From: Elainella sp. Prado103
GTDB taxonomy: Bacteria; Cyanobacteriota; Cyanobacteriia; Elainellales; Elainellaceae
Length of the DNA: 64,000 bases
Direction of reading: 5' to 3'
Assembly (NCBI GenBank): GCA_025454395.1
Contig: JALOOM010000021.1
Coordinates: forward strand, 62,001 to 126,000
Below are positions 1-64,000 of this stretch, piece after piece. Numbering within the stretch: position 1 is the first letter of the stretch; each line of letters opens with the position of its first letter. The notes beneath the pieces were generated by a model. The model did not search any database. It was not told the origin of the DNA and saw only the letters and a list, made by a program, of their open reading frames with translations. A program made the position numbers and the translations under genes.

Positions 1-1070
1 TGCATCCAGGTCAAGAAGGAGCCAAAAATTCGACCCGAAGTCCCACCGTCTGAATCTCCTGACCCGGCGCTGCCTGCAAAGGCTTTGTCAATTTCATCGA
101 TAAACAAGATGGCGGGAGAAATGGATTCGGCTGTTTTGAGCGCGTTCCGTAGATTGGCTTCCGATCGCCCCACCATAGAACCGTCATAGACTCGCCCCAT
201 ATCCAGGCGCATCAGCGGCAATCCCCACAAGCGAGAAGTAGTCTTGGCAATCAACGACTTGCCACAACCGGGCACACCCAGGATCAACATTCCTTTAGGC
301 TGAGGGAGCCCATACTCGCGGGCTCGTTCGGTAAAAGCATTTGACCGTTGAATCAGCCAGTGCTTTAGCTCCTCTAAACCGCCTACAGAATTGAGGGTTT
401 CATCCTCCTCAATGTATTCCAGGATGCCATTGCGACGGATGAGCTGCTTCTTTTCGGAAAGAACAATCTCTACTTCAGCTTCCGTCAATTTGCCCGCCAT
501 CACCTGTGCCTTACGATAGACTTTCTCAGCCTCATCTCGGGTTAAGCCTAAGGCAGCCTTTAACAGCTTCTCCCGCGTTTCGGTTGAAGGGCGACGCATC
601 CGGTTCTGCTCAATCTGCTGGGTAAGCACCTGATTCAGCTCGGCCATATCTGGCAAGGCATAATCTAAGACTGCGACCTCTTTCTCCAGTTCGATCGGTA
701 CTTCCAAGACTGGAGACATCAGAATAATGGTCTTGTGGGTGTCTTTAAAGCTAGCGATCGCATCCCGCAGCCACCGAATTACATCAGGAGCCATCAACGG
801 GTGCAAATCTTTGAAGATATAAATTCCGGGCTCTCGCTGGCGAATGACCCATTCGATCGCAGGCTGAGGAGAAACCGTATTGTGCTGCGTCACACTGCGA
901 GGCTGACCATATTCCACCACACCATGGGTAACCGTCCAAACATAAACTCGGCGCTGAGGCTTGGCTTGTGCAATGGTTGTGATCGCCTGCTCTGCCCGCT
1001 CTTCCTCGGAAGTGACGAGATAGATCAAGGGATATTGAGCCTGAACTAAAATACTAAGCTCTTCTTTCAT
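1..1070 (-). CDS. ycf46: Ycf46-like AAA+ ATPase (3' end beyond window)
   Basis: This is an AAA+ ATPase of the Ycf46 family, conserved in cyanobacteria and some algal plastids. The reading frame is open from an ATG at 1070 to the left edge, so the C-terminus is missing. The N-terminal ~220 residues (starting MKEELSILVQAQYPLIY) form the family-specific domain. The AAA module follows, with Walker A GVPGCGKS near residue 264 and Walker B ILFIDEID near residue 322. From family knowledge, the Synechocystis homologue belongs to a stress-responsive gene group and has been linked to inorganic carbon use; the exact substrate is unknown. The ribbon-helix-helix-like gene just upstream on the same strand fits that arrangement. 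The family assignment is firm; the cellular role is not. Confidence 0.88.
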   Translation of the reverse strand, partial: MKEELSILVQAQYPLIYLVTSEEERAEQAITTIAQAKPQRRVYVWTVTHGVVEYGQPRSVTQHNTVSPQPAIEWVIRQREPGIYIFKDLHPLMAPDVIRWLRDAIASFKDTHKTIILMSPVLEVPIELEKEVAVLDYALPDMAELNQVLTQQIEQNRMRRPSTETREKLLKAALGLTRDEAEKVYRKAQVMAGKLTEAEVEIVLSEKKQLIRRNGILEYIEEDETLNSVGGLEELKHWLIQRSNAFTERAREYGLPQPKGMLILGVPGCGKSLIAKTTSRLWGLPLMRLDMGRVYDGSMVGRSEANLRNALKTAESISPAILFIDEIDKAFAGSAGSGDSDGGTSGRIFGSFLTWM

Positions 1071-1244
1071 GATCGTTAAATCCAATTCGAGACGGTGCAG
1101 TCAATCACAAAAGCTCAAAGAAGCTTCAATGGCCTAATGATACTAATGTACTATAGAGTATTTATTCAATTGCTACCCTTTGCTGCCCAGTTCCAAACAG
1201 GTTGATGAATCAAGTTGTTGATGAATCAAGTTACAGAGACCAAG

Positions 1245-1598
1245 TTACAGAGAGCAAGGCACCAACTCCCCTTGATCGGGCTGATCGGAATCTGAACAGC
1301 CAACCTGTACCCGAGCAACAGGCTCATCATCACTCAAAATAACTGGATGTTCCTGAATGGGTAAAACCTCACCCTCTCGCATTACCAGGGAAGCTGCACA
1401 ACTTGGACAGCTATAGATGCGATGTACTTGACCATGACTGGCTTCTACTTCATCGATCACATCCGGGTGCTGTAGGTAGAAGACAAGGGCTCGTTCTGCG
1501 ATGGTAGACATGGGTTCTAAATCAACGGCGGAACGAACCTTTAATTGGCGGTGAAGTTCGGGAGGAAGATATAAGGTAACTTTGTGCTTGTCTTGCAT
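1245..1598 (-). CDS. Small ribbon-helix-helix-like conserved protein upstream of ycf46
   Basis: This encodes a predicted 117-residue protein. The longest open frame begins 30 codons earlier, but the ATG at 1598 (MQDKHKVTLYLPPELHRQLK) is chosen because an RHH-type beta strand plus helix starts right there and homologues I recall begin this way. The first ~50 residues resemble a ribbon-helix-helix DNA-binding or antitoxin-like fold. A CPSC pair (residues 64-67) is followed by an acidic tail. It lies upstream of ycf46 on the same strand, as in the stress-responsive operon of Synechocystis. No toxin-like partner is visible. DNA binding is inference. Confidence 0.7.
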   Translation of the reverse strand: MQDKHKVTLYLPPELHRQLKVRSAVDLEPMSTIAERALVFYLQHPDVIDEVEASHGQVHRIYSCPSCAASLVMREGEVLPIQEHPVILSDDEPVARVQVGCSDSDQPDQGELVPCSL

Positions 1599-1761
1599 AA
1601 CAACTACATCATTGAATACCCGGGTATGAATGTCAGGATAGACGGTCGAAACGGGAGCTGTCAAGACAGCACAACGGCATGACAGCATTATTGTTACTTT
1701 TGTTTACAAACCGATCGATCGAAGGGATAGGTCGCTCGGAAAGGCAGGTCAGAAATTCTGA

Positions 1762-2925
1762 TTAAACGGGCGTGCTGGAGTAGATCTGGCGTTGTTGCAA
1801 CACTTGAGCATAGAGCTGCTCAAGGCGGGTAATATTGCGACTGAGGGTATAGCGATCGAGTACCCGCTCGCGTGCTTTGTGTCCCAGTAAAGTGGTCATT
1901 TCCGGATGATCTTGAAAGATGGGTAGCAAGGTTTGCAGTTGGGTTGCTACCCGCTGGGTTCCTAGCACAATGCCTGCGCCCGCCTCTAAGACTTCGCCAT
2001 CCGCTCCAGCATCCGTGGCGATACAGGCAAGTCCACAGGCCATCGCCTCCAGCAACGATAGGGATAATCCTTCCACTAACGACGGCAGAATAAACACATC
2101 TGAACCGCGTAGAAGCTGGATGCGCTCCTGTTCATCAGCCACAAATCCCATCCAGATGACACCCATTTCTTCGGTGTAAGTGCTCATCAGGGCAGGCGTA
2201 AGGGGGCCACTCCCAACAATCACTAGCTTGCTCTGCGGATCCATCTCCGCTTGCTTCCAGGCTCGTAACAGCGATTCAACATTTTTTTCGATCGCCACCC
2301 TACCCTGATAAATAAAAATACGCTGGGCATTGAGCTGCGTTTTCAGTTTTGCCAAGCCAGGAGAATATTTATCGGGATCAACCCCATTGGGAATCACGGC
2401 AATCCGGGCTTGGGGTACACCAAAGCGGATCAGCAGGTCTTGCTGGATCTGCGAAAACACAATCACACGATCGTAATTCGCTAAAAACGGAGCATAGAAC
2501 TGATAGGTAAGTTGCTGCGTACCAGAGGTCAAATTGCGAGGCTTACGGGCAAAGGGCGGGTGGAATGTCGCCACTAACGGAATATCCAACTCTTCGCAGA
2601 TTTCGGGGAGCAGGAAGTCGAGCGGCGATAAGGTGAGGGAGGCATGAACCAGATCGGGTTTGAGCTGCCGCAAGGCTTTAGTGAGCACCTTGCTCGATCG
2701 CAGAGACGGAATTGTATAAATCTGAGATTTGTAGAGAAAGGGAATAGGGACTTCAGGGCAGTCTCGCGAGACTTCTCGCCAACTTCCCGAGGCAGACTCC
2801 TCTTCTTGGGCGAAGTGTAGAAAACTCACCTGATAGCCTCGATCCAGGAGCGCGTTAGTGACCTCTCGACCGTAGGTGACGTTGCCGCAAAAAGGAGATT
2901 TCTTGCCAAGCCAAGCAATGTGCAT
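1762..2925 (-). CDS. Family 4 glycosyltransferase (possible DGDG synthase DgdA-type)
   Basis: This is a 387-residue GT-B fold glycosyltransferase of family GT4. The N-terminal acceptor domain starts MHIAWLGKKSPFCGNVTYG. The C-terminal nucleotide-sugar domain holds IFIYQGRVAIEKNVE and the GT4 E-x7-E element around PSLVEGLSLSLLEAMACG. There is no signal peptide or membrane segment, so it is probably cytosolic or peripherally membrane bound. The N-terminal sequence is very like a strongly conserved cyanobacterial GT4 that I associate with digalactosyldiacylglycerol synthesis (DgdA), but I cannot verify this from the sequence and leave the symbol blank. It follows the recO-MFS pair on the same strand with a ~60 bp gap. 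Confidence 0.8.
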   Translation of the reverse strand: MHIAWLGKKSPFCGNVTYGREVTNALLDRGYQVSFLHFAQEEESASGSWREVSRDCPEVPIPFLYKSQIYTIPSLRSSKVLTKALRQLKPDLVHASLTLSPLDFLLPEICEELDIPLVATFHPPFARKPRNLTSGTQQLTYQFYAPFLANYDRVIVFSQIQQDLLIRFGVPQARIAVIPNGVDPDKYSPGLAKLKTQLNAQRIFIYQGRVAIEKNVESLLRAWKQAEMDPQSKLVIVGSGPLTPALMSTYTEEMGVIWMGFVADEQERIQLLRGSDVFILPSLVEGLSLSLLEAMACGLACIATDAGADGEVLEAGAGIVLGTQRVATQLQTLLPIFQDHPEMTTLLGHKARERVLDRYTLSRNITRLEQLYAQVLQQRQIYSSTPV

Positions 2926-2983
2926 TCAGGTTTACTAAGGGCGAAAGTTAACGGAATATTAAGGATTTAATCAGTTTATGGCG

Positions 2984-4804
2984 CTATTTTACTGGATTAT
3001 GTCCTCGTGACACCGACCAAGTTAAAATTCCGCCTGCAATCGCCAAAATAGAAAGCCCTAAAAACACCGCCTGTAAACCAAACCAAGTTTCTGCGATCCC
3101 AGCCAGAGCCAACGGTAAACTCAAGGCAATATTGATGGCATTATTCTGCAAGCCAAACACTTTGCCGCGCATGGCTTCTGGAGTCTCTTCCTGAATGGCT
3201 GTTTGCATCGGCACTCCAGCGATCGCCGCAAAAGCACCTAATAAAGTCAGCAAGGGCAGGGTTGGGAATAGATGCTGAGTAAAGAAGGAAACCGCCGCCA
3301 AAGAGCCAGCAATGCCGATCGATCCGTATAAACTCAGTTGAGCCCGCGAAAATCGTTGCCCGAACTGCCCGACTAAAATCGCTCCAATCGCCATCCCCAC
3401 GCCACCGGCTGCCAGCAAAAAGCCAAACTGGGAAGATTTGATTTCCGGCATCACCTCCGCCAGCCGCACCGCCAAAACGGCTAAGGCAGCAAAAATAGAG
3501 AAGAGAATTACCTGACAGATCAGCGCAGCTCGTACCCGGCCTTGATGGGCCAAGTAATGCACGCCATCGCGGATATTTTGCCAGACATCAGGTAATTCTT
3601 CATGGGGATTGACGGTCTTTTCGCCCGTTTTCAGCAACATCAGCAGCAAGCCAGCGATCACATAACTGCCCCCAACCACGATCTCTTTACCGATATCAGG
3701 AGCAGTATGAAAGTGGCGTACCAAAGGCGTAAAAACCTGATCTGCCAAAACCAGCAACGGTTCGCCTAACGCAAATCCGACAATCACCGAAGCCATCATG
3801 GTCATGGTGTAAAGGGAGTTGGCAGAGAGCAGATCACGTCGATCGACAATCAACGGAATGACTGCCTGTTCGGCTGGAGCAAAAAACTGGGTGAGGGTTG
3901 AAACGAAGAATGTCATCCCCAACAGGATCAAAAACCCGATCGGTAGACCAGCAAACGTTTGCCATCCATGGGTGAGCCAAAGTAGCAAAGGTAGCCCAAG
4001 GACGAGCCCGCCCCTGAGCAAGTTGGTGGTCACTAGCACCGCCCGCTTGCGCCAATGATCGACGAAGACTCCGGCGATCGAACCGAACAAAACGGCTGGA
4101 ATCGTGAAGGCGATCATTAAGGTGGAAACCCAACCGCTGATGGTTTGTCCTTCCGTTTGGAACCGGCTGGCAATCAAAGCAATCATCAAGACGAGATAGA
4201 CCTTGTCGGCCAACTGAGAGAAGACTTGCCCACCCCAGAGGGTGAGAAAATTGCGGTTCTGTAGCACTGGCATGAAGCCCCGATCCGGTTCTACCTCAGG
4301 TTGAGTATCGATCGTCTCAGCTTGAGAATTAGCGTTTGTACCGGAGTCATTGCCATCGATCCGATCGGGCGGTTCTGCGCCTAAATCCGGGCCTAAATCT
4401 GGGGTTGCTGCGGTAGCACTGGAAGCATTACTCGGTAAGATTTGCCCCTGAGGTTCCGATCGTTCCATTGCAGCGGATCGCGAATCATAATCCAACTCAT
4501 CTCGTGCCCGCACCTCCTGACTGTGCTCACCTTCCTCCGGCAGACAGACAGGTGACTGGGGCAAAGTGGAAGACTGGGGCAAAGCAGAATTGCCAACTCC
4601 TGACTCCGTAGGCTCCAAACGTGCATTGACCCTATCAACCGATAAATTCTGCTCTGCCTGACTCTGTAAATTCAGCGACATCCCGGCTGGATTACCTCGC
4701 CAACCCGGTGATGCCCCTGGGCTAGAGGAATGCCCACTCTGGTCGAAGTAGCGACGAGTCGGCTGAGCAAGTTGGGTTCGGTCTGAGTCAAACGATCGCA
4801 TCAT
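2984..4804 (-). CDS. MFS transporter with long disordered N-terminal extension
   Basis: This is a 606-residue major facilitator superfamily protein. From about residue 178 (MPVLQNRNFLTLWGGQVFSQ) it has the usual ~12 hydrophobic segments and an MFS loop (FVDHWRKR) between early helices. Residues 1-177 are polar, rich in Ser, Gln, Glu and Pro, and look disordered. The ATG at 4804 overlaps the recO stop by 17 bp, which suggests translational coupling. A start at residue 178 would give a normal 429-residue MFS protein, but I see no good Shine-Dalgarno there. The substrate is unknown; the closest style is the enterobactin-exporter/MFS-3 type of drug or siderophore efflux protein. Confidence 0.82.
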   Translation of the reverse strand: MMRSFDSDRTQLAQPTRRYFDQSGHSSSPGASPGWRGNPAGMSLNLQSQAEQNLSVDRVNARLEPTESGVGNSALPQSSTLPQSPVCLPEEGEHSQEVRARDELDYDSRSAAMERSEPQGQILPSNASSATAATPDLGPDLGAEPPDRIDGNDSGTNANSQAETIDTQPEVEPDRGFMPVLQNRNFLTLWGGQVFSQLADKVYLVLMIALIASRFQTEGQTISGWVSTLMIAFTIPAVLFGSIAGVFVDHWRKRAVLVTTNLLRGGLVLGLPLLLWLTHGWQTFAGLPIGFLILLGMTFFVSTLTQFFAPAEQAVIPLIVDRRDLLSANSLYTMTMMASVIVGFALGEPLLVLADQVFTPLVRHFHTAPDIGKEIVVGGSYVIAGLLLMLLKTGEKTVNPHEELPDVWQNIRDGVHYLAHQGRVRAALICQVILFSIFAALAVLAVRLAEVMPEIKSSQFGFLLAAGGVGMAIGAILVGQFGQRFSRAQLSLYGSIGIAGSLAAVSFFTQHLFPTLPLLTLLGAFAAIAGVPMQTAIQEETPEAMRGKVFGLQNNAINIALSLPLALAGIAETWFGLQAVFLGLSILAIAGGILTWSVSRGHNPVK

Positions 4805-5813
4805 GGTTCACGCAGGGAGAAGGGGCATCAGCGAGGGGAAAACATACATCAATCAAGGCGGCTGATCGAATCGGTCGATCAAAATGGTACTGGGCATATT
4901 GTCTGAGGATGCGTTCGATGGCGAGCCAGTTTTGCCGATAGTCCAGATCCAAAACAGCCGATCGGGTTTGGATGGCCACTTCAATAAAATGGGACTGTGT
5001 TAATTGTTGCAGTAGATGGAGTGTTGTGGAATCTAATGGCGTGAGTAAATCGGCGTTTTTTGCGCGCTGGGCAGATTTTAGAATGGGTTGAGGCTGGCTA
5101 GCAGCAGACCGTGAACCAGGTTGATTCAAGTTCGATCGACTGCCCGTTTCTCCGGTTGTTTCGCTGGCAGTTCCGACGGTATAGGTAGCAGTTGAAGCAG
5201 CGGCCTTAGAAATCGGGAGGTTGGCGGTAGAGCGTGCCAGTTCATCTAGCCAAATTAGCCCACCTACTGTTGCACTAAATGCCACTCCATGCGCCTGTTC
5301 CCAGGGCTCCAACCGGGTCAGCTCGATCGGACGTTGACTAATCCCACAAGTATGCAATTGGGGCGTTAACCCTGCCAGAGCCAACAAATGAAAGGTTGCA
5401 TGAGTCAAGCTAGGCAGCGTATAGTCGGCTGGAAACTGCTCGATCCGGCTTAAATGCTCCCGGAACAGACAGAGCAATTCAGCTTGCGACTGGTCACTTA
5501 AAGCCTGAAATAACACCAGCTCAGCCAGATACTGGGCCGCAGTTAATTTGGCCAAATTTTGGCTAATTCCAGGGAAAGATTCTAAGGTTTCAGCTTGGAC
5601 AATTTTATCGAGGGTGCGCCCTTTTGCCACCAATAACTCGTTGACGACAAAAAGGCTGCTGCGCCCACCCAGGCTTGATTTGTGCTTGCGGGCTCCAGGG
5701 GCGACCATCCGCACTAAGCCAAACTCATTGCTGAGCACTGTCAATAACCGATCGGACTCTCCCAGTGGGGTGCTTTTCAGGTTGATCCCGATCGTCTTGT
5801 ATGTTCCACCCAT
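4788..5813 (-). CDS. recO: DNA repair protein RecO
   Basis: RecO is the recombination mediator that helps load RecA onto SSB-coated DNA in the RecFOR pathway. The N-terminal OB-fold domain is clear (MGGTYKTIGINLKSTPLGES, then the basic stretch GARKHKSSLGGRSSLF), followed by the helical domain. At 341 residues it is longer than the usual 240-300. The extra length is a low-complexity Ala/Thr/Ser/Gln-rich insert at about residues 195-255. An AGGTAA element precedes the ATG at 5813. The 3' end overlaps the downstream MFS gene. deoC lies ~100 bp upstream on the same strand. Confidence 0.9.
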   Translation of the reverse strand: MGGTYKTIGINLKSTPLGESDRLLTVLSNEFGLVRMVAPGARKHKSSLGGRSSLFVVNELLVAKGRTLDKIVQAETLESFPGISQNLAKLTAAQYLAELVLFQALSDQSQAELLCLFREHLSRIEQFPADYTLPSLTHATFHLLALAGLTPQLHTCGISQRPIELTRLEPWEQAHGVAFSATVGGLIWLDELARSTANLPISKAAASTATYTVGTASETTGETGSRSNLNQPGSRSAASQPQPILKSAQRAKNADLLTPLDSTTLHLLQQLTQSHFIEVAIQTRSAVLDLDYRQNWLAIERILRQYAQYHFDRPIRSAALIDVCFPLADAPSPCVNHDAIV

Positions 5814-5913
5814 AAGGTTTACCTAATCTAGTCTGCGGGTCGGTGAACCAATCACGGTTTGATCACCCCACTGAGCCATCAGCACCTGAGCGATTTGCAC
5901 TGCTGAGTCAAAC

Positions 5914-6630
5914 CTATTCGAGCTGGGACTCATGCTGGTCTACCCCTTCCAGGGTATCGCGTTCTCGACTGTCCCGTTGCCGTAGCATACTGGGGCCTTT
6001 TGAAGTGCCGAGCCGAGTCGCACCCGCCAGGATCAACTCGATCGCCTGAGGTAAGGATAAAATACCTCCCGCTGCCTTGATGCCGATCCGATCTTTCACG
6101 ATCGACTTCAGCAGGCGCACATCTTCAACCTGAACAGCACCATACCAGCCTGTGTTGGTTTGCAAAAATGTCGCTCCGGCATCCATACAAACTTCTGCGG
6201 CTAACCGTTTTTCGTCATCTGTTAAAAGGTGAGTCTCTAAAATCGCTTTCACCTGCTGTCCTGTTGTTTCCACAATGGCAGCCAGTTCTTGATGCACCTC
6301 ATCTAGTTTGCCGACCTTCAGCCAGCCATGGTTGATCATCACATCCAGTTCGGTAACGCCCAGTTCTGCTGCCTCTGCTGCTTCGTATTGCTTAACGATC
6401 GAAGTAGTTGCCCCACTCGGAAATCCGATCACGGTCGAAACTTGCGGGCGTTTCTGATGTAACCGATCGATCGCCCGAGGCACATGAGCAGGGTAGACAC
6501 AGACGGTCGGAAATCCAAATCGTTCAGCTTCAGCACACCATTGATCAACCTGCTCCTGGGTTGTGGCAGGATTCAAGAGTGTGTGGTCGATAAAGCTGGC
6601 AATATCAATTTCGGCGTAGGTTGCTACCAT
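5914..6630 (-). CDS. deoC: Deoxyribose-phosphate aldolase
   Basis: DeoC is a class I aldolase that cleaves 2-deoxyribose-5-phosphate to glyceraldehyde-3-phosphate and acetaldehyde in deoxynucleoside catabolism. The 238 residues carry the whole TIM-barrel signature: [10 protein letters not shown] at the N-terminus, the Schiff-base lysine in VKAILET and the second active-site lysine in GIKAAGGI. The last ~20 residues ([20 protein letters not shown]) are a charged tail beyond the usual end. It begins the deoC-recO-MFS-GT4 run. Confidence 0.92.
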
Positions 6631-7450
6631 GCGATTGTCCTGTTTATTCTCCTAGTTTCCACTTGTATCAAAATAATGCTCCGGAGAATGCCCCGATTGG
6701 TGGAGTGCAGGCAATGAGCCCTGTGGGACAATACACCCTATCATCTCAATTAACCGCCCTATCATCAGGATTGACAGAATTGATAGACAGACCCCTCTCA
6801 ATTTAGGTTAGATTTCAAGAAGATCCTCCTGAAAAGTCTGTGGATTCGGTGTTCTGCAACACAACTTGTTTACCTGGGTTCGCTATGCTAAGAAGGTTAA
6901 CTTTTGTTACCCACTACGAGAAAGTATACAGGCTGGAAGTGGGATAGAGCTCTGGGCTTATGATAGTTTCACTGGTTCTGGCTTCACTGGTCACGATAGT
7001 TTCACTGGTTACGCTGTCTTATTAGTTACATTGTCTTATGGGTTACATCGTGTTATGAGTTACCCTGTCTTAGCAGTTACCCTGTCTTAGCAGTTACTCT
7101 GTCTTAATAGGCTCCTACAACTTCATAGATTTCGCTGTTTGATGCATGATGATTTCTCAGAAATTACGGTTTTGATTGGTTAGGATATTTGAATTGGTGG
7201 CGCAGTCAGCTACCTTCTGCGTTGGTTGAGGGCTTCACCTGTCTCAATTGTTGATATATTGTTCCGTCCAGATGAGTTTATCTGTCACTTATATCAACAT
7301 AATGTCACTGTTATTTACCTTTTGTAGGATTCGACAATTATCCCCAGTTCCACCAACGCATCGTCCGCTGATTCATCGCTGACCATGCACCGGTTAGTTC
7401 AATCAGTTACTTGAAAAGTTGCAAAGGTCGCACTCACCTAGAGGTTCACT
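6631..7450. other. 820-bp gene-free region with a 17-bp tandem array
   Basis: I see no convincing gene here on either strand. It separates deoC (minus) from the small plus-strand gene at 7451 and so must hold both promoters. The middle carries two copies of gatagtttcactggtt near 6962 and 6994 and then the 17-bp array listed separately. Confidence 0.6.
7008..7109. repeat. 17-bp tandem repeat, six copies
   Basis: The core gttaccctgtcttagca recurs with exact 17-bp spacing at 7008, 7025, 7042, 7059, 7076 and 7093. The first three copies are diverged and the last three nearly identical. There are no spacers, so it is not a CRISPR array. Confidence 0.9.
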
Positions 7451-7648
7451 ATGGTTTCACTTTCTGTTTCTCAAAGTCGTTCTGAAGATGCGATTTGGCA
7501 CAGCCTCAAGCAGGCAATTGCTGCTAGTTCTGGCTTCCAGCGCTGGTTAGCTGAGCGATCGTTAGATTACTCTACCAACGACCATTTAAACATGGAACAG
7601 CTTGTAACCTGCTATTTGCGAGAAACATTGGCAACACTTGCCTACTAA
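7451..7648 (+). CDS. Small conserved cyanobacterial protein of unknown function
   Basis: This encodes a 65-residue soluble protein. It has a polar N-terminus, a helical middle (WHSLKQAIAASSGFQRWLAE) and a C-terminal helix ending YLRETLATLAY. The ending resembles short cyanobacterial hypotheticals I recognise that finish in RETLETLAY, but no function is known to me. It is isolated, with more than 800 bp upstream and a convergent gene downstream. I judge it real because of its balanced amino-acid composition and this conserved tail. Confidence 0.6.
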   Translation: MVSLSVSQSRSEDAIWHSLKQAIAASSGFQRWLAERSLDYSTNDHLNMEQLVTCYLRETLATLAY

Positions 7649-7850
7649 TGTCAGCAATTTCTCGACGGTCTTTTCCTTGCCTTACCCCATTTTGCTGAAA
7701 GTAGGAGCAGACGCTACTTGTCCTCTCGGGTTGAATTGATCAATCGATCGTGGCTCGGACTGAGGTAGTCTGAACGTAGAACTGCTCAAATGTGAACGAG
7801 GGTTTCCCAGGCGAATACCAGGTTTATCGTCAAACTGGTTGTCAAATTGG

Positions 7851-7869
7851 TTGCCAAATTAATTGGCAA
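7851..7869. terminator. Inverted repeat in convergent spacer
   Basis: TTGCCAA, 5 nt, TTGGCAA form a perfect 7-bp inverted repeat. It lies between the ends of two convergent genes (7648 and 7942) and is followed by no T-run. It could be a weak bidirectional terminator or a binding palindrome. Confidence 0.25.
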
Positions 7870-7941
7870 AGTTCGCCTTCGATCGAGGTTGCTGATCAGT
7901 TCTGATTTGAGCCTCGATTTTTGCATGAGAACCTTTTGTGA

Positions 7942-8541
7942 TTAAAATGGGTTAATTTCCCGCAGTACCTCATCTAATCCACCGCCTAAAACGCCTTCAA
8001 CTTGCTGCTGAAGCTCCGCAATCTGCCGATAGGTATTAATGGCTCGCCGCACATTGATATGGGCTTCTGCCGCCGGATAGGTTTGCAAGACCTCCAAAAA
8101 GCTGATTTTGCTGTCATTTTCGGCAGCTTGGTTTAAAGCAACACGCAGGGCTTCGCGATCGTCCTGTTCAGGCGTATAGATATATTCACTTAGCTTATCT
8201 AGCAACACATCCCCAGCCGGACTGACCAATACCCGATCGAGGGTTTGCGGATCGGCGGGAGTTTCTTCAGTGATAAATTGACGAAAGCGCTCTGGCTCTT
8301 CATTAGCCATCCGGAGATAGCGCTGAAGTCGGCGGGAAGGTTCTCCTGTTTCGGCAAACTCGGTCAGGTCTGCCACTGGCAACGATCGCCGAAAAATGCT
8401 GTACCGCAAGACCACTGTTTCAGCGGCTTGAGCGGGCACCATCAACCCATGCAGCAGCAACCAGCCAGCCAAAGCGCCAACCACGAGCCATGTCTTATCC
8501 TGCTTGCTGATCCACCCGACCGAAACGGTAATTTGAGCCAT
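7942..8541 (-). CDS. Exported DUF1400 domain protein (no hydrolase domain)
   Basis: The 199-residue precursor has a hydrophobic signal segment (TWLVVGALAGWLLLHGLMVPAQA) with cleavage likely after AQA. The mature part (AETVVLRYSIFRRSLPVADL) matches the cyanobacterial DUF1400 domain, which in many proteins precedes an alpha/beta hydrolase. Here the protein ends after DUF1400, so it is the stand-alone form. The ATG at 8541 is preferred over one 48 bp upstream because GAGGA lies 5 bp before it. A 12-bp repeat (gttatagtgcaa, ~3 copies, 8606-8645) sits in its upstream region. The role is unknown; a periplasmic location is likely. Confidence 0.75.
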   Translation of the reverse strand: MAQITVSVGWISKQDKTWLVVGALAGWLLLHGLMVPAQAAETVVLRYSIFRRSLPVADLTEFAETGEPSRRLQRYLRMANEEPERFRQFITEETPADPQTLDRVLVSPAGDVLLDKLSEYIYTPEQDDREALRVALNQAAENDSKISFLEVLQTYPAAEAHINVRRAINTYRQIAELQQQVEGVLGGGLDEVLREINPF

Positions 8542-8691
8542 TGCATCCTCACGGCATCGCTGCCAGCCTTGACTATATCCCCCACTCATTTCAGTTTATA
8601 GGGTGAGGTTTATAGTGCAAGTTATAGTGCAAGTTATAGTGCGAGTCTTCCACCCGTTGCCTCTTCAAATCAGTAGATTCCGGGTAGCTAC

Positions 8692-9579
8692 TTAACCCAC
8701 TCCTCCAATATACTTTTGCAGCAGTAGAGATAACTTGTCTCGGGTTGCCGCCGGAGCCTTGTCCAGTGGCGTAATGATTGCATGCTTCAGAGCCGAGTGA
8801 GCCTCAGAAACAGGGGGATTTTGACTGAGTCGCCGCACTGTTTCTTGAATCACCCGTTGGGCATTAACGGCATTTTTGATCAAATTACCGATCACCATCT
8901 CCACCGTCACACTGTCATGATCGGGGTGCCAGCAATCATAATCCGTCACCATGGCTAGCGTGGCATAGGCAATTTCTGCCTCTCGCGCCAGTTTAGCTTC
9001 CGGCAGATTGGTCATGCCGATAATGGTCGCTCCCCAGCTCCGATACAAGTTGGATTCCGCTTTGGTTGAAAACGCTGGCCCTTCCATACAGACGTAGGTT
9101 CCACCTCGGTGTAGGGTGATGTCAGGTAGCGCTAGGCTGTCGATCGCGTCTGCTAGAAGACCAGCCAGTTTTGCACAGACGGGATCGCCGAAGGCAATAT
9201 GAGCCACCAGTCCTTCTCCAAAAAACGTGGAAATCCGATTGCGAGTGCGATCGATAAACTGATCCGGCACCACCATATCCAGGGGTTTAGCTTCTGCCTG
9301 TAGTGAACCCACCGCTGAAGCCGAGATCAGATACTCAACCCCCAAACGCTTCATGGCATAGATGTTGGCTCGAAAAGGCAACTCGGAAGGCATGAGCGTG
9401 TGATTCCGGCCATGGCGTGCTAAAAAAGCAACCCTTGTGCCATCCAAACTGCCGACGATCAGCGCATCCGACGGGGCCCCAAACGGCGTTTCAACCTGGA
9501 TTTCTTCTACCTCTTTCAGGGACTCCATTTTGTAGAGTCCACTGCCGCCAATGATGCCAATTTTGACCTGCTCCGTCAT
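8692..9579 (-). CDS. mtnP: S-methyl-5'-thioadenosine phosphorylase
   Basis: MtnP splits methylthioadenosine, the by-product of polyamine synthesis, into adenine and methylthioribose-1-phosphate for methionine salvage. The 295 residues have the PNP/MTAP type 2 signatures: phosphate loop [25 protein letters not shown], the purine pocket [10 protein letters not shown], and [16 protein letters not shown] with VTDYDCWH. The length is normal. AAGGAAA lies just upstream of the ATG at 9579. It is transcribed away from the Tab2-like gene ~120 bp upstream. Confidence 0.93.
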
Positions 9580-9698
9580 GGGGATTTCCTTTGCTGCAAA
9601 TGCAATGCATGGCTATTGTTGCGTGGCTATTGTAGGGCAAAACGCGGCTGGATAAACGTTGCATAGCGCAGCCCCAGCCTGAAACCAGCGAGACTGGG

Positions 9699-10553
9699 TT
9701 AAATCGAAGGGGCGCGGAGGAGCCAAAAACCACTAAACGTCATCCCGGAATCATCAGGCTGGACAAGTAGAAAATGCAGTCCTCGAGCGGCTTGCTGTCG
9801 AGTTTGAAAGGTACGGGCAGCAGAAGCCACTTCCGGATCGGAAAAGGTTGTGAGGATCCAACGATCGATCAGGTTGGCTTCTAGAATCAAACCATCCGGA
9901 TCACCGGAAATGTAGTTGAGATAGGCTGGTTTAGCCTCCTGAAGCCAGCGAGCCAGCGGCATCGAGCGACGACCCGCCTCAATCACCACGCCCGGAATCG
10001 GTAAATCGGAAGGAAGCTTGAGTTCAAACGGTAACCAGTCAGACGGCATCTCCAAAATGGGGATCGATCGCGTTTGAAAGGCAGGGGCTAAATCAACGGC
10101 AGCAATAGCAGCAAACTGCCAGCGATCCCCCCAGAGGGTTTCAGGCAACGGCAACGGCGGCGGCTTTTCCAAATCGGTGGGCTGGTAAGGCTGGTGAGTG
10201 TAGCCCGGTAAGGTGGGATAAACGGTAGCACGGGCTTGCAGCCAGCGGTGTAAGGCTAAGGTGTGGCGCGTCGGTTCAATGGCAATCCGCAAAGGAGCAC
10301 AGGCAGTCTGCAATAGGGAAACACATTGCGGGCGAAACACCTGAATTCGATCGGGCAGAGCCTCGGATCGATCGGCTGCAATTTGCTGGAGTTGGGCTGT
10401 GATCCAATCGGGTTTGGCGACTGATTGAGCACAGAACTGGGCGGCGAGCAGATCACGGCTGGGATCAGAACTGCATACCAATAATTCCCATAGCGGGTTT
10501 CCAGCTTCATCCTGTAAGGGACGGCGGTAAAAATCAACCTGCCAAATGTTCAT
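9699..10553 (-). CDS. Tab2/Atab2 family RNA-binding protein (DUF1092)
   Basis: This 284-residue protein belongs to the Tab2/Atab2 family. In Chlamydomonas and Arabidopsis these proteins bind RNA and support translation of photosystem I (psaB) messages; the cyanobacterial role is less clear. The diagnostic start is MNIWQVDFYRRPL followed by GNPLWELLVC. The family C-terminus LHFLLVQPDDSGMTFSGFWLL is also present. The ATG at 10553 is chosen over a longer frame because the family motif starts there and AGGA precedes it. Confidence 0.85.
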   Translation of the reverse strand: MNIWQVDFYRRPLQDEAGNPLWELLVCSSDPSRDLLAAQFCAQSVAKPDWITAQLQQIAADRSEALPDRIQVFRPQCVSLLQTACAPLRIAIEPTRHTLALHRWLQARATVYPTLPGYTHQPYQPTDLEKPPPLPLPETLWGDRWQFAAIAAVDLAPAFQTRSIPILEMPSDWLPFELKLPSDLPIPGVVIEAGRRSMPLARWLQEAKPAYLNYISGDPDGLILEANLIDRWILTTFSDPEVASAARTFQTRQQAARGLHFLLVQPDDSGMTFSGFWLLRAPSI

Positions 10554-10747
10554 TCCTGAGAAAACTCCTGCCGATCGCCAGTCTAGTGCCAGTCTAGTGA
10601 AGATGAGATTAAGGGAAGTCGCCAACTCTTCCAGTGTATGGCGTTTCTAGTCCTGCACAATCAGCCAAATCAGTCTGTTATCTGGCTCGATTATCTGGCT
10701 CGATCGCACCCACCGCTCCTAAAAACCAATTTTTTTTGAGCAGGCAC

Positions 10748-10780
10748 TTGTCAAACCCCATTTTTTTTAGCTACTATAAG
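10748..10780 (+). promoter_or_regulatory. Probable promoter of tRNA-Asn
   Basis: TTGTCA at 10748 and TACTAT at 10772 are spaced by 18 bp, with TATAAG overlapping the second. Transcription would start just before the tRNA at 10789. A T8 run lies in the spacer. Confidence 0.5.
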
Positions 10781-10788
10781 AACCGCGT

Positions 10789-10860
10789 TCCTCAGTAGCT
10801 CAGTGGTAGAGCGGTCGGCTGTTAACCGATTGGTCGCTGGTTCGAATCCAGCCTGGGGAG
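10789..10860 (+). tRNA. trnN-GUU: tRNA-Asn (anticodon GTT)
   Basis: This 72-nt tRNA folds into a full cloverleaf. The acceptor stem TCCTCAG pairs with CTGGGGA (one G-U pair) and the discriminator base is G. The D arm contains AGCTCAGTGGTAGAGC. The anticodon loop CTGTTAA places GTT as the anticodon. The T arm is CTGGTTCGAATCCAG. The 3' CCA is not encoded. Confidence 0.97.
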
Positions 10861-11283
10861 TTTAGATAGTTCTCAATTAAGTTGACTTTGGATTGCCTCT
10901 GCCAGCCGTAGCAGGTAAGTAAGCCTGCGGGTAGCAGCGGTTCTAAGTAATGGTAATCCTTCACTACGATCTATACGATCTAGCAGTGATCTAACAGTCC
11001 AAGAATCTAACAGTCCAAGAATCTAACAGTCCAAGAATCTAACAGTCCAAGAATCTAACAGTCCAAGAATCTAACAGAACAGTCCAAGAATCTAACAGCA
11101 CGAGCTAACAAACTGTGTGGCCGGGTACAGCCACGCTCTTATATCTCCCGTAGGCTATCCTTACAGGATCAAATCGGTTTATGATCCTAGACTGGATTTG
11201 ACCATAGCAGCTTACCGAAGCAGCTTACCGATATAGTACTCAGATAGTACCCAATAGTACCCAGATAATACCCAGGCGATCGT
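10861..11283. other. Gene-free leader of the malic enzyme gene
   Basis: No gene is seen. The region holds a 16-bp tandem array (10990-11100) and, near 11230-11278, a decayed repeat built on agtaccca. It must contain the malic enzyme promoter. Confidence 0.55.
10990..11100. repeat. 16-bp tandem repeat, about six copies
   Basis: The unit tctaacagtccaagaa repeats perfectly from 10990 at 16-bp steps to about 11070. It is followed by a variant with a 5-bp insertion (tctaacagaacag) and a final partial copy. There are no spacers. Confidence 0.92.
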
Positions 11284-12675
11284 ATGACCAATCTGACCCC
11301 CAACCCCAGCTATAGCCTCACTATTCGCTTGCAGTTACCCCATCAAGCAGGGATGCTGGCAACCGTAACGCAGGCGATCGCTTCAGCAGGCGGTAGCATT
11401 GGGCAGATTGATCTGATCGAACAATCCCATAAAACGCTAACTCGCGATATTACCGTCGATGCCTCCAGCAGCGATCACGCCGAAGCAATCGTTTCTGCCG
11501 TTAAGGGGCTCAACGAAATTAAAGTCATTGATGTTTACGATCGCACCTTCAACCTGCATCGTGGCGGCAAAATTAGCGTTCACAGCAAGATTGCCCTCAA
11601 AAGCCAAGATCAACTGGCGATGGCCTATACACCGGGCGTGGGTCGGGTTTGTATGGCAATTGCCAATGATCCAGCTCAGGTTTATAACCTGACCATCAAA
11701 AGCAACACTGTGGCGATCGTGACGGATGGCAGCGCAGTGTTGGGGCTCGGTAACCTGGGCCCCCTGGGAGCCATGCCCGTGATGGAAGGAAAAGCCATGC
11801 TCTTCAAGGAGTTTGCGGGTATTGATGCCTTTCCGATCTGCCTGAACACCCAGGATACCGATGAGATTGTCGAAACCGTCAAGCGGATTGCTCCGGTGTT
11901 TGGTGGAGTGAATTTAGAAGACATTAGCGCCCCTCGCTGCTTTGAAATTGAAGCCCGGTTGCAAAAAGAATTAGATATTCCCATTTTTCACGATGACCAA
12001 CATGGGACAGCGATCGTTTCCTTGGCAGCCCTGATCAACGCCCTCAAGCTAGTCAACAAGTCCATGGCTCAAATCCGCTTGGTGATCAACGGGGCGGGGG
12101 CGGCCGGGTTGGCAATGGCTCGCCTCTTCCGTAAAGCCGGAGTTGAGCATATTATCCTCTGCGATTCACGCGGCATTCTATCGACTGAGCGCACCGATCT
12201 CAACGATCAAAAATTGGCCTTTGCTGTCCCTGAAACGGGTTCCCTGGCTGATGCCATGGTGGGAGCAGATGTGTTTATGGGGGTGAGTGCGCCAGGAGTG
12301 GTTACCCCTGCAATGGTCAAAGCAATGGCCACTGCTCCGATCGTCTTTGCCATGGCCAATCCGATCCCAGAAATTCAGCCAGAAGCGGTCTGTGATTTGG
12401 TGGCAGTGATGGCCACCGGACGCAGCGATTATCCAAACCAAATCAATAATGTGCTGGCTTTTCCTGGCATTTTTCGAGGGGCTCTCGATTGTCGGGCCCA
12501 AACCATGACCACCTCAATGTTTTTAGAGGCGGCCGCAGCGATCGCTTCGTTGATCAAGCCCTCTGATCTGAATAAGGAACACATCATTCCATCCGTATTT
12601 GATGAACGAGTTGCCCCAACGGTGGCATCCGCAGTTCAGCGGGCAGCTCGCGCCGAAGGGATCGCCGGAAATTAA
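11284..12675 (+). CDS. NAD(P)-dependent malic enzyme with N-terminal ACT domain
   Basis: This enzyme oxidatively decarboxylates malate to pyruvate and CO2, feeding carbon back from C4 acids. Residues ~9-85 form an ACT domain (LTIRLQLPHQAGMLATVTQA), likely an amino-acid-responsive regulatory module. The catalytic part has the malic N-terminal motif AYTPGVGRVCMAI. The Rossmann fingerprint GAGAAGLAMARL and FAMANPIPEI follow. At 463 residues it is the short bacterial type, and the ACT-malic fusion is common in cyanobacteria. The cofactor preference cannot be read with confidence. Confidence 0.92.
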   Translation: MTNLTPNPSYSLTIRLQLPHQAGMLATVTQAIASAGGSIGQIDLIEQSHKTLTRDITVDASSSDHAEAIVSAVKGLNEIKVIDVYDRTFNLHRGGKISVHSKIALKSQDQLAMAYTPGVGRVCMAIANDPAQVYNLTIKSNTVAIVTDGSAVLGLGNLGPLGAMPVMEGKAMLFKEFAGIDAFPICLNTQDTDEIVETVKRIAPVFGGVNLEDISAPRCFEIEARLQKELDIPIFHDDQHGTAIVSLAALINALKLVNKSMAQIRLVINGAGAAGLAMARLFRKAGVEHIILCDSRGILSTERTDLNDQKLAFAVPETGSLADAMVGADVFMGVSAPGVVTPAMVKAMATAPIVFAMANPIPEIQPEAVCDLVAVMATGRSDYPNQINNVLAFPGIFRGALDCRAQTMTTSMFLEAAAAIASLIKPSDLNKEHIIPSVFDERVAPTVASAVQRAARAEGIAGN

Positions 12676-12849
12676 GAATCCGGAAATTCAGGGCTGAAAA
12701 CTCAGAGACAGAAAAGCCTGGCAGCACGAAAAAACGGTTCTCTCACACCCTGAATCCTATCGAACGATCCGCATACGATAACTCCTTGGGCAGAGGACAG
12801 TCGATCGCCTTTTCATCACAATGAAGTCAGGTGATTTCAATATATTGCG

Positions 12850-13038
12850 ATGAAAATTTTACGAATCCTGCTAGCAATTTTGGTGCCGCCGCTAGGCGTT
12901 TTTCTGACCTTTGGACTAGGCTCTACGTTTTTAATCAATGTTCTACTGACTCTGCTAGGCTGGCTACCGGGCAGCATTCACGCGGTTTGGGCTTTGGTGA
13001 AGCATGAGGAGCAACTTAACCGTACCAATCCCTATTAA
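12850..13038 (+). CDS. Pmp3/YqaE family small membrane protein
   Basis: This 62-residue peptide has two hydrophobic helices (ILRILLAILVPPLGVFLTFG and FLINVLLTLLGWLPGSIHAV). The family hallmark PPLGVFL and the LGWLPGSIHAVW turn place it in the UPF0057/Pmp3/YqaE family. In yeast and plants such proteins modulate membrane potential under salt or cold stress; the bacterial role is poorly defined. It is a single gene ~175 bp downstream of malic enzyme. Confidence 0.92.
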   Translation: MKILRILLAILVPPLGVFLTFGLGSTFLINVLLTLLGWLPGSIHAVWALVKHEEQLNRTNPY

Positions 13039-13246
13039 GGCAGCATTGAGTGGGCTCTGGGTTGAGTTGGCATAACCTGTGAGTCCTTTCGATGAAGAGG
13101 CTCATCCACCACCTGAGTGACTTTGCCGCCGTTGCTATCAGCGCTACGGCTTTGCTACCAGCGCTACGGTATTAAACCCATGAGCCCAACTTATCATCTG
13201 GCAATCATTTGCCAATGGCAATCATTTTCCGATCCTGGTGCTGGTT

Positions 13247-15289
13247 TTACCCACCCGCCGAACTGGCTGGTTCAGTCTGGTTAAAAATATCTTGCTCTGG
13301 CAAGATCGTTCCTTTGACAGGGTGAGTTCCTGGCATGATCTCAAAGTCAGGCGTGAACTGGACTAGGAGGCTCTGGAGTTGCTTGAGGACGGTAGGATTG
13401 CCCTCTAGTTTTGCCTGGCCTGAGCTAATCAAAGCCTGGAATGTGATTCCTCCTCCCATGACAGATTCCAGGTTGCTGCGGTTAACCGTCAGGGTGAGAT
13501 CGGGCTGAGTTGCCTGGACTCCTTTAATATTGGTGAGAGTGGAATTGCTCATTTCCACCACAAATTGCTCGCCATTGTCCGGTGTGTATAGGTTGATAGT
13601 GAATTTCATTCCTGCCGCTTTCTGGCTATCGACCCGGATACCGATGAAGTCGAGCAAGAGTTCGGTAGACATCGCCCGAACCGTGTCTGGGCCGATCGAC
13701 TGAGCAGTAATACCATTGGGGAAGCCATTCCTTAGCTCATAGGCAGCGGCAAGAAAGCTGTTACGAACACTGGGGCTTTCTTTCTGATAGCCAATTTGCT
13801 CAAACACATCTGCCAGGAGATCTTTGGCTGCCTGATAATGGGGTTGGGCATAGACGAGCTTGTTCAAAATCTCCATTGCTTCGCGGTATTTACCCTGATT
13901 GTGCCATTCCTGTCCTTTTGCCATAATCTTTTCAGCACCTCCCATCATCTCGACATACAGGGGAGCAGATTCGCTGGGCGAAAGGGGCATGAGGGTGGCT
14001 GGATTGGCATCCCAATAACCCAAGTAGCGATTAATGACTGCCCGGCTATTATGTTCCTCCGAGCCGTGGTAGCTGTGAGCGGCCCACTGTTGTTGCAAAC
14101 TCTCAGGCAGCTTGTAAACATTGTGGATCTCGTTGATCGTTACGCCTTGATTGGCTTGGTGTAGCACCTCGTTATTGAGATGGGCATAGGCATCGCGCTG
14201 AACCCGCATCACCTCCTGAACCCGGTCATTTCCCCACCGCGGCCAGCTATGGGAGGCAAACATCACCTCTGCCTCCTGCCCGAACAGATAGAGGGCTTCG
14301 TTAATTTTTTTCGACCACTCCAGCGCATCTCGGACTAACGCGCCCCGGAGAGTATAAATGTTATGAATCGTACCGCAAATGTTTTCTGCGGCCCAGAATG
14401 CTTTCAGAGCAGGGAAATAGGTGTTCATTTCAGCAGGAGCTTCAGTGCCTGGAGTATTCTGAAACACCATGTGCATTCCGTCGATCGTTAATTCCTCAAG
14501 ATTCTGCTCAATATAACGGGTCGGTTCGATCAAGCCAACTCGACCGGCAGCCGTGTTTTTGCCGATCGACTGATCCACATGACCAAATGGACTGCGCGGC
14601 AACAGTAACCCATACTGAAAGAAGGCTCGGCGAGTCATGGCATTACCTGAATACACATTCTCTGCAATGGCATGTTCCATGAACCCAACCGGGGCAATGA
14701 TCTGCACCCGTCCGCTCTTTACATCTGCCTCATCCACTACACCGCGCACCCCACCGTAATGATCGACATGGGAATGGGAATACACCACAGCGATCACAGG
14801 GCGTTGACCCAGTTGCTCATTCACCAGATCCAAGGCAGCTTTAGCCGTTTCCTTGCAAGTCAGGACATCGAACAGGATCCAACCTGTATCACCCTTAACG
14901 ATCGTCATGTTAGCCAGGTCAAAACCACGCACCTGATAGATCCGGTCTGGGACAACCTCATACAGCCCATAAGCCATGTTGAGAATGGCTTGCCGCTGTA
15001 AGGAGGGGTGAATGCTATCGAAAACACTATCGAAACCCCGCAGTAAAAACTCGTAGCAGCCCATATCCCAGGCGACATTACCTGCCTCCGCCATGATTTG
15101 TTTGTAGGGTGGAGCGGCAATAAATCCTTTCTGGGCTTCTTCCAAATCGCGTTTATCCTCGAACGGCAGACTCCTGCGTAAATCATTTTGTAAATCGATC
15201 GTGAATGGGGATGGCATTTTACCCTTTACATCAAAATGCTTGTCCTCCAAGGCTTTAGAAGCTGAATCGATCGATTTTTCAATATCCAT
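13247..15289 (-). CDS. Alkyl sulfatase, SdsA1/BDS1-type metallo-beta-lactamase fold
   Basis: This 680-residue enzyme resembles SdsA1, the zinc alkylsulfatase that hydrolyses alkyl sulfate surfactants. The N-terminal MBL domain carries the metal motif HSHVDH followed by YGG, and later FASHSWPRWGND supplies further ligands. A helical dimerisation domain follows (MIMAKGQEWHNQGKYREAMEI region). The C-terminal ~130 residues form an SCP2-like lipid-binding domain (MSTELLLDFIGIRVD). The ATG at 15289 is preferred over one 24 bp upstream because GGAG lies about 8 bp before it. No signal peptide is visible, unlike the secreted Pseudomonas enzyme, so it may act in the cytosol. Confidence 0.88.
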   Translation of the reverse strand: MDIEKSIDSASKALEDKHFDVKGKMPSPFTIDLQNDLRRSLPFEDKRDLEEAQKGFIAAPPYKQIMAEAGNVAWDMGCYEFLLRGFDSVFDSIHPSLQRQAILNMAYGLYEVVPDRIYQVRGFDLANMTIVKGDTGWILFDVLTCKETAKAALDLVNEQLGQRPVIAVVYSHSHVDHYGGVRGVVDEADVKSGRVQIIAPVGFMEHAIAENVYSGNAMTRRAFFQYGLLLPRSPFGHVDQSIGKNTAAGRVGLIEPTRYIEQNLEELTIDGMHMVFQNTPGTEAPAEMNTYFPALKAFWAAENICGTIHNIYTLRGALVRDALEWSKKINEALYLFGQEAEVMFASHSWPRWGNDRVQEVMRVQRDAYAHLNNEVLHQANQGVTINEIHNVYKLPESLQQQWAAHSYHGSEEHNSRAVINRYLGYWDANPATLMPLSPSESAPLYVEMMGGAEKIMAKGQEWHNQGKYREAMEILNKLVYAQPHYQAAKDLLADVFEQIGYQKESPSVRNSFLAAAYELRNGFPNGITAQSIGPDTVRAMSTELLLDFIGIRVDSQKAAGMKFTINLYTPDNGEQFVVEMSNSTLTNIKGVQATQPDLTLTVNRSNLESVMGGGITFQALISSGQAKLEGNPTVLKQLQSLLVQFTPDFEIMPGTHPVKGTILPEQDIFNQTEPASSAGG

Positions 15290-15671
15290 TGGGTTTTCTC
15301 CAAGATGGGGCAAGGAAACACAGAATAGAAACCAAAAATCAAGTTCTGGAATGACTTTTAATTTAGTCTGATTATTTATAGGGGAGATTAAACTAAGCGG
15401 TCATTGCAATAAAAATTATTTAACACTGGATATTCTCGTATTGACATGTTCTTGTAAAACTGCGCCACCAGCGTCATCTGATCTACTCCATCACCCACTC
15501 CCATCGATCGCAAATGTGTATTTTTGCAATATCACTCATTTTTTCTTCATATCTATTTTGGTTTTTTATATCTCTGGTAAATTCCAGATGTTTCCACTGG
15601 CACCGACATCTTGAACCGAATACAGTACTTTATGGATCGTGTTTTCTTACCGTGTTTCAGGGTTGCTTGGC
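15290..15671. other. AT-rich divergent promoter region
   Basis: This region lies between the alkylsulfatase (minus) and the small secreted protein (plus). It is AT-rich, with several poly-A/T tracts. A TTGACA at 15453 is a possible -35 element. No gene is seen. Confidence 0.4.
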
Positions 15672-16073
15672 ATGAAAAAACGGCTAGGCTTGGGAATATT
15701 TTTTCTGTTAGGAATTTTGTGGTCACCGGCCGTGGCGACCCACGGCATCGATCGGTTCTCTAATTGTGCCTTCCGGCTGCCTCACACGCTAGATGAACTA
15801 CTGGCCATTCACCATCAGCTCCATCCATGGCAAAATGCTCATCTGAACAGCCAGAACCAGGCTGCCTATTACATTACAGGGGTGAATCACTGTACAAACC
15901 GTCTAGAAACGCTAAAAGTAGAAACGATCGAGATTCATCCAGCTAGCCTGACGAGCCCCCCTACTTTAGAAGTGACTGGAGAAGTGACTGGAGAAGTGAC
16001 TGGTTCGATCGAACAGCCAGACGGTAGAATGCCCCAGCGGCAAATCAGGATTACCCGCCCCGTCCTACCATGA
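15672..16073 (+). CDS. Small secreted protein of unknown function
   Basis: The predicted 133-residue precursor has a clear signal peptide (MKKRLGLGIFFLLGILWSPAVA). The mature part has two Cys residues (SNCAF and NHCTN) that may form a disulfide. A three-copy VTGE repeat (encoded by gaagtgactgga units at 15970-16005) follows. The ATG at 15672 is preferred over the upstream start because it begins the signal peptide. Its last 23 bp overlap the 3' end of the convergent phosphate transporter gene. I do not recognise the family. Confidence 0.6.
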   Translation: MKKRLGLGIFFLLGILWSPAVATHGIDRFSNCAFRLPHTLDELLAIHHQLHPWQNAHLNSQNQAAYYITGVNHCTNRLETLKVETIEIHPASLTSPPTLEVTGEVTGEVTGSIEQPDGRMPQRQIRITRPVLP

Positions 16074-17820
16074 GCCAGGAGAAGAGGGCAAACAATAAGC
16101 CACCTAGAGCCATACAACAAGGCAAGGTTAGGATCCAAGCTAAGGCAATTTGCCGGATGGTGTTGAGCTGAACCCCAGACTGATTGGCCACCATTGTGCC
16201 GGTCACGCCTGAGGCGAGGACATGGGTGGTACTGACTGGCAAACCGTACCGATCGGCTAAGACGATCGTGCCCATTGCAACCAACTCAGCAACACCACCT
16301 TGGGCATAGGTGAGGTGGGTTTTACCGATTTTTTCTCCTACGGTAGTGACAATGCGTTGCCAGCCAATCAAAGTGCCGCAACCGAGGGCGAGCGCAACTG
16401 CCACTTTGACCCAAACCGGAATGAATTGAGTTAGATGATCGATAGTTTGACGATAGGTTTGCACCATTGGCAGATCCAGCGGAGCCGGTAATTCGTGTAT
16501 TTGGATCAATTTATTGAGTGAACCCGAAATCAGATAAAGCTGGGTACGCAGAGTTTGTTGCTGGGCAGGCGATCGAGGGATTACACTAAGCTGATCAATC
16601 AGATCCTGCTGGAGCACTGCAATAGCGGCAAAAGTGGTGGGAGTCAGCGACTGATGGGCTTTTAGAAAGCGAGTCAGTTCGATCTGAGCCCAAGTTGAAT
16701 CAGACTTAATCGCTGTATTAATCCCTGCTTCAGGGGTCACTTCGATCGCTATGACTGAGGCACCTACTATCTTAGAAGTTGATTCTGGTAGATGATCGCT
16801 AGACTGATGATCGCTGAATTGATGATCGCTAGACTGATGATCGCTAGACTGATGATCGCTAGACTGATGATCGCTAGACTGATGATAATTCGTATTCAAA
16901 GTATTCTCATAGGGAAACTTCCTTTGATATGTTTCATCTATGAAATCGATTATTTTACTATTGTCTTCCAAGTGGATGATCTCAGAATAGATCGGAGGAA
17001 TCACTCGCTCAAATACAGGAATGAAGACCGCTGTTTGCGATTGTAGTTGTGCGATCGTATCAGGTGTCACCTGGGGATTGATCGCATATAAGCCAGGTAA
17101 GATTCCAACCAAAATGAGCACAATCAGCCCCATCCCTTTCTGTCCATCATTGGAACCATGGGCAAAGCTGACTCCGGTACAGGTCAGGATTAACAACACT
17201 CGGATCCATAAGGGGGGAGATTCATCAGGTGGTGGCGGTTCATAAAGACCCGGTTGGGAGAGCAAGCGTTTCGTCAGCCAAAACAGCAACGTGGCCAACC
17301 CAAAACCGATGAGGGGAGAAGTCAGCAGGGCGATCAACACCTCTTGAGTTTTGCTCCAGTTAATCCCTTCTGCAAACCCTAAGCCAGCCGTCAACCCAGC
17401 ATAACTGAAGCCAACACCCAAAATTGCTCCAATCAGAGTGTGAGAACTAGAAGCAGGCAATCCTAAGTACCAAGTACCCAAATTCCACAAGATCGCCGAT
17501 AACAGTAAGGCAAATACCATGGCCCAGCCAGTACCGCTCCCTACAGTCAGGATCAGCTCATTGGGTAGCAAGGCCATGATACTGAAGGCAACCGTGCCAG
17601 TGGAGGTGAGCACACCGATCAGATTCCATAAGCCTGACCAGACCACTGCCCCGATCGGTTTAAGACTTTGGGTATAAATAACGGTGGCTACGGCATTGGC
17701 TGTGTCATGGAAACCATTGACGAATTCAAAGGTCAACGCCAGTAGCAGTGCCAAACCTAGCCAGGCCATCTGACCTAAATCGATCGATGAAGAAATAGGC
17801 CAATCGATTGGTAAAGTCAT
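16051..17820 (-). CDS. PiT-family phosphate transporter with repeat-containing central loop
   Basis: This is a low-affinity inorganic phosphate permease of the PiT family. Both family signatures are present: GFHDTANAVATVI near the N-terminus and FAHGSNDGQKGMG in the middle, with membrane helices on both sides. At 589 residues it is longer than simple bacterial PiT proteins. The central hydrophilic loop (about residues 255-450) contains a run of SSDHQ pentapeptides at ~310-343 encoded by a perfect 15-bp tandem array. The ATG at 17820 is preferred to a TTG 33 bp upstream. Its 3' end overlaps the convergent secreted-protein gene. Confidence 0.9.
   Translation of the reverse strand: MTLPIDWPISSSIDLGQMAWLGLALLLALTFEFVNGFHDTANAVATVIYTQSLKPIGAVVWSGLWNLIGVLTSTGTVAFSIMALLPNELILTVGSGTGWAMVFALLLSAILWNLGTWYLGLPASSSHTLIGAILGVGFSYAGLTAGLGFAEGINWSKTQEVLIALLTSPLIGFGLATLLFWLTKRLLSQPGLYEPPPPDESPPLWIRVLLILTCTGVSFAHGSNDGQKGMGLIVLILVGILPGLYAINPQVTPDTIAQLQSQTAVFIPVFERVIPPIYSEIIHLEDNSKIIDFIDETYQRKFPYENTLNTNYHQSSDHQSSDHQSSDHQSSDHQFSDHQSSDHLPESTSKIVGASVIAIEVTPEAGINTAIKSDSTWAQIELTRFLKAHQSLTPTTFAAIAVLQQDLIDQLSVIPRSPAQQQTLRTQLYLISGSLNKLIQIHELPAPLDLPMVQTYRQTIDHLTQFIPVWVKVAVALALGCGTLIGWQRIVTTVGEKIGKTHLTYAQGGVAELVAMGTIVLADRYGLPVSTTHVLASGVTGTMVANQSGVQLNTIRQIALAWILTLPCCMALGGLLFALFSWLMVGRGG
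16791..16886. repeat. 15-bp in-frame tandem repeat inside the PiT gene
   Basis: The unit gatgatcgctagact recurs at 16791, 16806 (variant ending gaatt), 16821, 16836, 16851 and 16866, with a partial copy at 16881. The 15-bp period keeps the frame and encodes SSDHQ repeats in the transporter loop. Confidence 0.93.
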
Positions 17821-18046
17821 CAAAAGCGATAGGTTAAGCTGTAAATCAGTCAAAACATGAGTCAGGCAACAATTTCGTCAATAATTCAGCGAATGAACCA
17901 GTCAATAATTTAGCGAATAGTTCAGTCAATCCATTATTCAACCAGACGGTCAGCGAATCAGTTAATCAACTAGCTAATTGAACCGACATCAGTTCAGTGA
18001 TTCTATCAATTGAGCCAGCGATCGAACATCCCTCTAGCGACCAGAT

Positions 18047-19177
18047 TCAAGGCATCTGGCTTTTATAAAAGGGCCGTTTGACAACCGTAGCCGGATAAGC
18101 CTTACCCCGAATTTCAACCGCTAGAGATTGACCTGGCTTAGCGTAGGTTGTCGGCACATAGGCTAGGGCGATCGGATACCCCAGAGTAGGCGAGAGGGTG
18201 CCACTGGTGACGGTGCCAATTTTCGTCGCTGCATCGGAGCCAGAGAGTGCTGGAGATAAAATCGGATAGTCATGTCGGGCAATATTGCGACCACTTAACT
18301 GTAACCCTACCAAACGCCGCAACATACCAGTTTCTTTCTGTTGAGCCAACACCGATCGGCCGACAAACTCTTCTACTCGATCGAGATGCACCAACCAACC
18401 CAAACCCGCTTCCAAGGGAGTCGTGGTTTCATCAATATCTTGACCATACAATGCCATCGCCGCCTCCAACCGTAGCGTATCGCGACAACCCAAGCCGCAG
18501 GGCATCACACCCGCCTGTTGCAAAGCCTGCCAGAGTTGAATCCCCGTACCAGGAGGCAGCATCACCTCAAAGCCATCTTCGCCGGTGTAGCCTGTTCTGG
18601 CCAAAAAGCTGGCTTCGCCAAAGATAGGAGCCATCAGATGGCCAAAACGGGGCACCAGCGAGAGATCAGACTCAACAAAGGGTTGCAGCCGTTGGAGAGC
18701 TTGTGGTCCCTGCACCGCTAATAAGACCAACTCAGTCGAGAGATCTTCCAAGGTAATTGATGGATCGAGCCGATCGAGCAACCAGGCTTTATCTTTCGCT
18801 GTTGTGGCTGCATTGACGATCGCCATCACCTGCTGATGACCCGACTCATCCTCACCTTGATAGTAAAAAATTAAATCATCAATGATGCCACCCTGGGGAT
18901 TCAGTAACACCGTATATTGAGCTTGCTGGGGCTGTAAGCGGCTCAGGTCAGTCGGAACCAGTTGCTGCAAATGCTTTAAGACCTGAGCGCCCTGTAAGCG
19001 AAACTTGCCCATGTGGGAAATATCAAACATGCCCGCCTGCTGCCGCACGGACTGATGTTCTTGTGTGATCCCACCATATTGTACCGGCATTTCCCAGCCC
19101 GAAAAAGGCACCATGCGGCTTTGCAAAGTGCGATGAAGTTCAAAGAGGGGAGTTCGCAGCAAGGAAGGAAAAGCCAT
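18047..19177 (-). CDS. gcvT: Aminomethyltransferase (glycine cleavage T protein)
   Basis: GcvT is the T protein of the glycine cleavage system. It transfers the methylene group from the H-protein arm to tetrahydrofolate and releases ammonia, which matters in cyanobacterial photorespiration. At 376 residues it has the usual length, starting MAFPSLLRTPLFELHRTLQ. Conserved blocks are GMFDISHMGKFRL, GYTGEDGFEV and GLGCRDTLRLEA. The open frame extends 85 codons further upstream, but that segment is unlike the family. The other glycine cleavage genes are not in this window. Confidence 0.93.
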   Translation of the reverse strand: MAFPSLLRTPLFELHRTLQSRMVPFSGWEMPVQYGGITQEHQSVRQQAGMFDISHMGKFRLQGAQVLKHLQQLVPTDLSRLQPQQAQYTVLLNPQGGIIDDLIFYYQGEDESGHQQVMAIVNAATTAKDKAWLLDRLDPSITLEDLSTELVLLAVQGPQALQRLQPFVESDLSLVPRFGHLMAPIFGEASFLARTGYTGEDGFEVMLPPGTGIQLWQALQQAGVMPCGLGCRDTLRLEAAMALYGQDIDETTTPLEAGLGWLVHLDRVEEFVGRSVLAQQKETGMLRRLVGLQLSGRNIARHDYPILSPALSGSDAATKIGTVTSGTLSPTLGYPIALAYVPTTYAKPGQSLAVEIRGKAYPATVVKRPFYKSQMP

Positions 19178-19257
19178 TGTAAATCGTCGCCGAAGTAGAT
19201 AGAGCCATGAAAGACTATAGGAAAAGGCAGTGGATTCGCGAGCCTGCCGATGCAGCC

Positions 19258-20283
19258 CTAGGGCCTTAACGTGGGCTTGCCGGTTAATGAAGTGGAGACA
19301 GGGAGAGGCGTAGGAAGCGGGAGGCGGGTCGGTTGAGCAGGCTTCATCGCCAGAGCCGCCAGACTCCTCCAGGTTGACAACCGATAGGGAAAAACAAGTG
19401 CCGATCGAAAACCCGTGGTCAACGCTTGCCACTTTTGCCCCGCATGATGTTCACACCAAGCCCGCCACAACAAGAAGTTTTGGATATGCTCAGCAGCCGT
19501 TAGTGGCCGACTCAGATCTTGGGGCGGCAGGGGCGGACATCCTCGTTGCAAATCATCTGTGCCGATCGTCTGACGTTGTTGTTGAAATTGGCGAGCCACT
19601 TCATCAAAAAACTGGCGTTCGATCGAGCTTCTCGTATGGGTAATCGAGCTTTTGTGTAGCCGGTAGAAATAACACAGAGATGGGACATACCAGACCGGGC
19701 AGACCTCGCCGAGGCGGAGTTGCAAGTCAATATCTTCGGCCGTGGTGAAGTAAGGACGAAACCCACCTAAGTCCCGCAGTACCGAAGTGCGAATCAGGTA
19801 GGTACAGAAATGGGTACGGGCAAATCCGGCGCATAGCTCCATTGAAATATCCACCGGGCTGGGTGAATCTATGAACTCAACCAATCGTTCGCCCTTAGCA
19901 TCGATCGCCGCATATCCGCCGCAAACGGCCCCCCAGCCAGGATGAGCAGTCAACCAGTCAACCTGCTGGTGGATTCGATCGCCCGGATACAGATCATCGG
20001 CATCACAACGTGCGATAAATTCACCTTGAGCATGGGCCAAGCCTGTGTTTAAAGCAGCCGCAATCCCACAACCAGCACTTTCCACCAAGCGCAACCGCGG
20101 ATCGGTACACTGCCGCAACCGTTCCAGGGAACCATCGGTCGTGCCATCGTTGACAACGATTACTTCCAGCGGAATGGACTGCTCTTGCAAGATCGAGTGC
20201 AAAGCATTCGCGATATAGCGCTCGGCATTGTACATCGGCACAATGACGCTGACACGCACCAATGGACTGGGGGTAGGCACCAC
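19258..20283 (-). CDS. Family 2 glycosyltransferase (first of three)
   Basis: This is a 341-residue GT-A glycosyltransferase of family GT2. The start VRVSVIVPMYNAERYIANAL is typical, with VVNDGTTDGS binding the nucleotide and CDADDL as the metal-binding DxD. The C-terminal ~100 residues are variable and there are no transmembrane helices. The GTG at 20283 is supported by AAGGAAGG directly upstream. With its two neighbours it likely elongates an exopolysaccharide, O-antigen or glycolipid sugar chain; the acceptor is unknown. Confidence 0.88.
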   Translation of the reverse strand: MVPTPSPLVRVSVIVPMYNAERYIANALHSILQEQSIPLEVIVVNDGTTDGSLERLRQCTDPRLRLVESAGCGIAAALNTGLAHAQGEFIARCDADDLYPGDRIHQQVDWLTAHPGWGAVCGGYAAIDAKGERLVEFIDSPSPVDISMELCAGFARTHFCTYLIRTSVLRDLGGFRPYFTTAEDIDLQLRLGEVCPVWYVPSLCYFYRLHKSSITHTRSSIERQFFDEVARQFQQQRQTIGTDDLQRGCPPLPPQDLSRPLTAAEHIQNFLLWRAWCEHHAGQKWQALTTGFRSALVFPYRLSTWRSLAALAMKPAQPTRLPLPTPLPVSTSLTGKPTLRP

Positions 20284-20324
20284 GAACCTTCCTTTCTTGC
20301 AACTCGCGACTCGATCAACTGCAC

Positions 20325-20362
20325 CTTGTCAGGATCAACTTGTCAGGATCAACTTGTCAGGA
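20325..20362. repeat. 14-bp tandem repeat upstream of a GT2 gene
   Basis: cttgtcaggatcaa occurs twice, followed by a third partial copy, in the spacer upstream of the first GT2 gene. Confidence 0.85.
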
Positions 20363-20514
20363 CTATTAGTAAACCACAAAGTTTACAATTTCGTTGTGAC
20401 TTGTGGCACTTGACTCAGTACTTAAACCAATGCGCACAGTAATTTTACTGGATTTAATTTGAAGAAGCTAGGTTTAGACACCCCAAATTATAAAATTTAC
20501 GTATTCTTACGGAA

Positions 20515-21465
20515 TCAGCTACAGCGAACGGTATCGGGGGGCAGCGGATCCCGCAAGGGTTTCAGTAGAGCACAGCCGAAAAGTCGCCAGCTCTCTCGAT
20601 TGAGTGGCAGTTTTATGATCGCTTTCAGTCCGTAAATTAAAGCTGTTCGCCGTTGCCGATAGTTAAACGCCCACCAACCATACTTGAGTATAAATTGCTG
20701 CTGCGATCGACGATCGGAACTCGGCCGCCAGGGTTCTCCTGCCTCAAATTGCCCTTGAATGCCCCGTCGCTGCCAGGCTCGCTGACAAGCCTCCAGCGCT
20801 TTTTGCCGCTGAAACTGGCAGTCTTGCTCGCTAACTGAATCAGCATGGAGGCGATACTGTATTAAACAGTGGGGCAAATTGGCTAACTGACCGACTTCGC
20901 CTAACCGCAGCCACAGATCCAGATCTTCTGCCTGTCCCATCGATTCATCGTAGCCCCCCACTTGTTGCACAACCGATCGGCGCAGCATGGCACAGGGTTG
21001 AAACAGGGCAGCATGACCCGCCAAGAGTTGAGGTTGAATTTCCATATCCGTCAGCGGCACTTGCAGATGGGTTAATCGCCGACCTCGAGCATCAATCAGC
21101 TCAAAGCTACTGCCCAAGCAAACAACTGCCGGATGTTGCTGCATGAATTCAACTTGAAGTGCGAGTCGATCGGGCAAAGCTACATCATCTGCATCGATCC
21201 AAGCCAAGAGTTCCGCTTCAGCCAGCCTCACCAATTGATTGCGCGTGCAAGGAATACCTTGATTTTCACGGTGCAGCACTCGCAACCGAGCATCTTGGCT
21301 GGCATAGTGATCGAGGATAGAAGCCGAGCGATCGGTTGAGCCATCGTTAATGATAATTAGCTCAAAATCCGTCCAGCTTTGAGCCAAAATACTCTCGATC
21401 GTTGTTGCCACATAACGATCAGCGTTGTAAACCGCCATCAACACGGAAACTAATGGCATAGGCAT
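20515..21465 (-). CDS. Family 2 glycosyltransferase (second of three)
   Basis: This is a 316-residue GT2 enzyme with VSVLMAVYNADRYVATTIES, NDGSTDRS and the DxD motif IDADDV. Its ATG overlaps the stop of the upstream GT2 gene as TGATG, so the two are translationally coupled. The C-terminus (KYGWWAFNYRQRRTALIYGLKAI) closely matches that of its neighbour (MYGWWFFNAGNRSGALAYGLKAI), so they are recent paralogues. The third gene is more distant. Confidence 0.88.
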   Translation of the reverse strand: MPMPLVSVLMAVYNADRYVATTIESILAQSWTDFELIIINDGSTDRSASILDHYASQDARLRVLHRENQGIPCTRNQLVRLAEAELLAWIDADDVALPDRLALQVEFMQQHPAVVCLGSSFELIDARGRRLTHLQVPLTDMEIQPQLLAGHAALFQPCAMLRRSVVQQVGGYDESMGQAEDLDLWLRLGEVGQLANLPHCLIQYRLHADSVSEQDCQFQRQKALEACQRAWQRRGIQGQFEAGEPWRPSSDRRSQQQFILKYGWWAFNYRQRRTALIYGLKAIIKLPLNRESWRLFGCALLKPLRDPLPPDTVRCS

Positions 21466-22391
21466 CAGGGAGCTTGGGGGGGGAAAGGTTTGAGTAAGGC
21501 ACAGGCAAATAATTTCCAGCCTTCGATCGCCCAGGGTAAAGTCCGGATTGCCTTAAGCCCATAGGCTAATGCGCCCGATCGATTCCCAGCATTGAAAAAC
21601 CACCAGCCATACATGGTGACAAATTGATGCCGTGAGCGCCGATCAACCGGTCGCCACGGGGGAGCCTCATAGAATGTGCCAGTGATCCCCCGTCGTTGCC
21701 AGGCTTGGACACAGGCAGCCCGTCGCTGTTGGGTTTGCTGAGTTTGTAACCGTTCACTGATGGATCGATCATGCTGCCGATAGCATAAAACAGTCTGCCG
21801 GAGGTTAGCCAGTTCCCCCAGTTCGCCTAATTTCAGCCACAGATCTAGATCTTCAGCCGGATAAAAGTTGGCATCATAGCCTCCCACTTGCAACATAGCC
21901 GATCGGCGCATCATGGCGGAAGGATGATTGATCGGGGTTTGCCCCGTGAGGGCCAGTTGTTGGATCGCAGCATTGTCTTCTGCTTCGGGGTGATGTAACA
22001 AGATTCGACCCGCCGCATCGATCCAATCCTGTGCTCCTCCCACACAAACCACTTGAGGATGGGTTTGTAAAAATGCCACCTGCAAGGCGAATCGATCGGG
22101 CAAGGCAATATCATCGGCATCCATGCGGGCAATATATTCACCCTGAGCCATTTGCAGCAATTCGTTGAGGGTGGCAACAAACCCCAAATTATCGCGACGA
22201 ATCAACCGAATTCGATCGTCTGTCGCCGCATAACGTTGCAAAATTGTGCTCGACCGATCGGTAGACCCATCATCAATAATCAGAAACTCAAAATCACGAT
22301 AGGTTTGCGCTAAAATGCTGCGAACCGCCGCTGCTACATAGCGCTGAGCATTATAAACCGGCATGATCACAGAAACGATCGGCACAGTCAT
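21465..22391 (-). CDS. Family 2 glycosyltransferase (third of three)
   Basis: This 308-residue GT2 enzyme starts MTVPIVSVIMPVYNAQRY, with DDGSTDRSS and the DxD motif MDADDI. A TTG 51 bp upstream would lengthen it, but homologous proteins start at this ATG. It is the first gene of the coupled pair and shares the GWW...GLKAI C-terminal block with the next one. It likely adds a sugar to a surface polysaccharide. Confidence 0.88.
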   Translation of the reverse strand: MTVPIVSVIMPVYNAQRYVAAAVRSILAQTYRDFEFLIIDDGSTDRSSTILQRYAATDDRIRLIRRDNLGFVATLNELLQMAQGEYIARMDADDIALPDRFALQVAFLQTHPQVVCVGGAQDWIDAAGRILLHHPEAEDNAAIQQLALTGQTPINHPSAMMRRSAMLQVGGYDANFYPAEDLDLWLKLGELGELANLRQTVLCYRQHDRSISERLQTQQTQQRRAACVQAWQRRGITGTFYEAPPWRPVDRRSRHQFVTMYGWWFFNAGNRSGALAYGLKAIRTLPWAIEGWKLFACALLKPFPPQAP

Positions 22392-22881
22392 AGGAAATCG
22401 AAAAAATTCTAGATTGAATGAGTCAGCAATATAGTTCAGCAACAGAGGCTAGTCACAGAGGCTAGTCACAGAGGCTAGCAATCTAACCCCCCTTGGGCGC
22501 AGTCCAGATGCCTACACTGGATCAATTGAACATCTATCTGCTTGAGATGAGATAGAGAGTAAAGTGACGATCGAGAGAGAGGAAACAGATCAGTTTCAAT
22601 AATGGACAACTCAATGATTGACAGCATGATCAATCGAGCAGGTATTCTAATCCAGGGTTAATTTAGAAATTTAGTCAGTTGAATAAAGATGTAATCAGAA
22701 TAGGAGAGCGATCCGTGAAAGGTGAAACCAACAATTTGAGGAAGGAAAACTAAATAAGAAAAATATCAATGCCCGAATGATTTTGATTCAAATTCGATCG
22801 CCAATAATCAGTCAATAATGGGTCAGTAATCAGTCAATAATGGGTCAGTCGCTAGTGAATAATGGTGACCATTGGTTTGAC
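22392..22881. other. Gene-free region with two small tandem arrays
   Basis: No gene is seen. At 22443-22480 the 13-bp unit cagaggctagtca is repeated three times. At 22810-22858 a 23-bp block (cagtcaataatgggtcagtaat) is imperfectly duplicated. The promoter of the GT2 pair must lie here. Confidence 0.6.
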
Positions 22882-23088
22882 TCAGGCTGATTCCAACCAA
22901 TCGAAGACTTGATCAAGTTGCTCGATGGTAATTAATCCATACTGCCAGAGCACCATCGGCAGTAAATTATCAGGGAGCGGTGCCACTTCATCTTGATGTT
23001 GACGCAGCCCGATCGCGATCGCATGGGAAGGAACTGCCAGATCTTGTTCTAGGTATTCAATGAGCTTTTGTTGCAGCGTTGGTTGCAT
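22882..23088 (-). CDS. DUF2949 family small protein
   Basis: This 68-residue protein resembles the cyanobacterial DUF2949 family: an N-terminal helix (QQKLIEYLEQDLAVPSHAIA) and the conserved block LLPMVLWQYGLITIEQLDQVFDWLE. The function is unknown. A GTG lies four codons upstream, but the ATG at 23088 is preferred. It is monocistronic. Confidence 0.82.
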   Translation of the reverse strand: MQPTLQQKLIEYLEQDLAVPSHAIAIGLRQHQDEVAPLPDNLLPMVLWQYGLITIEQLDQVFDWLESA

Positions 23089-23390
23089 GAGAGAAAGCAC
23101 GTATCTAAACGTTTGCGAGTGTAGGCTCTCCTGAGGGAAAAGCCCATGACGGAGATCACGGAAATCCGTGAGAACTCGAAAGAGAGACTCCGGAAAAACC
23201 GCATGACGAAAGAGTGTATCACAGCTCTAGTACGGTGGAACCTCGTGTTTACATTCTTAAAAGAAAAATTTTTAGCCCAGTATCGCGCCAGTATCGCGCC
23301 AGTATTGCAGCAAGTTCTGGGACTTAGTAAGCAGAATTACTTATCATTCGATGGCATGGAGGCGATGGCATGGAGGCGATGGCATGGAGG
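23089..23390. other. Gene-free spacer with tandem repeats
   Basis: I see no credible gene. Contents include a CACGGA-AA-TCCGTG hairpin near 23157, a three-copy agtatcgcgcc repeat (23279-23310) and a three-copy 14-bp gatggcatggaggc repeat (23350-23392) that ends at the stop of the SDR gene. Confidence 0.55.
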
Positions 23391-24215
23391 CTATAGGTTG
23401 CGATCGGCAGATTGCGATCGGCGAGTTTGCTGTACCAGGCGATCGAAGTACCAGTTGAGAATCGGCGCAATCAGGCTATGGAGACGAGCCAGCACGACCA
23501 TTTCCGAACCAGGGGCAATCACAAAGGCTTTTCTCGCCACTCCCTGCACAATTTGCTGGGCAACTGCATCGGCAGTCCAGGTTTGAGCAGTGGCAGTAAT
23601 TTGCTTTGTTTCAGGCGGTTTCGTTAGATTTTCGGCTGCCAGTTGGGGAGTATCCGTATCAGGCGGATAGATGACTGAAACCCCGATTCCCCAAACTTTA
23701 AGTTCACCCCGTAATGCCTCTGCTAAGCCCCGTAACGCAAATTTACTGGGACTATAGGGGGTATACCCATAAATGCCGATCAAGCCAGCACCGGAAGATA
23801 CCAAGACAATATGTCCTTGCCTTTGGGCTTCCATCGCTGGTAGAGCCGCTCGAATACAGTAGAGCGATCCAAAATAGTTGACCGCCATCGTTTGCTCAAA
23901 AACCTCGATTGGCAAAGCTCGAAAGTAGCCAGGATGGGCAATTCCGGCACAGGTGACTAAGACCGTTGGGGCACCAAATTGTTCGATCGACTGCTGTACG
24001 GCTGCTTCAATTTCCGATCGCTGGGCAACATCGGCTGTCAGACTGAGCACCTGAACCTGAGGGTGGCTCTGCTCGATTGCGGTCTTGGCCGCAGCTAACT
24101 TGATTGGATCGCGAGCCACAATGGTGACATTAAAGCCCTGACCGGCAAAGCGGATCGCCGTCGCCTGTCCAATGCCACTGGAGCCGCCTGTAATCAGGGC
24201 ATGGGGTCTACTCAT
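23391..24215 (-). CDS. Short-chain dehydrogenase, 3-ketodihydrosphingosine-reductase-like
   Basis: This 274-residue NAD(P)-dependent SDR has the cofactor motif TGGSSGIG near the N-terminus. The catalytic Ser is in LVSSGAG and the YxxxK pair is in YSPSK. The segment YPPDTDTPQL is typical of the KDSR/FVT1-like group, which reduces 3-keto sphingoid bases or related keto-lipids. The ATG overlaps the stop of the upstream SRPBCC gene (ATGA), so the two are coupled. The substrate is inferred only. Confidence 0.85.
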   Translation of the reverse strand: MSRPHALITGGSSGIGQATAIRFAGQGFNVTIVARDPIKLAAAKTAIEQSHPQVQVLSLTADVAQRSEIEAAVQQSIEQFGAPTVLVTCAGIAHPGYFRALPIEVFEQTMAVNYFGSLYCIRAALPAMEAQRQGHIVLVSSGAGLIGIYGYTPYSPSKFALRGLAEALRGELKVWGIGVSVIYPPDTDTPQLAAENLTKPPETKQITATAQTWTADAVAQQIVQGVARKAFVIAPGSEMVVLARLHSLIAPILNWYFDRLVQQTRRSQSADRNL

Positions 24216-24907
24216 CGTCCGGAGCGACGTTCCATTTCTTGCTGGAGGGCAGACATCGTGCGCTGTAAGTTGTCTTTGTAAATCCCAAAAAAGATCGATC
24301 GGTTGGAGGCAGGCTCTACAACGACTTGATGGGTAATCATCACTTGCCCTCCTGCTCCGGTGACATACCAGGAACCTTGCAGTTTTTTCAAATCGCCATC
24401 GACCTGGCTAAAGGTAATATGAGACGGATAGTTTTCCGAAGCGGCAATCACGATCCGTTCACGATGGGTGATGGGAAAAATCCGAATCACATTGATCTGT
24501 TCAAAGGTGCGTTGAGTGCCGCTACTTTGCAACACCTGACTCGATTCCACACCCGGTAGAAAGCTAGAGAAATTGTTATAGTCGGTCAGAACAGCCCAAG
24601 CGATATCGATCGAGGCATTGGCCATCACCCGTGCTGTATAGTTGCCATCCTCCCCGGAAAGCAATACCCGCCCCTGCCGCAAAGCAGCCTGTTCTTGATT
24701 GGTTAAGGCTGACTGAAGCGGAACGGTTGGAGTGGCGAACCATTGAGGCGGATGAGCCTGAAGAGGGGTTGGAATCGGAAAAATGGGAGTATCCGCAGGA
24801 TGGGCTGAGAGAACCCTACCTACTGTCAACCCAACACTCGCAATACCACAGCCTATGCCTAACCCGACTTTTAATGCCGATCGCCGCTGATTTTGCCAAC
24901 CCACCAT
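24212..24907 (-). CDS. SRPBCC (START-like/cyclase) protein with N-terminal membrane anchor
   Basis: This is a 231-residue protein. It starts MVGWQNQRRSALKVGLGIGC and has a hydrophobic segment near residues 12-32 that acts as an anchor or signal. The remainder (ARVMANASIDIAWAVLTDYNNFSSFLPGVESS) is an SRPBCC ligand-binding domain of the polyketide-cyclase/Coq10 kind. The gene is coupled to the SDR gene downstream. The true start was set at the ATG at 24907, since the longer frame begins with TTG. The ligand is unknown, perhaps a lipid. Confidence 0.82.
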   Translation of the reverse strand: MVGWQNQRRSALKVGLGIGCGIASVGLTVGRVLSAHPADTPIFPIPTPLQAHPPQWFATPTVPLQSALTNQEQAALRQGRVLLSGEDGNYTARVMANASIDIAWAVLTDYNNFSSFLPGVESSQVLQSSGTQRTFEQINVIRIFPITHRERIVIAASENYPSHITFSQVDGDLKKLQGSWYVTGAGGQVMITHQVVVEPASNRSIFFGIYKDNLQRTMSALQQEMERRSGR

Positions 24908-24982
24908 AATTTTGTTGCTGCTCTTGCATTCCAAATTATACAAGTTCGCGGAGTCAAACAACTGAGCGATCTAACAGCGTCT

Positions 24983-25078
24983 GGTCAGTCGATCGGTCAG
25001 TCGATCGGTCAGTTGATTGGTCAGTCGATCGATCAAGCAATTGGTCAGTCGATTGGTCAGTTGATCAGCGTTGATCAG
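24983..25078. repeat. 12-bp tandem repeat, seven to eight copies
   Basis: The unit ggtcagtcgatc repeats from 24983 at 12-bp steps with C/T and A/T variation (ggtcagttgatt, gatcaagcaatt). It lies between the divergent SRPBCC and hypothetical genes. It is frame-neutral and would read GQSI or GQLI in the plus strand, though no gene there is convincing. Confidence 0.9.
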
Positions 25079-25172
25079 CAAAGTTACTGAGAGATCCCTA
25101 CCGGGATGGGAATACTGGAGTCAAGACGACGCTCCGCCAGTAGGCTCCGGGCAATCCATCCCTAAAGTGGTT

Positions 25173-25649
25173 ATGTGGCATAGGTTTAAGAATTTCTGGT
25201 TCAGTCTGAAAAGTTATGATGCTCTGAGTCCTGACTTGAGGGTGCGACGGCAAGTCAACCGATCGTTGCGCAAGCGTCCCATGTTATCCCTAGAGCCCTG
25301 GTTCCAGGCGTTCTACCAATCCCATGGTATTGCTTATGCGATCGTCCACTTTACCTATGTGCATCTGGCAAAATATTCAGGGTTGGAGTTTGGGCGTGTC
25401 TTGCCGAACGATCGATTAGATGAAGATTTACATTGGAGCCAGGTGTGCTGGTTCGATTGGGAAACGCATTTATTGGATGATTTCTGGAATTATTTCGGTG
25501 TCGATATCAGTGATTGCCTGGATCTGGATACAATACAGACTATCAACGATCTCGTGATTTTTCTCGATCGCTATGTTACCGATCATTCCTCGGCTTCAGC
25601 GTTGAGAAATCCGAGTTCAGACTCTTTCCTCAACACTGAGCACTACTGA
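25173..25649 (+). CDS. Conserved hypothetical protein, ACP-like architecture
   Basis: This is a 158-residue soluble protein. The ATG at 25173 (MWHRFKNFWFSL) is preferred over an upstream start that would include repeat-derived sequence. A basic N-terminal part is followed by FGRVLPNDRLDEDLHWSQV and FGVDISDCLDLDTIQTINDLVIFLDR. That helical pattern resembles acyl-carrier-protein-like DUF1493 proteins, but the phosphopantetheine Ser motif is not present. The function is unknown. It converges on the deaminase-like gene with a 14-bp gap. Confidence 0.65.
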   Translation: MWHRFKNFWFSLKSYDALSPDLRVRRQVNRSLRKRPMLSLEPWFQAFYQSHGIAYAIVHFTYVHLAKYSGLEFGRVLPNDRLDEDLHWSQVCWFDWETHLLDDFWNYFGVDISDCLDLDTIQTINDLVIFLDRYVTDHSSASALRNPSSDSFLNTEHY

Positions 25650-25663
25650 AGTATCAATCCGCA

Positions 25664-26776
25664 CTAGCCTCTAGCGTAACTTTCCTCAAGCGTTTCATGC
25701 ACTGAACTCACGGCTGGGTGAAGAATATCGCTCAAAATAGAGACTGGTTGCTGCTGGTGTTTCCAGGCAAAAGCATGGCGGAAGGCCGCATCCTGACAAG
25801 TTTGGAGTTGTCGGAAGCTAATCACATCATGGGTGAGCAGACTTTCGTACTCAAAGGGCAGCCGCATATTGTGCAAGCCGGCGTTGTCAGTGCAGATCGC
25901 AATATCGACTCCCGCCTCAAAACAGCGATCGAACACCAGTTTCAATTCATGAATGCTCTGCATCGTGCCAGTCTTGAGGTATGTTGTCGGACAGACCTCT
26001 AAGCACTGACCTTGCTGAGCCAATTGAGGCAACAGTTCCGGATGCTTCAGGGGAATTTGAATGCCATGCCCAATCCGCATCAGGTAAGGCAACAACTGAG
26101 GATGGCAGCCATCGGGGGTTTCATAAAGGTGCCCTGTCGTATTTAACCCCAACGATCGGGCATAGTCATATAACTCGATAAATTCATCAAGTCGTTCTCC
26201 ATAATGATTATCTCCCCCCGCTAAATCAATACCACAAACATACTGGGGCATCTGGGCCGCCAAATCGATCAAGGCGCGATTCACGGTATAGGGCAAACGG
26301 GAATGCATACAGAGAATCTGACTGGTGACGATCGGGTATTCTCCCATTTGGCTCGCTTGACCCACGACTTCCACCACCCGGCCCATCAGGTCGATCCGGT
26401 CAGATTGGCCCAGGTGTTCTGGGGTACGAAGAAAGGGAGTGTAGCGCAACTCCAAATAGGCCAGATTTTCAAACACATAAGCTCCCCGCATCAACCGATA
26501 GATGAAGTAGGGTAAGGTCTCTATGGTCTGCACTTTCTCCACCAGGGTGTGCAATTCCAAATATTCGTCTAAAGTATTACGGGGACGAGTGTAGAAATCC
26601 TCAAATGCATCGTAGTCGGCAAACCGATCGGTTGAGTCGGCCTGGTTACGTTCAAAGTAGCGCCAAAGAATCCTGGGTACAACGGAACCTCCCAGGTGGC
26701 GATGCAATTCAGCGTATAATGCCACGGGAACCTCTTGATTTGTATATCGATAAAAGTACAAAGGCATCACCAGCAT
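25664..26776 (-). CDS. Adenosine-deaminase-like metal-dependent hydrolase
   Basis: This 370-residue TIM-barrel amidohydrolase belongs to the adenosine/AMP deaminase superfamily. Metal and catalytic motifs are recognisable but shifted: ELHRHLGGS (for HxH), GIDLAGGDN, GHLYE (for HAGE, His and Glu kept), RIGHG and CTDNAG (for TDDP, first Asp kept). The length fits the family. Substitutions in the purine pocket, including the second Asp changed to Asn, suggest a substrate other than plain adenosine. The start is uncertain between ATG at 26776 and at 26767. Confidence 0.78.
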   Translation of the reverse strand: MLVMPLYFYRYTNQEVPVALYAELHRHLGGSVVPRILWRYFERNQADSTDRFADYDAFEDFYTRPRNTLDEYLELHTLVEKVQTIETLPYFIYRLMRGAYVFENLAYLELRYTPFLRTPEHLGQSDRIDLMGRVVEVVGQASQMGEYPIVTSQILCMHSRLPYTVNRALIDLAAQMPQYVCGIDLAGGDNHYGERLDEFIELYDYARSLGLNTTGHLYETPDGCHPQLLPYLMRIGHGIQIPLKHPELLPQLAQQGQCLEVCPTTYLKTGTMQSIHELKLVFDRCFEAGVDIAICTDNAGLHNMRLPFEYESLLTHDVISFRQLQTCQDAAFRHAFAWKHQQQPVSILSDILHPAVSSVHETLEESYARG

Positions 26777-27112
26777 CAAGAAATGCTAGCGGTCTAATGA
26801 CGACAGCAGACGATCGGAGAAGTACAAGATGAGAACGACTGCTTCGCAAATGGGAGAAACCTTCAGTCTAAATGGTCAGTTTCCCAGCGAGGGCGTTTGC
26901 AACTAGAGATTTAGTTTACTTAATGTAACAATAGCGAATCCAAATTGCCAGTTGTTTACATGACAATTCTAGGAAAAGAGCAATAATTCTTCATACTCCC
27001 TGGGTTTGAGATTATCTCGAATTCAAGATTATCAATTCAGGATTGTCCTGAATTCGAGATTGCCACGAGTTTAGTCAAGCTGGCTGCTTAGGGCTCCAGC
27101 TCCGTCAACGCT
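26777..27112. other. Gene-free spacer with a strong nested inverted repeat
   Basis: No gene is seen. It contains the promoter of the deaminase-like gene and, near its right end, the hairpin region listed separately. Confidence 0.5.
27014..27060 (-). terminator. Nested inverted repeats downstream of the pseudo-caspase gene
   Basis: ATCTCGAATTCA (27014-27025) is perfectly complementary to TGAATTCGAGAT (27049-27060). An alternative hairpin pairs AATTCAGGA (27034-27042) with TCCTGAATT (27046-27054) over a 3-nt loop. The two structures compete for the same arm. It lies 53 bp past the caspase-like gene's stop, so a terminator or RNA-stability element is plausible, but there is no clean T-run. Confidence 0.45.
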
Positions 27113-29356
27113 TTACCAGTCGATCGCTTCCCCAGACGCTGGTTCTATAAATTCCGGTTCAGTCAACGCTGGCTCAGCCAATTCGGGTTCAAAATATTCG
27201 GGCTCAGTTAATTCCGGTTCAGCCGATTCAGGCTCAAAATATTCGGGCTCAAAGGACGTGGGATCAACCGGCTCAACTGCTACGGGTTCAGGTTCGGGTT
27301 CAGGTTCGGGTTCAGAGGATCCAGATTGCGTGAGAGCAGGTTGCGTGAGTTCAACGATTGTCGATGTTGGCTCAAGCGTTCCAGGTTCAGCAGCCTTATC
27401 TAGAGTTGGTTTTGATCCCACAGAACGAGCCGTTTCTTCGGGCAACGGTTGATTGCGCCAGCCTGCAATCGCTTCTTGGGCTAGGGCATAAACCTCCGTG
27501 TAGGGCGGCACTAATTCACCAATCTGAATAGCCCGATCGAGATCTCCCTGTTGAGCCTGCTCGGTGGCCAGATCCAAAATTCGCTGACTCCAGCCACTAA
27601 TAACCGTTGTAGCATCTGGATAAATCGGTTGATCACTCGGTACCAGTCGCGCCGCTGAAATCGCTGTTTTGTAATTGTTCGCAATATCTAGAGCCGAGTC
27701 ACTATCTGGGCGAGCCGCTCGACCCTGAGCCATATCTAAAATAACCCGACTCCAGCGATCGATATCTTGCTGCGCCTGGGAATAGAGGGGTTGATCGGGT
27801 TTGATCAGGCGAGCGATCCGGATTGCCTCCACAAAGTCTGAAACTTGGTTCTCAGCTCGCGGTTGACGAATGCGAATCAACATCGTTTTAGCTTCATCCA
27901 ACAAGGCTTGATTAGATTGTTGCAAGAGCTGATTTTGTTCGGCAGTGCGATCTGCGATCGGAATCTGGCCAAGCCGTCGATTTGCTTCTTCAAATTGCTG
28001 AGATTGAAAGGCATCCAGGGCTAATTTGAACTGTAATTCCGGATCAACTGGGACGAGGGTTTCAGGGGCTGTTGAAGCAGGACGGGGCGCAGGAGGTGAC
28101 AAAGCCGCAGTGGGAGCCAGCGGATCGGACGGTGTACCAGTGGACTGAAGCCAAGCACCGCTATTCCGGAGGATCACCCCAAACAGCAGAATTGCCGCAA
28201 TTAACCCACCCTGGAATAGCAATCGCCGTCCTGTAAAATCGTCACTCAGCTTGGGGAGTGCTTCAGCCCCTGCTTCAGTTCCTTGAGATTCAGCCTCAGA
28301 TGAGCCGATCGATCGATCGGGCAACCTCAGAGCAGGATTCAAATTTGCAGCTTGCCAATTGGCAGCTAATGTTGCTGATGCTGGTGCTGGTGCTGGTAAG
28401 GACAGCGCCGATTGCGGCTTCATCCAACCCCTGAACCAACAGCCGATCCTCTGAGTTAATTGGGCACTAGCCTGAGACAATCTAGCTTGAGATAGGAAAG
28501 AAAACGGTGAAATTACTCCTGCGAAATTGTCGGTCAAATTGCTGCTTAAACTATCTGCCAGATGACTGCGAGCCTTGCCGGCCACGCCATAGATCGGTTG
28601 ACTGCGATGGATCCAGGGCAAAAGCATCTGATAGCGCAAATGAGGCGGCACAAAGGCCAGCACATCCTGTCGCGGTCGCCAGCACTCTTCACTCAACCGA
28701 GGTAGCCGATCGGCAACGAATTGCACCAGTTGTTCCACGGTGGCACAGCCCGCAGTTTGGATCGCCTCTACCAAAGCTGTCGTGAATAATCCCTGCCGCA
28801 AGGTCAGAGGCTCATGGGAAAACTGCTGGGGTTGACAGGATAAGAGTACTGCAATTCCATACTGCTGAGCCAGTTTTAGGGTTTCCTCACCAAATCCACC
28901 CCGCTCCAGCCCCAACTGACTCCGATTGGCATCCAACAACACCAAACTGCGGATCCCTGAGGCATTCAGCAATTGAAACAAAGGCTCGATCCCTATCCCA
29001 GTCGCGACAACTTGCCGGGGATCCCCTTCGATCGGTAAAAGATAGTCTTTGCCCTGATGGTACAAGCCATAGCCGCTGAAGAAAAATAGCAACATATCTT
29101 GAGGCTGCATCATCTGCTGGTAATAAGCCAGTTGTGCCTGAATGTTCTGCACCGTTGGCAAGCGAGGCTCCCCGATCGTCCCAGTGACTGGAATCGTCCG
29201 AGTGACTGGATCGGTCAAGAGGCAACAGTGTTGAGACGGAATGCCTGCTTGGTTTAGCGCTGCTAGCCATTGTTCAGCATCTCGCTGGGCATAGCTCAAC
29301 GGCGGTAAAAAGCGATATTGGTTGATCCCAATCTGAATAGCCCAATAGTTCACCAT
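27113..29356 (-). CDS. Pseudo-orthocaspase: caspase-fold protein with Tyr/Asn replacing His/Cys
   Basis: This 747-residue protein starts with a caspase (p20-like) domain, residues 1-~235: YWAIQIGINQYRFLPPLSYA, FFFSGYGLYHQGKDYLLPIEG and LVLLDANRSQ. Active orthocaspases have SGHG and a D-x-C at these sites; here Tyr96 replaces the catalytic His and Asn144 the catalytic Cys, so peptidase activity is not expected. A single membrane segment (LIAAILLFGVILRN, ~378-396) separates it from a C-terminal region of helical repeats (LIKPDQPLYSQAQQDIDRWS, VPSDQPIYPDATTVISGWSQ) and a Glu/Pro-rich tail (EPEYFEPE). GGAG precedes the ATG. A signalling or scaffold role is inference. Confidence 0.85.
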   Translation of the reverse strand: MVNYWAIQIGINQYRFLPPLSYAQRDAEQWLAALNQAGIPSQHCCLLTDPVTRTIPVTGTIGEPRLPTVQNIQAQLAYYQQMMQPQDMLLFFFSGYGLYHQGKDYLLPIEGDPRQVVATGIGIEPLFQLLNASGIRSLVLLDANRSQLGLERGGFGEETLKLAQQYGIAVLLSCQPQQFSHEPLTLRQGLFTTALVEAIQTAGCATVEQLVQFVADRLPRLSEECWRPRQDVLAFVPPHLRYQMLLPWIHRSQPIYGVAGKARSHLADSLSSNLTDNFAGVISPFSFLSQARLSQASAQLTQRIGCWFRGWMKPQSALSLPAPAPASATLAANWQAANLNPALRLPDRSIGSSEAESQGTEAGAEALPKLSDDFTGRRLLFQGGLIAAILLFGVILRNSGAWLQSTGTPSDPLAPTAALSPPAPRPASTAPETLVPVDPELQFKLALDAFQSQQFEEANRRLGQIPIADRTAEQNQLLQQSNQALLDEAKTMLIRIRQPRAENQVSDFVEAIRIARLIKPDQPLYSQAQQDIDRWSRVILDMAQGRAARPDSDSALDIANNYKTAISAARLVPSDQPIYPDATTVISGWSQRILDLATEQAQQGDLDRAIQIGELVPPYTEVYALAQEAIAGWRNQPLPEETARSVGSKPTLDKAAEPGTLEPTSTIVELTQPALTQSGSSEPEPEPEPEPVAVEPVDPTSFEPEYFEPESAEPELTEPEYFEPELAEPALTEPEFIEPASGEAIDW

Positions 29357-29807
29357 GCGACTTACTCCAAGCTCCAGCCTAATTCCCCAAACCCGATGGT
29401 CGGTGACCTGAAATTGCCGATCACGATAACACAGCCCACTGGATCAGGACTCAAAAACTTTTTTGAGAGAATTTATCGATCTTCCTTAGGGCTTCGTGTT
29501 ATCAAGATGAAATATATTTAAAGTCTCAATTCAAAATCTCATTTCAGATTCATCTCATCAATCTAATCTAACTTGCTTTACTCTTGACCCCTTGGCAATC
29601 CCCCAGTCCAGCGTTTTAAAAGAGTTTTGAAAGTCTGCAAGCATGATCTTGCAGCTCAGAGTCTGCAAAAACCAGAGTCTGCAAAAACCAGAGTCTGTAA
29701 AAGCCTTTCAAGATTGCTTTAAAGATTGATTGTTAGAGACTTATAGAAACTTGTAGAGACTGAGTGTCTAGTTACCCATTTTCAGCCATAGCGTTTGGGG
29801 AAAGAGC
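29357..29807. other. Divergent gene-free region
   Basis: No gene is recognised. The left half is an ordinary AT-rich leader of the caspase-like gene. At 29655-29705 agagtctgcaaaaacc is repeated two to three times. It must hold the promoters of both flanking genes. Confidence 0.5.
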
Positions 29808-30689
29808 ATGAAATTACCATTTTTAGCGGCTCGTCGGTTCTCTCGGACATTATCTCAGCCATCACCACAGCAGCCATCACCACAGCAGCCATCACCACGG
29901 CAGCCATCATCACAGCAGCCATTCCAACAAGCAAGGCAACGGCGATCTCACCGATCGCTACAACGGCCATTGCAACCATCACGCCACTCTCGCGATGGGG
30001 TTCAACTGAGCTGGTCTCGATTTCTGTTACTTCGATCGACCGTTTTAGGGTTAAAACTGCTATGTATGGGTGGGATCGGTTGGGCAGGTGGGATCGCGAT
30101 GATGTCGCCACAAGTTTATGCCTACACGACTCAGGATTTGCTCAGTGTTTCCCGCGAAACCGGCGAAGATTACAACGCTCTGACCCGACGAGCTGAAGCG
30201 GCTGCTCGCTCATTAGCCCAACAACGATTTGATAGTGACATTTTGCTGACGCGAGTGATCATTACCGTGTTAGGAGATAACGGCGGGCAAGTTGCTCCGA
30301 TCTTAGTGTTAGATGTGAATCGAACGAATTGGCGGAGCCGTCCCGATCCCCAAATTTGGGCGACTTATTACCGCAGTACCCCGCGCTTGCTGGAGATGAA
30401 TGGATCACCCACTCCCACTGGACAACCAGGTTCCAACCAGCCTGCCCCTGCGCCCACTCCAGCAACGCCATCCCCTAGGGAGTCTACTGAGCCCCAACCT
30501 ATTCCTCCGGCTCGCTTCCCTGTCCCTGTAACACCGATCCGTCCGCCGATTAGCCCCAATCGCCCAGAATCTACCGTACCACCGACCAATTCCACTGGCG
30601 ATGCGGAGGAGACAGAGCGCAATCCAGTGAACTTGCAAGATTTAACTTTGCCGGAAGGGGTGGCGGTACCGCGATCGATTCTTCGCTAG
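29808..30689 (+). CDS. Membrane-anchored hypothetical protein with repeat-rich N-terminus
   Basis: This is a 293-residue protein with three parts. Residues 1-~65 are basic and Ser/Pro/Gln-rich with PSPQQ repeats encoded by a 15-bp tandem array (29864-29925). A membrane or signal segment follows (LGLKLLCMGGIGWAGGIAMM, ending YAYTTQD). The third part is an external domain (SVSRETGEDYNALTRRAEAA, VIITVLGDNGGQVAPILVLD) and a Pro-rich tail. The external domain looks conserved among cyanobacteria, but its function is unknown. A purine-rich GGGGAAAGAG precedes the ATG. Confidence 0.65.
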   Translation: MKLPFLAARRFSRTLSQPSPQQPSPQQPSPRQPSSQQPFQQARQRRSHRSLQRPLQPSRHSRDGVQLSWSRFLLLRSTVLGLKLLCMGGIGWAGGIAMMSPQVYAYTTQDLLSVSRETGEDYNALTRRAEAAARSLAQQRFDSDILLTRVIITVLGDNGGQVAPILVLDVNRTNWRSRPDPQIWATYYRSTPRLLEMNGSPTPTGQPGSNQPAPAPTPATPSPRESTEPQPIPPARFPVPVTPIRPPISPNRPESTVPPTNSTGDAEETERNPVNLQDLTLPEGVAVPRSILR

Positions 30690-30867
30690 CGCCTGCATCT
30701 TCGTATTAGCCAGTTTGCGGTGCTCATTGATGGATCAGCCGGTGGGTCTTGCGGCATGGGAACAAGGCAGCGAATCTTTTTGGCGACAAATTTGGCGACA
30801 AATACTGCCAATTTCTAAGCCAAAGCTTTACTATGGAAAGGTTGTCAAGTTTTTAAATTGAACGACC

Positions 30868-31041
30868 ATGGCAGTTCCTAAGAAGAAAACTTCAAACTCG
30901 AAGCGGAATATGCGGAAAGCAACCTGGAAGCGGAAAGCTGAATTGGCAGCACAGAAGGCTCTTTCCTTGGGCAAATCTGTTTTAACAGGCCGCTCTTCGG
31001 GTTTTGTCTATCCTCAGGCTGAAGAAGAAGAAGCCGAATAA
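30868..31041 (+). CDS. rpmF: 50S ribosomal protein L32
   Basis: This 57-residue basic protein starts [20 protein letters not shown], the standard bL32 N-terminus, and ends in an acidic EEEEAE tail seen in cyanobacterial and plastid L32. It binds 23S rRNA in the large subunit. The zinc-binding Cys motif found in some bacteria is absent, as usual in this group. There is no strong Shine-Dalgarno. Confidence 0.95.
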
Positions 31042-31084
31042 GTTTCTGAATTCAAATCACTTTTGCTGATTCTGGAGGCATTGA

Positions 31085-31684
31085 ATGGTGGGCAAATTTT
31101 TCCAGAAGCCAGGAGCAGACTTACAGGATCGGGTACCACCAGGACAGCATCTGGCTAAGGGGTTCCCGGTTCTCACCTACGGAGAAACGCCATCCGTCGA
31201 TCGAGAATCCTGGGAATTGAAGGTCTGGGGGTTAGCCACACCCAAAACTTTCACTTGGCAAGACTTGATGGCAATGCCTCAGCATGAATTCACAGCAGAT
31301 TTTCACTGTGTCACAACTTGGTCAAAGCTGGATGTGCAGTGGGTTGGCGTGAAGGTGATTGACTTCATGCAGCAAATTGAGGTCGATCCTGCCGCATCTC
31401 ATCTCATGCAACATTGCTATGGAGGTTACACCACTAACATCGCGATGGCCGATTTTCTGCGGGAAGAAAACTTCCTTGCTCATACCCTGTTTGGCGAGCC
31501 TCTCCCAGCCGACCACGGCGGCCCTCTGCGGTTAGTGGTGCCCCATCTTTATGCCTGGAAAAGTGCGAAGTGGATCAATGGCTTAGAGTTTCTTGATCGC
31601 ATGGAATTAGGATTTTGGGAGCGGAATGGCTATCATCATCGCGGTGAACCGTTTGCTGAAGAGCGCTATAGTAGTCGCTTCTAA
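31085..31684 (+). CDS. Cytosolic molybdopterin-dependent (sulfite-oxidase-like) oxidoreductase
   Basis: This 199-residue protein consists of an oxidoreductase molybdopterin-binding domain like the catalytic core of sulfite oxidase and MsrP/YedY. The molybdenum-ligating Cys lies in DFHCVTTWSKLDVQWVGV, the best-conserved stretch of the family. GGPLRLVVPHLYAWKSAKWI is the typical C-terminal core. There is no Tat signal or heme domain, so it is probably cytosolic. GGAGG lies 7 bp before the ATG. It lies between rpmF and murQ with gaps of ~30-45 bp, so co-transcription is possible. The substrate is unknown. Confidence 0.88.
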   Translation: MVGKFFQKPGADLQDRVPPGQHLAKGFPVLTYGETPSVDRESWELKVWGLATPKTFTWQDLMAMPQHEFTADFHCVTTWSKLDVQWVGVKVIDFMQQIEVDPAASHLMQHCYGGYTTNIAMADFLREENFLAHTLFGEPLPADHGGPLRLVVPHLYAWKSAKWINGLEFLDRMELGFWERNGYHHRGEPFAEERYSSRF

Positions 31685-31713
31685 TCCCAGAATTTGACCT
31701 TCAGACTTTGATC

Positions 31714-32670
31714 ATGGTGCTCGACCCTCGCAAACCTGACCCTCACAGCCCTAGCGAAATCGACCTCAGCCAACTAGCCACAGAGCAGCGGAATGCCAAG
31801 ACAGCCGCGATCGATCGCGTTTCCACCCTGGAAATGGTGCGCCTAATCAATGCGGAAGACCAACAGGTCGCGCTTGCGGTCGAGCAAGTGTTGCCCGAAA
31901 TTGCTGAAGCGATCGATCGGATTGCCGTCCAATTTCAACAAGGTGGGCGGTTGTTTTACATAGGAGCTGGCACCAGTGGACGGTTAGGGATTTTGGATGC
32001 CTCCGAATGTCCTCCCACCTATGGGGTTGAGTTTGGTCGGGTCATGGGTTTGATCGCGGGTGGTGACGAAGCAATCCGCAAAGCCGTCGAAGGAGCGGAG
32101 GATGATCCTGCACGAGGGATGGCTGACCTGCAAGCCCATCAGTTTACTGCCCAAGATGTGTTGGTGGGTCTGGCAGCCAGTGGTCGCACACCTTATGTGA
32201 TGGGTGGATTAAAATACGCTAAACAGTTGGGAGCTTTCACGATCGCGGTAGCCTGTACTCCCCAGTCTCCAATCAGTGCTATTGCTGATCTGGCGATCGA
32301 ACCACTGCCTGGCCCAGAAGTGATTACCGGCTCTACACGGATGAAGGCCGGCACAGCCCAAAAACTGGTGCTCAACTTGCTCTCGACCGGCACTATGATC
32401 AAAATTGGTAAGGTTTACGGCAACCTGATGGTTGATGTGCAAGCCTCGAACCAAAAGTTGGTGGAGCGCTGTAAACGCATTGTTTGTGAAGCCACGCAAG
32501 TCAGCCGCGATCGGGCTGAGGAGTTACTGAAACTCACCCAATATGATGTGAAACTGGCAATTCTGATTCAGCAAACTGACTTACCTCTAGAGCAGGCGGC
32601 CCAATTATTGACTGAAACGGCTGGTTATTTACAACGAGCGATCGATCGTTCCACTCAGGATAATCTGTGA
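31714..32670 (+). CDS. murQ: N-acetylmuramic acid 6-phosphate etherase
   Basis: MurQ cleaves the lactyl ether of MurNAc-6-phosphate to give GlcNAc-6-phosphate and D-lactate in peptidoglycan recycling. The 318-residue SIS-fold protein has the hallmark RLFYIGAGTSGRLGILDASECPPT block (split here: YIGAGTSGRLG, then ECPPTYG). The catalytic region NAEDQQVALAVEQ and EVITGSTRMKAGTAQK follow. The ATG at 31714 is chosen over an upstream TTG. The nagB and nagA genes 6-8 kb downstream would use its product. Confidence 0.95.
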   Translation: MVLDPRKPDPHSPSEIDLSQLATEQRNAKTAAIDRVSTLEMVRLINAEDQQVALAVEQVLPEIAEAIDRIAVQFQQGGRLFYIGAGTSGRLGILDASECPPTYGVEFGRVMGLIAGGDEAIRKAVEGAEDDPARGMADLQAHQFTAQDVLVGLAASGRTPYVMGGLKYAKQLGAFTIAVACTPQSPISAIADLAIEPLPGPEVITGSTRMKAGTAQKLVLNLLSTGTMIKIGKVYGNLMVDVQASNQKLVERCKRIVCEATQVSRDRAEELLKLTQYDVKLAILIQQTDLPLEQAAQLLTETAGYLQRAIDRSTQDNL

Positions 32671-33279
32671 TACTCAGATTCATCGTGACTACTGCTTGCC
32701 CCAGTATATAGTCCGCTACTGCGATTTGCAGGAACGGTCTTGGCATATTACCTATTAGCCTGGTTCTCGTTGGTGCTACTATACAGGGTGCTGTCCGGAT
32801 GAGGGGCTACGTCTTTTGCGGCAGGGTTTGCGGACGATTGGCGGATTTCTCCTGCGATCAGCATTGCTAGGGGGTTGTTGACTCACTGTCGCTGCAATTG
32901 CTGAGGCTTAGCGCTACTGATCATTTGAGCTTCGACAGTCAGCATAACTTGATTCCATGCAGGGGGATTGGGGTTTGCCAATGGGTCACAATACGATTAT
33001 GAGCCAGTTACGATGCAATCACCGTCTCGAACCTGAGCTCGTCTCGCACATCATCCCGGTTTGAACATCATCCCGTTTCGAACCTGATCCCGTCTGATCA
33101 GGTTGATAATGTAGCATTTACGCCATCGATCCAGACAGCTCCCGACGATGCAGATACGCCTTTCATTCAGGTCAGTCTTTAGGGGGCTCCTTTTCAACAT
33201 TGGTGCTGTGGAATTGGATAGATTTCAGTTCAGTAACCTTTGTGTTGCTTGCACCCAGCCGGTAGATTGAACCGTCTAA
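32671..33279. other. 609-bp gene-free region with a strong hairpin
   Basis: I find no gene between the convergent ends of murQ and sigF. It contains the hairpin at 33081-33104 and the short repeat elements ctcgaacctgagc / ttcgaacctgatc around 33026 and 33078. Confidence 0.5.
33081..33104. terminator. 9-bp perfect hairpin between murQ and sigF
   Basis: AACCTGATC, a 6-nt loop CCGTCT, then GATCAGGTT form a perfect stem. It sits between two convergent genes, about 175 bp past the sigF stop, and has no adjacent T-run. A bidirectional terminator is possible but unproven. Confidence 0.35.
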
Positions 33280-34065
33280 CTAAGGATCCGTTTGGAGTGT
33301 TTGCGGTTGCAGAAAGACCATCATCTGCTCCAGTCCGCGTTGAATGCGACGAGTCACCGTCATGGGGCTAACTCCAATGCGCTCAGCCACTTCTTTGCGG
33401 GACATCTCGTTGAAGAAGACAAATTCGATCGCCGCTCTAGTTTTCTCTTCCAATTGGCTCAGGGCACGTTGCAGTTGTTGCCGATCTTCTTCAAGTCTTT
33501 GTAGCGCTTGATAGTGGGCATCGGGCAAAGTTTCACCCAACGTAATCGAGGAATCAACCTGCTGGCAAACGGTGGCATCGAGGCTCAACGGCATTCGGTT
33601 CTTGACCGCCATTTTAATTTCCCGCCACTCGTAGGCTGAGATGCCCATTGCATCTGCAACTTCCGCATCAGTGGGTTGATAACCTAGCTGTTTGGCTAGC
33701 GAAGCTCTCACTTTTTGACCTTCTTTTTGTAGATCTTGCCAGCGTCGGGGAACCTTAACAGAGCTACCCCGATCGCGCAGAAAATGCAACATCTCACCCC
33801 GGATGTAAGGGACAGCAAAAGAGCTAAAGGCACAGCCTTGATTAGGGTTAAACCGTTCGATCGCTCGAATCAGTCCCAAATAACCGATCTGTTCTAAATC
33901 TTCGTAAGGTTCGGCACACTGATGGCTGACCCGATGCGCAATCTTGCGAACTAACCCAGCGTTCATGCGAACCAGCTTATTGCGAAGGGATACCGACGGG
34001 TTTTGCTGGTACGCCATCAACAGTTCCATGCAGTTAAAGCGGAGAGAAGATTGAGTAGCCGTCAT
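33280..34065 (-). CDS. sigF: RNA polymerase sigma factor, group 3 (SigF type)
   Basis: This 261-residue sigma-70 factor has regions 2 (EDLEQIGYLGLIRAIERFNP), 3 and 4 (MSRKEVAERIGVSPMTVTRR, the helix-turn-helix). The layout and wording match cyanobacterial SigF, which controls motility/pilus genes and stress responses. The ATG at 34065 is preferred over an upstream GTG because AGGTGA lies ~8 bp before it. No anti-sigma factor gene is adjacent. The divergent neighbour is a BI-1 membrane protein. Confidence 0.9.
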   Translation of the reverse strand: MTATQSSLRFNCMELLMAYQQNPSVSLRNKLVRMNAGLVRKIAHRVSHQCAEPYEDLEQIGYLGLIRAIERFNPNQGCAFSSFAVPYIRGEMLHFLRDRGSSVKVPRRWQDLQKEGQKVRASLAKQLGYQPTDAEVADAMGISAYEWREIKMAVKNRMPLSLDATVCQQVDSSITLGETLPDAHYQALQRLEEDRQQLQRALSQLEEKTRAAIEFVFFNEMSRKEVAERIGVSPMTVTRRIQRGLEQMMVFLQPQTLQTDP

Positions 34066-34441
34066 CTGAAGAATCACCTTGAATCGGATTTAGGCACATT
34101 CTCTAAATTGCCAGCCGTCCGAACCATCGTTATTTCACGGGAATGAGCGGTCAGGGCTACGGATGTATCAGCAGAAATACTGACCGACTCCGATCAGACG
34201 GGCATTTCAGCATCCTGTTCTGCGGCACTCATTCTCAGCAAATTTCTGGGTTTCTCGCTTTACTGCGATCAAGCCAGATCGATTCGGATGCTGGAGCATC
34301 GCTTAGCCAGCCTGATCACCAGCGCTTTTCGAGAAGATCCCATAGAATCGAATCAGGTTGTACCAGGCAGTACCCCTGTCTGCTGTCAACCCAAATGAAT
34401 GTAACTGTTTGTCAAGAAAACTGGTTAATGGGAAATAATTT
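34066..34441. other. Divergent promoter region of sigF and the BI-1 gene
   Basis: No gene is supported here. A frame open across most of it ends four bases inside the BI-1 gene but has no family features. Confidence 0.45.
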
Positions 34442-35167
34442 ATGAGCAATACCAGTAACTTTCGAGGCGCGATTCGTCAAGCGCAAGGGTTACCGCTAGT
34501 CGGGCCGAATGTCATTGCCAAGGCTTTGCCATACGTGGGGATAGGCCTCGTGCTGACGGCGGTTGGCACCTTTGGTGGGGTCAATCTAATCAACACGCGA
34601 CCCGCATTATTCATGCCCACGTTTATTGGGGCAATTATTGCGCAACTGGTGCTGTTTTTTGTTGCTAGAGGCGTGGCCGAAAAGGGCGACAATAAGGTAG
34701 CGTTGCCACTGCTAGCCACCTATAGCCTGCTGACTGGCTACACCTTGAGTGGTTTAGTTTATGTAGCATTAGGAACTCAAGGCGTTGGCATTTCCGGCAT
34801 TGGTTTTGCAGCACTGGGTTGCGGCATCACGTTCATTGCAGCCCGTCAAATTGGTTCGAATCTTTCCGACCAGGATGGTCTAGCGCTGACAAAAACCATT
34901 CAAATCGGTATTATTGCCCTCTTTGTTGTGTTGATTGGGCAATTGTTGTTTGCGCTCTTTGGGGTTTTTACACCAAGCTGGCTAGAAATTGGCATTTCTG
35001 GTCTAGGTGTCTTGCTGTTTGTCGGTGCTGCTGTCGTCGATTTCTATGTGTTGCCGCGGAGCTACCGAGATGATCAGTATCTCTCAGCCGCATTGTCGAT
35101 GTACCTGACCTACATCAACCTGTTTGTCTTCATTCTGCGACTACTGATCGCCATGAATCGGGACTAA
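34442..35167 (+). CDS. Bax inhibitor-1/YccA family membrane protein
   Basis: This is a 241-residue integral membrane protein with about seven hydrophobic helices. The C-terminal YLSAALSMYLTYINLFVFIL is the best-conserved part of the BI-1/TMBIM family, and the N-terminal cytosolic tail is short. In bacteria such proteins conduct calcium or interact with proteases; the cyanobacterial role is unknown. It is followed by a strong intrinsic terminator. Confidence 0.85.
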   Translation: MSNTSNFRGAIRQAQGLPLVGPNVIAKALPYVGIGLVLTAVGTFGGVNLINTRPALFMPTFIGAIIAQLVLFFVARGVAEKGDNKVALPLLATYSLLTGYTLSGLVYVALGTQGVGISGIGFAALGCGITFIAARQIGSNLSDQDGLALTKTIQIGIIALFVVLIGQLLFALFGVFTPSWLEIGISGLGVLLFVGAAVVDFYVLPRSYRDDQYLSAALSMYLTYINLFVFILRLLIAMNRD

Positions 35168-35252
35168 ATTCGCTTGATTAGGTTAGCTCGATCATCGTCA
35201 ATTTGAGTTTCTTCCTCAAGATCGAGCGCTTAATCGAAGCACACAGCGCAAG

Positions 35253-35287
35253 GGCTGAGTTGGGGAACCGCTCAGTCTTTGTTTTTG
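35253..35287 (+). terminator. Rho-independent terminator after the BI-1 gene
   Basis: GGCTGAG pairs with CTCAGTC (one G-U pair) across an 11-nt loop, directly followed by TTTGTTTTT. This is the clearest intrinsic terminator in the window. Confidence 0.85.
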
Positions 35288-35424
35288 CCAAATATTATTT
35301 TTGAGCGGGATCGATCGCCATCATAGAAATTAGGCTGAGGTTACGCTTGGTAGTAGCCGGGTTCTGGCAAAAACCGATACAGTAGGTAAAGGAATATGAA
35401 GACTTCTCAGGTGGTGGATCGTCC

Positions 35425-36603
35425 ATGCGAGTAATTTTGATGACTGGGAAAGGGGGGGTAGGCAAGACTTCTGTTGCAGCCGCCACTGGCTTACGATGTG
35501 CTGAGTTGGGGTATCGGACGCTCGTGCTCAGTACCGATCCAGCCCATTCCCTGGCCGATAGCTTTGATCTAGAGATGGAACATGCGCCGCGCCTCGTGCG
35601 CCCTAACTTATGGGGAGCTGAACTGGATGCTCTGATGGAGCTAGAAAGCAACTGGGGAGCCGTGAAGCGTTATATTACCCAAGTCTTGCAAGCTCGAGGG
35701 CTAGAAGGAGTCGAAGCTGAAGAGTTGGCGATCCTACCCGGTATGGATGAAATTTTCAGCTTGGTGCGCATGAAACGTCACTACGACGAAGGCGAGTTTG
35801 ATGTGTTGATCATCGATTCAGCGCCGACTGGCACCGCTTTACGCCTGCTAAGTCTGCCGGAAGTTGCTGGGTGGTATATGCGCCGGTTTTATAAACCGCT
35901 GCAAGCTGTTTCGGCTGCTTTGCGCCCTTTAGTAGAACCGCTATTTCGACCGATCGCCGGATTCTCTCTGCCGGATAAACAGGTGATGGATGCCCCTTAC
36001 GAGTTTTATGAGCAGATTGAGCAACTAGAAAAGGTGTTGACCGACAACAACCAAACCTCTGTTCGTTTGGTCACCAACCCCGAAAAAATGGTGATCAAAG
36101 AATCTTTACGGGCTCATGCCTACCTCAGCCTTTACAATGTGGCCACTGACATGGTAGTGGCGAATCGGATTATTCCAGAGCATGTCACCGATCCATTCTT
36201 CCAGCGTTGGAAAGAGAATCAGCAGCAGTATCGTCGAGAGATTCACGAAAATTTCAGTCCGCTACCGATCAAAGAAGTTCCACTGTATTCTGAGGAAATG
36301 TGTGGCTTGGCTGCGCTCGAACGGCTGAAGGAAACTTTGTACGCCGATGAAGATCCGGCTCAAGTCTACTACAAAGAAACCACGCTGCGGGTGGTACAGG
36401 AGCAAAATCAGTACAGTCTGGAAGTCTATCTGCCCGGTATTCCCAAAAACAAGGTGGAGTTAAGTAAATCGGGTGATGAGCTGAACATCCGGATCGGCAA
36501 CCACCGCCGCAATCTGGTACTGCCCCAAGCCCTCGCTGCCTTACAGCCTGCGGGTGCCAAGATGGAAGAGGATTATCTCAAGATTCGCTTTGCGGCTGTT
36601 TAG
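35425..36603 (+). CDS. ArsA/Get3-type ATPase with C-terminal Hsp20-like domain
   Basis: This 392-residue single-domain ATPase belongs to the ArsA/Get3 (TRC40) family. The deviant Walker A is [11 protein letters not shown], switch I follows [12 protein letters not shown], and switch II is [12 protein letters not shown]. The last ~75 residues ([20 protein letters not shown], then [16 protein letters not shown]) form the small-heat-shock-like domain found fused to plant and cyanobacterial ArsA-like proteins. The arsenite-binding Cys cluster of true ArsA is missing, so a chaperone role in membrane protein targeting is more likely than arsenic export. An ArsR regulator follows on the same strand. 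Confidence 0.88.
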
Positions 36604-36790
36604 TCCCCAGAATCAGCGACAGCAAATCGTCGGAAATCGTCGGAGATTTAGCACAGGGCACTCAGGAGAGCAATATCAATGCAATATCAATATCGATCGA
36701 GTGCTCCTTCAGGCAAACCGTAGATTGCTTCATCGGCATAAAAAAGTTAAGTGTTAAAATTTGGAAGCAGTCCTCGCGGGGTTAGATTGC

Positions 36791-37144
36791 ATGAGATCGG
36801 CAGAGTCTGTACCATCTGAAGTTGTGCAGCAGGTGGCTGATTATTTTAGTGTCTTGAGCGAGCCAATGCGGTTGCGTATTCTCAATTTGTTGCGGGATGG
36901 GGAAAAATGCGTGCAGGATTTGGTGGAAGCCACTGAAACCAGCCAAGCGAATGTTTCCAAACACTTAAAAGTAATGCTACAGGCTGGCATCCTCAACCGT
37001 CGCAGCGAAGGTACTTCAGCCTATTACAGTGTTGCTGATGATCTGAGCTATGAGCTGTGCAATTTAGTCTGCGATCGACTGGCCAGCCGTATTGAAGAAC
37101 AAGCCAAACACTTTCGGGCGTTCAGCATCACCAGCCGTCAGTAG
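36791..37144 (+). CDS. ArsR family winged-helix transcriptional regulator
   Basis: This 117-residue ArsR/SmtB-type repressor has the winged helix LSEPMRLRILNLLRDGEKCV with recognition helix SQANVSKHLKVMLQAGIL and wing RRSEGTSAYYSV. The classic ELCVCDL metal site is reduced to EKCVQDL with one Cys; further Cys residues lie near the C-terminus (CNLVCDRL). Sensing metal is therefore uncertain. The ATG at 36791 is preferred over an upstream TTG. It follows the ArsA-like gene by ~190 bp. Confidence 0.85.
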   Translation: MRSAESVPSEVVQQVADYFSVLSEPMRLRILNLLRDGEKCVQDLVEATETSQANVSKHLKVMLQAGILNRRSEGTSAYYSVADDLSYELCNLVCDRLASRIEEQAKHFRAFSITSRQ

Positions 37145-37265
37145 ACGAGTGAACAAGAGGGTGGATCCGGGGAGAGGCTCCAGAGTTGGAGCGACCTATA
37201 GGCTGCGATTTCCAGACTGCAATTTCCAGACTAGGATTTCCAGACTGCAACTTACGGGCCGCAAC

Positions 37266-37886
37266 CTACAGGCTAAAATTCTGATCGAAGCTCGATCGCG
37301 TCATGGGTTGATCGACTATTAACCCCTCGCCACCCAGCACATCCAATGGTTTTCCGCCCACGGAGATCCAGACTGCTGCCTGCGGATCCAATGTTGTTGC
37401 TGTGTAGATTACCTGACCTAATCGCCCCGACATCGATGCACTACCGCCACCTGTAGTAAACGCTTCTGACAGATCAACATGAACACCATCTGGTCGGATA
37501 GAAATCTGCCGCAGCTCTGTGTTAGCCGGAATGGTTGAAGTGAACTCGGCAGGATTAGGCGAGTCTTGTAGCATCGTTTCAAACGCAGATTTCAGCAGAG
37601 CATCTGGCTGCCCGGACGCTGCAACGGCAACCGTACTAGGAACTAGCTCAAACCGATCGCCCGTGCTTTTCAACCAGTAAATTTGCACGTTTTGCTCGAT
37701 CGGCACCTGAGTAATGTCGGGTGGCGAAGCCGTGATAGCAGGTGCCCCATCCGGAGAGCCAGCCTGTGGCTGAGCGGTGCGCCAAGTCCACCAGGCTACA
37801 CCACTGCCAACGGCCACCACCACGGCCGCCAGACCGGCAATTACTCCCTTAGGAATCGTCCGCACTGAAGAATCTTGATCGCGCAT
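37266..37886 (-). CDS. GerMN domain membrane-anchored protein
   Basis: This 206-residue protein has an N-terminal membrane anchor (IAGLAAVVVAVGSGVAWWTW) and an external GerMN domain (IYWLKSTGDRFELVPSTV to IVDQPMTRSSF). GerMN domains occur in sporulation and cell-envelope proteins and may bind peptidoglycan or lipid. The start at 37886 is supported by AGGAGG 9 bp upstream; a longer frame exists. Repeats based on atttccagactgca lie just past its stop. Confidence 0.85.
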   Translation of the reverse strand: MRDQDSSVRTIPKGVIAGLAAVVVAVGSGVAWWTWRTAQPQAGSPDGAPAITASPPDITQVPIEQNVQIYWLKSTGDRFELVPSTVAVAASGQPDALLKSAFETMLQDSPNPAEFTSTIPANTELRQISIRPDGVHVDLSEAFTTGGGSASMSGRLGQVIYTATTLDPQAAVWISVGGKPLDVLGGEGLIVDQPMTRSSFDQNFSL

Positions 37887-38142
37887 GAGTTTCCCTCCTG
37901 GACTACAAATCGATCGCACTGCATCAAGGAAGCCAGCCGATTGTGCAGCAACTAGCTTTGAGTCAGCAAATCCAAAATGGACAATTTCGAGGTTTTCAGT
38001 GTAGCAAAGGTAGCGCATTTAAGAACCCATCATCTGACCCATGCAACTCGAGCCATGTGGAGTTAAGGTTGGATGCAAGGTTTCATGCATGATCTCATGA
38101 TCTACGCTGTCTACATCTACAATAGCTAATCTACAGGAGCAG

Positions 38143-38931
38143 CTAATCTATAGTAAAAGACGGATCGACCCGGACAAAGGTTGCCAGTTCAATCCGATCG
38201 GGCTGAATATCCCAGGCAAGAACTCTGGCGGTAATCCCTTGCGATTCGAGGCGGGACAGATCGAGCTGTTGGCTAATTCCACCCAGTAGTAAAGCCAGCA
38301 ACTGCGGTGGGAGCGATCGTTCATTGATTGTGACGGTCGGTTCCACCAACTCTAATTGTCGTCCGGCGATCCAACGAATACCCGTTTCAGCTTCGATCGC
38401 CAGTTGAGTTGCCGATTGTTGTGCCTGAAGTGTGACCTGAAACCGGAGGCGATCGTGCTCTAGAAATTCTAGTTGTGGCTGCACTAAATCATAGCGATCG
38501 AGTGGCTGAGTGGCTGCTCCCAAAGCATCCAGGTTTAGATCGCGAAACTGTGCCATGAATGCTGGCGACTGCAAGGCTCGATTCAGATCATCCCGTGACA
38601 AAACCAGACGAATTCCTGCATTCAGTGGCTGTTCTAGTTGCAAGTTGCCCGATCGCAAGCTGGCGGGTTGAAGCGCGATCGGATCGGTTTCGATCTCTAG
38701 AGTATCAATGCGCAGATCGGCAATGGGAGAGATGCCACGTCCGGCGATACGAATTCGATCGACCCGACCTTGAGCAATCTGCCAGTTAGGGGTGTTATCA
38801 ATCCGCACAGTCAGGGTTTCGACATCTTCGAGTTGGCTGCGGAGGGTGCGCTGTGCCACCTGCTCTATCCCAAACCCGACGGGTGAAAGGAGCCCCAGCA
38901 ACCCGGACAAGACAATCGTAAGAAATTCCAT
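38143..38931 (-). CDS. DUF2993 (LmeA-like) lipid-binding protein
   Basis: This 262-residue precursor has a signal or anchor segment ([19 protein letters not shown]). The rest ([33 protein letters not shown] and later [13 protein letters not shown]) is a DUF2993 domain, related to mycobacterial LmeA, a periplasmic phospholipid-binding protein. Cyanobacteria have several such proteins of unknown role. AGG precedes the ATG at 38931. It is divergent from nagB, with a 70-bp shared promoter region. Confidence 0.83.
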
Positions 38932-39001
38932 GGATTTACCTGATTCGATCGCAAGCCATGATTCAGTAATAGGCGATGCCTGTTCGCCCCTTCCCACTCT
39001 A

Positions 39002-39811
39002 ATGCATCTCATTATTCAACAAAATGCCACCGCAGTGGCCGATTGGACTGCTCGCTATGTGCAGCAACGAATCCAGCAATTTGCTCCCACAGCCGATCGC
39101 CCTTTTGTGTTGGGATTACCCACCGGCAGCACCCCAATCCAACTGTATCAGAGGCTGGTCGAATTTTATCAAGCAGGTACGCTCAGTTTTCGCCATGTTG
39201 TTACGTTTAATATGGACGAATATGTTGGATTGCCAATCGAGCATCCGCAGAGTTTTCATTCCTTCATGTATCGACATTTATTTGATTATATTGATATTCC
39301 ACCTCAGCAAATTTATATTCTTGATGGCAATGCGGCTAATGTCGAATATGAATGTGCTCAATATGAGTCAAAAATTCAATCCTATGGTGGCATCGAACTA
39401 TTGATCGGCGGTGTAGGCGAAGATGGTCACATTGCCTTCAACGAACCCGGTTCTTCGCTAGCATCTCGTACCCGTCTGAAAACCCTCACCTACAGCACCC
39501 AGCTTGCCAATGCTCGCTTTTTTGACCATGACATCACGCAAGTCCCTAAACAGGCGCTGACCGTTGGGGTCGGCACAATTATGGATGCGCGAGAAGTGGT
39601 GATTTTGGTGCAGGGCTATCATAAGGCGATCGCGCTCCAGCAAGCCGTAGAAGGAGGGGTAAACCATATGTGGACTGCTTCAGCTTTACAGCTCCATCCA
39701 TGCAGTATGATCGTCTGCGATGAAGATTCCACCCTAGAACTCAAGGTGAAAACAGTACGATATTTCGTCGAGTTAGAACGCGAAAGCCCTACCTTAGAGA
39801 ATTTTAAGTGA
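39002..39811 (+). CDS. nagB: Glucosamine-6-phosphate deaminase
   Basis: NagB converts glucosamine-6-phosphate to fructose-6-phosphate and ammonia. The 269-residue protein matches the E. coli enzyme in length and motifs: [21 protein letters not shown] with the catalytic Asp, and [16 protein letters not shown] with the ring-opening His. The ATG at 39002 is chosen because the family begins there (MHLII); a longer frame runs back into the neighbouring gene. Its stop codon lies inside the first unit of a 14-bp tandem array. nagA follows. Confidence 0.94.
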
Positions 39812-39884
39812 CTATTTTTAAGTCGCTATTTTTAAGTCGCTATTTTTAAGTCACTGTTTTTAAGTCACTGTTTTTAAGTGAGTG
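39801..39884. repeat. 14-bp tandem array in the nagB-nagA spacer
   Basis: Units of tttttaagtcgcta or tttttaagtcactg recur at 39815, 39829, 39843, 39857 and 39871, with a first copy covering the last codons and stop of nagB. It fills most of the spacer between the two genes. Confidence 0.92.
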
Positions 39885-39907
39885 TTCATTGGTTAAACTT
39901 CCTGCTC

Positions 39908-41050
39908 ATGTATGCCTTAACCCATTGCACCCTTTATACCGAAAATCAAATTCTCACCGATCGGGCCATTGTGATTGAGGCTGATCGGATTCAAGCCATT
40001 GTGCCGATCGATCAAATTCCGACCAGTTGTGAAGCGATCGATTTGGGCGGCGCGAATGTGGCACCAGGATTTATTGACTTGCAGTTGAATGGCTGTGGTG
40101 GAGTCATGTTCAATGATGCGATCACGGTTGACACGTTGGAGATCATGCATCGCACCAACCTTCAAAGTGGTACTACAAGCTTTCTGCCCACCCTGATTAC
40201 GACGAGCGATCGAGCGATGCAAACTGCCCTAGAAGTGGTAACAGCCTATCGTCAGCAAAGTCCGTTCAATGTATTGGGGCTACATCTGGAAGGGCCTTAT
40301 CTCAATCCGAAACGGAAAGGAATTCATAACGAAATTTACGTACGGCAGCCCGATCGGGTCATGCTGGAACAAATTGCTGCGGTGGGTCGTGATGGGGTCA
40401 AGCTAGTCACGCTGGCTCCAGAACAGGTGGATCCGTCAGATATCCAGTTCCTCACCGATCAGGGCATTCTCGTCTCTGCTGGCCACACCGACGCGACTTA
40501 TGAACAGGCGATCAGAGGCTTTGACGCAGGGGTGGGCATGGTGACTCATTTATTCAATGCCATGTCTCCCTGGCAGGGACGCAATCCAGGTATGGTGGGG
40601 GCAGTGTTCAGTCGCGACAAAGTTTATGCAGGGGTGATTGCCGACGGGCACCATGTCCATTTCGCCTCGATCGCGCTAGCTCATCGCCTAAAGCCCAGCA
40701 AATTGCTACTGGTTACTGATGCTACACCACCTGTGGGCACCCAGATGAATTCGTTTTGGATCGGGGGGCAGGAAGTATTTTATCGGGATGGCAAATGTGT
40801 TTCGGCAGATGGCACGCTCGGCGGTTCTGCTCTAACGATGATCGAAGCGGTTGCTAACTGTGTCAATCACCTGAATTTACCGCTAGCGGAAGCCTTGCGC
40901 ATGGCATCGCTCTATCCAGCAGAGGCAATCAGGGTAGACGATCATTTAGGCAAAATTAAACCTGGCTATGTCGCCAATCTGGTCATCTTTGATGCCAATC
41001 TGCACCTTCTTAAGGGGGTGGATCGGGGCAAAGCAGTTCCCCTGACTTAG
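39908..41050 (+). CDS. nagA: N-acetylglucosamine-6-phosphate deacetylase
   Basis: NagA removes acetate from GlcNAc-6-phosphate to give the substrate of NagB. The 380-residue amidohydrolase starts MYALTHCTLYTENQILTDRA, close to the E. coli enzyme. It carries HLEGPYLNP with the metal-binding Glu, HLFNAMSPW, DGHHVHF and the catalytic Asp in LLVTDATPP. The ATG at 39908 is used in place of a GTG in the repeat array. Its stop overlaps the convergent DUF697 gene by 4 bp. Confidence 0.93.
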   Translation: MYALTHCTLYTENQILTDRAIVIEADRIQAIVPIDQIPTSCEAIDLGGANVAPGFIDLQLNGCGGVMFNDAITVDTLEIMHRTNLQSGTTSFLPTLITTSDRAMQTALEVVTAYRQQSPFNVLGLHLEGPYLNPKRKGIHNEIYVRQPDRVMLEQIAAVGRDGVKLVTLAPEQVDPSDIQFLTDQGILVSAGHTDATYEQAIRGFDAGVGMVTHLFNAMSPWQGRNPGMVGAVFSRDKVYAGVIADGHHVHFASIALAHRLKPSKLLLVTDATPPVGTQMNSFWIGGQEVFYRDGKCVSADGTLGGSALTMIEAVANCVNHLNLPLAEALRMASLYPAEAIRVDDHLGKIKPGYVANLVIFDANLHLLKGVDRGKAVPLT

Positions 41051-42483
41051 CTAGCCTGGGCATGGGTTACCTGTTGTGGAGCCAGCCGACTCAGGCCCTG
41101 CTTCACTAAGGTTTGCAGGAAGACCGATCGCTGATTGTCTTGGAAGACGGCTTTCAGTTTTTGGAGCAGGCGATCAAGCTGGAAGGTCGTCGATTCAGAT
41201 TGGCTTTGCTCCTCGAAGTATTCTACGAGACTCAGACCAGCAATGCGAGTCAGGTAAGCAGCGCTGAGCCCTTGTAGCGTACCACCAGCCACATAGGTGA
41301 GGGCATGACTTTTCAGCAGGGGTGTGATCGCCTGACTAGCCATTTCCACCAGCCCCAGTTTCACCATCTGCCCGGCCAGGCTACCCGTGACCGTTTTAGC
41401 TTGTTCCAGGGAGAAAGACTGTTGATAGAGGCTACCCAAATCCATCACCATTTGGGCGTTAATGGTTGCAGTGGCCAGCAAATCTAGACTGGGTACCGGA
41501 TTGGCAAAGGCTGCACCGGCCGCGATCCATTGATATTGTTCGATGATCGGCAGCGCCCGATGACGACGAACCTGATTGAGTTCGGACTGTACGGTCTGCT
41601 TCAAGGCTTGCGCTTGCCGATAGGTAGTTGCTAACCTCAAGTTGAATGCTTCAGCCGTAAGCATCGCTTCTAAACGGGTTTGGAGCGCGCTCAGCTCCGG
41701 AGATGGCTGCTCAATTTGCTCTTGCATCGTGCCATCCGGTTGTTGTCGTCGCACTTTGACCGGGGCTGGAGCCGCTGCAATCGCCACCACATTCTCTGCC
41801 GTCAGCCATGCCTGAACGTGATCGCGCAGTTGTTGCAAAACCACCGATCGATCAGCGGGTAAATACTGATCCTGTTTGTTAAATACCAGCAGCAAGGGAT
41901 GATGCTGGCGAGCAAGGGATTGCAACGTTTGAAACTCAGAATCGGTAAGATCGCCGGTGACAACCAACAGAATCAGATCGGCATTTGAGATCGCTGGATC
42001 CAGAGCATCGGTGAGTTGGCTGGCTGACCAGCTAATCGAATCTGCCAAGCTTAACTGCTGCATCACAGTCTTTTTGCCGACTGCACTACCACCCAGTACC
42101 CTGAGCTGAAGCGTCGATCGACTCTGCTGTGCCCTCACCTCAGCCAACTGCTGCCACAGCGTTTGCACGATCGCTGGCTCAGTGGTTTCTGCTAATTCTT
42201 GCTCAAGGCGGGCAATCTGGGCTTCCACTGCCTGCAATGCCTGATCAACGAAGGCTTGATCGATCGTTTGGAGCGGCACAATCACCGGATCGATCGGTTT
42301 TGGTTGCCAACTTTTCAGCCACCATAAACCTGACCCGATCGCCACCGCGCCCCAAACTGCCGAGCCACCCAAATCGAGCATCGAGACATCTAACCCATGC
42401 AGCAGCCAAGCCCCAGCCGTTAAACCCAGTCCACCCAAAAGGATCGGGCGACGCAATAATCCAGAAACCATTTCAGAAGCCAT
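41047..42483 (-). CDS. GTPase-like protein with C-terminal DUF697 domain
   Basis: This is a 478-residue membrane-associated protein. Two short hydrophobic segments at the N-terminus (ILLGGLGLTAGAWLLHG, VWGAVAIGSGLWWL) are followed by a GTPase-like domain with a slightly degenerate P-loop (GGSAVGKKT), DLILLVVTGD and the base-specificity motif FNKQD. The C-terminal part (AAFANPVPSLDLLATATINA to YLTRIAGLSLVEYFE) is a DUF697 membrane domain. Such proteins are common in cyanobacteria; the function is unknown. Nucleotide binding is likely but untested. Confidence 0.8.
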   Translation of the reverse strand: MASEMVSGLLRRPILLGGLGLTAGAWLLHGLDVSMLDLGGSAVWGAVAIGSGLWWLKSWQPKPIDPVIVPLQTIDQAFVDQALQAVEAQIARLEQELAETTEPAIVQTLWQQLAEVRAQQSRSTLQLRVLGGSAVGKKTVMQQLSLADSISWSASQLTDALDPAISNADLILLVVTGDLTDSEFQTLQSLARQHHPLLLVFNKQDQYLPADRSVVLQQLRDHVQAWLTAENVVAIAAAPAPVKVRRQQPDGTMQEQIEQPSPELSALQTRLEAMLTAEAFNLRLATTYRQAQALKQTVQSELNQVRRHRALPIIEQYQWIAAGAAFANPVPSLDLLATATINAQMVMDLGSLYQQSFSLEQAKTVTGSLAGQMVKLGLVEMASQAITPLLKSHALTYVAGGTLQGLSAAYLTRIAGLSLVEYFEEQSQSESTTFQLDRLLQKLKAVFQDNQRSVFLQTLVKQGLSRLAPQQVTHAQAS

Positions 42484-42765
42484 TTTGCTTCACCAACTCA
42501 CGCTCTCTCTATCTTAGTCAAACGGGGTGATTTCCCATGGATTTCATGGAGGATTTTTAGTGTGGAAAGCCGATCGATCGACTTAGAACCGGAACAAAAC
42601 CGTTTTAAGTCAACCTGGGATAAGCTCCGCTCCTTTTGTCAGGCAATTGGTCAGGCAATTGATCGGGTGATTGATTGGGCGATCGAACGAATGCCTCACC
42701 TTGCGAGCGGGTATGGGAACGGCATGGGGCTCAGTAAAGGGTTCCAGAGGAGTTCTAAAGGAGTT

Positions 42766-43668
42766 CTAGCGTCTCCGTCGTACCCCGCCTGTACTGCGTC
42801 GCACTTTACTACCACCACTGCCAAATCCGCCAGAGCCGCGAACTTTACTGGGTTGCGAGTTATTGCTGCGCTGTAGGTCGCTAGAACCGAAACCTGAGCC
42901 AGTGGAACGGTTACCTGGATTAACTTGGGGCGATCGGTTTGTAGTAGTTGTTCGATTCGTCGTCGAGGTAGGTGACTGGCGGATTTGCCCAGTGGTGCGG
43001 AAGGTTTGTCGATTCTTCACTTCGGCAGGTGGCGCATTATAGCGAGTGCGATAAGAATTGACGGCTTGATCGTAGCTTCTACCATAGCTACCGTAGCCCG
43101 TCAGCACGCCACCGGGACGATAGACCGGCGGGAAATAATATTGGGGGGTAAACAATAAGCTACCCAGAGCCTGTCCGGCTAGGGCACCTGCGAACGGAGT
43201 CCAGAAACTCGATTCCTGTCGCACCACAACGACTTCTTGCTGTCCCGTCTGGGGATTGACCTGGCTTTCGGTCACATTATGGACATACTCGATCCGAAAA
43301 TCTTCTGTGAGGTATAACGCAGGCTGCCCATTTTCGACCTTCAGGTAGGATTTTTTGCCAGCCGCAATTTCTTCTTCCGTCAATCGTGCCATTTGCAAAT
43401 TGGTCGATCGATAGAGAGATTGCCCTGGCGGTGCATCTAGCAACATCAACGTATATTCGCCGCTGCCATCATCATAGGTAGCTTGCTGAACCGGGTAATT
43501 ACCATCATTCAGAGTTGAGGGGGCAGATGCAATCTGAGGTGAGGATTGCTCGATCGAAGTAGTGGGTTCTGTGTAGTTCGATGACTCTCCAGCGCAGGCA
43601 AACGTGGTCACAGATAGACCAATTGCCATTGAAAAAAGGAGCAATTTACGCATCATGGTTTTGAACAT
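42766..43668 (-). CDS. Exported conserved hypothetical protein with Arg/Gly/Ser-rich tail
   Basis: This is a 300-residue precursor. The N-terminal hydrophobic signal (LLLFSMAIGLSVTTFACAG) contains a Cys that could be a weak lipobox. The middle (LMLLDAPPGQSLYRSTNLQM, RLTEEEIAAGKKSYLKVENG, FWTPFAGALAGQALGSLLF) looks conserved in cyanobacteria. The C-terminus is a low-complexity basic tail ending RRSTGGVRRRR. The function is unknown; an outer-surface or periplasmic location is likely. Confidence 0.7.
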   Translation of the reverse strand: MFKTMMRKLLLFSMAIGLSVTTFACAGESSNYTEPTTSIEQSSPQIASAPSTLNDGNYPVQQATYDDGSGEYTLMLLDAPPGQSLYRSTNLQMARLTEEEIAAGKKSYLKVENGQPALYLTEDFRIEYVHNVTESQVNPQTGQQEVVVVRQESSFWTPFAGALAGQALGSLLFTPQYYFPPVYRPGGVLTGYGSYGRSYDQAVNSYRTRYNAPPAEVKNRQTFRTTGQIRQSPTSTTNRTTTTNRSPQVNPGNRSTGSGFGSSDLQRSNNSQPSKVRGSGGFGSGGSKVRRSTGGVRRRR

Positions 43669-43716
43669 AGGATCGCTAGGTTGATAGAGACAGAATGATG
43701 AATGCTTGAGATTGCG

Positions 43717-44310
43717 TTAAAGGGGAATTAATTCCGGAAAATTGAGCAACAGTTGCTCAGAGGTCAAAACATCGCCCAATTGAGCAGGCGAAAAATGGAC
43801 TTGAACCGCTCGCAGTCGCCCATCGTATTGGAGATTAATCATCGCTTTTAGCCCCGCCTTGAGCGCTGCAAGATCAGCCAGATCGGTTTCGATCGCAGCC
43901 GATTCTCCTTCATAGGCAACGGTTAAAATCACCACCAAATTGGGGGTAACTGGCAAGGACAGTAAATCTGTTTCGGTATCCGAGGGAATCGCCACACCAT
44001 AGCGCTGAGCCGAATCGGTAAACAGCTCATTCACATAATCAGCAGCATCGCCTTCGTTCCAAAAAACATCGCCTTCATTGGCTGCCGATCGCCAGTAGAG
44101 ATCGTACTGTAACAAGCTCTGGCAGATCTCAACGAGGCTTTCTCCCAACACTGCTAAGTCACCTTCTGCCTCGATCGCATCTCTTGCGGCTTGGTTGAGC
44201 ACCCCCAGTAGCGGTGCGGCTTCATCACCTGCCAGATGCACAAACACACGGCAGACGGCAAAGCGGGTTTTGCCACCCAGTCGATTAAGGCGGTCACGCC
44301 AACCTGTCAT
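43717..44310 (-). CDS. Conserved cyanobacterial protein of unknown function
   Basis: This 197-residue soluble protein is probably single-domain. Its N-terminus (RFAVCRVFVHLAGDEAAPLL) and C-terminus (MINLQYDGRLRAVQVHFSPA, ending LLLNFPELIPL) look strongly conserved among cyanobacteria. I recognise the family but no function. The ATG at 44310 is used because GGAG lies 6 bp before it, although a GTG two codons upstream is possible. It may share a transcript with the downstream exported protein (49-bp gap). Confidence 0.7.
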   Translation of the reverse strand: MTGWRDRLNRLGGKTRFAVCRVFVHLAGDEAAPLLGVLNQAARDAIEAEGDLAVLGESLVEICQSLLQYDLYWRSAANEGDVFWNEGDAADYVNELFTDSAQRYGVAIPSDTETDLLSLPVTPNLVVILTVAYEGESAAIETDLADLAALKAGLKAMINLQYDGRLRAVQVHFSPAQLGDVLTSEQLLLNFPELIPL

Positions 44311-44593
44311 TTCCACTCCATTGGAACTATCATTCTTCTACTCTATCGCGCCAGTCATGGAATCATGTTGCCACCCCATGGGCAACCGATCGGTTTATCC
44401 TGATCGATCAGGAATGGGATCGCGGGAACGAGCACTGACTTTAATCAACTCAAACTCCGCCCCGATCGATTACCTTGCTGATGGAGCGGAGTCTAGAGTG
44501 AAGCCTGCATTTAGGGCATTCTACAGGGAACCTCCATTCCCTAGAAGGCTCTCATGTCTCACCGATGGCACTGAATCATGTAGTTTGAGCCGG

Positions 44594-45070
44594 CTAGGAA
44601 ACGAGCCCATCCCCTTTCTTGATGATCTCTTTCAAGAACCAGCGGTGTTTTTGGTGAACCTGCACCAAGCGAGTGTAGAGATCAGCCGTTCCGATATCCC
44701 CTGCTTGAGCTGCGACTTCAGCATCTTGGTGCATTTCAGCAATAATCAGGTCATGGGTGGCAATTGCTTCTTCTACCATTTCCTGCACTGCCAGTTTGCC
44801 AGTGGAGGGCTTTACAGTGGCTGTGGGCAAGTATTCTGCCGGATCAGCTACAGGTGCGCCATCCAGCATGAGGCTACGTTCTGCCAATTCATCGATCATG
44901 GCAAATACTTCTGCCCCTTGCTCTTCAAACAGCAGATGTAAATCACGAAAGAGAGGGCCATAGGTGAGCCAGTGATATTTCTTGTAATTCAAGTAGGCAA
45001 CCAATGCGTTGGCTTGCTCACGGTTTAGGGTTTCGACAACAGTGGTTTGAGCAGTTAGAGTGGCAGTCAT
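44594..45070 (-). CDS. Dps-family ferritin-like DNA-binding protein
   Basis: This 158-residue protein belongs to the Dps family, which stores iron and protects DNA by oxidising Fe(II) with peroxide. The inter-subunit ferroxidase residues are in KKYHWLTYGPLFRDLHLLFEE and the following FAMIDELAERSLMLDGAPV. The C-terminal helix HQKHRWFLKEI is typical. The basic N-terminal tail that binds DNA in E. coli Dps is short here, so DNA binding is uncertain. The ATG at 45070 is supported by AAGGA upstream. Confidence 0.9.
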   Translation of the reverse strand: MTATLTAQTTVVETLNREQANALVAYLNYKKYHWLTYGPLFRDLHLLFEEQGAEVFAMIDELAERSLMLDGAPVADPAEYLPTATVKPSTGKLAVQEMVEEAIATHDLIIAEMHQDAEVAAQAGDIGTADLYTRLVQVHQKHRWFLKEIIKKGDGLVS

Positions 45071-45845
45071 AATATGGATGTCCTTTGGTAGGGTGTCCTG
45101 TGTTAATGCATTCTGTCTAGTCAATCTCGCGTATCCCAACCCCTTCATATCGTATAGAGATTGATTGACACGCCCAAACTCAGAATTTCTCTAGATTTTG
45201 CTGGTTGTTGATGGACTCGAAATTGATGGATTCGAAGTTAAACCTGCTAGAAGCTGGTTAGCTGCTTTGGGGCAACAAGTCGGAGAATCAGAGGTTAATT
45301 GATCAATGGGGATTGAACTCCAGTTCTCTCTACTTAGTAAATCATAATCGTTATGACTTCGTTTTGCAACCTGGCAACGACTTTTCTTTTTTTCTGGCTA
45401 CTCTCGTTTCTGGCTACTCTCGTTTCTGGCTACTCTCGTTTCTGGCTGCTCTCGTTTCTGGCTGCTCTCGTTTCTGGCTGCTCTCGTTTCTGGCTGCTCT
45501 CAGTGGGCTTGCCGCTGATCCACCTCTGAACCGATCAATTTGCTTGCAATTGCGGCATCGGGCAATGATCCTGCCATGATTTGCCGATTTGTTGTGATCG
45601 CTAGGACAGATGATCCTTATTTTCTGTTTTTATGCCAAATCAGGAAAGAATATAGTCAATTTTGGCTGTTTACCCAAGTTTGCCTCTAAGCTAATGGAGT
45701 CTTGCAATCTATTCTGAGGCTCGCAGCTTTAGAAGCTTGCCAACACATGCAGCTTAAACTCCTCCTGTAGACCTAGATGATGTGGGTGGCATAACGTTGC
45801 AAGCATTGAAATTCCGTTTATGAATGGTTGGTAGGAATAATGCTG
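45071..45845. other. Long gene-free region with a 16-bp tandem array
   Basis: I see no credible gene. It contains the dps promoter at its left end and the array at 45393-45504. The segment 45600-45800 is AT-rich and unremarkable. Confidence 0.55.
45393..45504. repeat. 16-bp tandem repeat, seven copies
   Basis: tctggctactctcgtt recurs at 45393, 45409 and 45425, then as the single-base variant tctggctgctctcgtt at 45441, 45457 and 45473, with a last diverged copy at 45489. The ordered switch of one base indicates stepwise expansion. Confidence 0.93.
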
Positions 45846-46568
45846 ATGAAGACCTTAATCAACTGGAATCTCGATCGAAGCTTATCCAATATCCTCCCCA
45901 CAGCTCAAGCGCCCCACCTGAGTGCATTCCACCTGAGTACGAAATTGCCACAATCGTCTCAACCGCGATCGTCTCAACCGCAACCATTAATGCAGCTCAT
46001 GCAGCTCATGCCAATCAACTGGCGAACGATCGGGCTAGCACTGCTGTTTACCCTGCCCGCTGGTGCCGTATTTGCCAATCCTCAACCCGCTCCACTGGTT
46101 ACCCAACGCCATAGCCCTGAATCATTTGAGTCAGCCTATCGTTATCAGTGTGACGGTGACTCCAGCTTTGTGGCGCGCTACGGAGAGGGACGCGCCGAGT
46201 TGATGTTGGGGCGGCAGAGAATTCGCCTTCCTCAAGTTCGATCGGCATCGGGAGCCCAATATTCAGATGGCACCATTTTATTGGTGACCAAAGGGAATGA
46301 GGCATTTTTGGAAATTAACCAAGTGCGTACCCATGCCGACTGTGTTGGAGAAAGGGTAGAAATGGCGACACCAGCCCCCATTTCACCTCGACCAAGTTCT
46401 AGACCGCGCCCTTATCCTCACACTCCTGCTCCGCAAGCAACCCCAGTTGCTCCTCCCGAACCTGCGCCTACGGCTACACCGCCCGCCTCTACCCTATCTC
46501 CCACGCCTGATGCTAGACCGATCGATCCAGCAGAACCCGTAGAACAGCCTGTGCGAGGAATGTGGTAG
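45846..46568 (+). CDS. Exported MliC-domain protein (lysozyme-inhibitor-like)
   Basis: The 240-residue frame contains a signal segment (TIGLALLFTLPAGAVFANP). An MliC-type domain follows: YRYQCDGDSSFVARYGEGRA, then SASGAQYSDGTILLVTKGNE and a second Cys in THADCVG. MliC proteins inhibit C-type lysozyme, and the two Cys would form its disulfide. The Pro-rich C-terminal ~70 residues are low complexity. Start choice is unsure: 45846 has AGGA 9 bp upstream but leaves a long pre-signal region; an ATG at 45990 or 46008 would give a normal signal peptide. Confidence 0.72.
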   Translation: MKTLINWNLDRSLSNILPTAQAPHLSAFHLSTKLPQSSQPRSSQPQPLMQLMQLMPINWRTIGLALLFTLPAGAVFANPQPAPLVTQRHSPESFESAYRYQCDGDSSFVARYGEGRAELMLGRQRIRLPQVRSASGAQYSDGTILLVTKGNEAFLEINQVRTHADCVGERVEMATPAPISPRPSSRPRPYPHTPAPQATPVAPPEPAPTATPPASTLSPTPDARPIDPAEPVEQPVRGMW

Positions 46569-46891
46569 TTCGTTGAATCAACAGGCTTGTTCGAGATAGG
46601 GATCGCAGAGTCATGCTGTCAATGCCGATGATGCTGGTGTGATTGAGGTGATGGCTAATCTGGTGATGGCTAATCTGGTGATGGCTACACTAAAGTAGCT
46701 CAGAACATGCATTCAGCCCGATCGCTCTGGCTCATCGGCAAGCCACCCGGAAATATTTTAATGAATCTGCCCCACCTCTACCTTTTTTGAGTAAAGTTAA
46801 GAGCGTCTTGGCGATTTTTTTGACCTCGCTCGTATGCTTTGCTTTTTTCTTTTGATTTAGTATATTTGTACTAAGTTCTTGTGGGCAGCCT
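46569..46891. other. Leader of smc with a small tandem repeat
   Basis: No gene is seen. A 15-bp unit ggtgatggctaatct is repeated at 46647, 46662 and partly at 46677. Confidence 0.5.
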
Positions 46892-49800
46892 GTGTATATC
46901 AAACGTGTTGAGCTAACCAACTTCAAATCCTTTGGAGGGACGACGGATGTGCCCTTGCTGCCAGGATTTACTGTGATTTCCGGGCCAAACGGTTCGGGCA
47001 AGTCCAACATTCTGGATGCACTCTTATTCGCCTTAGGGTTGTCCAGTTCAAAAGGAATGCGGGCAGAGCGATTACCGGATCTGGTCAATCAAACCCAGGC
47101 GAGTCGAGTCCGATCGATGGTAGAGGCCAGTGTCACGGTTACATTTGCCCTGGATGAAGCTGATCAACAACGGGCTCAATCTGATGAAGCAGAGCAGAAA
47201 CTGGCCGAGATCCGCGAGTCAGATGCTCCACAAGCGGACGGGGATCCTCAGCACTCCCCTAATCTCAATCATCCTGACCGTGATCCGGAAGAGGACGATC
47301 GAGCAATTCGTGCTGACACCATTCAGCTAGAGCCCGCTGCTCCTGCTCAGCCCTCTGACGCTCCCAATGGGCACACTGGATCCAATCATGGCGATGGTTC
47401 TCATCATGGGGCAGGAACCCCGATCGTGCTGCATCCCTTGTTAGAGTGGTCGGTAACGCGCAAACTGCGAGTGACACAGCAGGGCACCTACACCTCCAGC
47501 TATTTAATGAATGGGCAGCCCTGCACCCTGACGGAATTGCATGAGCAACTCCATAAATTTCGAGTTTATCCAGAGGGCTACAATGTCGTTTTGCAGGGGG
47601 ATGTCACCAGTATCATCTCGATGAATCCGCGCGAACGACGGGAAATTATTGATGAACTGGCTGGAGTAGCCGCCTTCGATCGCAAAATTGATCAGGCGAA
47701 AGGCAAGCTAGATGCAGTCAAGGAGCGCGAGGAAAAGTTTCGGATTGTCGAGCGTGAACTCATTGCCCAGCGTGATCGCCTCGCTCAGGATCGGCTCAAG
47801 GCAGAAAAATATCAGCGACTGCGGGCAGAATTGCAAAACAAGTCTCAGTGGGAGGCTGTGCTCCTGTGGCAAAGCCAGGCGAAACAAGCGGAACAGATAC
47901 AACATCAAATTACGGCAGGCGATCAGGCAACGAAGGAACTGGCCGATCGGTTGACCAATATGGCAGAGGAGATTCGCCAGGCCACGATTGGACTGGATCA
48001 GCTCAATCAACGAGTCAAAGCCCTTGGGGAAGATGAGTTATTGGCGTTTCAGGCTACATTAGCCAGCCGAGAAGCCGAGTTGCGACAGATGCAGCGGCAG
48101 CAACAGGAGTTAACCACCGCCCAGTCTGACATCGACCAGAAACTGGAGCACACTCAACAGGAAATTCAAGCTCAACTGCGGCAATTAGCAGAGTTGGAAC
48201 GGGACAAGCAGCAGGTGACTGCTGAGGATTTAGTCAAATTGCGATCGGCGCGAGATCAGGCACAACAGGAATTAGATCAGCAACGAGAGTCTGCTAACCA
48301 AATTGCGGCTGCTTCCGATGCTTGGGTGCAAGAACAGGCGGCCCTACGACGACAAATTGAGGCATTACAGCAGTCGATCGATCCCCAACGCACTGAACAG
48401 GCTCGGCTGCAAGAGCGGGCGGCCCAATTACAGCTCAAAATTCAGGAACAAACTGAGGCGATCAGTGCTTTAACCCAGGAGATTGCCGATCGACAAACGC
48501 AGCGCAACCAGATTGAAGCCCAACTGATTACCACCATTCAAGAGATTACCGAGCTGGAAAGTGCGGCCAATGCGGCTGAACGGGAACTGCAAATGCAACA
48601 AGAGACGCAAACCCGCTTGTTGCAAGAACAGCGAGACAAGCAGCGCCAACTGGATAAGCTGGAAACCCAGGCACAGATGATGCGCGAAACTCAAGGCACG
48701 GGGATCAGCCAAGTCTTGATCGAAGCAGGGTTGCCGGGAATTTGCGGTCTGATTGCCGAATTGGGGCGGGTAGATGCCCAATATCAGTTGGCTCTGGAAA
48801 TTGCGGCGGGAGCCCGCTTGAGCTATCTCGTCGTAGAAGATGATGGGATTGCGGCGGCTGGGATCGAGCTATTGAAGCGCCAGCGAGCTGGACGAGCCAC
48901 CTTCTTGCCGCTCAACAAAATTCGAGCTTCGGTGAATCTGCTGCCGAAGTGGAATCGCCCGGAAGGGCTGATCGATTATGCCGCCAATTTAATCGACTGC
49001 GACGATCGTTATCGTGAGGTGTTCGCCTATGTATTTGGTAGCACAGTGGTGTTCTCCTCCCTGGAGCTAGCACGACGGCAAATGGGGCAATATCGGATGG
49101 TCACCCTAGACGGGGAGTTGCTAGAAACCAGTGGTGCGATGACGGGAGGCAGCCTGACCAACCGGCAAGGCACTTTGCATTTTGGAACAGTAGAGGCGGC
49201 TGAATCAGCAGAGGCAGTAGCTTTGCGCGATCGTCTCCAGCAAATTGGTCAAATCTTAGGTCGTTGTGAACAGGCAATTCTCAAAGCGAGTCAAGACTTG
49301 AAAGCTCGTTCTCAAGCGCTGGCAGAAGCGAAACAAACCCAGCGTACAGTTCAGATGCAGGTTGAGCAATTGCAGACGCAGTTGGTGGGGTTGATTGCGC
49401 AGGAAGGTCAGCTCCGGACTCAATTCGTCCAAAATACCCAGGAATTGAGTACGGCCGAAGCTCGCCTCGCCACACTAGAGCATGAGTTACCCCGTCAGGA
49501 AGCCAATCTGCAACAACAACGTCAAACTTTGCTGGAACTTGAGCAGTCCCAAACCCACAGTGAATGGCAGCAGTTACAAGCGGCGATCCGTCAGCAAGAA
49601 GCCCAGCTCAACCAACGGCAACTTGCTCTACAGGCTGCCGAACAGCGCCTTCGGGATCTGGAACAGCAACAGCAGCGGGTGGAACAAAAGATTGAGCAGT
49701 CCCAGCAGCGAGTGGAAGAGTATCGCCTCCAGCAGAGAACCCAGTTGCAGCAGCAAACCCAGTTAGTTGTCCAAATAGAAATGCTGACAACTCAAATTAC

Positions 49801-50704
49801 TGAAACGCAAGCGGCTTTAGCAGCTCTTGATCAAACCTTGGCGGCCGAAAAACAGGAGCGCGATCGAGCAGAACGGCAGTTGCGCGAGCAACAAACCCAA
49901 TATCAACAGTTGGAATGGCAGCGGCAAAAGTTGGTAGAAACCCAGCAAACTCGACGGCAGGAATTGGCCGCATTGCAAGAACAATTGGTCGCTCAGCGGG
50001 CTGAGTTACCCGATCCCCTCCCAGACATTCCTGCCGAAACGGATCTGGCCGCTTTGCAACATGAATTGCGATCCTTGCAAAAACGGCTGCAAGCGATGGA
50101 ACCCGTCAATATGCTGGCTTTAGAAGAATATGAACGTACTCAAACTCGTCTAGAAGAGTTGAGCCAGAAGCTAGCCACCTTGGATGAAGAGCGGACAGAA
50201 CTATTGCTGCGGATCGAAAACTTTACAACGTTGAGACGGCGAGCTTTTAAAGAAGCCTTTGATGCAGTCAATATTAACTTCCAGGGCATTTTTGCTGAGT
50301 TATCCGATGGAGATGGCTACTTACAGCTAGACGATCCCCAAGATCCGTTTGCCGGTGGCTTAAATTTGGTGGCTCATCCGAAGGGGAAGCCAGTCCGTCG
50401 TCTCGCTTCCATGTCGGGGGGCGAGAAATCCCTCACTGCCCTCAGCTTCATTTTTGCCTTACAGCGCTATCGTCCGTCGCCCTTTTATGCCTTCGATGAG
50501 GTAGACATGTTTTTGGACGGGGCAAATGTGGAGCGATTAGCTAGAATGATTAAACACCAGGCCCAACAAGCCCAGTTTATTGTCGTGAGTCTCCGGCGAC
50601 CGATGATTGAATCGGCTGAGCGGACGATCGGAGTCACTCAAGCTCGTGGAGCCTACACTCAAGTTCTGGGCTTGAGCTTACAGCCCCAGAGTGCTTCTGG
50701 CTAA
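46892..50704 (+). CDS. smc: Chromosome segregation protein SMC
   Basis: SMC is the ATPase that, with ScpA/ScpB, organises and segregates the chromosome. The 1270 residues show an N-terminal head with Walker A GPNGSGKSN (31-39), long coiled coils, a hinge at ~600-755 (ISQVLIEAGLPGICGLIAEL, AAGARLSYLVVEDD), then the C-terminal head with signature LASMSGGEKSLTALSF (~1172) and Walker B FYAFDEVDMFLDGANVERL (~1200). The start is GTG at 46892. Unusual is an acidic, Asp/Glu/His-rich insert at ~86-178 in the N-terminal head. scpA and scpB are not in the window. Confidence 0.95.
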   Translation: MYIKRVELTNFKSFGGTTDVPLLPGFTVISGPNGSGKSNILDALLFALGLSSSKGMRAERLPDLVNQTQASRVRSMVEASVTVTFALDEADQQRAQSDEAEQKLAEIRESDAPQADGDPQHSPNLNHPDRDPEEDDRAIRADTIQLEPAAPAQPSDAPNGHTGSNHGDGSHHGAGTPIVLHPLLEWSVTRKLRVTQQGTYTSSYLMNGQPCTLTELHEQLHKFRVYPEGYNVVLQGDVTSIISMNPRERREIIDELAGVAAFDRKIDQAKGKLDAVKEREEKFRIVERELIAQRDRLAQDRLKAEKYQRLRAELQNKSQWEAVLLWQSQAKQAEQIQHQITAGDQATKELADRLTNMAEEIRQATIGLDQLNQRVKALGEDELLAFQATLASREAELRQMQRQQQELTTAQSDIDQKLEHTQQEIQAQLRQLAELERDKQQVTAEDLVKLRSARDQAQQELDQQRESANQIAAASDAWVQEQAALRRQIEALQQSIDPQRTEQARLQERAAQLQLKIQEQTEAISALTQEIADRQTQRNQIEAQLITTIQEITELESAANAAERELQMQQETQTRLLQEQRDKQRQLDKLETQAQMMRETQGTGISQVLIEAGLPGICGLIAELGRVDAQYQLALEIAAGARLSYLVVEDDGIAAAGIELLKRQRAGRATFLPLNKIRASVNLLPKWNRPEGLIDYAANLIDCDDRYREVFAYVFGSTVVFSSLELARRQMGQYRMVTLDGELLETSGAMTGGSLTNRQGTLHFGTVEAAESAEAVALRDRLQQIGQILGRCEQAILKASQDLKARSQALAEAKQTQRTVQMQVEQLQTQLVGLIAQEGQLRTQFVQNTQELSTAEARLATLEHELPRQEANLQQQRQTLLELEQSQTHSEWQQLQAAIRQQEAQLNQRQLALQAAEQRLRDLEQQQQRVEQKIEQSQQRVEEYRLQQRTQLQQQTQLVVQIEMLTTQITETQAALAALDQTLAAEKQERDRAERQLREQQTQYQQLEWQRQKLVETQQTRRQELAALQEQLVAQRAELPDPLPDIPAETDLAALQHELRSLQKRLQAMEPVNMLALEEYERTQTRLEELSQKLATLDEERTELLLRIENFTTLRRRAFKEAFDAVNINFQGIFAELSDGDGYLQLDDPQDPFAGGLNLVAHPKGKPVRRLASMSGGEKSLTALSFIFALQRYRPSPFYAFDEVDMFLDGANVERLARMIKHQAQQAQFIVVSLRRPMIESAERTIGVTQARGAYTQVLGLSLQPQSASG

Positions 50705-50839
50705 GAGATGGCGATGAGAAGAAATAGCATCCCGTTGGTTAACCTGGGCTATTGTAATCTTAATTAATATTGACATTGATCGTATCGGGATTAGTTGTCG
50801 ATTAGTATCTTAAGACCGATCCGAGATCAGGACTCGAAC

Positions 50840-51823
50840 ATGACGGAACAACAGTATTGGCAACGATCGGATTTGATGGGCACTCAGATCATTACTCGCA
50901 CCGGGGGCAAGCGGCTCGGAGTCGTGAGTCAGCTCTGGGTGGATGTCGATCGGCGGGAAGTAGTCGCGATTGGGGTACGAGAAAGCATGTTGTCTGGCGT
51001 GCTGTCGAATATCCAGCAGACCATGCTGCTGACCAGTGTGCGGCAGATTGGCGATGTGATTTTGGTGGATGATGACAATGTATTTGAAGACGACTTCAAT
51101 GACGAAGTCTACAGCAATCTGATCAACAGTGAGGTGATCACAGAGGCTGGGGAACCTTTGGGCAAAGTGCGAGGATTTAAGTTTGATGCTCAGGATGGCC
51201 GGATTGAGTCGATCGTGATTGCTTCGATTGGTCTCCCGCAGATTCCGGATCAGCTCATTAGCACCTACGAACTGGCGATGGAAGAAGTAGTCAGCAGTGG
51301 TCCCGATCGATTGATTGTGTTTGAAGGTGCAGAAGAGAAACTCAGCCAGTTGACGGTCGGTTTACTAGAACGGATTGGCATTGGCAAGCCACCTTGGGAT
51401 CGGGGCGAAGAAGAGGATTATGGAGCCCCGATCAAGACAGAAAATCAACTCAATTCTGGGCTGAATACTCCGATCGAGCCCATCCAGCAACAGCGTCGAG
51501 TACCTGTCGTACAAGAAACCTGGGACGACGATCATTGGGAAGCCGCTCAACCACGTCAGCAAATGCGAGCCATGCAGCAAGAGCTACCGCTTGAGGAAGA
51601 ATCGAACTGGAATGACGATGATACTTACGAAACCGTACCTTACGAGACCGTTCCCTATGAAGCAGGGCGATCGGAAGCTCAAACGGTAGAACTGGCGGCC
51701 GATGAAGATGTAACGAAAGATGCCTGGGAAGATGATGAGAATCCTACCCCCTATCGTGCGCCTCAAGTGAACTTGCCAGAGCGCAAGCGCGTTGTGGAAT
51801 ACGAAGAAGAAACGGACTATTAG
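50840..51823 (+). CDS. PRC-barrel domain protein with acidic tail
   Basis: This is a 327-residue protein. Two PRC-barrel domains are visible: residues ~8-80 (RSDLMGTQIITRTGGKRLGV, WVDVDRREVVAIGVR) and ~95-175 (LINSEVITEAGEPLGKVRGF, GRIESIVIASIG). The C-terminal ~140 residues are acidic, rich in Asp, Glu and Gln, and carry a repeated ETVPYE motif (YETVPYETVPYEAG). PRC barrels occur in RNA-processing (RimM) and photosynthetic proteins. The ATG at 50840 follows an AGGAC. The function is unknown; it may share a transcript with smc ~135 bp upstream. Confidence 0.85.
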   Translation: MTEQQYWQRSDLMGTQIITRTGGKRLGVVSQLWVDVDRREVVAIGVRESMLSGVLSNIQQTMLLTSVRQIGDVILVDDDNVFEDDFNDEVYSNLINSEVITEAGEPLGKVRGFKFDAQDGRIESIVIASIGLPQIPDQLISTYELAMEEVVSSGPDRLIVFEGAEEKLSQLTVGLLERIGIGKPPWDRGEEEDYGAPIKTENQLNSGLNTPIEPIQQQRRVPVVQETWDDDHWEAAQPRQQMRAMQQELPLEEESNWNDDDTYETVPYETVPYEAGRSEAQTVELAADEDVTKDAWEDDENPTPYRAPQVNLPERKRVVEYEEETDY

Positions 51824-51831
51824 GTTGAGGC

Positions 51832-51873
51832 GCTCAAGCTGAGTCCTATCTAGTCGGCCGATCGAGCTTGAGC
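51832..51873. terminator. 9-bp inverted repeat between the convergent PRC-barrel and kaiC genes
   Basis: GCTCAAGCT (51832-51840) is perfectly complementary to AGCTTGAGC (51865-51873) over a 24-nt loop. It lies between the stops at 51823 and 51911, so it may end transcription from both sides. No T-run follows. Confidence 0.5.
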
Positions 51874-51910
51874 CAGACAGCTCCTGCCGAGTTGCCGAGC
51901 CAAGTGCTGG

Positions 51911-53473
51911 CTACTCTTCATCTGAGGATTTTTCCTGGAACCCTCGCACAATCCGGGCCAGTTCATTTTTTTCATCCACGCTGGCTCGGGTTGGTGATCC
52001 GCTGATGATCCGCTCAAAGTTACGGAATGAGTCTTTAATTTCGGGGCCATCACCACTAATAATATACTCTCGAATCCCCTTATCATGGGCTGATCCCCGC
52101 ATCTTAAACACGTTGATTGCACGAGCCATTTCACCGCGAATTTCCACGTACTGCAACAGAAGAATGGTGTCCGTGATCGTGGAAATGTGAGAATCCGTAA
52201 TGGAATGGGAGCCCATAAACTGATCCGTGGTGTTCGTGAAGAAGCCGGTGATTTCCTCCTGTTTGGCAAACCCAGTGACACCGATCACAAATTGGCGAAA
52301 GGCATTATTACTGACCCCCCTGGCTAAGGCAGAGAGAGAATCGATCGCAATCCGAGAAGGTTTAAATTCAGAAATCTCTGATTTAATAATTTGCAAATGG
52401 TCTTCTAGACCAGCCGACTCAGGATAGGCGCAGATGATTTTGAGTAGCCCCTGCTGCTCCAACTCTTCAAAGTCGATCCCCCAGGAATAGGCGTTTCGAG
52501 AAAGCTGGGCGCGTGATTCTTCGTAGGCAAACAAGAGGGCGCGTTCATTCACCCGGCAGCCATCCTGCAAAAATTTGCTCACCAACAGAGTCTTGCCCGT
52601 TCCGGTTGCGCCGGTCGCCAAAATAATCGAATCTTTGAAGAAGCCGCCACCACACATTTCGTCTAAAGTTTTCACCCCGGAAGAGACGCGCACATTGGAT
52701 GATCGCTGGGTCAGACGCATGGCTCCCAAAGGGAAGATATTAATGCCATTATTGGTAATCGTGAAGGGATATTCCCCTTTCATATGGGTGGTGCCCCGTA
52801 GTTTGAGAATTTCTACCGTACGACGACGGCGTTCTCCTTCTAGGACGTTACGGACGATCACCACATTGTCAGACACAAATTCTTCCACCCCAAACCGCGC
52901 CACCGGTCCATACTCTTCGATCCGCTCGGTGGTCATGATCGTAGTTGCCCCTACCTGCTTCAGGCGAGCCACCAGCCGAAAAATCTCACGCCGTACCACT
53001 GAAGCAGCATCATACTGCTGAAAGACGGCTGTCACTGAGTCGATCGAGACCCGTTTGGCTTTATATTTACGGATCGCGTATTGAATTCGTTCGATCAGAG
53101 CCGAGAGATCAAAACTGCCGATCACATCTTGCCCTTCCGGATCCGGTGAAGCATCCAGGATAAACAGCTTGCCTTCATCGACTAACTGTTGGAGGTTCCA
53201 GCCAAAGCTGTAGGCGTTTTTAATAATGTCGGCTGGGGACTCTTCAAAGGTGACAAACACACCCGGTTCATCAAACTGGGTGATGCCATTATAAAGAAAT
53301 TGCGTTGCCAACAGTGTTTTTCCGGTACCAGAAGTCCCGCTCACTAGCGTGGTTCGACCGATCGGCAACCCACCATGGCTGATGTCATCAAATCCCTCGA
53401 TCAGAGTGCGGATTTTTCGCACACCAGTGACGGCGGTGGGTAAATTCTGTTCATCCGGGCTGGCTTGGGTCAT
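51911..53473 (-). CDS. kaiC: Circadian clock protein KaiC
   Basis: KaiC is the hexameric ATPase, autokinase and autophosphatase at the core of the cyanobacterial clock. Both RecA-like domains are present: CI with P-loop GTSGTGKT (46-53) and CII with GATGTGKT (~287-294). The phosphorylation sites fall at Ser431 and Thr432 in SHISTITDT, the same numbering as in Synechococcus elongatus. The C-terminal A-loop and KaiA-binding tail (ERIISGSPTRASVDEKNELA) are intact. The length is 520 residues. kaiB lies 571 bp upstream, further than in S. elongatus. Confidence 0.97.
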   Translation of the reverse strand: MTQASPDEQNLPTAVTGVRKIRTLIEGFDDISHGGLPIGRTTLVSGTSGTGKTLLATQFLYNGITQFDEPGVFVTFEESPADIIKNAYSFGWNLQQLVDEGKLFILDASPDPEGQDVIGSFDLSALIERIQYAIRKYKAKRVSIDSVTAVFQQYDAASVVRREIFRLVARLKQVGATTIMTTERIEEYGPVARFGVEEFVSDNVVIVRNVLEGERRRRTVEILKLRGTTHMKGEYPFTITNNGINIFPLGAMRLTQRSSNVRVSSGVKTLDEMCGGGFFKDSIILATGATGTGKTLLVSKFLQDGCRVNERALLFAYEESRAQLSRNAYSWGIDFEELEQQGLLKIICAYPESAGLEDHLQIIKSEISEFKPSRIAIDSLSALARGVSNNAFRQFVIGVTGFAKQEEITGFFTNTTDQFMGSHSITDSHISTITDTILLLQYVEIRGEMARAINVFKMRGSAHDKGIREYIISGDGPEIKDSFRNFERIISGSPTRASVDEKNELARIVRGFQEKSSDEE

Positions 53474-54044
53474 GGGTGATCGTAACCTTTACTTTTCTGA
53501 ACTGAATCTGATATTGACAACAAATGTTGACAAATTCTTGGATACTGGTGTGAGTACAAGCAGGGTTGCAATCGGTGGGTGAGAGAAGTCCGAGAGTCAG
53601 TCCGAACCTGGCGAGTTAAAATTTTGCCAACTTGAATGACCTAGACCGCTCAATCAATCAACCTGCTTGAAGGATAAAAATCAAGCTATAGCGATCCTAT
53701 GAGTAGTCAGGGCAGGCTGCCTATGCATTATACGTCGGATGTGAAACCTGAAAACCTTGTCTAGCTTGATTTCGGCAGTCTATCTGCATAAACGCAGCCC
53801 TGTGTTTGCCTAATTCCTGATAACTGAGAGTTTACTTGTACAGAACTTATACAGGATCTTTGGGCAGGATCTATGGAAACAGTTCAAACAATCGAGATCG
53901 TCAAGGATGGGCTCAGGGGGCAGAGTCCAGGGCGATGAGGGCATCTCAAAGCAGAGTCGGTGGCAGCAGCCTGAAATCTAACTGAAATCTAACTGAAATC
54001 TAACTGAAATCTAAGATCAATGAATTTGAGACTCGATCGAATGA
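53474..54044. other. Long kaiB-kaiC spacer
   Basis: No gene is seen in this 571-bp spacer. It contains a two-copy ttgacaa motif near 53513 and 53529, a short palindrome CAACA-AA-TGTTG, and a tandem array next to kaiB (53971-54014). A separate kaiC promoter may lie here. Confidence 0.5.
53971..54014. repeat. 11-bp tandem repeat downstream of kaiB, four copies
   Basis: ctgaaatctaa is repeated four times without interruption, starting 31 bp past the kaiB stop codon. Confidence 0.95.
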
Positions 54045-54365
54045 TTAGTGAGACTCTTCGTTATCTTCCTCTTGCAACTCGTCATAAAGTAGGTCTAGCC
54101 CAATCAAAACTCGTTCTCGATCAGATAAATCCCCAATAATCTTCCGAACAGGGGGCGGCAAAATTTTGGCTAGGGTAGGCGTTGCCAAAATTTTGTCCTC
54201 TTCTGCAAGCTGTGGATTTTTGAGCACATCAATCACTTTGAGGGCGTAAACTCCTTGAAACTCCTTTTCCAGAATGTTGTTCAGCGTTTTGAGGGCACGC
54301 ACTGAGTTCGGAGTGTTGCCTGCCACGTAAAGCTTGAGGATGTAGGTTTTTTTCAATGGACTCAT
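54045..54365 (-). CDS. kaiB: Circadian clock protein KaiB
   Basis: KaiB is the fold-switching clock protein that binds KaiC at night, sequesters KaiA and signals to the output kinases. The 106 residues start [20 protein letters not shown] and contain the thioredoxin-like core with [20 protein letters not shown], followed by the acidic C-terminus of clock KaiBs. This fits clock-type KaiB and not a KaiB-like paralogue. The ATG at 54365 is chosen from family length; no Shine-Dalgarno precedes it. kaiA lies 108 bp upstream on the same strand. Confidence 0.97.
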
Positions 54366-54473
54366 GGAGGAGCAGAGAAGAACGCAAAGGGTAAAGGGCC
54401 GACAAGCTATCTTACTGGGATCCCACCCAGTCAATTCAATCCAGAAATACCCTACAGATAAAGTAGCAGGAAT

Positions 54474-55328
54474 CTATGATTCTCGTGGAATCGATCGACG
54501 GTACATCTCGCATAGGTGCGCTAGGGTGTCGATCAGGGTCAATCGATAATCCAATAGGATCTCATCATTCCGACCTTCCAGCCTGAGTTGTTTGGCAAAC
54601 TCATCCATCAGCTCCATGTGAATTTCCACAACTTGGGAAATTGGCACATCGGCAAAAAAAGCGATATTAACAAAATTATCGATCTTTTCGTTGAGGTGAG
54701 CCTCACGGGTGGAAAAGTATGCCAAGATAATTTCGCGATAGTCGGCTTTCAGTTGGCGCAACAATTCTTCGCGCTGAAGCGGAGTCATGTGACGCAAAAA
54801 GTTTTGAGGATTTCGTTTGTAGTAAACACCAAGATAGTCGAGCCGCTCCTTCAGCTTCTCGGCCAAACGCAGTTGTTGCGCCATCAACCGATGGGATAGT
54901 GAAGACTCTGAGGAAACCGCATCCTCTGGTATAACCGGATCGGGCTGAAGTTGGATAAATTTACTGATTGCTTGATCGATCGTCAGTCGGAGCTGGTTGA
55001 TTTGGGTAGTGGGCAGAGCAAGCAAGGCAGGATGATAAGCAAAACGGAAGGTTTCACCCACTGGCTCCACAATCACAGTGGGAATAAAAATAGCTTGGCG
55101 ATGTAAGCCGTCGAATAGGGTTTGCAGCTCTGGAATGGCTTGAACCACCAAACAATCGACATGAGCCGACCGCAAATAATCTAAGGTAGATTCTGGATCG
55201 CCAAATTGATGGCAAATATAGTGGTCTGAGCGGGTTTCAGCCTGATCCGTCTCTCCTAGATACGGAGAGAGCAATTGCGTAAACTCATCAGAGCCAGTCA
55301 AAATACAAATTGAGAGAACAGATCGCAA
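54474..55328 (-). CDS. kaiA: Circadian clock protein KaiA (full length, TTG start)
   Basis: KaiA stimulates KaiC autophosphorylation by binding its A-loops. This is a long-form KaiA: an N-terminal pseudo-receiver domain (residues ~1-135) and the C-terminal four-helix dimer domain (YLGVYYKRNPQNFLRHM, FFADVPISQVVEIHMELMDE, LAHLCEMYRRSIPRES). No ATG lies in a suitable place. The TTG at 55328 gives 284 residues, the length of the S. elongatus protein; another TTG at 55367 would add 13. It heads the kaiABC order. Confidence 0.93.
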   Translation of the reverse strand: MRSVLSICILTGSDEFTQLLSPYLGETDQAETRSDHYICHQFGDPESTLDYLRSAHVDCLVVQAIPELQTLFDGLHRQAIFIPTVIVEPVGETFRFAYHPALLALPTTQINQLRLTIDQAISKFIQLQPDPVIPEDAVSSESSLSHRLMAQQLRLAEKLKERLDYLGVYYKRNPQNFLRHMTPLQREELLRQLKADYREIILAYFSTREAHLNEKIDNFVNIAFFADVPISQVVEIHMELMDEFAKQLRLEGRNDEILLDYRLTLIDTLAHLCEMYRRSIPRES

Positions 55329-55790
55329 GGTCGGGGGAAAGGTGTTAAAGGTACGCCTACAGTACAAATATAGTCTGGAACGCGAATATAGTCCGGAGCC
55401 AGTTCAGTTAAAGCAATTGCAGCCCGGAATCCCTAGCGTCAGAGAGAAATCAGCGAGAGTCGCATGATGCCAGTCGCCTCATTGCTATTGTGGCGATCGA
55501 TCTGCCAAACCTGATGGTTCTGGATCGACGCTTTAACTAACGCCTGAATCGATCGCCGATAGCTGCCAGCGATCTTAGTCGAGAGAACCGGGATATCAAA
55601 CCTGTCGGACAAAACCTGGAAAACGGCTGGATGGATCGCTTGAAGCTCGCTTGACGAGAGGATTACAGTGGAATAAGTGATATAGAAATGTCAATAGCCC
55701 TAAAAATTCTTAACACTTATTGTAATTGAAAAAGCGCTTTTCACTCTAGCGAACCAGTCATAATTGATGGAAAGACTCAGGACTTCGATC

Positions 55791-55838
55791 GCTTTCCTTG
55801 CCATCTGCTTTCCTTGCCATCTGCTTTCCTTGCCATCT
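55791..55838. repeat. 16-bp tandem repeat, three copies
   Basis: gctttccttgccatct is repeated three times exactly. Confidence 0.93.
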
Positions 55839-55962
55839 ACAGTCACGCTAGCCAATTGGATCATGCCAGCCAGTTATCTCATGTCAATCAGTTGTGGCGT
55901 TGCAGCGAGTTGGATGATTGCAGTGAGGCGAGTGTACCTGTTTCTGGGAACGAGTGGGATTT

Positions 55963-56021
55963 AAGTATTTGGAATCTAAGTATTTGGAATCTAAGTATTT
56001 GGAATCTAAGTATTTGGATCT
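55963..56021. repeat. 15-bp tandem repeat, four copies
   Basis: aagtatttggaatct occurs at 55963, 55978 and 55993, with a shortened copy at 56008. Confidence 0.93.
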
Positions 56022-56245
56022 AAGTGCTTGGGATTTAAGGATTGCTATCACGACTATTCCCATATCTACTTTCTAGCTCGGCGGAAGACGAATGGATTCA
56101 GACGAGGCGATCCCACCATTCAGCTAGCCAAATCTCTGCGGAGTAACTGAAGCTTTGTTTACCTGGTGCCTTGCACACCGTACCCTCCAGATTTCTCAGG
56201 GTATTCGTACGTGACTCTCTTGCACTTTTTGGGTGTTGTTGTGGA

Positions 56246-59200
56246 ATGAATATCTCTTCTCTCAGAGAATTCATTGTATCAGTTCCGGCTCACTGCGAAA
56301 CTGACTCATTGATGAGGATATGGCACTGTTTTCAACGATCCCAGGTGGATCAGGTGGTCATTGTAAATGCCCAACAGTTGCCAATGGGGATTTTGCGTCT
56401 GAGCCGCTTGATGGCGAGTCTGGATTTCGAGCAACCGCTCTTAGATCATCCCACCTTCAACCAGCCAGTCAGTACCCTATTGCATTGTTTGGATGCTGCT
56501 GCTGTGTATGATGCGGATACTCCGCTTGACCAACTCTCTCAGCAAATTTATCGCTTGGGAGATCAACCGATCGTGCTGGTGGATCAGGCTGGACATTATG
56601 TAGGGTTGCTAGACCCCCTAGCCGTAGTGCAGGCGTGGATTCGGTGGAATAAGGCGCAACCAACCGAAAGCAAGCAGAAAAACAGCCAACAGGCAACTCA
56701 GCCTGGGCAGGATGAGCGCTTAGCGGGTAAGGCGATTTCCGGACGGAAACGAGTTCGATCGAGTGTGAATGCCTCTGAAGCACTGATTCCGGATCCATTG
56801 ATCGATGTTTTGGAACGCTTACCGTTACCCCTGATGCTGCAAACCTCGGCGGGTCGGGTGATTACTCAGAATCAGCTTTGGCGACAGCAGGTTGGATCGA
56901 TACAGCATCCACAACGCATTCGTAGAGCAGCGGCTCGGATCTTAGAAGCGGCTTTGTCTTGTAAAACGGCTAATGCCACCAATGCCACCAATGCCACCAA
57001 TGCCACAGGTAAAGCTCAACGGTTATCAGAAACGACCCATTGGACTGAAGCGGCAACCCGTTCTGCTTTACCCCGATCCAACCCATCTGATCATCAGGTG
57101 GGTACGAGTGTTTGCCACTATGGCCCAGAACCCAATACCTGTATTTGTGTTTGTCCAATGAAGAATGGGCAGGATCGGGTTTGGCAATTCATCAAAAGTC
57201 CCATGGGGATGCTACCGGCACGCTGGCAGCATTGGTCTGAGGAATTGCATCAAGATAGTTTAATGCCGTTCAAATTGGCTTCACTGAAGTTTACACCTGA
57301 CCCAGCCTGGCGCTCCCTGCTCCAAACTGAAACGCTGTGGTTGGTGCTGGCGCAAGATATTACCGAACAGCAGCAGGTCGCTAAAGAATTGGCGGCACGC
57401 AATGCCGATTTAGTACAGTTAAACCGTCTGAAGGATGAGTTTCTGGCCTGCATTAGCCATGAGCTGAAAACGCCACTGACGGCCGTACTAGGGATGTCAA
57501 GTCTGCTGAAAGATCAATTACTGGGCAATTTAAACGAGCGACAACTGCATTATGCCCAGTTGATCTATCGGAGTGGGCGGCATCTGATCGCCATCATTAA
57601 CAGCATTTTGGATTTGACAAGAGCCGAAACCGGCCAACTGGAACTGGCGATCGAATCTGTCCATTTGCCAACCGTGTGTCAACAGGCTTACGAGCAGGCG
57701 CAACAGCAGCAGATTGTGGAGTCTAGCTCTGATATGGAGTCTGTGGTTCGAGATTCAGAACGGCAGTTTCATCTTGAAATTCAGCCAGGGTTGCAGCAGA
57801 TTCTAGCCGATGAGCTAAGATTGCGGCAAATGCTCAGTAACCTGTTGTCTAATGCGATTAAATTTAGCCACCCTCAAGATGAGATGGGTTTACGAGTCGA
57901 GGCTTGGGAGGGTTGGATCGCATTTACAGTTTGGGATCAGGGAGTAGGGATCCCTGCGGATAAACAGCATCTGATTTTTCAAAAATTTCAGCAGGTTGAG
58001 CATCCTTTAACGCGGCAGTTTCGGGGAACCGGCTTGGGGTTAGTACTGACTCAGCAATTGGCCCATCTGCATGGGGGAGATGTTAGCTTTACTTCTATGC
58101 CTGGACAAGGGAGTCAATTTACCTTATTGCTGCCGCCTGCCCCACCCCAGTCCTGTCTTAAACCGTCGGCACCTCGAACTCTAGATTCCCAACGAACTCA
58201 GTCTACTGCCCAGCCAGAAGCCCGTAACCGTCTAGTGCTGGTCATTGAAGCGGAGTCTGAAGCCTTGGCGGCTCGCCTAGAACAGTTGGCTGAAATTGGT
58301 TATCGAGCAGTGATCGCTCGATCGGGCACTGAAGCGATCGAAAAAGCCCGCCGGTTACAGCCTGCGGCAATTTTGCTCAATCCCCGGCTGCCGCTCCTGT
58401 CCGGTTGGGATGTTTTGACGCTACTCAAGGCTGATCTGGCCACCCAAGACATTCCGATCGTCATTACTTCGGTGCGAGTGGAGCGTCATCAGGCGTATCA
58501 AAATGGAGCCGATCGATTTTTGAGTTTGCCGATCGATACAGGGCTCTTGCATCATTGTTTGTCGCAGTTGATTCATCCCCTAGAACCCAATTTGGCGGAT
58601 ACGATCGTCGATTTGACGGTCTTACATCTCTATGAAGGCGCTCCTTCGTTTACGCTGATCGCGGATCAATCGGCGGTCACTCAGGGGTTGAATCGGCTGC
58701 TCTACCCCTACCATTGCCGAGTTTTGGAGGTGGATGATCTCGAACAAGCTGATTTGTTGGCTCGGGTTTGGAAACCGGATGTGGTCTTGATCGATCACCT
58801 GGAAACCAATCCCACCATTTTTATGCAGCAACTCAGTCAAACCTCTTATCTGGCAGGATTGCCCCTCATTACCTTTTCTACCTCCTTAACAGAAGCCGCC
58901 AACAAAATTCCTGGCCTAGCGGTTTTTCCCTATTTGGCCAACGCAATGGCTGAAGCTCAAGCACCAGCGGCAGAGCGAATGTCAGAACCAGAGGTGACGC
59001 AATTGGTGCAAGTGATCCAACTAGCGGCTGGAATTCACTGGGTTCCGCAAATTTTAATTGTAGATGCGGACTCTCTCTCCCCCGCCCCCCCCCAGCAAGT
59101 TATCCGTCCGCCTGTACAGGCACTCATGCAATATCTCCAAACTGCCGGATTTCGTAGTACGGTCAGCCATGATGGGAGCCAACTTCTGAAGAGGTTACAG

Positions 59201-59548
59201 CGATTTGGGATTGACCTGCTGCTCCTATGTGTGTCGGGCAAAGAGTCCCCCACTGCGATGCTCCCGATCGTGGAAACGCTCCAAGAGCTGCCCCATCGAC
59301 CGATCGTTCTGGTTTGGAACTATCAATCCGTACCCCCAACTTCGGGTGACGGGGTTTCGGAGCAAGCCTTTCACGACGCTCTTGCTTCAGGACAACCCTT
59401 GGAATCATCCTCGGCTCCTACGGCCACCAGTGTTGATTCGCTCCAATGCTGGCAGTCGATTGCGACTACCATTCTGCCTGCTGAGACATCGGTTTTGCAA
59501 TTGCTATCGCAGATCAATCAGCTTCTTCTGAACGTTAATCACCCATAA
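56246..59548 (+). CDS. CBS-domain hybrid histidine kinase with three degenerate receiver domains
   Basis: The predicted protein has 1100 residues. Residues 1-~135 look like a CBS pair (CETDSLMRIWHCFQRSQVDQ, DQAGHYVGLLDPLAVV). A linker follows, with an NAT repeat from a 9-bp array at 56971-57006. The kinase core has the H-box FLACISHELKTPLTAVLGM (His ~405), N-box LSNLLSNAIKFSHP and G-boxes DQGVGIP and GTGLGL. Three receiver-like domains come next (~655-775, ~795-910, ~935-1045). The first has Asn in place of the phospho-Asp (AAILLNPRLP), the second keeps an Asp (VVLIDHL) but lost the Lys, and the third lacks both. It is divergent from kaiA. The start follows family shape. Confidence 0.85.
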   Translation: MNISSLREFIVSVPAHCETDSLMRIWHCFQRSQVDQVVIVNAQQLPMGILRLSRLMASLDFEQPLLDHPTFNQPVSTLLHCLDAAAVYDADTPLDQLSQQIYRLGDQPIVLVDQAGHYVGLLDPLAVVQAWIRWNKAQPTESKQKNSQQATQPGQDERLAGKAISGRKRVRSSVNASEALIPDPLIDVLERLPLPLMLQTSAGRVITQNQLWRQQVGSIQHPQRIRRAAARILEAALSCKTANATNATNATNATGKAQRLSETTHWTEAATRSALPRSNPSDHQVGTSVCHYGPEPNTCICVCPMKNGQDRVWQFIKSPMGMLPARWQHWSEELHQDSLMPFKLASLKFTPDPAWRSLLQTETLWLVLAQDITEQQQVAKELAARNADLVQLNRLKDEFLACISHELKTPLTAVLGMSSLLKDQLLGNLNERQLHYAQLIYRSGRHLIAIINSILDLTRAETGQLELAIESVHLPTVCQQAYEQAQQQQIVESSSDMESVVRDSERQFHLEIQPGLQQILADELRLRQMLSNLLSNAIKFSHPQDEMGLRVEAWEGWIAFTVWDQGVGIPADKQHLIFQKFQQVEHPLTRQFRGTGLGLVLTQQLAHLHGGDVSFTSMPGQGSQFTLLLPPAPPQSCLKPSAPRTLDSQRTQSTAQPEARNRLVLVIEAESEALAARLEQLAEIGYRAVIARSGTEAIEKARRLQPAAILLNPRLPLLSGWDVLTLLKADLATQDIPIVITSVRVERHQAYQNGADRFLSLPIDTGLLHHCLSQLIHPLEPNLADTIVDLTVLHLYEGAPSFTLIADQSAVTQGLNRLLYPYHCRVLEVDDLEQADLLARVWKPDVVLIDHLETNPTIFMQQLSQTSYLAGLPLITFSTSLTEAANKIPGLAVFPYLANAMAEAQAPAAERMSEPEVTQLVQVIQLAAGIHWVPQILIVDADSLSPAPPQQVIRPPVQALMQYLQTAGFRSTVSHDGSQLLKRLQRFGIDLLLLCVSGKESPTAMLPIVETLQELPHRPIVLVWNYQSVPPTSGDGVSEQAFHDALASGQPLESSSAPTATSVDSLQCWQSIATTILPAETSVLQLLSQINQLLLNVNHP

Positions 59549-59587
59549 TGTCTGGGCCCTATCCTTCCCCATTACTCTTAACTTAAA

Positions 59588-59625
59588 CGCAGCGACCCCT
59601 GGATAATCATCCGGAGATCGCTGCG
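59588..59625. terminator. Bidirectional terminator between the hybrid kinase and atp operon ends
   Basis: CGCAGCGA pairs perfectly with TCGCTGCG, and the inner GGAT/ATCC extends the stem. It sits between convergent stops at 59548 and 59656. On the minus strand it is followed by TTTAAGTTAAG, moderately T-rich. Confidence 0.7.
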
Positions 59626-59655
59626 CAGATCAACTCATTGACTGAATTCGTGCCG

Positions 59656-60606
59656 TTAGCTCAGCGCTTCTGCACCACCGACGACTTCCATCAACTGCTG
59701 GGTAATCGCAGCTTGACGCGCCTTGTTGTAAGACAAGGTCAGAGTTTTGGTTAACTCTTTGGCGTTATCGCTGGCATTGCTCATCGCCGTCATTCGAGCT
59801 GCCAACTCGCTGGCTGCCGATTCCTGGAGTGACCGAAGTAACTGGTTATTCAAATACAACGGCAGCAACGCATCCAAAATCTGGACTGGATCTTGCTCAA
59901 ATAGCATATCCTTCGCAAAGGGGGTTGGAGCTGCCCCCGTCACCTGTTGCCGTTCTACCGCAAACTCACCACCGCGAGTAGTTAACCGGAAAATCTCATC
60001 TTCTTGATCGACGAAATCTTCTGGATCCAGGGGCAGCAGGGTTTGGATCACCGGCCGTGAACTCACTAGCGAGACAAACTTGGTGTAAATCAACTCGACT
60101 CGATCGACCGATTCCGACAAGAACAAAGACAGCAGCTCATCAGCAATGGTAGATGCTTCAGCCGCAGTTGGCACTTGCTCCAAACCTGAGAAGGTAGCGC
60201 TGATCGGTTGATTGCGTCGTTGGAAGTATTGAATTGCCTTCCGACCAACCAGAACCAAGGTGTAATTAACCCTTTCCGCTTGTAGTTCTTTGATGCGTCG
60301 CTCAGCCCGCCGAATCACATTGGCATTATAGCCACCGCACAGACCGCGATCACCGGTCACAACTAACAAACAAACAGACTTCAGTTCACGCTTGCGCAGC
60401 AAGGGCAGGTTGGCATCTTCAAACCGCAGACGGGTCTGTAAGCCATAAAGGACTCGCGCTAGGCGATCGGCAAAGGGGCGAGTCGCAATTACCTGCTCTT
60501 GAGCACGACGCACCTTCGCTGCTGCCACTAGCCGCATGGCTTCCGTAATTTTTCTAGTATTCTTAACCGACTGGATGCGGTCACGAATTTCTTTTAGGCT
60601 AGGCAT
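59656..60606 (-). CDS. atpC: ATP synthase F1 gamma subunit
   Basis: Gamma is the central rotor shaft of F1. The 316-residue protein has the conserved ends [20 protein letters not shown] and [20 protein letters not shown]. It contains the ~35-residue insert (about 195-235) typical of photosynthetic gamma subunits. The redox Cys pair of plant plastids is absent, as usual in cyanobacteria. In cyanobacterial nomenclature gamma is atpC (atpG in E. coli). It is the last gene of the operon here, 74 bp after atpA. Confidence 0.95.
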
Positions 60607-60680
60607 AAAAATGTAGGGCTGGGTGAAAAATCCTGAAAGTCAGGGTGAGCCAGGCCCACCCCTTAAACAAGCGCATCAAC

Positions 60681-62189
60681 TTAGGCAGCAAACCCTTTCT
60701 TGCATTCGGCGATCGCTTCTTTCAATGCGGCTTCGGCTTCATCGCTCAACTGCTTTTGGGTACCAACAACTTCGGTATATTTGCTGGTCTTGAGATAGTC
60801 CCGCAGCCCTTTACAGAACTCGGTCACTTTCTCAACCGGCAGATCGTCCAGATAGCCGTTGATGCCTGCGTAGATCACTGCCACCTGCTCTGCCACGCTC
60901 AGGGGTGAATACTGAGGCTGCTTGAGGATTTCCCGCAGACGCTGACCGCGCGAAAGCTGGTTCCGGGTTGCCTGATCCAGGTCAGAAGCAAACTGAGCAA
61001 AGGCTTGCAGTTCATCAAACTGGGCCAATTCCAGCTTTACCTTCCCAGCCACTTTCTTCATGGCTTTGGTTTGGGCAGCCGATCCTACCCGCGATACAGA
61101 AATACCAGGGTTTACCGCTGGCCGCTGACCGGAGTAGAACAGGTTAGAAGAGAGGAAGATCTGACCGTCGGTAATCGAAATCACGTTGGTCGGAATGTAA
61201 GCCGATACGTCACCCGCTTGGGTTTCTACGATCGGCAGAGCCGTCATGCTGCCTTCACCCAGTTCGGGGCTGAGTTTAGCGGCCCGCTCCAGCAAGCGAG
61301 AGTGCAAATAGAAGACATCGCCAGGGTAGGCTTCCCGTCCGGGTGGGCGACGCAGCAGCAGCGAGATTTGACGATAGGCTTGAGCCTGCTTGGATAGGTC
61401 ATCGTAGACCACCAGCGTGTGCTTGCCTTTGTACATGAAGTATTCCGCGATCGAAGCCCCAGTGTAAGGAGCCAAGAACTGAAGTGCCGCCGGATCGCTG
61501 GCGTTGGCAGCAACAACGACGGTGTAGTCCATGGCACCGCGCTCTTGCAGGACGTTCACCACCTGCGCCACGGTCGAAGCTTTCTGCCCGATCGCCACAT
61601 AAACGCAGATTACATCACCGCCTTTCTGATTCAGGATCGTGTCTACCGCGATCGTGGTTTTGCCGGTCTGCCGGTCACCAATGATCAATTCCCGCTGCCC
61701 CCGACCGATCGGAATCATGGCATCAATGGCGGTAATCCCAGTCTGCATCGGCTCATACACCGACTTCCGTTCCACAATCCCCGGAGCCGGAGATTCGATC
61801 AGGCGAGTATCCGTGCTGGCAATGTCGCCTTTGCCATCGATCGGACGAGCCAGCGCATCGACGACTCGGCCAACCAGGGCATCTCCAACCGGGATGGCGG
61901 CAATCTTGCTGGTCGCCGTCACTGAGCTGCCTTCTTGAATATTGATCCCGTCGCCCATCAACACGGCACCAACATTATCTTCTTCCAGGTTTTGGGCAAT
62001 TCCCACTGTGCCATCTTCAAATTCCAGCAGCTCGCCGGCCATCACCTGCTCCAAGCCATAGATGCGGGCGATCCCGTCACCCACTTGCAGCACGGTTCCA
62101 ACATTAGAAACCTTGACTTCCTGGTCATACTGCTCGATCTGCTGCCGAATAATGCTGCTAACTTCATCAGGTCTGATGCTAATTGCCAT
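60681..62189 (-). CDS. atpA: ATP synthase F1 alpha subunit
   Basis: This 502-residue subunit carries the non-catalytic nucleotide sites of F1. The P-loop [19 protein letters not shown] and the signature [17 protein letters not shown] are present, and the N-terminus [20 protein letters not shown] is typical. GAGGA precedes the ATG. It lies between delta (90-bp gap, with a short gctatgtcaac duplication) and gamma. Confidence 0.97.
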
Positions 62190-62279
62190 ACGTCCTCGCT
62201 AAGTCAATAAGCTGTGAGTGCTAAGCTGTCAGTGCTATGTCAACGCTATGTCAACGCTAAAAACGTTAAATATGTAAAA

Positions 62280-62837
62280 CTAGGCGGTTGCGCCCAAGCG
62301 AACCCCAATCCGCCGGAGCTGTCCGCGCAAACTGGCATCAATGATCTGAGAGCCAACTTTGATGATCACCCCGCCTAAAAGCTCCGGATCCACCTTGGTC
62401 TGTAGCTCGACCTGGTTGGCTTGAACCGTCGCCATCACTTTGTGTTTGATCGATTCCTTTTGCTCGTCGTTGAGTTCGACCGCCGAAGTGACTTCCGCCA
62501 GAACCGTTTGCCGCAACTGGCGCAGCAAGGCTTGGAACTGTTCACAAATTTCCGGCAGCACCAGAATGCGCCCTCGATCGACCAACAGCATGAGGAAATT
62601 GAGTGTGAACGGATGAACCTGCTCACCCAACACCTGCCGCAACACTGCTTTCTTCCGATCGGCTGCCACGATTGGGCTAGCAATCAGCAAGCGCAGATCG
62701 TCCGACTCTGCCAGCAGCGTTTGCAGCGATTTGGTATCTTCACCCAACTGATCCACCACATTGTTCGATTGAGCTACTGACATCAATGCCTGGGCATAAG
62801 GCTCAGCAATTTCCGAAAGGGTTAACGTAGATTGCAT
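62280..62837 (-). CDS. atpD: ATP synthase F1 delta subunit
   Basis: Delta links the top of F1 to the peripheral stalk. The 185-residue protein has the N-terminal helical domain (EIAEPYAQALMSVAQSNNVV) and the C-terminal family signature DPELLGGVIIKVGSQIIDAS. Its ATG overlaps the stop of the b-subunit gene as TGATG, so translation is coupled. In the cyanobacterial scheme this is atpD (atpH in E. coli). Confidence 0.94.
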   Translation of the reverse strand: MQSTLTLSEIAEPYAQALMSVAQSNNVVDQLGEDTKSLQTLLAESDDLRLLIASPIVAADRKKAVLRQVLGEQVHPFTLNFLMLLVDRGRILVLPEICEQFQALLRQLRQTVLAEVTSAVELNDEQKESIKHKVMATVQANQVELQTKVDPELLGGVIIKVGSQIIDASLRGQLRRIGVRLGATA

Positions 62838-63364
62838 CAGGAACCTCCAATTCTGGCAATACTGCGATCAATTAACTGGCGCTGGGTCTCTTCCCCGACT
62901 TCCGATCGGAGCTGCTGCTCGGCTCGTTGCATCGCCAGCGTTGCAATCCGTTGTCGCAGTTCGTTCATCACCCGATCTTGCTGCGTGGTCAGATCTTGGG
63001 CAGCCGCCGCCTTCATCCGCTCCACATCTTCTGTAGATTGCTGCATGATGGCAGCTCGCACGGCTTCAGCTCGCTCTTCTGCCTCTTTACGAATACGAGC
63101 CGCTTCAGCTTGTGCTTGAGCTAACTTTTGCTGCTGTTCAGCCAAGGCCGCCGCCGCTTTTTCCTTGCGCTGTTCAGCTTCTTTGATCGCGGTTTCAATC
63201 TGGGCTTTGCGATCACTCAAGGTTTTACCCAGTGATTTCTTGCCAAAGTAAACCAGGACACCAATAATGATCGCCAGGTTAATTAAATTTGTCTCGAGCA
63301 GATCCAGGTTCAACCCAAACCCGGAATGCTCTGCTTCCGCAGCCAGTAAAAAGAAAGTCCCCAT
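62837..63364 (-). CDS. atpF: ATP synthase F0 subunit b
   Basis: Subunit b is one of the two unequal arms of the peripheral stalk. The 175-residue protein has one membrane helix near the N-terminus (LINLAIIIGVLVYFGKKSLG) followed by a long charged coiled coil. The ATG at 63364 (MGTFFLL) fits the usual start; another ATG lies three codons upstream. It is coupled to atpD downstream. Confidence 0.93.
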   Translation of the reverse strand: MGTFFLLAAEAEHSGFGLNLDLLETNLINLAIIIGVLVYFGKKSLGKTLSDRKAQIETAIKEAEQRKEKAAAALAEQQQKLAQAQAEAARIRKEAEERAEAVRAAIMQQSTEDVERMKAAAAQDLTTQQDRVMNELRQRIATLAMQRAEQQLRSEVGEETQRQLIDRSIARIGGS

Positions 63365-63408
63365 GATTACCATCTACCAAGTGAATCGCTCTGCCTGAGT
63401 CAATCTAA

Positions 63409-63888
63409 TTAGGCGACAAGCAGCTTATCGAGAATCTGGCGGCTTAGCGCATCGACCTGTTGCTCCAGCGACTGCATTGCTTCTTGCTTTTGCTGATCGA
63501 GTTCGCGCTGCACCTGCTCCCGCTGCACCTGTGCCTCTTGCTGAGCTTCCGCCAATTTTTGAGCAGCGATCTTCTGAGCATCAGCTTCGGCTTCGGCAAT
63601 GAGAGCTTGAGCTTGACGGCGAGAATCCATCAGCTCCTGCTCGTACTGCTTGGCCAAGCTTTCTGCTTTCGATAACCGCTCTTGAGCATCAGCCTGGTTT
63701 GTTCGAATGTAAGTATCGCGATCATCGATCGCTTTGCCAATGGGCTTATAGAAGAGAATATTTAGCAATGCCACTAGAATCAAAAACTGAACCGCCATTA
63801 GTGGCAGCGTGGCATCAATATCAAATAAGCCTCCCTTGCCCCCCTCAGCCGCGGCTTCTGCGGCCAGCAGGATAGTCCAATGCATCAT
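63409..63888 (-). CDS. atpG: ATP synthase F0 subunit b'
   Basis: Subunit b' is the second, diverged stalk arm found only in photosynthetic organisms. The 159-residue protein has an N-terminal membrane helix ([20 protein letters not shown] followed by [12 protein letters not shown]) and a Gln/Glu/Ala coiled coil. The ATG at 63888 is preferred to a frame starting 20 codons earlier; the next codon is also ATG. The c-ring and subunit a genes are expected just beyond the right edge. Confidence 0.92.
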
Positions 63889-64000
63889 AATAATTACTTC
63901 CCCCCGGTTCGCAAAAAGGGGTGAAACGACAGAAATCGCACTTGACAAAATCGGTGTTGCAAAATCACACCGTCAAATAGGCGGTAGAGACGCGGAACAT

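Follow-up and report, generated by a model that had tools for sequence, protein, structure and literature searches.

Which role a hybrid histidine kinase may have when its gene lies back to back with kaiA is the question raised by this locus of Elainella sp. Prado103. In the window (the whole stretch of 64,000 nucleotides that was analysed), kaiA, kaiB, and kaiC lie on the minus strand and the kinase gene on the plus strand (Table 1), the divergent arrangement described in an earlier sequence-only reading, which proposed the protein as a candidate for clock input or output from its position in this one genome. Comparison with other cyanobacteria makes the kinase a good candidate for a clock partner that has so far escaped description, and a clock-related role of some kind is probable. 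The next subsections discuss the protein, its linkage to kaiA, the explanations that compete for these data, and the systems it resembles.

Table 1. Features of the kinase locus (positions counted in the window, residues in the kinase)
Feature	Positions	Strand	Basis
Hybrid histidine kinase, kaiA-linked, three pseudo-receivers, 1100 aa	56246..59548	+	Open frame; HisKA, HATPase_c, Response_reg; homologues similar in start and end
Tandem CBS domains, residues 1-139	56246..56662	+	PF00571 in 31/41 homologues; PDB profile matches; VIA comparison
PAS-like stretch, residues 183-375, tentative	56792..57370	+	Strand/helix order in model
Cysteine cluster C290-x8-C299-x-C301-x-C303	57113..57154	+	Residue tally, 99 homologues
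HisKA (DHp) domain, His405 and HExxT motif, residues 396-463	57431..57634	+	PF00512 E 1.2e-17
HATPase_c domain, residues 522-631, intact in Elainella protein	57809..58138	+	PF02518 E 6.2e-28
Pseudo-receiver 1, residues 660-775, Asn712 at phospho-site	58223..58570	+	PF00072 E 6.9e-14; residue tally
Pseudo-receiver 2, residues 788-903	58607..58954	+	(beta-alpha)5 order in model; response-regulator profile matches
Pseudo-receiver 3, residues 930-1100	59033..59545	+	(beta-alpha)5 order in model; weak CpxR match
kaiA, divergent neighbour	54474..55367	-	PF07688 E 1.7e-59, PF21714 E 7.9e-21
kaiB	54045..54434	-	PF07689 E 6.3e-30; TIGR02654 over cut-off
kaiC	51911..53473	-	TIGR02655 1043 bits, over cut-off
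Intergenic region kaiA/kinase, short tandem repeats	55368..56245	.	ORF list; repeats

Architecture of the kinase

The open reading frame fills exactly the interval given in Table 1, starts with ATG, and contains no internal stops. The kinase core is complete, as had been read from the sequence: both domains are detected by Pfam, the phospho-His and the N and G boxes are in place with a receiver fold attached, as in HisKA-type hybrid histidine kinases, and His405, Asn536, and Asp564 are each found in 99 of 99 homologues. These two domains are also the most conserved of the main (intact) clade, with mean identities of 82% for HisKA and 80% for the ATPase. At the level of the motif, His405, Glu406, and Thr409 (99/99) make up an E/DxxT/N of the phosphatase type, and residues 405-409 are compatible with the phosphatase motif of HisKA proteins as given in an excerpt of PMC11502775.

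The core is followed by three receivers that look unable to take phosphate, which agrees with the previous description of Asn for the phospho-Asp in the first, no Lys in the second, and no Asp in the third. Over the 99 homologues and three domains, Asp and Lys occur together at 0 of 290 ungapped receiver positions, another seven being gapped at the phospho-site. Receiver 1 carries Asn712 at this site (95 N, 2 S, 1 D, and 1 gap among the 99), Glu668-Ala669 in place of the acid pair, and Leu761 at the Lys position. Receiver 2 has its phospho-site Asp850 (88/99) together with Phe894 at the Lys position; in the homologue alignment, its strand 1 (LTVLHL) is not followed by a recognisable acid pair. 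Receiver 3 has Cys995 at the phospho-site, a single acid residue, Asp940 (91/99), and Leu1077 at the Lys position. Pfam detects only receiver 1 in the Elainella protein; receivers 2 and 3 were identified from the (beta-alpha)5 elements read in an AlphaFold2 model (pLDDT 79, pTM 0.46) and from profile matches, which for receiver 2 are response regulators (6lgq, E 5e-5; KdpE, 6e-5) and for receiver 3 a weak hit to CpxR (E 0.003). With the key residues missing and the fold order present in the model, all three can be classed as pseudo-receivers.

For the N-terminal CBS domains of the earlier description, PF00571 is matched by 31 of 41 homologues, but not by the Elainella protein itself. PDB profile matches to CBS proteins reach a best E of 2.2e-12, and comparison of the model with CBS pairs gives a VIA Z of 14.7 to 2ef7 (rmsd 2.4, 126 aligned), i.e., the tandem fold of CBS-domain sensors.

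A PAS-like stretch with conserved cysteines, at about residues 183-375, had been overlooked. Its secondary structure is PAS-compatible in order, the pLDDT of the block is 89-96 in the core and low at 251-290 and 321-350, the fold-search matches listed were filled by CBS proteins, and PF08448 (PAS_4) was matched in only 2 of 41 homologues. Among the 99 homologues, C290 occurs in 99, C299 in 85, C301 in 98, and C303 in 51, and the cluster is largely missing from distant homologues. The idea that the whole family shares a metal site of four Cys was rejected, given the low count of C303 and the absence of the cluster from most distant homologues. Of the features of Fe-S or heme PAS sensors, which bind a cofactor at conserved ligands, the conserved cysteines are the one observed.

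Linkage to kaiA and forms with a decayed ATPase domain

The linkage was followed in the best 80 of 306 relatives and in a class-wide sample of 145 genomes, Elainella included, of which 128 have kaiA and 17 do not. At 75 of the 80 named loci, kaiA is the divergent neighbour of the kinase gene, and the other neighbours of the window recur in only 3 to 8 of the 80 fetched flanks (atpG 3/80, SMC 8/80). A strict match (E 1e-90) was found in 60 of the 145 genomes; all 60 carry kaiA, and in 56 the gene adjoins it, in divergent orientation. None of the 17 genomes lacking kaiA has a strict match, a raw count that ignores descent. The link thus goes beyond position in one genome. The earlier reading had named the lack of a conserved kaiABC neighbourhood as a ground for refutation; the comparison shows such a neighbourhood, and the candidacy itself stands, strengthened by this recurrence and by the retention beside kaiA of the pseudokinase forms described below.

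In 17 of the 68 kaiA-bearing genomes without a strict match, a shorter, diverged homologue occupies the same place beside kaiA; one of these (G158), with overlapping frames, was counted, and a 1341-aa kinase that is divergent and adjacent in G095 was left out as generic. A homologue beside kaiA was not found in 51 of the 128 kaiA-bearing genomes, of which at least G054 and G091 are unjudgeable. The 51 include G046 and G065, presumably S. elongatus-like genomes, indicating that the gene is dispensable for a clock. The linkage exceptions are G037 and G061, of one genus, with kaiA on another contig, and loci L050, L052, and L063, with no kai genes in the fetched flank. Two further correlations were tried and rejected. 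A tie between single-domain (short) KaiA and the kinase gene holds in 8 of 8 short-KaiA genomes of families f32 and f27, but in 0 of 8 of family f17 and not in G152 (f26), so it is no general rule. Likewise, departure from kaiA accompanies a retained receiver-1 Asp in G037 and G061 (L032, L118), but not in L050, L052, and L063.

Among the 17 diverged homologues, 15 are pseudokinases: each has another residue for the ATP-binding Asn536 and lacks two or more of D564, G566, G568, G594, G596, and G598. That the gene is kept beside kaiA despite this loss strengthens the link to kaiA. On the tree, the kinase losses need three changes, although the starred branches force only one. All 15 pseudokinases keep His405, 14 keep E406 (G158 being the exception), and position 409 is N in eight, T in six, and S in one. 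Over 57 aligned rows, which include the 15, His405, Pro410, Thr412, and Tyr436 are invariant, as are E828, Q834, and W842 of receiver 2. Five close pseudokinase pairs give omega values of 0.11-0.17 overall and 0.00-0.10 in the DHp domain, evidence of purifying selection. The decayed ATPase domains are under purifying selection as well (omega 0.06-0.19) and retain the invariant D522, G611, L629, and P630, suggesting that they still do something.

Receivers generally keep beta2-alpha2 conserved for packing. Across the alpha1-beta2-alpha2 stretch of nine thinned pseudokinases, the mean identity is 50% in receiver 2 vs 22% in receiver 1. This prominence of receiver 2 is limited to the pseudokinases, since the intact clade conserves receiver 1 (63%, vs 49% for receiver 2) and the kinase core more strongly.

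Possible function and competing explanations

We tentatively favor a CikA-like clock partner, to which we give slightly less than an even chance. In such a protein the pseudo-receivers, receiver 2 above all, would dock the kinase to a clock protein or regulate its core; CikA offers a precedent, as its pseudo-receiver is reported to bind KaiB via the alpha1-beta2-alpha2 face (PMC12632262, in excerpt). The His-containing DHp domain would be the effector and would serve either as a phosphatase or as a phosphotransferase; among response regulators of the clock, RpaA is its most likely target. Metabolic or redox state may be fed in by the CBS pair, whose ligand is perhaps an adenine nucleotide or c-di-AMP, and, in one large clade, by the cysteine-bearing PAS-like stretch. 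The recurrent linkage to kaiA and the conserved His motif and receiver 2 of pseudokinases under purifying selection speak for this reading. Against it stand the prominence of receiver 2 in the pseudokinases alone, the selection that still acts on their decayed ATPase domains, the missing profile match between receiver 2 and the N-domain of KaiA, the absence of CikA chains from the PDB matches listed for receivers 2 and 3, the linkage exceptions, the kaiA-bearing genomes in which no homologue was found beside kaiA, the true SasA of the same genome, and the reported phosphorylation of RpaA by CikA.

One competing explanation is that the protein is an ordinary signal-responsive kinase that autophosphorylates and passes the phosphate to a separate clock-related regulator, its pseudo-receivers merely restraining the kinase and the pseudokinases being late side-branches. 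The intact kinase residues of the main clade and the high conservation of its two catalytic domains speak for it, and the pseudo-receiver of CikA has been reported, in the same excerpt of PMC12632262, to inhibit autophosphorylation. However, this explanation does not account for pseudokinases beside kaiA, for the conservation of receiver 2 and DHp in them, or for their low omega values, and we consider it rather unlikely. The reverse emphasis, a protein that serves KaiA, KaiB, or KaiC as scaffold or allosteric partner, for which phosphate chemistry is irrelevant and His405 is kept for fold or dimer contacts, would suit three inactive-looking receivers and an ATPase domain that remains under selection after losing its ATP-binding residues in 15 of 17 diverged homologues. 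A surface His is hardly fixed by fold alone, though, and the invariance of His405, Pro410, Thr412, and Tyr436 makes a pure scaffold improbable.

Equally improbable is that the kinase is a mere neighbour, held by a constrained divergent promoter region of kaiA and working elsewhere. The few genomes and loci in which the gene lies away from kaiA would fit this explanation; against it, the gene stays in place while other neighbours change, decayed forms persist at the same spot, and strict matches are confined to kaiA-bearing genomes in a raw count.

The CikA-like reading can be extended to a second CikA-like clock arm, a version that we regard as unlikely in its entirety. Here, receiver 2 would dock on the Kai complex and DHp dephosphorylate RpaA, while CBS would read an adenine or cyclic nucleotide and the Cys cluster thiol redox; the kinase-dead forms could be dedicated phosphatases in Thermosynechococcus-like and other lineages, and in Nostocales the protein may replace the missing pseudo-receiver of KaiA.

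Most knowledge of the clock comes from S. elongatus, and that no homologue was found beside kaiA in G046 and G065 may explain how the gene escaped notice. Should it be part of the clock, a regulator missing from current models is present in 73 of the 128 genomes of the sample that carry kaiA (56 and 17, Elainella included). Natural pseudokinases would also be a case in which evolution separates kinase, phosphatase, and docking roles, and the Kai proteins of Thermosynechococcus BP-1 are structural standards. KaiA of Nostocales has no pseudo-receiver, and a study on kaiA evolution (PMC8113500, in excerpt) left the mode of quinone sensing there open; the kaiA-linked kinase offers a testable answer.

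Comparison with known systems

Among the matches listed in searches of the literature (mostly non-subscription journals, seen in part) on the gene, its clock setting, CikA/KaiB binding, and the phosphatase motif, no prior description of the kaiA-linked kinase was found. The divergent kaiA neighbour in Anabaena PCC 7120 is, we assume, all2883. In an excerpt of one paper, all2883 is listed among the genes predicted to be under CRP control.

Of 101 NCBIfam matches, the best 25 were considered for named families. SasA (NF006800), a HisKA kinase of clock output with a KaiB-like N-terminal domain, scores 110 bits vs a cut-off of 342, with a match limited to the kinase core (381-630), and a true SasA (548.5 bits) is encoded elsewhere in the Elainella genome. 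HrmK (NF038297) reaches 272.2 bits vs 725, and no other named kinase in that set exceeds its curated cut-off. The N-terminal pseudo-receiver of KaiA, encoded next door, is similar in being a receiver fold without phosphorylation; nevertheless, descent of receivers 2 or 3 from it found no support (profile probabilities of 2% and 16%, respectively), and membership in KaiA/KaiA3 was rejected, because the C-terminal domain PF07688 is missing from the Pfam scan of the kinase. No CikA or KaiA pseudo-receiver chain is among the PDB matches listed for receivers 2 and 3; when the model of all three receivers was searched by fold, receiver 1 filled the list, so the absence there says little.

Other resemblances are of arrangement or setting. 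PleD has two tandem receivers and aligns with the model over 207-214 residues, but it is a diguanylate cyclase, and the two-domain rmsd of 12.6-14.1 A confines the likeness to the arrangement. In Rhodobacter sphaeroides, a histidine kinase beside kai genes has been proposed as a redox signal carrier (PMC5520375, in excerpt), although that organism is non-cyanobacterial, the kinase gene shares an operon with kaiBC, and the likeness is one of description. For filamentous cyanobacteria, 12 GAF-containing CikA-like kinases of Nostoc punctiforme have been proposed as CikA alternatives (excerpt of PMC12691664); compared by description, they were picked by their GAF and kinase domains, whereas the kai-linked gene lacks a GAF domain. 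ShkA of Caulobacter crescentus is a hybrid kinase whose HisKA domain is controlled by a pseudo-receiver (PMC12632262, in excerpt), but it is a c-di-GMP sensor in which a receiver is functional.

The closest parallel is CikA itself, a clock-related hybrid kinase of the HisKA type that likely works in a similar way; its C-terminal pseudo-receiver binds KaiB and quinone. CikA has been reported as an RpaA phosphatase (excerpts of PMC7766417 and PMC6378743), and its phosphorylation of RpaA has likewise been reported (PMC7766417). Membership in CikA was rejected, as no GAF was found in a whole-protein Pfam scan at E 0.1. CikA has GAF and one pseudo-receiver (PMC6378743, in excerpt), whereas three pseudo-receivers, a CBS pair, and a PAS-like stretch come together in the Elainella protein; in addition, the kinase gene described here adjoins kaiA, and some of its forms are pseudokinases.

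Association of the kinase with kaiA

The sequence-only reading tied the hybrid kinase to the clock by its position next to kaiA, and this neighbourhood proved to be shared with other cyanobacteria. Among the best 80 of 306 relatives, many Nostocales included, kaiA lies divergent and directly upstream of the kinase in 75 loci. The exceptions are three loci (L050, L052 and L063) with no kai gene inside the fetched flank of 7.7-10 kb, one (L082) close to a contig edge, and one (L053) with kaiC and without a kaiA match. Other window neighbours recurred in 3/80 (atpG, atpA) and 8/80 loci (SMC, PRC), counted inside fetched flanks that were in some cases ended by contig ends.

A class-wide sample of 145 genomes, the window's own included, gave a strict match (E 1e-90 or better) in 60, all of which possess kaiA. 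The gene is divergent from kaiA, within 6 kb and on the same contig, in 56 of these; the remaining four are near contig ends (G044, G062) or have kaiA on another contig (G037, G061). The 17 genomes that lack kaiA gave no strict match (Fisher p 9e-5, not corrected for phylogeny). A set of relatives from 60 genomes, overlapping with those above, yielded 43 matches at 1e-100.

The kinase also adjoins a short KaiA, whose open frame spans 129-202 aa, in 8/8 genomes (G071, G117, G126, G135, G143, G154, G160 and G166), and it accompanies the short-KaiA family f17 in 0/8. We take genomes G046 and G065 to be S. elongatus-like and G064 to be Thermosynechococcus-like.

Coordinates of the kinase gene and of features noted beside it (window positions, unless a locus, L, or genome, G, is named)
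Feature	Position	Strand	Remark
Hybrid histidine kinase	56246-59548	+	open frame, 1100 aa; divergent from kaiA, kaiB, kaiC
Tandem repeat between kaiA and kinase	55962-56043		15-bp unit x 5.5
Tandem repeat between kaiA and kinase	55791-55838		16-bp unit x 3
In-frame repeat AATGCCACC	56972-57006		9 bp x 3.9; gives NAT repeats in the linker ahead of the cysteine cluster
Match to KaiB-like part of SasA model	G000:C62:23764-23982		additional match in the genome of the window, away from kaiABC
kaiC adjoining kinase	L053:118-2102		metagenome contig; no kaiA match between
Receiver-like frame, S. elongatus-like genome	L121:6162-6545	as kaiA	128-130 aa, ~1 kb upstream of kaiA
Receiver-like frame, S. elongatus-like genome	L139:6159-6548	as kaiA	128-130 aa, ~1 kb upstream of kaiA
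Generic-looking histidine kinase, genome G095	L152:2710-6732		1341 aa; divergent from short kaiA, 2.3 kb off; excluded from homologue count

Domain make-up and the three pseudo-receivers

A whole-protein Pfam scan of the window kinase returned HisKA, HATPase_c and one receiver, and no CBS match. Pfam found CBS in 31 of 41 homologues, the kinase profile matched PDB CBS proteins (best E 2.2e-12), and an AlphaFold2 model covering residues 1-392 (mean pLDDT 78, pTM 0.53) matched CBS pairs at Z 14.7 in a fold search. From about residue 183 to 375, the succession of strands and helices in the model resembles a PAS domain; the model is partly of low confidence there, CBS structures filled the fold search list, and PAS_4 occurs in 2/41 homologues, a thin support. 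The C-terminal model (mean pLDDT 79, pTM 0.46), read by its elements, shows three predicted (beta-alpha)5 domains. In PDB profile searches receiver 2 matched response regulators (6lgq, E 5e-5; KdpE, E 6e-5) and receiver 3 matched CpxR weakly (E 0.003).

Residues were tallied over 99 unique homologues, the window protein among them. At the phospho-site of receiver 1, 95 homologues carry N, two S and one D, and one is gapped; the acid pair of this receiver is replaced by E-A, and Leu stands instead of Lys. Receiver 2 keeps Asp850 in 88/99, with Phe where Lys is expected and, in the homologue alignment, no recognisable acid pair past the first strand. Receiver 3 keeps a single acid residue (Asp940, 91/99), its phospho-site being Cys in 77/99 and its Lys position Leu. 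No receiver domain in the tally, three per homologue with 7/297 gapped, combines Asp with Lys. The sequence-only reading of the receiver residues in the window protein is correct and describes a family-wide property. Among distant homologues outside the 99, those of G085, G118 and G127 have a Lys in receiver 1, the phospho-site being S or N; those of G061, G066 and G040 have the phospho-site Asp without the Lys. The receiver 1 Asp is kept in loci L032 and L118 (genomes G037 and G061, one genus, gene away from kaiA) and not in L050, L052 and L063, which are also unlinked to kaiA.

Four cysteines are kept to differing degrees (C290 99/99, C301 98/99, C299 85/99, C303 51/99). In the AlphaFold2 model they map to a predicted pair of strands or close to it, the block with C290 having a mean pLDDT of 57, and the cluster is mostly missing from more distant homologues. 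They may form a thiol or metal site.

Diverged homologues and pseudokinases

For each of the 68 genomes that possess kaiA and gave no strict match, the stretch beside kaiA was inspected, several stretches being shortened by contig ends and two (G054, G091) not judgeable. In 17, a homologue that measures 668-985 aa between stop codons adjoins kaiA in divergent orientation. Fifteen of them carry another residue in place of Asn536 and have lost two or more G-box positions, to a varying extent; the other two (G040, G057) retain Asn536, and G566, G568 and G598 persist in the Thermosynechococcus-like pseudokinases. His405 is present in 15/15 pseudokinases and E406 in 14/15, eight of the pseudokinases have N at position 409, six T and one S, and E828, Q834 and W842 of receiver 2 are retained in 15/15. 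The ATPase-domain residues D522, G611, L629 and P630 are likewise invariant, in 57/57 alignment rows.

Over nine thinned pseudokinases, mean identity is 43% in both the DHp and receiver 2 (50% in its alpha1-beta2-alpha2 part), 31% in the ATPase, 26% in the PAS-like stretch, 23% in the CBS and 22% in receiver 1; 46 thinned intact rows give 63% for receiver 1 and 49% for receiver 2. The pseudokinase genes are living genes. Whole-gene omega is 0.11-0.17 in five close pairs, and the DHp has the lowest value in four (0.00-0.10); the fifth pair has lower values in the ATPase and receiver 2 (0.056) than in the DHp (0.070). The decayed ATPase is also constrained (0.06-0.19). A tree from columns outside the ATPase and receiver 1 needs three intact/pseudo changes, several branches being long and their placement unsure; a single change may also fit it.

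Candidate function and relation to CikA

It is chiefly the His motif and pseudo-receiver 2 that are retained beside kaiA through the loss of the kinase. The sequence at 405-409 conforms to E/DxxT/N, which passages of two papers give as the phosphatase motif of HisKA proteins (PMC11502775, PMC10723718). Because of this retention, this fit and the analogy with CikA, we favour the reading that the protein would be a CikA-like docking phosphatase or phosphotransferase, for which we infer partner, direction and ligands. Against the CikA-like reading, however, receiver 2 has no profile kinship to the KaiA N-domain, no homologue was found beside kaiA in 51/128 kaiA-bearing genomes, the intact clade ranks receivers 1 and 2 the opposite way, and conservation of beta2-alpha2 has general packing reasons.

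Full-text literature searches found no description of the kaiA-linked kinase, and it is unmentioned in passages of a 2017 clock-component survey, a 2021 kaiA evolution study, a 2025 Nostoc punctiforme diel expression study, a 2025 pseudo-receiver review and a 2026 redox review. Hybrid kinases with pseudo-receivers are already known; this one has an unusual architecture and a natural pseudokinase branch. The nearest functional analogue is CikA; passages of three papers describe it as a phosphatase of RpaA and as binding KaiB via a pseudo-receiver (PMC6378743, PMC12632262, PMC7766417), and in the later view of one of them it may act as a kinase too (PMC7766417).
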